Below, one piece after another: positions 1 through 25,263 of a stretch of DNA of 25,263 nucleotides (its first letter is position 1; each line of letters begins with the position of its first letter). Origin of the DNA: a virus; IMG/VR virus record IMGVR_UViG_3300030943_000159, positions 1 to 25,263 of that record; one strand, 5' to 3'. The position numbers were made by a program, and so were the translations under genes. The notes under the pieces were generated by a model. The model saw only the letters and a program-made list of their open reading frames with translations, had not been told where the DNA came from and searched no databases.

Positions 1-1055
1 TTATCAATAGGCTAAAGGAAGCTGGTGTTGATATTAGAAGTAACTCAGAAGCTATATTTGCTGTTAATGGTAAGAATCCAGAAGATTATATTTTATTAAA
101 AGACAAGGATTGGTTAATTGATAAATATGTTAATGAGAAACTATCATTATATGAAATAGCAAGGATGCTTGGATGTGTAGAGTGGACGGTTAGGATGGCT
201 GTTAAATCATATGGTATAGAAATAATTAACCATACCACATCTTTTATTGAAAGAAAAATAAGAACTTTCCTGATTAATAATAATATTGAGTATATTGCAA
301 ATTGTAGAACAACTATATCTCCAATGGAACTTGATATAGTAATACCTCAATGCAATATAGCGATAGAAGTTAATGGTGTGTATTGGCACTCTAATTTAAA
401 AGTAGATGCAAAATATCACGAATCTAAAAGGTTAGCTTGTGAATCAATGGGAATAAGACTTATATCATTGTATGAAGATGATATAAATAACAGATGGCCT
501 ATTATTGAAAGGATAATACTTAATGCTGTTGGGAAGTGTGATGATAAAAGAGTATTTGCAAGGAAATGTACAATTGATTTTAATCCTTCTGTTGAGGAGT
601 GTAAGAATTTTTTAAATACATGGCATATACAAGGTTCATGTAATCAGAATAAGTTAATTAGCTTGAGAAATAATGGTGATTTGGTTGCTGTAATGGCATT
701 CAATGGTAATGTTCTTTCGCGTTATGCTACATCTATAAAGGTGATTGGTGGGTTCTCAAAGCTTCTTAAAAACTGTGGTATTAATGGTGAGATCGTTAGC
801 TTTGTTGACTTAGATACTTTCAGTGGTGGAAGTTATGCTAAGGCTGGATTTGTATTTGATAAATACCTTAAACCTGACTACAAATACTTAGTCAGAGGTA
901 ATAGAGTACATAAGTTCAGTTATAGACTGAAGAGGTTTAAAAATGATCCTGATTTATTATGGGAAGATGGACTAACAGAGAAGAAGTTAGCAGAGCTTAA
1001 TGGGCTACCTAAAATATACAACTCTGGAATGAATAGGATGATTTATAATAATTAA
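1..1055 (+). CDS. Homing endonuclease, Vsr/PD-(D/E)XK-like, 5' end outside window
   Basis: The reading frame is open from base 3, so the gene begins upstream; about 350 residues are visible. The segment encoded near 105-225 reads like a helix-turn-helix (YEIARMLGC followed by TVR), typical of DNA-recognition repeats in phage homing endonucleases. Further on come ELDIVI and IEVNGVYWH (about 325-390), then a YHESKR...LISLYEDD stretch. This is the pattern of Vsr-like PD-(D/E)XK nucleases, with candidate metal ligands in ELD and E-V-N and a following WH. Family knowledge: such free-standing genes cut intron- or endonuclease-free relatives to spread themselves. The C-terminal part (about 580-1050) also resembles the long tail of these enzymes. 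It ends at a clear terminator. An internal ATG at 165 is not needed as a start, because coding-like sequence continues upstream of it. Confidence 0.75.
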   Translation, partial: INRLKEAGVDIRSNSEAIFAVNGKNPEDYILLKDKDWLIDKYVNEKLSLYEIARMLGCVEWTVRMAVKSYGIEIINHTTSFIERKIRTFLINNNIEYIANCRTTISPMELDIVIPQCNIAIEVNGVYWHSNLKVDAKYHESKRLACESMGIRLISLYEDDINNRWPIIERIILNAVGKCDDKRVFARKCTIDFNPSVEECKNFLNTWHIQGSCNQNKLISLRNNGDLVAVMAFNGNVLSRYATSIKVIGGFSKLLKNCGINGEIVSFVDLDTFSGGSYAKAGFVFDKYLKPDYKYLVRGNRVHKFSYRLKRFKNDPDLLWEDGLTEKKLAELNGLPKIYNSGMNRMIYNN

Positions 1056-1058
1056 TAG

Positions 1059-1083
1059 AAAGCCCCTTAACCGGGGCTTTTTT
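1059..1083 (+). terminator. Rho-independent terminator after the endonuclease
   Basis: A perfect 8-bp stem AAAGCCCC/GGGGCTTT (1059-1066 with 1073-1080) closes a six-base loop and is followed by an unbroken T run reaching 1083. It begins three bases after the stop codon of the endonuclease gene. Confidence 0.9.
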
Positions 1084-1156
1084 ATGCTAAACATTCCACA
1101 CAACTTGACTTTTCATCAAAATAGTGCAAACTGCTAGCAGATTTTATACGCTTCAA

Positions 1157-1179
1157 CACTACACCCCCTCTCCGTAGTG
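1157..1179 (+). other. Short intergenic hairpin
   Basis: CACTAC (1157-1162) and GTAGTG (1174-1179) form a perfect 6-bp inverted repeat around an 11-base pyrimidine-rich loop. There is no T run after it, so it is not a classical terminator. It could be an operator or an mRNA leader structure; nothing in the sequence decides between these. Confidence 0.35.
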
Positions 1180-1205
1180 CAATCCTATAAATAAACTTAG
1201 GTTTC

Positions 1206-1241
1206 CCAACCTTGGTTACTCACCTTCCCAAGGTTGGTTTT
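1206..1241 (+). terminator. Terminator-like hairpin before the virion gene run
   Basis: CCAACCTTGG (1206-1215) and CCAAGGTTGG (1228-1237) form a perfect 10-bp stem with a 12-base loop, followed by TTTT. It lies only 19 bases before the start codon at 1261. It could be a weak terminator left from the gene that preceded the homing endonuclease insertion, or a leader hairpin adjusting expression of the downstream genes. Confidence 0.6.
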
Positions 1242-1260
1242 ATCCACTTTGGAGTCAAAA

Positions 1261-1449
1261 ATGCCTGAAATAGCAAAACCAATAGCATCTAAGGATGAAT
1301 CTAAAAAAGTAAAGTACCCCATGAATGTTAAAAACATTCATACGAATACCTTATGTCTTGAAAATGGTATGATTAAGCCAGGTGAAAACGGCCTTGCCAC
1401 GCAATCGGAAATTTCAAATTTCCTAAATAAATATTTGGAGTTAGTATAA
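1261..1449 (+). CDS. Small conserved-type phage protein (62 aa), unknown
   Basis: I chose the ATG at 1261 because GGAG sits 7 bases upstream; an upstream in-frame TTG at 1234 lies inside the terminator-like hairpin and is unlikely. The N-terminus is lysine-rich. The segment KNIHTNTLCLENGMIKPGE with the following helical tail resembles small head-region proteins that carry a short beta unit ending in a PGE turn. The stop codon overlaps the next ATG by one base, so the two are probably translationally coupled. No function can be assigned from sequence alone; the position at the head of the visible virion cluster suggests a minor head or head-completion role. Confidence 0.7.
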   Translation: MPEIAKPIASKDESKKVKYPMNVKNIHTNTLCLENGMIKPGENGLATQSEISNFLNKYLELV

Positions 1450-1679
1450 TGCCAACTACCGTATCAGTACCCACATGTACCGGAATTGCTAATGCCGCAA
1501 TTCTAACCGCTTTAAGAACCGCTCAATTGGGAAACTCTGGAATGATGGCTTCCAATGCCGCAGGAGGAGCCCTTGATAGCGGTATTACTTCAACCTTACT
1601 ATGCACATCTCAAGACCCAGCTGCGGGTGTTACTGTGGATATCGGAACTAATGTCGCATTAAAATTCAGTAGGTTTTAA
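1449..1679 (+). CDS. Small phage protein (76 aa), unknown
   Basis: The gene starts with an ATG overlapping the previous TAA, with GGAG about 8 bases upstream. It is rich in Ala, Thr, Ser and Gly, with two cysteines near the N-terminal and central parts and a beta-type end (VTVDIGTNVALKFSRF). Composition suggests a compact beta structural or decoration protein. I do not recognise the family. Its place between small virion genes is the only functional hint. Confidence 0.65.
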   Translation: MPTTVSVPTCTGIANAAILTALRTAQLGNSGMMASNAAGGALDSGITSTLLCTSQDPAAGVTVDIGTNVALKFSRF

Positions 1680-1681
1680 CA

Positions 1682-1996
1682 ATGTTTCAACCTACGTTTG
1701 ATGGTGTTATTAAGTCAGAGTTTTTAACTCATATAGATGAAATTGCTCATAAGCAAACTCAACCATCGGAAGCTTTAATATTAGCAAGGAACGCAGAATT
1801 AAGAAAAAATCCTGGCGCTATAAAGGATTTGGAATGGGGCAGAATGGTTGCCAGTATTCCTATGAATATGTTTGAGAAGGCCATTAGGGACGGATATAAA
1901 TTAAATCATAAAGACTCCGATGTATCCGCAAAAGAAATGGCTCGGTATCTACAATCCACAGAAGGCAAGCTATGCCTAATTCAGGAGAAAAACTGA
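1682..1996 (+). CDS. Putative phage structural protein (104 aa), unknown
   Basis: This mostly helical, soluble protein begins at ATG 1682, two bases after the preceding stop. The run GRMVASIPMNMFEKAIRDGY followed by a KD-rich linker and a C-terminal helix resembles a small protein often found between capsid and tail genes in short-tailed phages. That resemblance is from memory, not from a search. The final TGA overlaps the ATG of the next gene (ATGA type overlap at 1994-1998), which fits translational coupling in a single virion operon. Confidence 0.65.
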   Translation: MFQPTFDGVIKSEFLTHIDEIAHKQTQPSEALILARNAELRKNPGAIKDLEWGRMVASIPMNMFEKAIRDGYKLNHKDSDVSAKEMARYLQSTEGKLCLIQEKN

Positions 1997-2502
1997 TGGC
2001 CGGTGATTTATACAAAAGACACCCAAGAGAAAATCTTGAGTACAAAGATGGTTCAAGAGCCAAAGACTTAGGAGCCGCCATAACAACGAATCCATTTCCG
2101 TCCTTATCCGAGGATTGGTTCTCATGGAATGATGGTTGGAATAAAATAGCAAATGATAATAACTCTATTATTACTAATTGGAACTTTCTTACCTCAACAA
2201 CAAACGCTGATCCTGGATTAGGTAATTTAAAATTCAATACCGCAGCGTTTGCCACCGCGACTATTATCTATGCGAGTTTTACTAACGCAAGTGGCTCAAT
2301 AACATCACCTGGATTGATCAACTTAAAAGCTGGCGATGTTATAAAATTGTACAATGCCGCTGATGCAACTAATTTTGCCATATATACGGTGTCAATTGTT
2401 ACGATATTGACATTCGCTACGCTCACAGTTACTTATGGCTCTAGTGCTGGATCATTATTCACGAATAATGCACCTATTATTATGCAGCTAAACAAGGCAT
2501 AG
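1996..2502 (+). CDS. Fibre-like beta-structural virion protein (168 aa)
   Basis: The ATG at 1996 overlaps the preceding stop and has AGGAG 8 bases upstream, so I prefer it over an in-frame ATG at 1972 that would overlap the upstream gene more. The central motif DPGLGNLKFN followed by an alanine/threonine-rich strand (ATIIYASF) is a recurrent element of phage tail-fibre and receptor-binding proteins. The second half alternates short beta strands (VIKLYNA, IYTVSIV, ATLTVTYG). It probably forms a trimeric fibre segment or an adaptor for the larger fibre encoded next. The assignment to a fibre is family knowledge plus inference. Confidence 0.65.
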   Translation: MAGDLYKRHPRENLEYKDGSRAKDLGAAITTNPFPSLSEDWFSWNDGWNKIANDNNSIITNWNFLTSTTNADPGLGNLKFNTAAFATATIIYASFTNASGSITSPGLINLKAGDVIKLYNAADATNFAIYTVSIVTILTFATLTVTYGSSAGSLFTNNAPIIMQLNKA

Positions 2503-2504
2503 AG

Positions 2505-4004
2505 ATGGCCAAGCTATTCTCATTAAATTATAAGCGTAACGTAAATTACTTTACGGATGGCAACCCTGAGACACGCTGGCCTCATATCCTTAACACTGTG
2601 GGTATCGGCAAGGCTAATCAAGATCCTGGAATAGGATTAGGCGCAGGTTCCACATTAACGAGATCAACTACGGGAACATTATTCGATTTTGAGGGTATTT
2701 TACGTTATGCCAAAGTTAATGAGGCTAGATTCCAAGGCGCTAGACGCGTGGAAAATTTAGTACCTTTAAGTGAAAGCATAACATCCGGCGGGGCTAGAAT
2801 AGTCGTAACTTCAAACGCTATTGCCAATCCCGTTGATGGAGCCATTACAGCGGATAAAGCCGCCGCTGATTCAACCGTAACAAATACTCATGAACCAAAG
2901 CGAGTAGCTTTATCCGTTATCACGCAAGTATATTGCGCACAAGTATGGGTTAAAGCAGCTGGACTAAACTACATTCAAATACGAATAGGTGGCGCCAATG
3001 GCGTCATGTTTAACGTTGGCGCTGGAACGATTGGTACGGTTAGTGGTACCGTTATCAATTACTCCATGACTCCATATGCCAATGGCTGGTATTTATGCCA
3101 AGTTACGGCTAATTGTGCCGCCGATGCTACCGCTTATTATCTAATGTCAGCCGATGGCATAGCAACTACGTTCACGGGAGATAATGTTGCTGGCATCTAT
3201 GTATGGGGATTTATAGTAACTAATCTATCATCACAGTCAAATCAAAACCCAGATACGTATATATCCTCCGGTGTTCTTTCTACGCCATGGTATGGAGCGG
3301 GTGTTGATGCCGTTAAATACTATAAGAATACGAATGGAAATATCATAGTTGCTAATCATATTGTATTCGGTAATGGAACTTTAATAGGTACGCCTATTAC
3401 TATGCTTAATGAAGGAACAACTACAAATTATCAAACTTATTCAGATGACCTAACAAATGTAATCTGGGTGCCTAATGGGACTGTGGTTGTAGCTTCTGCT
3501 GCCGTTGCACCCGATGGAAGGCTAACTGCTGAAAAAGTTAATACCTTAGCTACCAATGCTTTTCACCGCATATCAAATGATAGTAGCGTTACTATTGGCA
3601 ATACTTACACGCAATCATTATTTGTTAAGGCAGGGGAATATAGCTTTATACAGTTTGCTGGAAGCACGGGTTTCGATTCTGTTAATTTATGGGTTAACTT
3701 CAATTTGTCAAATGGCACTGTGGGTAATAAGGGGTCCACAGCAACAACTTATAGCATTATCCCCTGTGTTAATGGCTGGTATTACATTAGTTTAACAGCA
3801 ATAGCAACGGCTACATCAGCAGCAGCAAGATTCCTTATTTGTCTTATAGATACCGACCAAAATGCAAGACAACCTGTATTTATTGGTACTGCAAATGCAG
3901 GTGTTTATGTTTGGGGCTCTGATCTTGAAGACGGTACGCTTAGTTCACATATTCCTACAGTAGCAACCTCAGTCACTAGAGCAGCGGATGTTTATACGCC
4001 ATGA
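2505..4004 (+). CDS. Fibre/appendage protein with duplicated jelly-roll-like domain (499 aa)
   Basis: The first 85 residues hold the phage-typical segment STLTRSTTGTLFDFEG leading to ENLVPLSES, which introduces carbohydrate-binding-like beta-sandwich modules in many tail and head fibres. Two related modules follow, at about residues 85-240 and 308-495. Matching positions are QVWVKAAG...YIQI with SLFVKAGEYSFIQF, YANGWYLCQVTA with CVNGWYYISLTA, and AGIYVWG with AGVYVWG. The second module opens with the common NYQTYSDDL signature. The gene lies two bases after the preceding fibre-like gene, with AAGG before the start, and its TGA overlaps the next ATG. The role is probably binding of cell-surface glycan or capsid decoration; which one cannot be told here. 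Confidence 0.75.
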   Translation: MAKLFSLNYKRNVNYFTDGNPETRWPHILNTVGIGKANQDPGIGLGAGSTLTRSTTGTLFDFEGILRYAKVNEARFQGARRVENLVPLSESITSGGARIVVTSNAIANPVDGAITADKAAADSTVTNTHEPKRVALSVITQVYCAQVWVKAAGLNYIQIRIGGANGVMFNVGAGTIGTVSGTVINYSMTPYANGWYLCQVTANCAADATAYYLMSADGIATTFTGDNVAGIYVWGFIVTNLSSQSNQNPDTYISSGVLSTPWYGAGVDAVKYYKNTNGNIIVANHIVFGNGTLIGTPITMLNEGTTTNYQTYSDDLTNVIWVPNGTVVVASAAVAPDGRLTAEKVNTLATNAFHRISNDSSVTIGNTYTQSLFVKAGEYSFIQFAGSTGFDSVNLWVNFNLSNGTVGNKGSTATTYSIIPCVNGWYYISLTAIATATSAAARFLICLIDTDQNARQPVFIGTANAGVYVWGSDLEDGTLSSHIPTVATSVTRAADVYTP

Positions 4005-4369
4005 AACGAATTGTTTACACTTCCAATATGACTGAGTTTAGTAAAGAACAACAGAACTATCTTGATTTAGTCGAGATGCAAACCGTTAAACTGGATGACT
4101 ATACTCCAGCGCAGAAATCTAAGGTTGACCCAACCAGCACCAAGAATCCAAAAATATCTTCTAATACGTATGATAGTTTAGGTAATGACAAACTAGCAAC
4201 TGATCAATTATCCAAACTAGGATTTGATTTTTCCATACTTGGTGATTGGAACTGGGATGGATTATCACCTGATGTCAATGCCATTGTTACACCAGCTTAT
4301 GCAATACCGCATGGTTGGATAGGATGGCCAGACCAATTTTCAATCACGCAATTGGCAAAAACAAAATGA
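4001..4369 (+). CDS. Unknown virion-cluster protein (122 aa)
   Basis: This begins in a four-base ATGA overlap with the fibre gene and ends overlapping a 27-codon micro-gene. It is charged in the first half (KEQQNYLDLVEMQTVKLDDY) and aromatic in the second (DWNWDGLSPD, HGWIGWPDQF). It shows no signal peptide or membrane segment. I do not recognise the family. Tight coupling to the fibre gene makes a fibre-associated or chaperone role plausible, but this is only inferred from position. Confidence 0.6.
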   Translation: MKRIVYTSNMTEFSKEQQNYLDLVEMQTVKLDDYTPAQKSKVDPTSTKNPKISSNTYDSLGNDKLATDQLSKLGFDFSILGDWNWDGLSPDVNAIVTPAYAIPHGWIGWPDQFSITQLAKTK

Positions 4370-4449
4370 GTGATTGGCAAACTTTCTTCTTATTGTGGGT
4401 ACTAGCAATATCAATAATATGGGCATTATTTAGTAATGACGAGGGCTAG
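4366..4449 (+). CDS. Membrane micro-protein (27 aa)
   Basis: The start ATG overlaps the stop of the upstream gene and its TAG overlaps the GTG start of the downstream lipoprotein by one base, so it fills the gap exactly. The product has one hydrophobic segment, from about residue 6 to 22 (QTFFLLWVLAISIIWALF), ending in acidic residues. Placement between coupled genes supports translation. It could be a small inner-membrane protein linked to the adjacent exported proteins; a lysis role is possible but unproven. Confidence 0.55.
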   Translation: MSDWQTFFLLWVLAISIIWALFSNDEG

Positions 4450-4688
4450 TGAAATATTTATTAATATTGTTATTAACGGCATGTACGCCAATGACTTCCG
4501 CTATGAAGAGTAGTCAATCATCAGACCAGGAATCTTCACAAGCATCCGCGCAATCACAAGGCACTTCACATAAAGATTCTAGTCGTGAAATGCCTATTAT
4601 TATAATTTGTAATCATTTAGGAACTGGAGCTTCGGAATGTATTAGAAGGTCAGTACCCTATAACGATGTTAAGGAACTTACGCAATGA
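4449..4688 (+). CDS. Small phage lipoprotein (79 aa)
   Basis: The start is GTG, overlapping the preceding stop by one base. The N-terminus MKYLLILLLTAC is a short lipoprotein signal peptide with lipobox LTAC, which predicts lipidation at Cys12. The mature part is a Ser/Gln-rich linker (residues 18-46), then a hydrophobic IIII stretch and two further cysteines (Cys54, Cys64) that could form a disulfide in the periplasm. The TGA overlaps the next ATG. Candidate roles are outer-membrane spanin component or superinfection exclusion; neither is shown by motif. The partner expected for a two-component spanin (a type II membrane protein with coiled coil) is not evident. Confidence 0.65.
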   Translation: MKYLLILLLTACTPMTSAMKSSQSSDQESSQASAQSQGTSHKDSSREMPIIIICNHLGTGASECIRRSVPYNDVKELTQ

Positions 4689-5008
4689 AATATTTATTAT
4701 TGTTTTTACTAGGCATTGGTGTTGTTAATGCCGCGCCATTTGTTGATTCGGATGCTACTACGCAAACTATTACTGGTTGTAAGGTGCAAATAGATACCGC
4801 CGCTACATTCGATAGCCCAGCGGTTAATAAGGCATGCCATATTGACGTATCTAACGTGGCAGTTGGTTCCCACAGTATTAAAGCTACATTCTACAATGTT
4901 GATCCTATTTGGGGGAGGAGTGAAAGCGTATTCAGCGTCCCTTTAGCATTCACAAGACCCTCTGCGGCAGTTCTTTCGGCTCCCCTTAATTTATTATTGG
5001 TTCCTTAA
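4685..5008 (+). CDS. Secreted/periplasmic-type phage protein (107 aa)
   Basis: MKYLLLFLLGIGVVNAA is a signal peptide with a likely cleavage after Ala-Ala around residue 17. The rest is a small beta-sandwich-like protein with two cysteines, a HIDVSNVAVGSHSIKATF core and the ending FTRPSAAVLSAPLNLLLVP. Proteins of this layout are seen in many tailed-phage virion clusters, usually without known function. The nucleotide sequence of the first 15 bases nearly repeats that of the upstream lipoprotein, which hints at signal-peptide exchange or duplication. It is followed closely by the adaptor gene. Confidence 0.65.
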   Translation: MKYLLLFLLGIGVVNAAPFVDSDATTQTITGCKVQIDTAATFDSPAVNKACHIDVSNVAVGSHSIKATFYNVDPIWGRSESVFSVPLAFTRPSAAVLSAPLNLLLVP

Positions 5009-5009
5009 A

Positions 5010-5645
5010 ATGACATACGATGACATCGTCAATACTTCATTAGCTTATGCTGACAGACAGGATGTCGATGTCACAAGTCGTATTGATTTTTTTATGCGAA
5101 TGGTTGAGTCACGTATCAATAGATTATTGGTTATTGAGGACATGAGTATTCGATATACTTTTCCTGAGCCAAACCCTACGGATGGTCGTTACGTTTTACC
5201 TAGCGATTTCAGTGCGCTTCAGGATATCGCCATTGTCAATTTAACTACGCCAACAAGCCGCAATACGTTGTCCCTTGTCAATCCTGAACAAATGAATACG
5301 GCTACAAATACCGTCAATGTGGATAATAGTTTAAAGCATTTTTATAATATATTAGCTAGTAAACTGATTGTTCAGCCTATTGTTATAGATGGCACTAGTT
5401 CATTGGAGATTGTATATTATGGAAATATCGTTCCATTGACGCCTGCCGTACCTACTAATTGGATTTCACTAAACCATCCTGATTTATACATCAACGGGAT
5501 ATTGGTGGAAATAAATTCTTTTGTTAAGGATGCCAATGCCGCATCCTTATGGGACGCTAGATTTAAACAAGTTATTATTGAGCTGGAAGATGCTGATAAC
5601 GTATTAGTATATAGTGGTACCCCGCTCCAGACTAGAATAGGATAA
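5010..5645 (+). CDS. Head-tail adaptor protein, SU10/P22 gp4-like (211 aa)
   Basis: The N-terminal helices (DIVNTSLAYADR, SRIDFFMRMVESRINRLL), the phrase RYVLPSDFSALQDIAIVN, the middle strand LEIVYYGNIVPL, and the C-terminal helices starting at HPDLYINGILVEINSFVKD follow the usual order of phage adaptor proteins. These form the dodecameric ring below the portal and dock the tail nozzle. The length is normal for the family. The gene sits two bases after the preceding stop and six bases before the tailspike gene. The portal itself is not in the window, so it probably lies to the left. Confidence 0.75.
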   Translation: MTYDDIVNTSLAYADRQDVDVTSRIDFFMRMVESRINRLLVIEDMSIRYTFPEPNPTDGRYVLPSDFSALQDIAIVNLTTPTSRNTLSLVNPEQMNTATNTVNVDNSLKHFYNILASKLIVQPIVIDGTSSLEIVYYGNIVPLTPAVPTNWISLNHPDLYINGILVEINSFVKDANAASLWDARFKQVIIELEDADNVLVYSGTPLQTRIG

Positions 5646-5650
5646 ATAAA

Positions 5651-7153
5651 ATGGCTTTAGAAACGGCATCAACTATTGCAGGTCTTGATCCAAACAATCC
5701 AGTTCCTTCTGATCCAGTTGGACAAGGCGATGACCATTTACGATTGATAAAAACCGTATTAAAAGATACGTTTCCAGGAGCGGCCTCCGCAGGTTTTGCT
5801 ATCCCCATCATTGCCACGGAAGCGGAATTAAACTATGTGCATGGTGTCACTAGCAATATACAATCACAATTTAATTTTCTACAAGCGGGGACAGGTGCGG
5901 TCACTAGAACAACCCAAAATAAATTAAGAGATTATGTAAGTGATAAAGACTTTGGTGTCATAGGTGATGGTGTTGCTGATGATACCGCTGCGTTGAATCT
6001 AGCTGGAGCATCGGGTAGAGCGGTATTGCTTACTGGAACTTCTTATAAAATTAATGGTGTGGTAACTGGTAATTTTTATCAATCTACGACTACCGCCTTA
6101 ATCTATACGGGGACTGATAAATTCCATGTATTAGGACTTATACAGCCAACTACTGGACTTTTGTTTTCGGATACTGGAGCGGTTATCAATCGACTAGGCG
6201 ACCGCTTATTTTTGGGCGATGCCAATGTTATGTCAGGCGATTCCACATCAACCGTAAAAACTTGGGCTGGTGCTACCGCTGGAGCTAAACTACAACCTAA
6301 CTATGGTTGGATTGAAAAAAATTCGCTTACTGTTTCTTACGCATCCAAGGGAATTGGTATAGCCGGAGGAACAAGGACATCTCAACTAACAGGAGGAGCC
6401 GCCATTGGCGTTTCTTCAATTGCATACAATGATAATACTGTTAATTCAGTTAATGCATGGGCATTATATCTTGATTCAAAACGCGCTGTGGGTTCATTGG
6501 GAGCGGCTTTTGGAACGGAGATAGAATTAACTGAAATGGGTTCTTATACGGATTTATATTCAGTTGCTACTACTAAAACAATAGGGATATCGCTTTCCGC
6601 AGGTGGAGACCCCGCCGTTAATGGCACTACGGATTCTTGTACCATTGGCTTGCAAATAACGAATAATGGAGCTAATTGGGGGCGTGGTATCGCATTTGGC
6701 AGTAGTTCACTAAGACCGTTTACGGATAGTGAAAGTCTTACTCATTACAAGGCTATTGTTTTAAGAAATGCCATGCAGCTAGGCTGGGAGGATGCCTCAG
6801 GCGGAAGCTGTGGGTTCCTGCGGAGCTCCATAACAACATCGGCTAGTGAAGTATCAATGCTACTAGCAAACAATAACGTCTATGTGAGAGGAGCCACTGG
6901 GTTAAAAATAGCTCAGTTTGGACATGTCGCAAGCGCGGTTAATTATGCTTATATAAGCAACAATGCGACGGGTTTTCCCGTCCAACTGTCAGCTTTAGGC
7001 GACGATGCTAATATTGATATAAGGTTTAATCCAAAGGGAACTGGATATATGCGCTTTGGTACTTTTGGAGCAACCGCCGATGTCGTATGTAATGGTTACA
7101 TTACTATAAAAGACGCGTCAGGAGCCCTTCGTAAACTAATGACAACGGCTTAA
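5651..7153 (+). CDS. Tailspike, N-terminal anchor plus pectate-lyase-like beta-helix (500 aa)
   Basis: Residues 1-75 are a virion-anchor module (LETAS, QGDDHLRL, FPG, ATEAELNYVHGVTSNIQ) that is shared with the receptor-binding protein encoded at 7318. Residues 96-115 (VSDKDFGVIGDGVADDTAAL) are the classic entry to the pectate-lyase superfamily beta-helix of phage tailspikes. The rest is long, Gly/Thr/Ser-rich and beta-rich, as expected for a right-handed beta-helix trimer that binds or cleaves surface polysaccharide. Active-site residues cannot be picked out by eye. AGGA precedes the ATG by about 9 bases. Confidence 0.85.
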   Translation: MALETASTIAGLDPNNPVPSDPVGQGDDHLRLIKTVLKDTFPGAASAGFAIPIIATEAELNYVHGVTSNIQSQFNFLQAGTGAVTRTTQNKLRDYVSDKDFGVIGDGVADDTAALNLAGASGRAVLLTGTSYKINGVVTGNFYQSTTTALIYTGTDKFHVLGLIQPTTGLLFSDTGAVINRLGDRLFLGDANVMSGDSTSTVKTWAGATAGAKLQPNYGWIEKNSLTVSYASKGIGIAGGTRTSQLTGGAAIGVSSIAYNDNTVNSVNAWALYLDSKRAVGSLGAAFGTEIELTEMGSYTDLYSVATTKTIGISLSAGGDPAVNGTTDSCTIGLQITNNGANWGRGIAFGSSSLRPFTDSESLTHYKAIVLRNAMQLGWEDASGGSCGFLRSSITTSASEVSMLLANNNVYVRGATGLKIAQFGHVASAVNYAYISNNATGFPVQLSALGDDANIDIRFNPKGTGYMRFGTFGATADVVCNGYITIKDASGALRKLMTTA

Positions 7154-7156
7154 TCC

Positions 7157-7327
7157 ATGGAACTCATTACACTATCATTTAATCAAGATCAATTGATGCT
7201 AATTGATAGAGCGTTGCAGCAATTGCCATATATTATTGCCGCTCCTTTGATAAGTAATATTAATCAACAATTATCTTCCAATAATTTGAAAGAGCCTAAT
7301 TGTATTAAGGAAGAATCATGTCTTTAG
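7157..7327 (+). CDS. Small inter-fibre protein (56 aa), unknown
   Basis: This short gene fills the space between two receptor-binding genes and overlaps the start of the second by ten bases, ending at TAG 7325-7327. The product starts MELITLSFNQDQLMLIDRAL, predicted as a strand then helix, with QLPYIIAAPLISNINQQL as a second helix. Small proteins of this pattern (strand, helix with Leu-Pro-Tyr, helix with INQQL) commonly sit beside phage tail-fibre genes. That similarity is from memory; function is unknown, perhaps a fibre assembly factor. Confidence 0.6.
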   Translation: MELITLSFNQDQLMLIDRALQQLPYIIAAPLISNINQQLSSNNLKEPNCIKEESCL

Positions 7328-8091
7328 AAACAGCGTCCTTTATTGGTCAATTACAAATAGCGAATCCAACAAGGCAAGACCCAATTAATCAGGGCGATGA
7401 CCATTTAAGGTTGCTTAAATCAGTATTGCAAATTCAATTTCCTGGCATATCCGGCACTGGCTTTGCCAAGGCTATAACGGCTACGGAAGATGAATTAAAC
7501 TATGTTGATGGAGTGACAAGCCCGATACAGCCACAGCTTGATAGACTTAGCAATGCTAATCCCATTGGTATGATTGTCATGTGGTCTGGTACGGTTGTTC
7601 CTACAAACTGGCAGATATGCGATGGTACTAATGGAACACCTGATTTAAGAGGCCGGTTTATTTGGGGCAAAAGTCCATCTAATACGCTTAATTCCATTGG
7701 CGGCACGGCTGATTCAGTTATTGTGCAGCATACGCATACCGCTGGTACCGTTAATACGGTAGCGTTAAACGCGAGTACGGAAAATGACTTACACGCTCAT
7801 ACGTTTATAACGGGTTTAGAGAGTTCGGATCATACGCATACCGTTCCAACTATTATAGGAGGCGGAACTATTCAAGGCGGCGCTGGGTTAGCTCTTGGCA
7901 ATACTACATCTAGCGGAGTTAGCGCATTGCATGCCCATAGCGGAACAACCGATACTGAGAATCAAGCTCATAGTCATACTATAAGTGGAACTGTATCAGC
8001 GGTGACCACAATAGCAAGCACTGGCGTATCCGCTACGAATCAGAATCTGCCACCTTGGTATGTTCTTGCCTACATTATGTTAATGTCTTAA
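7318..8091 (+). CDS. Receptor-binding tail fibre with tail-collar domain (257 aa)
   Basis: Residues 1-75 repeat the anchor module of the tailspike (LETAS, NQGDDHLRLLKSVL, ATEDELNYVDGVTSPIQ). Residues 82-120 (IGMIVMWSGTVVPTNWQICDG, then TPDLRGRFIWG) are a tail-collar domain as in T4 gp12-type short fibres. The remainder carries five HxH motifs (residues 138, 159, 172, 205, 218), which in this family bind metal along the trimer axis. It ends with NLPPWYVLAYIM, the usual C-terminus. AAGGA lies 6 bases before the ATG. It probably binds the host surface as an alternative to the tailspike. Confidence 0.88.
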   Translation: MSLETASFIGQLQIANPTRQDPINQGDDHLRLLKSVLQIQFPGISGTGFAKAITATEDELNYVDGVTSPIQPQLDRLSNANPIGMIVMWSGTVVPTNWQICDGTNGTPDLRGRFIWGKSPSNTLNSIGGTADSVIVQHTHTAGTVNTVALNASTENDLHAHTFITGLESSDHTHTVPTIIGGGTIQGGAGLALGNTTSSGVSALHAHSGTTDTENQAHSHTISGTVSAVTTIASTGVSATNQNLPPWYVLAYIMLMS

Positions 8092-8095
8092 TAAT

Positions 8096-9733
8096 ATGGA
8101 AATTAAAAGTATTACGGTTGCTGAAACAAAAGGACTTAATACGGATATAGTCCCCGTTAATTTATCACCTGATACGTTCACGGGTGGTAGTAATTTCCGC
8201 TGCGTTAGAAAAGCCGTTGTTTCATTTAATGGCAAAACCGATTTAATGTTTTTTGCCGATCCTATTACACCAAGTAAAATCGCTTGTGTCGTATCTAGTG
8301 ATATTGCTTTCTATGTAGTAATGGGAACCACATCTATCGTAGCTGGCAATGGTACCAGTTTCTTTAATATATCTTCCGCTCCATATTCAGTAGTTGCCGA
8401 CAATTGGGATTTCTGTAATGATAATCAAGTTCCCATATTCAATAATCCAGATTGGTATCCTGAATATTGGGATCCAATAAGCGGAAGTCAACTTTTACAA
8501 CCATTGCCATTCTCAGCAACGCAAACTTGGCAAGCCGCTTCAAAACATGCGAACTTAATTCGGTCACATAAGAATTTCTTATTCGCACTGGGAACCGTTG
8601 AAGGCGCGGTTGAAAAACCAACGACTTTTAGATGGTCAGCTCCCGCCGATAATGGGAGCATACCTTTTACTTGGGATGAAACCGATCTATCCACCATAGC
8701 GGGCGTATCGGTTCTTCAAGGAAACTATGGCCGAATCGTAGATGGACTAACGCTTAGGGATACGTTTGTAATTTATTCTGAATCTGGAATAAGCATACTT
8801 CACTATATCGGTGGAGAGTTTATATGGAATGTAGTAGAGCTATCTAATACTTATGGAATACTTGCTAAGAACTGTGTTGTCTATGCGAATCAAAGACATT
8901 ATTTTATTACTCAAGATGATGTAATGGTTCATGATGGAACCAATGTCATATCATTATTGCATAATAGATTGAGGTTAAAAGTAAGGGCTGCATTGGGCTC
9001 CGTACATGCTAAAAATTCTTTCGTAGTAGCGGACTATTCCAAGAAGGAAATATGGTTCTGTATTGTGGAAGCAACTTTTACATTGCCAAACATAGCGATA
9101 ATTTATAATTGGGAAGACGATACCTTTTCAATACGTGATCTTGATTCAAAGTTTTCCAGTATGACGTATGCGCCACTAATAGCCACAACCCTTGCCATTG
9201 GTTGGGATACAATCACCGCTCAATATGATAATGCGTTAGGTTCCTGGGCTAACTTAATTGGAAACTCGGCTGGGCAAGATCCGGCATGGGATGACCAATC
9301 TGGGCAATGGGATTTGTCCCCTTTTAGCTGGAACTATGTAAATGACATACCCATTCTAGGCGCAATCATAGGCGTCAATCCAGCGACTAGCATTGTAAGC
9401 GCATTAACGGTTGATGATGGTAGCGCGGATCTTAATTCAACGTTGATTCACGAAGACTTTACATTCGATAATCAATTGTCAGTATCCACAGTGGTAAGTA
9501 TGTATCCCATGATTCAATGCACAGGCAATATGTCCATACAGATAGGTTCAAAGTACAATCTAGGCGCTGAAACACTGTGGAAACCAGCGGTGATCTATGA
9601 CCCATCAAAAAATAAGAAAGTAGATATACGGTCTACTGGAGTTTATCATTCTTGGAAATTTTCAAGTATAGGTAATACCCCCTTTGGGCTATCTGGATTT
9701 ACGCTATATTATGCTAACAATGGTCAAAGATAA
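8096..9733 (+). CDS. Tail nozzle / gp10-like tail protein (545 aa)
   Basis: The opening VAETKGLNTDIVPVNLSPDTFTGGSNFRC, the repeated short beta strands and the central phrase YGILAKNCVVYANQRHYFITQDDVMVHDGTNV resemble beta-propeller tail proteins of short-tailed phages, such as the P22 gp10 / T7 gp12 nozzle class. The protein is large, soluble and lacks signal or membrane segments. Its position after the fibres and near the adaptor agrees. The assignment rests on pattern memory and context, so a generic large virion protein is the fallback. Its TAA overlaps the following ATG by one base. Confidence 0.55.
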   Translation: MEIKSITVAETKGLNTDIVPVNLSPDTFTGGSNFRCVRKAVVSFNGKTDLMFFADPITPSKIACVVSSDIAFYVVMGTTSIVAGNGTSFFNISSAPYSVVADNWDFCNDNQVPIFNNPDWYPEYWDPISGSQLLQPLPFSATQTWQAASKHANLIRSHKNFLFALGTVEGAVEKPTTFRWSAPADNGSIPFTWDETDLSTIAGVSVLQGNYGRIVDGLTLRDTFVIYSESGISILHYIGGEFIWNVVELSNTYGILAKNCVVYANQRHYFITQDDVMVHDGTNVISLLHNRLRLKVRAALGSVHAKNSFVVADYSKKEIWFCIVEATFTLPNIAIIYNWEDDTFSIRDLDSKFSSMTYAPLIATTLAIGWDTITAQYDNALGSWANLIGNSAGQDPAWDDQSGQWDLSPFSWNYVNDIPILGAIIGVNPATSIVSALTVDDGSADLNSTLIHEDFTFDNQLSVSTVVSMYPMIQCTGNMSIQIGSKYNLGAETLWKPAVIYDPSKNKKVDIRSTGVYHSWKFSSIGNTPFGLSGFTLYYANNGQR

Positions 9734-9957
9734 TGGAAACCGTACCTAAAGGGTTATCGCCTGACTTAGAGAATTATTTTACTAGGATGGCACAATCTAT
9801 AGATGATCTACAATCTAATTTAGTTCCAGAACACAGAACATCCGTACCTACAAGACCCGTTATCGGTAGATTATATTACTTTAAACATATAATTGGTCCG
9901 ATAACCGCTGAAGGATTGTGGATTTATAAAAATACTGGGTGGGTACATATAGCATGA
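9733..9957 (+). CDS. Small tail-associated protein (74 aa)
   Basis: The start is coupled to the nozzle-like gene (overlap of one base). The N-terminal half is a predicted helix (LENYFTRMAQSIDDLQSNLV). The second half is a small beta unit, RLYYFKHIIG...GLWIYKNTGWVHIA, of a type that recurs in fibre-associated phage proteins. It overlaps the start of the next gene by four bases. Function unknown; the context suggests a minor tail component. Confidence 0.65.
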   Translation: METVPKGLSPDLENYFTRMAQSIDDLQSNLVPEHRTSVPTRPVIGRLYYFKHIIGPITAEGLWIYKNTGWVHIA

Positions 9958-10391
9958 GTTTATACAGTTTCCACATGCTAAATCCTATAATGCTAGATTC
10001 CCTTTGGCCTCAATTAATGGTTCATCTAGAACGGGTAATTAAGGTTAGTAACGGGGAGTTTACCGAAGAAACGCTTTATAACCGCGCTATGAGTGGAGGA
10101 TCGGTAATCGTTACGGTTAACATGGGTAGCGATATTATAGCGGTAACTACGATAGAAATAGTGACTTACGATAGCGGTTTAAAGAGTCTTCTTATTCCTA
10201 TATTCGGCGGGGATAAGATGTTTAGTTGGGGAGAAGACTTTATAGTTTTCTTAAAGATGTTAGCTAAACAATTTAATTGCACTGAATTAAGAGGAATGGC
10301 AGTTAGAGACGGATGGATGAGGGCGTTAAAATCAAAAGGATGGATTGAAACGTATTCAGTAATTAAATTGCCTTTGGATGATGAATTATGA
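9954..10391 (+). CDS. GNAT-fold-like phage protein, possible internal virion protein (145 aa)
   Basis: I chose ATG 9954, which overlaps the upstream TGA, rather than an in-frame GTG at 9939. The order of elements (two N-terminal helices, a strand SVIVTVNMGSDIIAVTTIEIV, a central strand SLLIPIFGG, a helix FIVFLKMLAKQFNC, then RGMAVRDGWMRALKSKGW and a terminal strand) matches small GNAT-like proteins of phages, including the T7 gp13 type. The usual acetyl-CoA loop (R/Q-x-x-G-x-G/A) is not evident, so catalysis is doubtful. It lies just before the internal virion genes. Confidence 0.6.
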   Translation: MSLYSFHMLNPIMLDSLWPQLMVHLERVIKVSNGEFTEETLYNRAMSGGSVIVTVNMGSDIIAVTTIEIVTYDSGLKSLLIPIFGGDKMFSWGEDFIVFLKMLAKQFNCTELRGMAVRDGWMRALKSKGWIETYSVIKLPLDDEL

Positions 10392-10903
10392 AAAAAGAAT
10401 TAACCCAACAACGATTATTTGAAGTAGCTCACTATATACCTGAAAAAGGAATTTTTATAAGGCTATTTGGGTGCAAAGGAAGCCGCGCTGGGGATATTAT
10501 GGGTAGTTATACTAAGGCTGGATATATAGAAATTACTATTGATTATGAACGCTATTATGCACATAGATTGGCATTTTTATATATGATAGGAAAGTTTCCA
10601 TCTGGATGCGTAGATCATCTTGATCATAATGGTTGTAATAATTAATGGAAAAATTTACGCGATACGATTGTTATTGGAAATTTACAAAATACCTCATTGA
10701 GGAAAAACAATAAATCTGGATTTAATGGCGTTTGTTTTGATAAGTCTAAAAATAAATGGAAGTCATCAATCCATTTTAACAATAAAGAAATACATTTAGG
10801 CCGTTTTTATAATCTAGCAGATGCTATCAAATGTAGGAAACAAGCCAATATTAAATATGGCTTTCACGAAAACCACGGCTTAAATATAGGAGAGCCATCA
10901 TGA
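10388..10903 (+). pseudogene. HNH/AP2 homing endonuclease interrupted by an in-frame TAA
   Basis: The frame starts at ATG 10388 in an ATGA overlap and encodes an HNH-type N-terminus (AGDIMGSYTKAGY, YYAHRLAFLYMIGKFP, then VDHLDHNGCNN). A TAA at 10643-10645 interrupts it exactly where relatives have the residue before W-x-N-L-R. The same frame then continues WKNLRDT, NLQNTSLRKNNKSGFNGVCFD and KWKSSIHFNNKEIHLGRF, which is an AP2-like DNA-binding domain, to TGA 10901. No frameshift is needed; one stop codon separates the halves. The HNH domain is therefore cut in its core, and the downstream part has no good start (only TTG 10697). Either it is a decayed selfish gene, or the stop is read through. 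Confidence 0.8.
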
Positions 10904-11796
10904 GCGGAAGTTCAAGTCAAAATCAAGGGCTCAACATTTATGGCAACAATTCCCAAAACTCACGCTCAGGTGGTAGCACATTTGGGCAAAATGTATTTAA
11001 TGGCGGCGCATTAAATAACCTATATAGTGGAGCGCAAGGCTTATTTAATCAAGGTGTGGGTACTAGCCAGGGCATGGTGCCAGGAGCTATTAATTATCAG
11101 AATCAGCAAGCCCAAGGCGCGGCTAATGCCAATCAAGGTATGCAGCAAGGTGGCGTCTACGGAGGACTGGGCATTGGTAATCAACTAATGAGCTCATTAC
11201 AGCAATCCCAAAATACGCCGTCTGCTACACAGCAAATTTATGGTGATGTCATGGGTGGCCAAGGTAATAATTATGCCGATGCCATGAAGCAACAATATAT
11301 CAAGGATGCTAATAGAACCCAGCAAAATATGATGTCTAATCTGGATGCAAGAGCCGCAGGTACTGGGATGACCGGAAGTTCAAGACAGGGTGTATCGCAA
11401 GGAATAGCGGAGCGTGGTATTAATGATGCTCTACAAAGTAATCTAGCTCAGACTGGTTACAATACCTTTGATAAGGATTTACAGAATAAATTAAATATAG
11501 CACAGCAAGCGGATACTAACAATTTTAACCGTCAAAACTTAATGTCAGGGATGCTAGGACAGCAACAGAATACGGTTAACCAAGGGATTAACAATACTGG
11601 TGCCGTTCAAGGTTATGGAATGGGGCAATTCAATGCCGCTAACGCCCCTTGGCAACAAGCGCAGAGTTATCAAGGCGTTATTGGCGCGCCAACGGTTCTT
11701 AACTCTGGTAATAGTTTTAATCAGGGCCAGGGTACTTCAACGGGTTGGGGATATGGACAGAACTCCGGTTCAGGTAAAGGTTCAGGACTGCTGTAA
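10900..11796 (+). CDS. Gly/Asn/Gln-rich internal virion (ejection) protein (298 aa)
   Basis: The ATG overlaps the preceding TGA and has GGAGA 7 bases upstream. The protein is extremely rich in Gly, Asn, Gln and Ser at both ends, with a helical centre (YADAMKQQYIKDANRTQQNMMSNLDARAAGTGMTGSSRQG). This composition and central helix are typical of phage internal or DNA-ejection proteins. It starts the block of particle-interior genes that ends with the lysozyme-bearing protein. No enzymatic motif is visible. Family assignment is by composition and context. Confidence 0.6.
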   Translation: MSGSSSQNQGLNIYGNNSQNSRSGGSTFGQNVFNGGALNNLYSGAQGLFNQGVGTSQGMVPGAINYQNQQAQGAANANQGMQQGGVYGGLGIGNQLMSSLQQSQNTPSATQQIYGDVMGGQGNNYADAMKQQYIKDANRTQQNMMSNLDARAAGTGMTGSSRQGVSQGIAERGINDALQSNLAQTGYNTFDKDLQNKLNIAQQADTNNFNRQNLMSGMLGQQQNTVNQGINNTGAVQGYGMGQFNAANAPWQQAQSYQGVIGAPTVLNSGNSFNQGQGTSTGWGYGQNSGSGKGSGLL

Positions 11797-12215
11797 TGAA
11801 CACTGAACTCGCTTATATAGAAAAAATTGATAAATTAGGTGATTGGATCACTGAGAACCTACAAGAACCTATTATTCAAATAGATCATTTCTTTATACCT
11901 GGCGTTTATGTTCGTGTGGGCTTCCTTCCTGCCGATTCTATATTAACAGGTAAAATACATAATTATGAGTGTATTAATATAGTTGCTAAAGGCAAGATTT
12001 CAGTAGCCACCAAGGAAGGTTTTACTCAGTTAGAAGCAGGAGCTATCTTTAATACTCCAGCAGGAACAAAGAAAGCTGGTTATGTTATTGAGGATACCGT
12101 GTTTATAACGGTTCATGGTTGCGACAAAACGAATATTGAGGAAGTAGAAAATTATCTAAGTAGTGATACTTATGAAGATTATCTACTTAAAATGCGGGGA
12201 CTAACATGTTTATAG
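11796..12215 (+). CDS. Cupin-like phage protein (139 aa)
   Basis: The region VYVRVGFLPADSILTGKIHNYECINIVAKGKISVAT then LEAGAIFNTPAGTKKAGYVIEDTVFITVH (residues 37-107) follows the small double-stranded beta-barrel of cupins: a first motif with one His near 55, a glycine turn, and a second motif ending in strands. The complete His/His/Glu/His metal set is not present, so a structural rather than enzymatic role is likely. Similar small cupin-fold proteins are often found among podovirus virion genes. The gene is coupled to both neighbours, overlapping the next by ten bases. Confidence 0.65.
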   Translation: MNTELAYIEKIDKLGDWITENLQEPIIQIDHFFIPGVYVRVGFLPADSILTGKIHNYECINIVAKGKISVATKEGFTQLEAGAIFNTPAGTKKAGYVIEDTVFITVHGCDKTNIEEVENYLSSDTYEDYLLKMRGLTCL

Positions 12216-12754
12216 ATTCTATTGGAGCGGCATTAAGTTCTATTGGTGGAGCAATGGGTGGTGCGGCTGGTGGAACTGCCGCTGGAGCGGGTACTGGAGC
12301 AGCACTTGGTGGCACGGCTGCTGGTGGAGCCGCTACTGGTATTGGCTCCGCTGTGGGGTCGGCAATAACTCCCGCTATGTCATCATTAGGAACTGCGGCA
12401 AGTGCGGCACCGGCGGCTGAAGGAATAGGTGCGGCGGGTAGCGCAGCTGGGTTTGGAAGTCCGGCGACAAGCGCGGCGGCTGCACCAGCGGCAAGTGCAG
12501 GTGGAGCGGGCGCAGGTTCCGGCATTATGGATTCAGTAATGGGTAAGATGGGTGGACAAGGAGGTGGTGATCTGCAAATGCTTGGTCAACTTCTATCTAA
12601 ATCCAAACATTCCGGCATGGGACAAAGTACGCCGCAACCGCTAAATATGCAACAAGGAATGCAAGGTTATGTTAATGCAGGTGATCCAGGACAAGCCGAA
12701 CAAGAGCCGATGGATATTAATGGGTTCATTTCACAGATTATGGGGAAACGGTAA
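12206..12754 (+). CDS. Ala/Gly-rich internal virion protein (182 aa)
   Basis: Residues 5-105 are an almost unbroken Ala/Gly/Ser repeat, compatible with a flexible or membrane-inserting segment. The C-terminal part is Gln/Met/Gly-rich and ends in a short helix (DINGFISQIMGKR). Such proteins sit beside ejection proteins in short-tailed phages and may form part of the transmembrane DNA channel; this role is inferred. Its stop codon is followed by an ATG in a TAATG overlap that now leads nowhere useful, because the reverse-strand regulator gene has been inserted at that point. Confidence 0.65.
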   Translation: MFIDSIGAALSSIGGAMGGAAGGTAAGAGTGAALGGTAAGGAATGIGSAVGSAITPAMSSLGTAASAAPAAEGIGAAGSAAGFGSPATSAAAAPAASAGGAGAGSGIMDSVMGKMGGQGGGDLQMLGQLLSKSKHSGMGQSTPQPLNMQQGMQGYVNAGDPGQAEQEPMDINGFISQIMGKR

Positions 12755-12759
12755 TGGCT
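12740..12759 (+). repeat. Left copy of 20-bp direct repeat flanking the inserted regulator
   Basis: The 20 bases match those at 13626-13645 in 19 positions, including 15 identical in a row (GAAACGGTAATGGCT). This copy contains the stop codon of the upstream gene overlapping an orphan ATG. Confidence 0.85.
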
Positions 12760-12773
12760 TCCCCATTCAATAT

Positions 12774-13538
12774 TCAGACGAATAACGCTAATTGCAAGGG
12801 CGCATTCTCATATAGCGTAGCGCACCGCGCTTCAAAGTCTTTTCGGCTATATGATGACCTCGCTATGCCGGTTACTTGGTATATTTGTCGTAGCAGAACT
12901 TCCCTGCCATTGCTTTCGGTGAACCATTGATGCTTCTTTTCCTCGCCTTTTCCTTTGCTTATTTCATTGCTGAGTTCTTTGGGGAGCACCACATCGTAAA
13001 TCCAGCGCCTTGTTATCTGAGCGCAGTACGGCGGGGTGCTTTTATTGCCTTTGAATTCGTCGCCATAAAGTCTCATCAATGCTATATAGAACTCATCGGG
13101 AAACAATTTAATCCACTCGCTTGGAGCATCGAGCATGAGTAACTTGCGAATAGCTTCCATGTGCGGAGAAACGACGACAACATTTTGGAGCGCCTGCTCC
13201 ATTCTATGGAACTGGTCATCGAGCGCCAATTTTATGGGTAAGGATTTTTCGGTTGTTCTGGAAAGCATTACTAATAGATTAAATTGTCGTCTGTTTAGTA
13301 AAAAACCCTTAGTTGGACGCCCTGCACCCCGCGTGTTTCCTAATTCTTCGTTTTCGCGCTTAGTTTCAGATAGTCCACGTACAATCTCAAAAGGCATTGT
13401 TCCTCGGCTTAAAAATAAGGATTCTTGTTCCTTTATTAATTGTTTTAAGCTTGAATGGTTGACATACCCAAAAAGTTTGTACAGTTCCAGCGTTGATATT
13501 CTGGCTTCTTTGTTTTGTAAAAATACTAAGTCTTGCAT
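12774..13538 (-). CDS. Rha-like regulator with P63C-type C-terminal domain (254 aa)
   Basis: This is the only reverse-strand gene inside the virion block. The N-terminal half (ARISTLELYKLFGYVNHSSLKQL, then GFLLNRRQFNLLVMLSRTTEKSLPIKLALDDQFHRME) resembles phage Rha / antirepressor DNA-binding domains. Residues 144-240, with KLFPDEFYIALMRLYGDEF, TRRWIYDVVLPKEL, KKHQWFT and a terminal helix, match the P63C domain found in phage and bacterial antirepressor-like proteins. Family knowledge suggests control of lysogeny or late gene expression; the target is unknown. AT-rich DNA at 13546-13630 would hold its promoter. Flanking direct repeats mark it as an insertion. Confidence 0.75.
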   Translation of the reverse strand: MQDLVFLQNKEARISTLELYKLFGYVNHSSLKQLIKEQESLFLSRGTMPFEIVRGLSETKRENEELGNTRGAGRPTKGFLLNRRQFNLLVMLSRTTEKSLPIKLALDDQFHRMEQALQNVVVVSPHMEAIRKLLMLDAPSEWIKLFPDEFYIALMRLYGDEFKGNKSTPPYCAQITRRWIYDVVLPKELSNEISKGKGEEKKHQWFTESNGREVLLRQIYQVTGIARSSYSRKDFEARCATLYENAPLQLALFV

Positions 13539-13545
13539 GGCTAAT

Positions 13546-13630
13546 TCTCGTCAAAGGATATTATGTGAGACTTATTATTACATAATTTTAATAAAAAATA
13601 AAATATTATTTAACTATTAATTACAATGGA
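13546..13630 (-). promoter_or_regulatory. AT-rich promoter/operator region of the regulator
   Basis: This stretch is nearly pure A/T, unlike the flanking genes, and lies directly upstream of the reverse-strand regulator. It holds a perfect 7-bp inverted repeat ATTATGT/ACATAAT (13560-13566 and 13580-13586), a plausible operator for autoregulation. A TTGTAA hexamer (reverse strand, near 13621) could be a -35 box, but no convincing -10 box is spaced correctly. Confidence 0.45.
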
Positions 13631-13645
13631 GAAACGGTAATGGCT
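13626..13645 (+). repeat. Right copy of 20-bp direct repeat flanking the inserted regulator
   Basis: It matches 12740-12759 with one mismatch. In this copy the differing base creates GGAG, a ribosome binding site for the ATG at 13640, and the repeat runs five bases into the coding sequence. Confidence 0.85.
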
Positions 13646-14911
13646 GACAATATGGAAGGATTAGGAACGATGCTATCGTTCTTGGGGCAGGGTTCTAATG
13701 CCGACAGTGCCGATCCGCTTCCTGATCAATCACCTCCCGCCGGTTTCTTTCAGCAACCTCAACAAGTGCAAGCTCCTCAACCTGGTGGAAGCGGGGTATT
13801 AAAAGGGGTTATTGGCAGTCTATTGTCAAATTATTTAAGTAATAAATTAAATACGCATTTAGAAAATACCGCCGCTAAAGAGCAAGGAGCACAAATAGGC
13901 GGAGTCATCGATGAGCAGCTAAAAGTCATCCCTAAAGATAATCCAATTCATGCTTTTTTAACAAATAACCGCCGCATGGTTAGTTCAAGCAATCCTGAAT
14001 TGGTTAAGTCAGGGCTTAAAGCTTACGATAATTTTAATTCGTCAATGGCTAATAATTTGCAAACTACCGCCGAACAAAAAAATATTCAAGACCCTACCGT
14101 TATGGCATTTCAACAACGTAAAGATAATGTGGGTTCAATCCCAACGGGGATGACTAGAGACGCGCAAGGCAATCTAAGCTATGCTGGAATGGCTAACGGC
14201 GGTAATTATGGCGATGTTATAGCACAACGCGCACTTGATCAACGCATGGCGGTTACTCCAGTACAACAAAAGCAATTGGATTTAGCTAACCAAGCCCAAC
14301 AACGTGCGGATGCAAGAGACACAAGGGATGAGCAAAGGTATCAGCAATCATTAATAAAGGACATAAATCCAACTCATAGAGCGGCCTATACGGGTAATTT
14401 GTCGGCTATTAATCAAATAGATACCGCTCTTAAAGCGGTTCAAGAACGGCCAAAATCATTTGGATTACAGATGATGGGCGGTGACAAGATTAATCAAAGA
14501 CTTGACCCTGAAGGGACAAAATATAGAGCGGACGTATCACAAATATCCAGTGCCAAGCGTCATGATATATCGGGTGCGGCGGTTAGTCCTACTGAGGACA
14601 AATACTTACAACCATTCCTGCCAAATGAGACCGATACGGCAGAAGCCATTCAGAAGAAACTATTGGCTTTACGCGAGCAATATGTAAATACCAATAATGA
14701 AATTGGTAGCATATACAAAAAAGGATATCGAAACGCTTTACCTGATATACCCAAAGACCCTATAACAATGCAAAATGAAAGAAAAGCGGCAATACAGGCT
14801 GAGTTAGACAAGAGGCAACTAAGTAAGCAAACCACTCCAACACAACCTCAACCTAACGGAGTAAACCCCGCTCTATTAGAAGAAGCTAAACGTCGTGGAT
14901 TAATAAAATGA
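13640..14911 (+). CDS. Internal virion / DNA ejection protein (423 aa)
   Basis: GGAG lies 7 bases before the ATG. A Pro/Gln-rich start (residues 25-50) leads to a glycine-containing helix (GVLKGVIGSLLSNYLSNKL) and then mostly charged helices with coiled-coil character (QQKQLDLANQAQQRADARDTRDEQRYQQSL). The segment RHDISGAAVSPTEDKYLQPFLP plus DTAEAIQKKLLALREQY resembles a motif seen in internal proteins of several phage groups. It ends in a four-base overlap with the lysozyme-bearing gene, as expected for consecutive ejection proteins. No catalytic motif was found. Confidence 0.7.
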   Translation: MADNMEGLGTMLSFLGQGSNADSADPLPDQSPPAGFFQQPQQVQAPQPGGSGVLKGVIGSLLSNYLSNKLNTHLENTAAKEQGAQIGGVIDEQLKVIPKDNPIHAFLTNNRRMVSSSNPELVKSGLKAYDNFNSSMANNLQTTAEQKNIQDPTVMAFQQRKDNVGSIPTGMTRDAQGNLSYAGMANGGNYGDVIAQRALDQRMAVTPVQQKQLDLANQAQQRADARDTRDEQRYQQSLIKDINPTHRAAYTGNLSAINQIDTALKAVQERPKSFGLQMMGGDKINQRLDPEGTKYRADVSQISSAKRHDISGAAVSPTEDKYLQPFLPNETDTAEAIQKKLLALREQYVNTNNEIGSIYKKGYRNALPDIPKDPITMQNERKAAIQAELDKRQLSKQTTPTQPQPNGVNPALLEEAKRRGLIK

Positions 14912-16983
14912 AATCAGTAGATGTTGTTCAATACTTTATGGACAAGGGTTATCAGCCCCATCAGGCGGCAGCTATTGCTGGGAATCTTACTCAAGAGTCT
15001 AGTCTTAATCCTGAAATTATTAATAAAAAATCAGGTGCTTTTGGATTAGCTCAATGGGTAGGCCCCCGTAAAAAAGCTCTGGATGCCTTTGCTCAAAGAC
15101 AAGGTAGTTATGCCACTGACCCAGGAACACAACTAGACTTTATTAATCATGAGTTAAATACTACGGAGAGCCGCGCTAAACAGAAGCTAATGGCAACATC
15201 CAATCTTGAAGACGCTACCAATGCATTTAGTAATCATTTTGAACGCGCAGGTGCTAACGAAAAAAATAATACTCGAAGGGTTTCTCTAGCTCAAAAAGCC
15301 TTGGATTTTATGATACCCACAGCTTCGGCTAGTGAGGATCCTTATAAAGCTTCTCAAGAAGATTTTTCTAAAATGTCAGATGCGGATTTACAAGCCGCTT
15401 TAGGAGATAGCCCCTCACAAGTACCTGTGGATACCGCAGATTACAGTAAAATGTCCGATGCTGAGATTAAAGCCGCTCTTGGGCAACAAACTTCACAAAC
15501 TCAACAACCCGCTTCTACCCAAGAAGATTACACTAAAATGTCTGATGCCCAACTGCAGGCGGCTTTAGGACAACCCACTACACTTGTGGGAAACCCTGTG
15601 CAATCCACTGGGCAAGAAGGCCTTAATAGTCCGGAACCTACAGATTATAGTATAGGTGACATAGGGAAATTCATACTCCCATCTATTGGAAATACGGTAA
15701 TCGGAGCCGCCAGCTCTTTATTGCACCCTTCTGATACGATAAAGGCATTAACGCAAGGTGCTGTAGGCGGGGTTGCCCATTTAACAGGGCAAGAAGACAA
15801 GATAACCCCTGAAGCTATGGAGACAGCAGATTCAATTGGAAAATTCTATAAAGATAGATATGGTTCGTTGCATAATATAGAACAAACCGCTATCACTGAC
15901 CCCGCAGGGTTAGCATTTGATGTCAGTTCCATCGCTGCCCCCATAGGGGCATTAACTAAAGGGCTTTTAAAAGGTACTAGTAAAATAGCCGCCCCTTTAT
16001 TAGGATTAACCACAGGTACAGGTACAGATACAATTGGGCGGGCATATCAAGCGGGGAAAGCGGGTGGCGATGCAGCAGCAGCTTTAAAGGGAAATATGCG
16101 CGGAGCAATCCCTATGTCGGATACTATAAATACGATGAAATCGGCTTTGGGTAATTTAGCGAATGTTAGGGGAAGTAATTATAGATCGGGTATTGGCGAT
16201 ATTTTTCAAGACAAAACCCCTCTAAACTTTCAACCCATTTCCCAAGCCGTACAAGATGCAAATAAGATAGATACGTTTAATGGTGTTTCTATAAATCCAA
16301 AAACTTTAAAGGTACAGGATAAAATAACAAAAGCGGTTGCAGATTGGTCTGAGCAAGACCCCGCACAATTCCATACCATTGAAGGGTTGGACTCATTAAA
16401 AAAATATATTGGAAATATTAAAGATGGAACTAATTTTGGAACGCCTCAACGTGCTGTAGCGAATAGATCATATAATGCGGTACGGGGTGCAATTGAGCAG
16501 CAAGCCCCTGGATATGCCGAAACTATGAAGAATTATGCAGATGCTTCTAAACAATTAACGGAGCTTACCAAGACTTTTTCATTGGGTGAAAAGGCTACAA
16601 CCGATACGGCGTTAAGGAAATTACAGAGCATAGGCCGAAATAATGCCAATACAAACTTTGGGAATAGAACTAAACTTGTTGAGGATATGCAAAATGCGGG
16701 GGCCCCCCAGATGCTCAACAGTATTGCAGGGCAGTCGTTGAGCAGCTGGACGCCTAGGGGACTACAAGCTGCAGGTGCAACGGGATTAGGCGGATTGTCA
16801 CTTTATGGGCATAACCCTTTGTTAGCAGCTTCTTTGTTAAGTACAAGCCCCCGTTTGATGGGCGAGGTTTCTCAGAGCTTGGGAACGTTGGAACGAAAAG
16901 TAACCCCCACGTTAAAAGGCTATGTGGCTAGTGGTATTGCAGGCGCTATACAAGATAGACAAGCCACTAAGAAGAAGAAATAA
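14908..16983 (+). CDS. Virion lysozyme / ejection protein with triple KMSDA repeat (691 aa)
   Basis: Residues 1-135 match the phage tail lysozyme domain: VVQYFMDKGYQPHQAAAIAG, then NLTQESSLNP with Glu30 as likely catalytic acid, GAFGLAQW, and FINHELN. This would cut peptidoglycan for DNA entry. Next come three copies of a 15-residue unit (consensus DYxKMSDAxLQAALG) at about 151-166, 178-192 and 207-221, joined by Gln/Thr/Pro linkers. The rest is long and helical with Gly/Ala hydrophobic stretches (for example 318-365, DPAGLAFDVSSIAAP), typical of ejected pore-forming proteins. The end overlaps the convergent polymerase gene by 17 bases. Confidence 0.8.
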   Translation: MKSVDVVQYFMDKGYQPHQAAAIAGNLTQESSLNPEIINKKSGAFGLAQWVGPRKKALDAFAQRQGSYATDPGTQLDFINHELNTTESRAKQKLMATSNLEDATNAFSNHFERAGANEKNNTRRVSLAQKALDFMIPTASASEDPYKASQEDFSKMSDADLQAALGDSPSQVPVDTADYSKMSDAEIKAALGQQTSQTQQPASTQEDYTKMSDAQLQAALGQPTTLVGNPVQSTGQEGLNSPEPTDYSIGDIGKFILPSIGNTVIGAASSLLHPSDTIKALTQGAVGGVAHLTGQEDKITPEAMETADSIGKFYKDRYGSLHNIEQTAITDPAGLAFDVSSIAAPIGALTKGLLKGTSKIAAPLLGLTTGTGTDTIGRAYQAGKAGGDAAAALKGNMRGAIPMSDTINTMKSALGNLANVRGSNYRSGIGDIFQDKTPLNFQPISQAVQDANKIDTFNGVSINPKTLKVQDKITKAVADWSEQDPAQFHTIEGLDSLKKYIGNIKDGTNFGTPQRAVANRSYNAVRGAIEQQAPGYAETMKNYADASKQLTELTKTFSLGEKATTDTALRKLQSIGRNNANTNFGNRTKLVEDMQNAGAPQMLNSIAGQSLSSWTPRGLQAAGATGLGGLSLYGHNPLLAASLLSTSPRLMGEVSQSLGTLERKVTPTLKGYVASGIAGAIQDRQATKKKK

Positions 16984-18997
16984 ACCCGATCTCCTCAAGT
17001 ATCTTGTAGCAGTTATCAATATACCATTGTTTATCCACATCCTCCGGAAACACTGTGGGTAACTCCTGTAGCGGCCTACATCCTTCCGTTAAGGGGACGT
17101 CATTACCGCTCTTAGCATATATAATTGTTCCAGGACAATCGGTTGACTTATACCAGCGAATTGTCTTACCTAAGAAAATACCATCTTTAAATGCTCCTCC
17201 TTTAACAACTCGCAAGGTTAGGAAGTCCTTTATATCCGTGCAATTAGTGACGGTTTCTTCGATGTCAATAGCATGCGTTAACTTGTTAACCACAGCATTA
17301 ATGCATACCTCATTAACAGGATTCTTTGAGATATCTTTTAATCGATAGGCTCCTTTCAACTTAACGCTATTATTTTCTTTAATAGCGATATAGTTATTAA
17401 TATCCCTTGAATAGATTGCTTTATAAATAGTTTCTTCTGTCTCAAAGTTAGTTATTGTTTCCCAATGATGTACAATAGCATTTAACTTAGGTTCGTTTAG
17501 CTTGTTAGTGTAAATAACAATTCCATCAGTATTCCCTGATACAACTTCTATTCCAGCAAGCTCCAGCATTTCAATAAGCATAAGTAAGGCAAGCTGACCC
17601 GTTAATGTAATCTGAATGACTAACTGAGGTGAGTATAAGGATGAGTATTGATTGCCCATTTTTCCAAAGGAACTATTAATAATAATTTTCTGGCAATCCG
17701 CCGTAACTTTATCCCCCGTATGTTTAGCTTTAATCCGTTCATCTACAATCAGTCCATAGACTTTTAGAAAGTCCGTACCCATCGATTTAGGTGCCAACTT
17801 TTGATTGAGTATAATCATGGGATAATAAGACGTCACATCTCGATCCCGAATAATCATAGAGTCCGTTTCAATATACCCTTGACTTTTTTCCTTGGAATGC
17901 AGACCACCAATTCCCAGTTGATAGGTGCTATTATTGATAACAATGTTAAGGCTTGATAATGCCGGTGGTAAACTTATGCGACCGTTCTCAGCAACAACGA
18001 ATGGACTATCTTTAACCACGCTTAACACCGTGGACATTAAGGAAGTTTGATACTTTAGGAAGGAGGGAACCTTGTATTTATAAACCCTACCTACTTCTAC
18101 TGGTTCCTTGCCTATTCTATACCCTTTGCGCTTTTCAACCGCGTCACGTATAACGATTTCCGCAATTTGCGCGTCACTACGCGACCTTAAATCCATTCTG
18201 TACCGCTTACTCATAGCGCAGCGTAAATCTAACTGTGGGCTTATAGCATGCGTTAATAGCACCGTATCCAATAAATCGTTCATGCAGTAATGGCGAGTAA
18301 TTAACTTCTGCTCATAGGTGAGTTCATTATCAGGAGGAAAAGGAAGGTCTTGTAGTTTTGGGGCGTGGATACGTCCGCTATAAACTTTTAGGGATCCGTC
18401 CAGAGGGAGGACGTTAATGACATCCACGCTATTAACATTAAAAGGAATGATTTTAAATTCATGATAAATGTCATTAGGTCTAAAGTTTTGCAAGATGATT
18501 AAATCACTGGCTTTCTTAAAAGTAGTAGGATTGGCATGGTGCGGGTAACAAGCTAAAGTGGCTAAAGGAATATCATAGTTATTAGAGTTAAATCCAATAA
18601 GCTGAAAGTTTTCCATAACCCACTTTAATTTAGCACTATCCAATACCTCGTTGTCCAGTATTTCAAATAATAAGCATTTGCCGGAATTGGGTTCACTGAA
18701 GGCAATAAGAAAATAGTTTTTATAGCACTCAATATCAAAATATAAGGGGGTTCCCACAGTGGCAACCAGTTCACTATCCGTGAATTGATTATACCGTGCG
18801 GCTAGTGCCGACTCTAAACCTGGCAAGTAGTCCTCCCGTTCCCAAATCGGTTCGGGTGGACGTTTAATGCCGTTTTTTTTAAACTGGGGCGGTGTAGACT
18901 CTTCCCACCAAAATAAATCTAGGTTGTAGGATGTGGATTTCATGAAATTAATATCGCTCTTTTGCCATATAAAGTACGGTGGTTGAATCCTGTCCAC
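16967..18997 (-). CDS. Family B DNA polymerase with 3'-5' exonuclease (676 aa)
   Basis: All expected motifs are present in order: Exo I FDIE (Asp88, Glu90), Exo II GFNSNNYDIP (Asp142), Exo III YCMND (Tyr237, Asp241), the GIGGLHS loop (about 362-367), motif A DVTSYYP (Asp387), motif B KIIINSSFG (Lys437, Asn441, Gly445), and motif C NTDG (Asp491), where the first Asp of the usual DTD is Asn. It is compact, as in phage replicases. The start is uncertain: GTG 18997 gives the length stated, but its AAGG is too close; ATG 18943 would give 658 residues and also lacks a strong ribosome site. It would replicate the phage genome together with the SSB-like proteins encoded upstream. Confidence 0.93.
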   Translation of the reverse strand: MDRIQPPYFIWQKSDINFMKSTSYNLDLFWWEESTPPQFKKNGIKRPPEPIWEREDYLPGLESALAARYNQFTDSELVATVGTPLYFDIECYKNYFLIAFSEPNSGKCLLFEILDNEVLDSAKLKWVMENFQLIGFNSNNYDIPLATLACYPHHANPTTFKKASDLIILQNFRPNDIYHEFKIIPFNVNSVDVINVLPLDGSLKVYSGRIHAPKLQDLPFPPDNELTYEQKLITRHYCMNDLLDTVLLTHAISPQLDLRCAMSKRYRMDLRSRSDAQIAEIVIRDAVEKRKGYRIGKEPVEVGRVYKYKVPSFLKYQTSLMSTVLSVVKDSPFVVAENGRISLPPALSSLNIVINNSTYQLGIGGLHSKEKSQGYIETDSMIIRDRDVTSYYPMIILNQKLAPKSMGTDFLKVYGLIVDERIKAKHTGDKVTADCQKIIINSSFGKMGNQYSSLYSPQLVIQITLTGQLALLMLIEMLELAGIEVVSGNTDGIVIYTNKLNEPKLNAIVHHWETITNFETEETIYKAIYSRDINNYIAIKENNSVKLKGAYRLKDISKNPVNEVCINAVVNKLTHAIDIEETVTNCTDIKDFLTLRVVKGGAFKDGIFLGKTIRWYKSTDCPGTIIYAKSGNDVPLTEGCRPLQELPTVFPEDVDKQWYIDNCYKILEEIGFISSS

Positions 18998-19027
18998 CTT
19001 ACGGAATCATTAAGCATTTTGTTTTTT

Positions 19028-19717
19028 TTATTGTAGGTTCACCAGTTTATGAATTTGCAGGCAGAGTTTATATCCATGTTTAATACAACTATTAACCACG
19101 GCTTGCTGGGCCATGTTATTCAAAAAACGTACCCCCATGTCAATCGGTTGTAGGTATGTATTGGAGTCTTTGGAACATCTATATAAACCAATAGTTAGAT
19201 TATCGCCAAGCTGAGTATTTGGCAATCCATCGCTAGAATCCAAGTTAGTGTGGGTACCTACATATTTATAAGCATCAATATATGGAATCATTTGTCGATT
19301 TAATGTAGGGGTCTTAGGACTGCATACAATAGTTAACAAATAATGGTCATAAGGTAGCTTTTGATATAACGTTCCATTAGTTTCAATTTGAACTCGAAAG
19401 TTATGGATTAAAAGAGAAGAAACGAGATGACTTAATGCCTGTTGGCGGAAAGGCTCCCCCCCTGTAATAACAACAAGAGAATTTTTACCGTGATTAACAA
19501 TATTCTTAATATGCTCTACTAATTTAGGGACTGTTTGACCATAACGCCCAGTGGTATAATCAGTGTCACAATTTTTACATTGCAAATTACATCCAGCTAA
19601 ACGGATAAATATGGCTCGTTCCCCCGTGAAAGGACCTTCCCCTTGTAGGGTTAAGAAGATGGAATGTACGTCGATGGTTTCTTCTTCTACTTTGTGTTCC
19701 GAGGGTTGTAAATTCAT
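19028..19717 (-). CDS. queE: 7-carboxy-7-deazaguanine synthase QueE, radical SAM (229 aa)
   Basis: QueE makes 7-carboxy-7-deazaguanine from 6-carboxytetrahydropterin, the ring-contracting step towards preQ0 and queuosine. The signature FLTLQGEGPFTGERAIFIRLAGC, the CX3CX2C cluster (Cys43, Cys47, Cys50), the TGGEP motif, CSPK, and the ending QPIDM...LQIHKLVNL all match. I use ATG 19717 because GGAG is 6 bases upstream; a TTG at 19729 is the only earlier in-frame start. In phages this enzyme serves DNA deazaguanine modification or host interference. No QueC, QueD, FolE or DpdA gene lies in the window, so partners would be elsewhere or supplied by the host. Confidence 0.92.
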   Translation of the reverse strand: MNLQPSEHKVEEETIDVHSIFLTLQGEGPFTGERAIFIRLAGCNLQCKNCDTDYTTGRYGQTVPKLVEHIKNIVNHGKNSLVVITGGEPFRQQALSHLVSSLLIHNFRVQIETNGTLYQKLPYDHYLLTIVCSPKTPTLNRQMIPYIDAYKYVGTHTNLDSSDGLPNTQLGDNLTIGLYRCSKDSNTYLQPIDMGVRFLNNMAQQAVVNSCIKHGYKLCLQIHKLVNLQ

Positions 19718-19731
19718 TTGAAACTCCAAGT

Positions 19732-20307
19732 TTAAAAAGGTACATCATCATTAAAAGGCAGATTATTTTTATCTTGGGATTCCATTTTGTTAAGTTTTGC
19801 ATAAGTCTCTATATTTTTTACGTATTTTTTACCAATTTTTTGTTTGGCAGGGCGTTTTATTTTTTGACTTGCCTTAAAGTTTGAATTTCCAATCACACTT
19901 ATAGCGTGATAAGAATAAATCCTATTACAGTAAATATCCTCACCGCCGCCACGTTCAGTAGCATAAGCGTCAAATTCAATTTTAATCCTTGCACAAAGCG
20001 GTTTATCAATAATCTGTTTAGTATCCGTTATTTGCGTAACGCCAACGGCTTCACAAATATCTTTTAGTTTACTCTGAGCGATGGCTTGAGCTTTTTCATT
20101 ATTATTCTCAACGCATAGGCAATCATAAATGGCTTTACCTTCATAGGGTGGGTTTAGAACTTCAAGCCTAAGCGTAAGATTAATCCCCGTTAGTTTTTTA
20201 TTATCCGCCAAGTTGGAACGATTGATAACGACGGTATAAATCCCCTCAGGTAGAAGTTCGGGTATCGGAGTGAAACCTCCTGGAAAATATTGATTAAAAT
20301 TTGTCAT
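19732..20307 (-). CDS. DUF669-type SSB-like protein with acidic tip (191 aa)
   Basis: The N-terminal two thirds (LLPEGIYTVVINRSNLAD, TLRLEVLNPPYEGKAIYDCL, KAQAIAQSKLKDICEAVGV) follow the DUF669 pattern, a phage single-stranded-DNA-binding-like fold. The basic region (KIKRPAKQKIGKKYVK, about 145-165) could contact nucleic acid. The C-terminus NLPFNDDVPF is a classic SSB acidic tip for recruiting repair and replication proteins. It lies just upstream of queE and polymerase, and is the second of two paralogues. GGAAAACTAAA precedes its ATG. Confidence 0.75.
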   Translation of the reverse strand: MTNFNQYFPGGFTPIPELLPEGIYTVVINRSNLADNKKLTGINLTLRLEVLNPPYEGKAIYDCLCVENNNEKAQAIAQSKLKDICEAVGVTQITDTKQIIDKPLCARIKIEFDAYATERGGGEDIYCNRIYSYHAISVIGNSNFKASQKIKRPAKQKIGKKYVKNIETYAKLNKMESQDKNNLPFNDDVPF

Positions 20308-20317
20308 TTTAGTTTTC

Positions 20318-20374
20318 CGTATAAAAGTAAATTATAAAATTAGCTATTATACTTTTACGTATTAAAGTAAATTA
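20318..20374 (-). promoter_or_regulatory. Promoter/operator region with 40-bp-spaced direct repeats
   Basis: A 17-base sequence occurs at 20318-20334 and again at 20358-20374 (CGTATWAAAGTAAATTA, one mismatch), exactly 40 bases apart. Two perfect TATAAT boxes lie on the reverse strand at 20346-20351 and 20331-20336, though without strong -35 boxes. The layout suggests a promoter for the second DUF669 gene with two operator-like or activator sites. Confidence 0.45.
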
Positions 20375-20404
20375 AGGCGTTAGCGTTTTAAAACTACGCC
20401 TTAA
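20372..20404 (-). terminator. Hairpin between the two DUF669 genes
   Basis: TTAAGGCGT (20372-20380) and ACGCCTTAA (20396-20404) form a perfect 9-bp stem with a 15-base loop. On the reverse strand it is followed by TTTACTTT, a broken T run, so it may be a weak terminator for the upstream gene, placed just before the putative promoter of the next. Confidence 0.5.
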
Positions 20405-20485
20405 ATCCAACTTATTATTTTTTGCGTATTATTTTACCCAAGTAGGAACTTCTTCAGAGATACCCACAGTTTGTAAAAGGGATTC

Positions 20486-21016
20486 CTATATAGGCACATC
20501 CATAGATATTTCCGTATGAGTTGGGTTAGCTTGCGCCCACGTTGGCACTTTCATAGTAGATTCTTGAGTAGGAGCCACGGGCGCTTTGGATGCTTTAGGA
20601 GCCTGCCTTCTGTAATAAGCGGCGATAGCGTTTCGATCCTTATAAGAACCACTACCATCCGGTTTGGCCTGTCCTTTTTCAATTTTTAGATAAGCTTCCA
20701 AAATTCTGTTATGTAACTGGCTACTATCTTGCATGTGAAGGATTTCCACGGCATGACAAACCGAACTTAATTGAGATAGTCCAATCTGTTGGGCTTTTGG
20801 ATTATCATTCTTAATATTGAAGTTCGTATAAATAGGATATCCGTCATTCTCACCACCAACGACTTTAAATTCAGCCGCCAATATTAATCCGGTTCCACTT
20901 TTTGTAGTTTTAATTTCGGAATTAACCATCATTAATGTATAACGGCCTTCGGGGATAGGCTCCAAGAAACCCGTATCCGGAGTTATTTGTGATGCGTCAA
21001 AGTTAAACTGTGCCAT
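20486..21016 (-). CDS. DUF669-type SSB-like paralogue (176 aa)
   Basis: ATG 21016 is preferred: AGGAAACTAAAA lies directly before it. PEGRYTLMMVNSEIKTTKSGTGLILAAEFKVVGGENDGYPIYTNF and KAQQIGLSQLSSVCHAVEI match the same DUF669 pattern as the neighbouring paralogue. A Pro/Ala/Thr linker follows, and the end is ISMDVPI, a degenerate SSB-type tip. Beyond its TAG, the frame stays open for 18 more codons ending EEVPTWVK, echoing the internal KVPTWAQ; the stop may have truncated a longer tail. It would coat single-stranded DNA for the polymerase and Sak4. Confidence 0.75.
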   Translation of the reverse strand: MAQFNFDASQITPDTGFLEPIPEGRYTLMMVNSEIKTTKSGTGLILAAEFKVVGGENDGYPIYTNFNIKNDNPKAQQIGLSQLSSVCHAVEILHMQDSSQLHNRILEAYLKIEKGQAKPDGSGSYKDRNAIAAYYRRQAPKASKAPVAPTQESTMKVPTWAQANPTHTEISMDVPI

Positions 21017-21182
21017 TTTTAGTTTCCTCATGTTTATGTTTAAGCGCTTGTAAGGATTTTAAATCCATTTCAAGCTTGGATAGGTTTATGCTTCTTTCTT
21101 TTAATTGTTCATTAAGTTGCTCCATCGTTTTCTTTTGTAATTTAATTCTTGAAATAAGGCATTCCTCAAGGTGAGATGTCAT
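21003..21182 (-). CDS. Small coiled-coil protein (59 aa), unknown
   Basis: I start it at ATG 21182, with GGA 8 bases upstream, rather than at a more distant in-frame ATG at 21260 that overlaps another micro-gene. The product MTSHLEECLISRIKLQ...MEQLNEQLKERSINLSKLEMDLKSLQALKHKHEE is almost entirely a heptad-rich helix, so it should dimerise as a coiled coil. Its end overlaps the start of the DUF669 gene by 14 bases, and the latter's ribosome site lies inside it. Function unknown; possibly an accessory to the SSB-like protein. Confidence 0.6.
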   Translation of the reverse strand: MTSHLEECLISRIKLQKKTMEQLNEQLKERSINLSKLEMDLKSLQALKHKHEETKNGTV

Positions 21183-21193
21183 AATAAGTTCCA

Positions 21194-21289
21194 CTAAATA
21201 ATACAACCGACAAAGAATGCCGTAGCTATTGATGCACATATTAATAACCATATCTGCCATTGATCAAAGTTATTTAGTAGCCAGTTCAT
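21194..21289 (-). CDS. Membrane micro-protein (31 aa)
   Basis: The ATG overlaps the last codons of the upstream gene, with GAGGTG just before it. The product is MNWLLNNFDQWQIWLL followed by a small-residue-rich hydrophobic run ICASIATAFFVGCIII, a single membrane segment reaching the C-terminus. It occupies the space that would otherwise be empty between two genes. Function unknown. Confidence 0.5.
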   Translation of the reverse strand: MNWLLNNFDQWQIWLLICASIATAFFVGCII

Positions 21290-21668
21290 TTTTCACCTCA
21301 ATTTTAAAAATACAACCATCGTCCTTATGCTGCCCTGTTTCAATTCTTGGGAATTCTTCGCCTACTGGATCACGCCATAGTTGCAAATATCTAAGACATG
21401 TTCCAGTTTCAGTACAATCAAACCCAAGGCAACGAGTTTGATATTCTTCAAGTTTCAAAGTGGTTATTGGTTTAACGAGTTTTTGTTTACGGATATTCGC
21501 GATCATATCCATTGCTTTAGACTTCATTGTTAAAGCAACTTCATCAGGATCAAGACATTGATCCTTTGCATCGTTCAAGATTTCCTCATCAGTCATTGAT
21601 AATATTTCATCAGCTACCGCTTTTCGCAAAGATCTAAATTTAGCCAATACTTCTTCTTCAAGTTTCAT
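21270..21668 (-). CDS. Unknown protein with C-terminal cysteine cluster (132 aa)
   Basis: The N-terminal 60 residues are charged helices (EEEVLAKFRSLRKAVADEILSMTDEEI). The C-terminal part has RCLGFDCTETGTCLRYLQLWRD and a later GCIF, giving four cysteines (spaced C-x4-C-x5-C and a distant fourth) that could bind zinc or an iron-sulfur cluster. Similar small Cys-cluster proteins occur in early regions of phages, with no defined role. Its start lies two bases after the stop of an upstream micro-gene, so coupling is likely. Confidence 0.65.
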   Translation of the reverse strand: MKLEEEVLAKFRSLRKAVADEILSMTDEEILNDAKDQCLDPDEVALTMKSKAMDMIANIRKQKLVKPITTLKLEEYQTRCLGFDCTETGTCLRYLQLWRDPVGEEFPRIETGQHKDDGCIFKIEVKNELATK

Positions 21669-21670
21669 GG

Positions 21671-21772
21671 TTATTTATTTAATTCCTTCATTTTATTAAA
21701 AGATTTATTAATGCCAACAAGTTGGCCTATAAAATATCCTATGGCCAAGCCAAGTATAAATATATTAATCAT
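21671..21772 (-). CDS. Membrane micro-protein (33 aa)
   Basis: The ATG overlaps the stop of the upstream helix-turn-helix gene, and the stop lies two bases before the next start. The product MINIFILGLAIGYFIGQLVG is one membrane segment with glycine spacing suited to helix packing, followed by a basic tail (NKSFNKMKELNK). Perfect tiling with both neighbours supports it as a real gene. Confidence 0.55.
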   Translation of the reverse strand: MINIFILGLAIGYFIGQLVGINKSFNKMKELNK

Positions 21773-22148
21773 CGTTATCATTACCGCAATCCTCATAAGT
21801 ATATTTCCCATTTCTTAGGGCAGGTTGACAGAAAAGTATGTGCATTAACATCTTTCCTGAATAAATTATTTTCTTTTTATTTGATCTGATTCCATATACA
21901 TCCGTCACTTTTGTAGTTTCTTTTTTAGCATTAACATGATGTTTATTGTTCTTGAATTTTAATATCCAAGCTTCCGTTTTCGCTCTATCGTAATATAAGA
22001 ATCTTCCAAAATATCCGATGGGCTGTAGAACATCTCTGCGCAAACAATGCTGTTTAACGCCTTCTTTACTTATGCCTAATTGAGTTGCTATTTCACGCCG
22101 TGAAATATATTTATGCAATTCTTCTTTTTTTAATTGTTTAAAATTCAT
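21765..22148 (-). CDS. Helix-turn-helix DNA-binding protein (127 aa)
   Basis: Residues 14-36 (YISRREIATQLGISKEGVKQHC) are a clear helix-turn-helix. The next segment VLQPIGYFGRFLYYDRAKTEAWI looks like the wing of an excisionase/MerR-type domain. The remainder is Lys/Asn-rich and then holds two cysteines near the end. It probably controls early transcription or acts in DNA recognition. There is no ribosome binding site: a terminator T run is only five bases upstream of its ATG, so its expression must depend on read-through or on a signal I cannot see. Confidence 0.7.
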   Translation of the reverse strand: MNFKQLKKEELHKYISRREIATQLGISKEGVKQHCLRRDVLQPIGYFGRFLYYDRAKTEAWILKFKNNKHHVNAKKETTKVTDVYGIRSNKKKIIYSGKMLMHILFCQPALRNGKYTYEDCGNDNDD

Positions 22149-22152
22149 ATAG

Positions 22153-22180
22153 GAAAAAAAGGGATGACATTAACCATCCC
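22153..22180 (-). terminator. Rho-independent terminator upstream of the helix-turn-helix gene
   Basis: On the reverse strand GGGATG/CATCCC (22175-22180 and 22161-22166) closes an 8-base loop and is followed by seven T (22154-22160). It ends transcripts coming from the repeat-protein side. Confidence 0.75.
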
Positions 22181-22185
22181 GTTGA

Positions 22186-22250
22186 GTGGTGCTAGCTTCA
22201 GAGAGCCTAGCTAGCGGTAGGCGATTATTATTAATACTAACCGATACTAT
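22186..22250. other. Structured intergenic stretch, possible small RNA
   Basis: No gene fits here. GCTAGC occurs twice 13 bases apart (22191-22196 and 22210-22215), able to form a stem in an RNA, next to CCTAG/CTAGG overlaps, and the terminator follows directly on the reverse strand. I saw no tRNA-like fold. A short structured transcript is possible. Confidence 0.3.
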
Positions 22251-22253
22251 TTT

Positions 22254-22391
22254 TCATAAACAACCATCAAACGTCCATATAAGTATTTTAATAATCAATC
22301 CCCAGATAATTACACCGGATATCATAAGAACCGTGATACCAATTAATGGCGCTATTTTTATATATATTGACTCTTTCATTTTATTTCTCAT
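22254..22391 (-). CDS. Small membrane protein (45 aa)
   Basis: The start ATG overlaps the stop of the repeat-protein gene (ATGA type). A basic N-terminus (MRNKMKESIYIK) is followed by a long hydrophobic stretch from about residue 12 to 40 (LIGITVLMISGVIIWGLIIKILIW), one or at most two membrane passes, with the positive end probably cytoplasmic. A second ATG at 22379 is an alternative start. It could act with the repeat protein it is coupled to. Function unknown. Confidence 0.6.
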   Translation of the reverse strand: MRNKMKESIYIKIAPLIGITVLMISGVIIWGLIIKILIWTFDGCL

Positions 22392-22960
22392 TTTAATAAT
22401 TTTGTAATATCTTCCGGCACGTTTGATACGATATTGGCAATCCATTCCGGCCTATTATCAACTACCCAATCCAGTCTATTACTCATCATCCATGCTGGCC
22501 TATTATCGGCCATCCAATTCGTGTGATTATTAGCCATCCATGAGGGCCTATTATCAGCCATCCAATCTAATCGATTAGCCATCATCCATTTATTGCGATT
22601 GTATGACATCCATTCCGGCAGGGCGTAGGCCATCCATTCAGGGTAATTATCCGCTAGCCATATCTTTTTATTATCAACTAGCCAAAATTTATAATTATCG
22701 GTCATCCATTCCCGTCTATTATCCATCATCCATTCAACTCTATTAATAGCCATCCATGTTGGATAATTATCGCCCATGTATTTTGGCCTATACATAGCCA
22801 TAATTTCGGGCTTATTCTCAGACATCCAAAATTGCTTATTATTAACCATCCATAGAGGCTCATTCACAACCCCCCATTCCGGTCTATTATCCCCAACCCA
22901 TTTGGGGTTATTTAGGAAAATAATACATAATTGCTCATGTGTTAAATCTTCTACTTTCAT
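22388..22960 (-). CDS. Octapeptide Asn/Trp tandem-repeat protein (190 aa), unknown
   Basis: After a 15-residue start (MKVEDLTHEQLCIIF), residues 16-175 divide exactly into twenty eight-residue repeats with no gap, then a 15-residue end (NIVSNVPEDITKLLK). The consensus is [D/x]-N-R-P-E-W-M-[A/x]: Asn at position 2 in 18 of 20 units, an aromatic at position 6 in 19 (18 Trp, one Tyr), Met or another hydrophobic at 7, Pro at 4 in 11. The Trp ladder suggests a regular solenoid with stacked side chains. There is no signal peptide or membrane segment. The gene starts one base after a lipoprotein gene and overlaps a membrane micro-gene. I know no functional family to assign. Confidence 0.85.
   Translation of the reverse strand: MKVEDLTHEQLCIIFLNNPKWVGDNRPEWGVVNEPLWMVNNKQFWMSENKPEIMAMYRPKYMGDNYPTWMAINRVEWMMDNRREWMTDNYKFWLVDNKKIWLADNYPEWMAYALPEWMSYNRNKWMMANRLDWMADNRPSWMANNHTNWMADNRPAWMMSNRLDWVVDNRPEWIANIVSNVPEDITKLLK
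22436..22915 (-). repeat. Twenty tandem 24-bp coding repeats
   Basis: This 480-base stretch is exactly 20 x 24 bases, in frame with the repeat protein. On the + strand the units read roughly as a CATCCA word followed by a Y/R-mixed part and TTATC, with strong third-position drift. The units are therefore old or kept by protein-level selection rather than recently amplified. Confidence 0.85.
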
Positions 22961-22961
22961 T

Positions 22962-23198
22962 TTAATATCTCATGTAAGTTTTGGGATATTCCGGATTAGC
23001 GTTTTGTAAATCAATTTGATTAATGACGGATTGATTTCTAGTAGGTTGTGACGCGCTTAGTCCTACGTTATATGCGTTTTGAGTTGAATTGGAATTGGCT
23101 TTAGCTGCTAAAAATGCCATTGCAAAATCACCAAAGGTATATGGGGAATTGGCGCATCCAGTGGTTAACAAGATGCAGGTGAGGATTAAAGTTTTCAT
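22962..23198 (-). CDS. Small phage lipoprotein (78 aa)
   Basis: MKTLILTCILLTTGC is a lipoprotein signal peptide with a lipobox ending TTGC, predicting lipidation at Cys15. The mature part (ANSPYTFGDFAMAFLAAKANSNS, then Asn/Gln-rich) is short and contains no cysteine. The start has AGAGAAACTAAA directly upstream. Early phage lipoproteins often block superinfection or modify the envelope; this is only a family-level expectation. It lies upstream of the repeat protein behind a good promoter. Confidence 0.7.
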   Translation of the reverse strand: MKTLILTCILLTTGCANSPYTFGDFAMAFLAAKANSNSTQNAYNVGLSASQPTRNQSVINQIDLQNANPEYPKTYMRY

Positions 23199-23237
23199 TT
23201 TAGTTTCTCTTTTTGTTTAAGTTATTTGTTACTTAAT

Positions 23238-23265
23238 ATTATAATTACTTTTAAAAACTTTGCAA
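23238..23265 (-). promoter_or_regulatory. Sigma-70-type promoter before the lipoprotein gene
   Basis: On the reverse strand TTGCAA (23260-23265) and a perfect TATAAT (23238-23243) are separated by 16 bases in AT-rich DNA. The start site would lie near 23231, about 30 bases before the lipoprotein ATG, so it should drive the lipoprotein, repeat protein and membrane micro-gene up to the terminator at 22153. Confidence 0.65.
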
Positions 23266-23283
23266 GTTATTTTTTAATTATTT

Positions 23284-24108
23284 TTATCTTTTATATACAT
23301 CAATTCCACATCCCTCATGAATAGCCTTAGCTAAGTAGTTCCAACCTTGCTCTTTAGGGATACCTATTTCACCTTCCATACCTAATCGATTACCCGCTAC
23401 ATAGCCAGGCGTTCGGTTTAAACCTAGTACACGCCCCCTGTTTTCACTGATACCTATTTTGATATTATTGGATTCAGTGATAATTAAAGGTTCATGGAGG
23501 AAGAAAAGACCATCGCACCACTGGCTAATAAGCTCGCGCTTACCATAGGTTTTGAAGTTCTTTGGGCTATGCAGTAACAAGTCCCAGCTTGAATATTCAC
23601 CCGCTTGTGGGTCTAATATGACGTTAGCAAAGACATGGCAGGTTAGAACTACATTTATTTTATGAGTTAAGGCGAGGACATCTAGCATATAAAGAATATC
23701 CATAAAGCGTTCATTAGCCACATCATATCCCTTTCCATAACCGCCCAGGCATGAGTTCATCGTCAACCCTTTATTAGCCCCATTTCGATAGGAAGGGTCA
23801 GACATTAATACGCTTTCATGGATAAGCCTCTCAAGTGCAGTTGCAGAGTCGATAACCACAGTGTTGAAAGGGAAGCTACCCGTCTCGCAAGCTGTGGATA
23901 CCTCATCCAGCAATCCCATGAAATCGCTATAACGTGTGATTAACGGCACGTGTTGAACTTCTACGCCCGCATAACCTGCTTCTAAAGGTATCAGCAAAGC
24001 GTTGGGTGCATTACACGCCAGGGTAGTCTTACCGACTTTTTCCACACCAGCAACAACAAGGCGTAAACCCGCATAGTTTTCTTTTGAGTTTTTAATTTGT
24101 TCTAGCAT
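23284..24108 (-). CDS. Sak4-like RecA-fold ATPase (274 aa)
   Basis: Walker A is GVEKVGKT (residues 21-28, Lys27) and Walker B TVVIDS (Asp87), in a protein of the size and layout of phage Sak4 / AAA_24 ATPases. These have a reduced RecA core and promote single-strand annealing with the partner SSB. Further typical pieces are LGGYGKGYDVANERF, INVVLTCHVFAN (a sensor-like strand) and WCDGLFFLHEP. Two SSB-like genes lie downstream on the same strand, which fits known Sak4-SSB pairings. It starts one base after the preceding gene's stop. Confidence 0.8.
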   Translation of the reverse strand: MLEQIKNSKENYAGLRLVVAGVEKVGKTTLACNAPNALLIPLEAGYAGVEVQHVPLITRYSDFMGLLDEVSTACETGSFPFNTVVIDSATALERLIHESVLMSDPSYRNGANKGLTMNSCLGGYGKGYDVANERFMDILYMLDVLALTHKINVVLTCHVFANVILDPQAGEYSSWDLLLHSPKNFKTYGKRELISQWCDGLFFLHEPLIITESNNIKIGISENRGRVLGLNRTPGYVAGNRLGMEGEIGIPKEQGWNYLAKAIHEGCGIDVYKR

Positions 24109-24109
24109 G

Positions 24110-25144
24110 TTAATAATCCACTTGAATTAATTTTCCATCCTTGCCATACTGATCCCATATACCATCTAATTTGTTAAATATTTGGAAAGCGTGAGCAAGT
24201 TTAGCCCTGTTTTCTTGGGTAGCTTCGGGGTGTTTATCAGGGTGTATCTCCATTCGTGCAATTTTAAATTCAGCTACTGTTATACGTCTAAAACCCATAC
24301 GTTCCCTGTCACTATATTCAGCGTGCCATTTCCGAATGTAAGCAATCTGGTTATCTAACTTTTCACGCTCTGCTTTAAAATAGTCATCTATTATTTTATT
24401 ACAGTTATCAGCTACCGATTCAGCATAGCTTTTTTCCATTTCTTTAAAAATAGCTTTTTTGTACTTATCGATAACCCGTTGTTCAGAGGTATTGCTTAAC
24501 GGTTTAATGTTCAATCCTTTGGGCACTTCAACATCTGAGGATTTAACGGTTAATTTGGCTTGGGATTTTTGCTCTTTTTTAATAGAGCCATGCTCAGTAA
24601 TCATAGCTCGACACCATCTAAGCGTTGGCTTGATACCCTGTCCATTCCAGCGTTTTAAGCCTTCCTCTTGATCGGATTTAATCATTCTTAAGAAGTCTTC
24701 CTTAACACTGGGTTCCAAGTCGTCTACTGTATAAGCAACAATTTTTTGTTCAGTGTTTTCTGGTAAGTTGTTGTTTTCGTTGGGGTTATTTTGTTCCGTA
24801 AAGTTATGGGATGACTCTAAGTCGTTAATTTGTATAGTTTTTTCAGTTTCAGAAATTGTTATAAAACGCTGTTCAGCTCTATTCATCCAATTCCTTAATG
24901 TTTGTTCATTCGATCCAAAATAATCTCGTGCAGCTAAATATTTTCCATAATGAATGTTAGAAGGTATCGCTTTACGCATATCGGATAAAAGGGCTCCTAC
25001 TTTAAGCCGGTATTCCTTTCTAAATTGAATATATCCTTTATTGCACTGCAACAATTGCTCATCAATAGCAATAACAGTTCCAAGGTCTGCAACCTCAAGA
25101 CCCATTTCAATGATTGGTATAATGTTCATAAGTTCTTGTTTCAC
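24110..25144 (-). CDS. DUF3102-like protein with C-terminal J-domain-like HPD segment (344 aa)
   Basis: The N-terminal 95 residues (KVGALLSDMRKAIP, then YGKYLAARDYFGSNEQTLRNWMNRAEQ) resemble DUF3102-type DNA-binding phage proteins. A low-complexity Asn/Glu linker lies at about 100-135. The C-terminal helices carry HPDKHPEAT (His301, Pro302, Asp303) followed by AHAFQIFNKLDG, the core of a J-domain, which stimulates Hsp70. The start is uncertain: GTG 25144 or ATG 25129. It could bring host DnaK to phage replication, as lambda P/DnaJ does, but this is inference. Confidence 0.6.
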   Translation of the reverse strand: MKQELMNIIPIIEMGLEVADLGTVIAIDEQLLQCNKGYIQFRKEYRLKVGALLSDMRKAIPSNIHYGKYLAARDYFGSNEQTLRNWMNRAEQRFITISETEKTIQINDLESSHNFTEQNNPNENNNLPENTEQKIVAYTVDDLEPSVKEDFLRMIKSDQEEGLKRWNGQGIKPTLRWCRAMITEHGSIKKEQKSQAKLTVKSSDVEVPKGLNIKPLSNTSEQRVIDKYKKAIFKEMEKSYAESVADNCNKIIDDYFKAEREKLDNQIAYIRKWHAEYSDRERMGFRRITVAEFKIARMEIHPDKHPEATQENRAKLAHAFQIFNKLDGIWDQYGKDGKLIQVDY

Positions 25145-25166
25145 CTTTTATCTCGCTTTTAATGTT

Positions 25167-25186
25167 GATCCCCCTTTCGAGGGATC
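25167..25186. other. Intergenic hairpin at right end
   Basis: GATCCC (25167-25172) and GGGATC (25181-25186) form a 6-bp stem with an 8-base loop. No T run follows on either strand, so it is an mRNA structure or protein site rather than a standard terminator. Confidence 0.4.
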
Positions 25187-25194
25187 GGTAAAGA

Positions 25195-25263
25195 TTAAGC
25201 TAATAGCGTACCTTTAGAAATTCTAAAACCAGCGGAACGCATAACCCGTACTGCAATAGGCCA
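25195..25263 (-). CDS. C-terminus of an unidentified gene, start outside window
   Basis: The reverse frame is open from the window edge to TAA 25195-25197 and encodes PIAVRVMRSAGFRISKGTLLA, a compositionally normal C-terminus. Too little is visible to assign a function. It lies about 50 bases upstream of the HPD protein gene on the same strand. Confidence 0.5.
   Translation of the reverse strand, partial: WPIAVRVMRSAGFRISKGTLLA

Follow-up and report, generated by a model that had tools for sequence, protein, structure and literature searches.

A family of viral octad-repeat proteins predicted to fold as an alpha-helical screw

A gene on the minus strand of the window (the whole 25,263-nucleotide stretch of viral DNA analysed here) encodes a protein built on twenty eight-residue repeats in exact register, and this repeat defines a protein family that evolves under purifying constraint. 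Its fold is moderately supported and its function is a guess. Taken as a whole, our best explanation, to which we give about an even chance, is that the protein forms a tandem-repeat rod specific to phages, wound as an alpha-helical screw, that binds a host or defence protein. If this is true, phages have a hitherto unrecorded family of minimal alpha solenoids, in which every eight residues supply a single very short helix. Its members would exemplify in nature an architecture described not long ago for random repeat sequences.

The octad gene and its repeat array

The array comprises exactly 20 units without insertion or deletion (Table 1). Our recount agrees with the preliminary description, which had Asn at position 2 and Trp at position 6 in 18 of 20 units each, followed by a hydrophobic residue: position 7 is Met, Leu, Ile or Val in 19 of 20, and Pro stands at position 4 in 11 of 20. 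Amino-acid autocorrelation is 0.37, 0.32, 0.30 and 0.36 at lags 8, 16, 24 and 32, against 0.01–0.07 elsewhere; a 16- or 24-residue superperiod was sought in the octad members and not found.

At the DNA level all 20 units are distinct, with a mean pairwise identity of 56%. Comparison of the units with one another gives a pS of 0.61 and a pN of 0.41, and the dN/dS of ~0.45 indicates that protein change is constrained, as expected from the earlier proposal that selection acts on the protein. The between-unit ratio is below 1 in every octad member where it could be computed.

Table 1. Features of the octad locus in the window
Feature	Position	Strand	Remarks
Octad-repeat protein	22388..22960	-	190 aa; ORF, with homologues in contigs of uncultured viruses
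Twenty 8-residue units, residues 16-175	22436..22915	-	consensus D-N-R-P-E-W-M-A
N-terminal cap, residues 1-15, MKVEDLTHEQLCIIF	22916..22960	-	M1, L6, Q10 conserved (family alignment); helix 8-17 in AF2 model
C-terminal cap, residues 176-190, NIVSNVPEDITKLLK	22391..22435	-	family alignment; helix 183-189 in AF2 model
Small probable lipoprotein, 78 aa	22962..23198	-	immediately upstream of octad gene; 88% identical in sister phage
Small single-span membrane protein, 45 aa	22254..22391	-	its ATG overlaps octad stop as ATGA
Sigma-70-like promoter, TTGCAA-16-TATAAT	23238..23265	-	score 10/12; region's promoter-like site count not above shuffles
Terminator-like hairpin GGGATGGTTAATGTCATCCC, then T7	22161..22180	-	downstream of the three-gene unit
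Sak4-like AAA recombination ATPase	23284..24108	-	conserved flank of accessory island; AAA_24 and phrog_124

Homologues in viral contigs

Homologues were sought by scanning viral contigs for period-8 DNA patterns and then scoring octads in all frames; most of the DNA-pattern matches were other frames of low-complexity repeats and were discarded. About a dozen contigs of uncultured viruses carry members of the family, which have 3 to 30 repeats, and some genomes carry two copies. Loss of register in homologues had been named at the outset as a possible refutation; in the nine core members the register is kept, all Trp–Trp spacings being multiples of 8. The consensus across 174 octad units is [DE]-[NH]-R-P-[ED]-W-M-A, and the ends are conserved as well, the proteins starting with MKxxxLTxEQLxxIAE and ending with [IV]PEDIxxLLK.

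Two octad genes, of 17 and about 20 units, stand in tandem with an ATGA overlap in a sister phage (L155/L146), and the L132 contig also has two gene copies. A 30-unit gene (L127+L194) spans the ends of a 46.7-kb contig, a sign that this genome may be circular. Further homologues are found at L160, L140, L177 and L293, and more divergent members at L157/L176, L171/L292, L166 and L186. The 375-kb contig of L177 has a frameshifted copy (L273 1403–1599, minus strand), which adjoins an apparent IS607-like serine recombinase, and, elsewhere, an intact short octad gene (L262 1483–1668). An identical octad gene is present in two other IMG/VR contigs, whose overlaps with the window are >99.9% identical in DNA, so both contigs sample the same virus population as the window. 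The octad protein evolves faster than its neighbours: between the sister phages it is 47% identical, as compared with 71% identity in Sak4 and 88% in the lipoprotein.

Searches of Pfam, NCBIfam, PHROGs, PADLOC and the PDB sequences with octad members gave no match, the PADLOC profiles covering known defence and anti-defence families. Among 50,697 phage records the only match of the octads was one of composition, to the repeats of BMP-1/BPP-1. The octad motif was found in none of the papers searched, and neither HeliScrew nor ALTTAQ is named in the matches listed. Weak matches of the window protein to phrog_3201 and DHX15 were discarded as chance or composition, as was its match to BMP-1 VR2. 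In cellular genomes (contigs of 84,980 species by pattern scan, and about 770 genomes by profile search) we obtained only antisense or low-complexity matches, lying antisense to ALTTAQ or to other simple repeats; on this basis the family looks viral, within the limits of the patterns used. The octads illustrate how short repeats in perfect register, hidden in viral dark matter, can go unmatched in all current family libraries.

Operon and genomic neighbourhood

The unit in the window runs from the promoter-like site through the genes for the probable lipoprotein, the octad protein and the membrane micro-protein to the terminator-like hairpin, and the three genes are near-contiguous or overlapping. 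The co-expression behind a clear promoter that had been put forward is plausible from the promoter score and the near or true gene overlaps, but promoter-like sites are no more numerous in the region than in shuffled sequences. The proposed lipoprotein partner holds in part: the gene is present upstream, but its lipobox is atypical (LTTGC), and such a neighbour occurs in only three of the examined neighbourhoods (the window, L155 and L293). At the other loci checked a regular expression found none beside the octad gene; the same expression fails to pick up the lipoprotein of the window as well.

This accessory unit is inserted between the Sak4 and DUF669 genes, a place where MiCath and Kharn, both isolate relatives, lack such an insert. 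In the sister phage the island contains this lipoprotein gene together with the two octad genes and an anti-restriction gene of the Lar family (PF14354, 32.3 bits; cut-off 28.6). Octad genes lie in replication or nucleotide regions at L160, L127, L132 and L157, and that of L290 adjoins an M15-like peptidase and structural genes; across the family the neighbours are not conserved.

Some other genes in these contigs are recorded here for their own sake. Directly 3' of the L293 octad gene, with lipoprotein genes flanking, a 74-aa ORF (7734–7958, plus strand) resembles a lone response-regulator receiver domain. Downstream of an octad gene in L132 is an HNH endonuclease that seems to bear a signal peptide (5310–5732, minus strand); a secreted nuclease is unusual for a phage. 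Within the window, a QueE-like radical SAM protein (19028–19729, minus strand; phrog_2076) suggests 7-deazaguanine metabolism or DNA modification, and the adjoining DNA polymerase (16967–18997) is closest to those of Pseudomonas phage JG054 and the CAjan group, at 46–48% identity. An anti-repressor/Rha-like ORF (12774–13538, minus strand) lies within the plus-strand structural gene cluster, and two neighbouring short ORFs between structural genes (10388–10903, plus strand) resemble a homing endonuclease that has been split into an HNH half and an AP2 half.

Predicted fold

AF2 models were built from a shallow family alignment of eight rows for two members that are about 50% identical to each other: the window protein (mean pLDDT 84, pTM 0.62; pLDDT 84–68 over the five models) and an octad copy of the sister phage (mean pLDDT 81, pTM 0.58; 81–55). 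In both, DSSP assigns to octad after octad a seven-residue helix, PEWMADN, and one break residue, normally Arg, and the helical array is flanked by the caps LTxEQLxxI and IPEDIxxLL. This 7+1 pattern, predicted in two members, is in line with the regular solenoid that had been anticipated. For perfect repeat sequences AF2 is known to predict regular solenoids too readily (PMC11795689), and helical moments calculated for the octad directly from its sequence are not significant. Foldseek found no significant match of the octad models in the PDB or BFVD, the PDB library being one from which 9zem may be absent.

We consider that the fold is probably a tight alpha-helical screw with one short helix per octad. 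The helix of each octad would have Pro at N1 and Glu at N2, the Trp and Met would enter the packing core, and a single residue, mostly Arg, would break the helix before the next octad. Since the helix would be broken once per octad, we propose that the chain winds into a tight screw, which the N-terminal and C-terminal caps would close. The octad members are small and soluble-looking, so that the fold and the host target can be tested directly.

Proposed function and alternatives

The preliminary description had suggested that the surface of the rod might mimic or bind something such as DNA, peptidoglycan or a host protein. We propose that the octad rod is an accessory, early, non-virion product, which along its length would bind a protein of the host or of a defence system and so serve as a host-takeover or anti-defence factor. 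This role is the likeliest that we can name, yet a tentative one; it is suggested by the accessory, early-region position of the gene beside Sak4, by the Lar gene in the sister island, by gene duplication and by the variable number of repeats. A bolder version, which we think rather doubtful, is that the octads form a natural fold class confined to phages: an 8-residue screw with a Trp/Asn core, separate from ALTTAQ, that adjusts its length and surface as units are gained and lost and genes are duplicated, and that disarms a defence protein of the host. Phages would then be putting to biological use a super-secondary structure described so far from random repeat sequences.

Two other functions, both unlikely, would draw on the neighbouring genes. 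The protein might be a DNA mimic or anti-restriction rod of the kind seen in pentapeptide-repeat proteins or Ocr/ArdA, with an acidic stripe at positions 1 and 5 imitating DNA. Asp or Glu is found at these positions in about half of the units, with a basic residue at position 3, and the Lar-family gene adjoins the octad genes in the sister phage; but the acidic stripes are interleaved with Arg, and mimicry is disfavoured because net charge, merely −3 in the window protein, spans −14 to +1 among the homologues and because the octad protein has no obvious export signal. The lack of an obvious signal peptide speaks against envelope-associated superinfection exclusion, in which the octad protein would act with the adjacent lipoprotein and membrane micro-protein and its Trp ladder would contact glycan or peptidoglycan. 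The arrangement of the three genes as one operon in the window agrees with such a role, as does the lipoprotein gene that precedes the octad genes in L155 and L293 too, but at the other loci checked the expression used found no such neighbour.

Less probable again is an ordinary low-complexity expansion without a defined fold. Slippage generates repeat arrays, and the L127 units are 85% alike in DNA; those of the window and L132 are only 54–56% alike, yet register and core residues are kept, protein change is constrained and the end caps are conserved. A virion or tail component, with the repeats as a rod of variable length, would suit the rod shape and a weak PHROG tail-fibre score (E 0.027), a match that is at chance level; the early or replication region holds the gene in the window, L155, L160, L132, L127 and L157, and the structural genes of the window are on the opposite strand, which makes this reading very doubtful. 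Least credible to us is a modular reader of nucleic acid or another polymer, which by analogy with PUF, PPR and TALE proteins would match one octad to each monomer and use positions 1, 3 and 5 as a code. Positions 2, 4, 6 and 7 are indeed conserved as a core while 1, 3 and 5 vary, and repeat number ranges from 3 to 30, but the protein is acidic overall, and the most regular members are nearly uniform at positions 1, 3 and 5, leaving little code to read.

Comparison with known short-repeat systems

Like the octad protein, the pentapeptide-repeat proteins Qnr and MfpA are short-period solenoid rods, but they are beta solenoids with a period of 5 residues; the octad protein has an 8-residue period and a predicted alpha structure, no Pfam match, and neither of the two features that mark the pentapeptide-repeat DNA mimics. 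The VR2 repeats of the Bordetella phages BMP-1 and BPP-1 (AY526908) share with the octads a 24-nt, or 8-residue, unit in a phage (tblastn E 3e-6), but they are Gly/Thr/Ala repeats without Trp, and the match, at 16% identity, is driven by composition.

The preliminary description could place the octads in no standard described repeat class. This stands for sequence, where no family matched, but not quite for kind, given ALTTAQ (PF20080) and the crystallised HeliScrew4. Yang et al. 2025 (PMC12822642) report an alpha-helical screw from random repeats, and from its name and repeat we take HeliScrew4 (PDB 9zem) to be that structure. Its units, LTPEQIAA, in general form L[TS]PE[QK][IVF]AA, resemble the octads in their length of 8 residues, in having Pro-Glu after the break residue and in having Ala after the core hydrophobic, and they may align in phase with N-R-P-E-W-M-A-D. 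In three separate octad members the best of the 8 phases sets DNRPEWMA on ALSPEQIA, which is also the phase of the AF2 helix; the fraction of null comparisons at least as good is 0.05–0.17, and the agreement is only suggestive. The octad caps, PEDIxxLL at the C-terminus and LTxEQLxx at the N-terminus, also resemble HeliScrew units. A HeliScrew-type 8-residue period without indels is seen in the Trp spacings of nine octad members, and one short helix per octad in the AF2 DSSP of two, as a prediction only. Unlike the octads, HeliScrew4 is a designed or random sequence, with a core of Leu, Ile and Ala in place of Trp, Met and Asn, and with Ser or Thr rather than Arg as the break residue.

ALTTAQ likewise has an 8-residue period, with the unit LTTTQ[ILV]xx, in which LTxxQ resembles the octad N-terminal cap, but it forms long arrays in proteins of >800 residues encoded in bacterial genomes and lacks the Pro/Trp core. 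With an E limit of 1, neither the window protein nor ten homologues matched the PF20080 profile, on which true ALTTAQ proteins score 328–509 bits, and hhalign of the octad profile against ALTTAQ detected no similarity (probability 0.2%, E 0.36). Judged by these profiles, the octads appear to be a sequence family independent of ALTTAQ, with a resemblance in kind and no detected descent from it. ALTTAQ proteins that we reached through the false cellular matches (bacterial proteins L300, L302 and L303) do match HeliScrew4 in sequence, and ALTTAQ may on that ground itself be an alpha-helical screw that occurs in nature. Of the known kinds, the 8-residue alpha-helical screw of ALTTAQ and HeliScrew4 comes nearest to the octads, which would work like that class.
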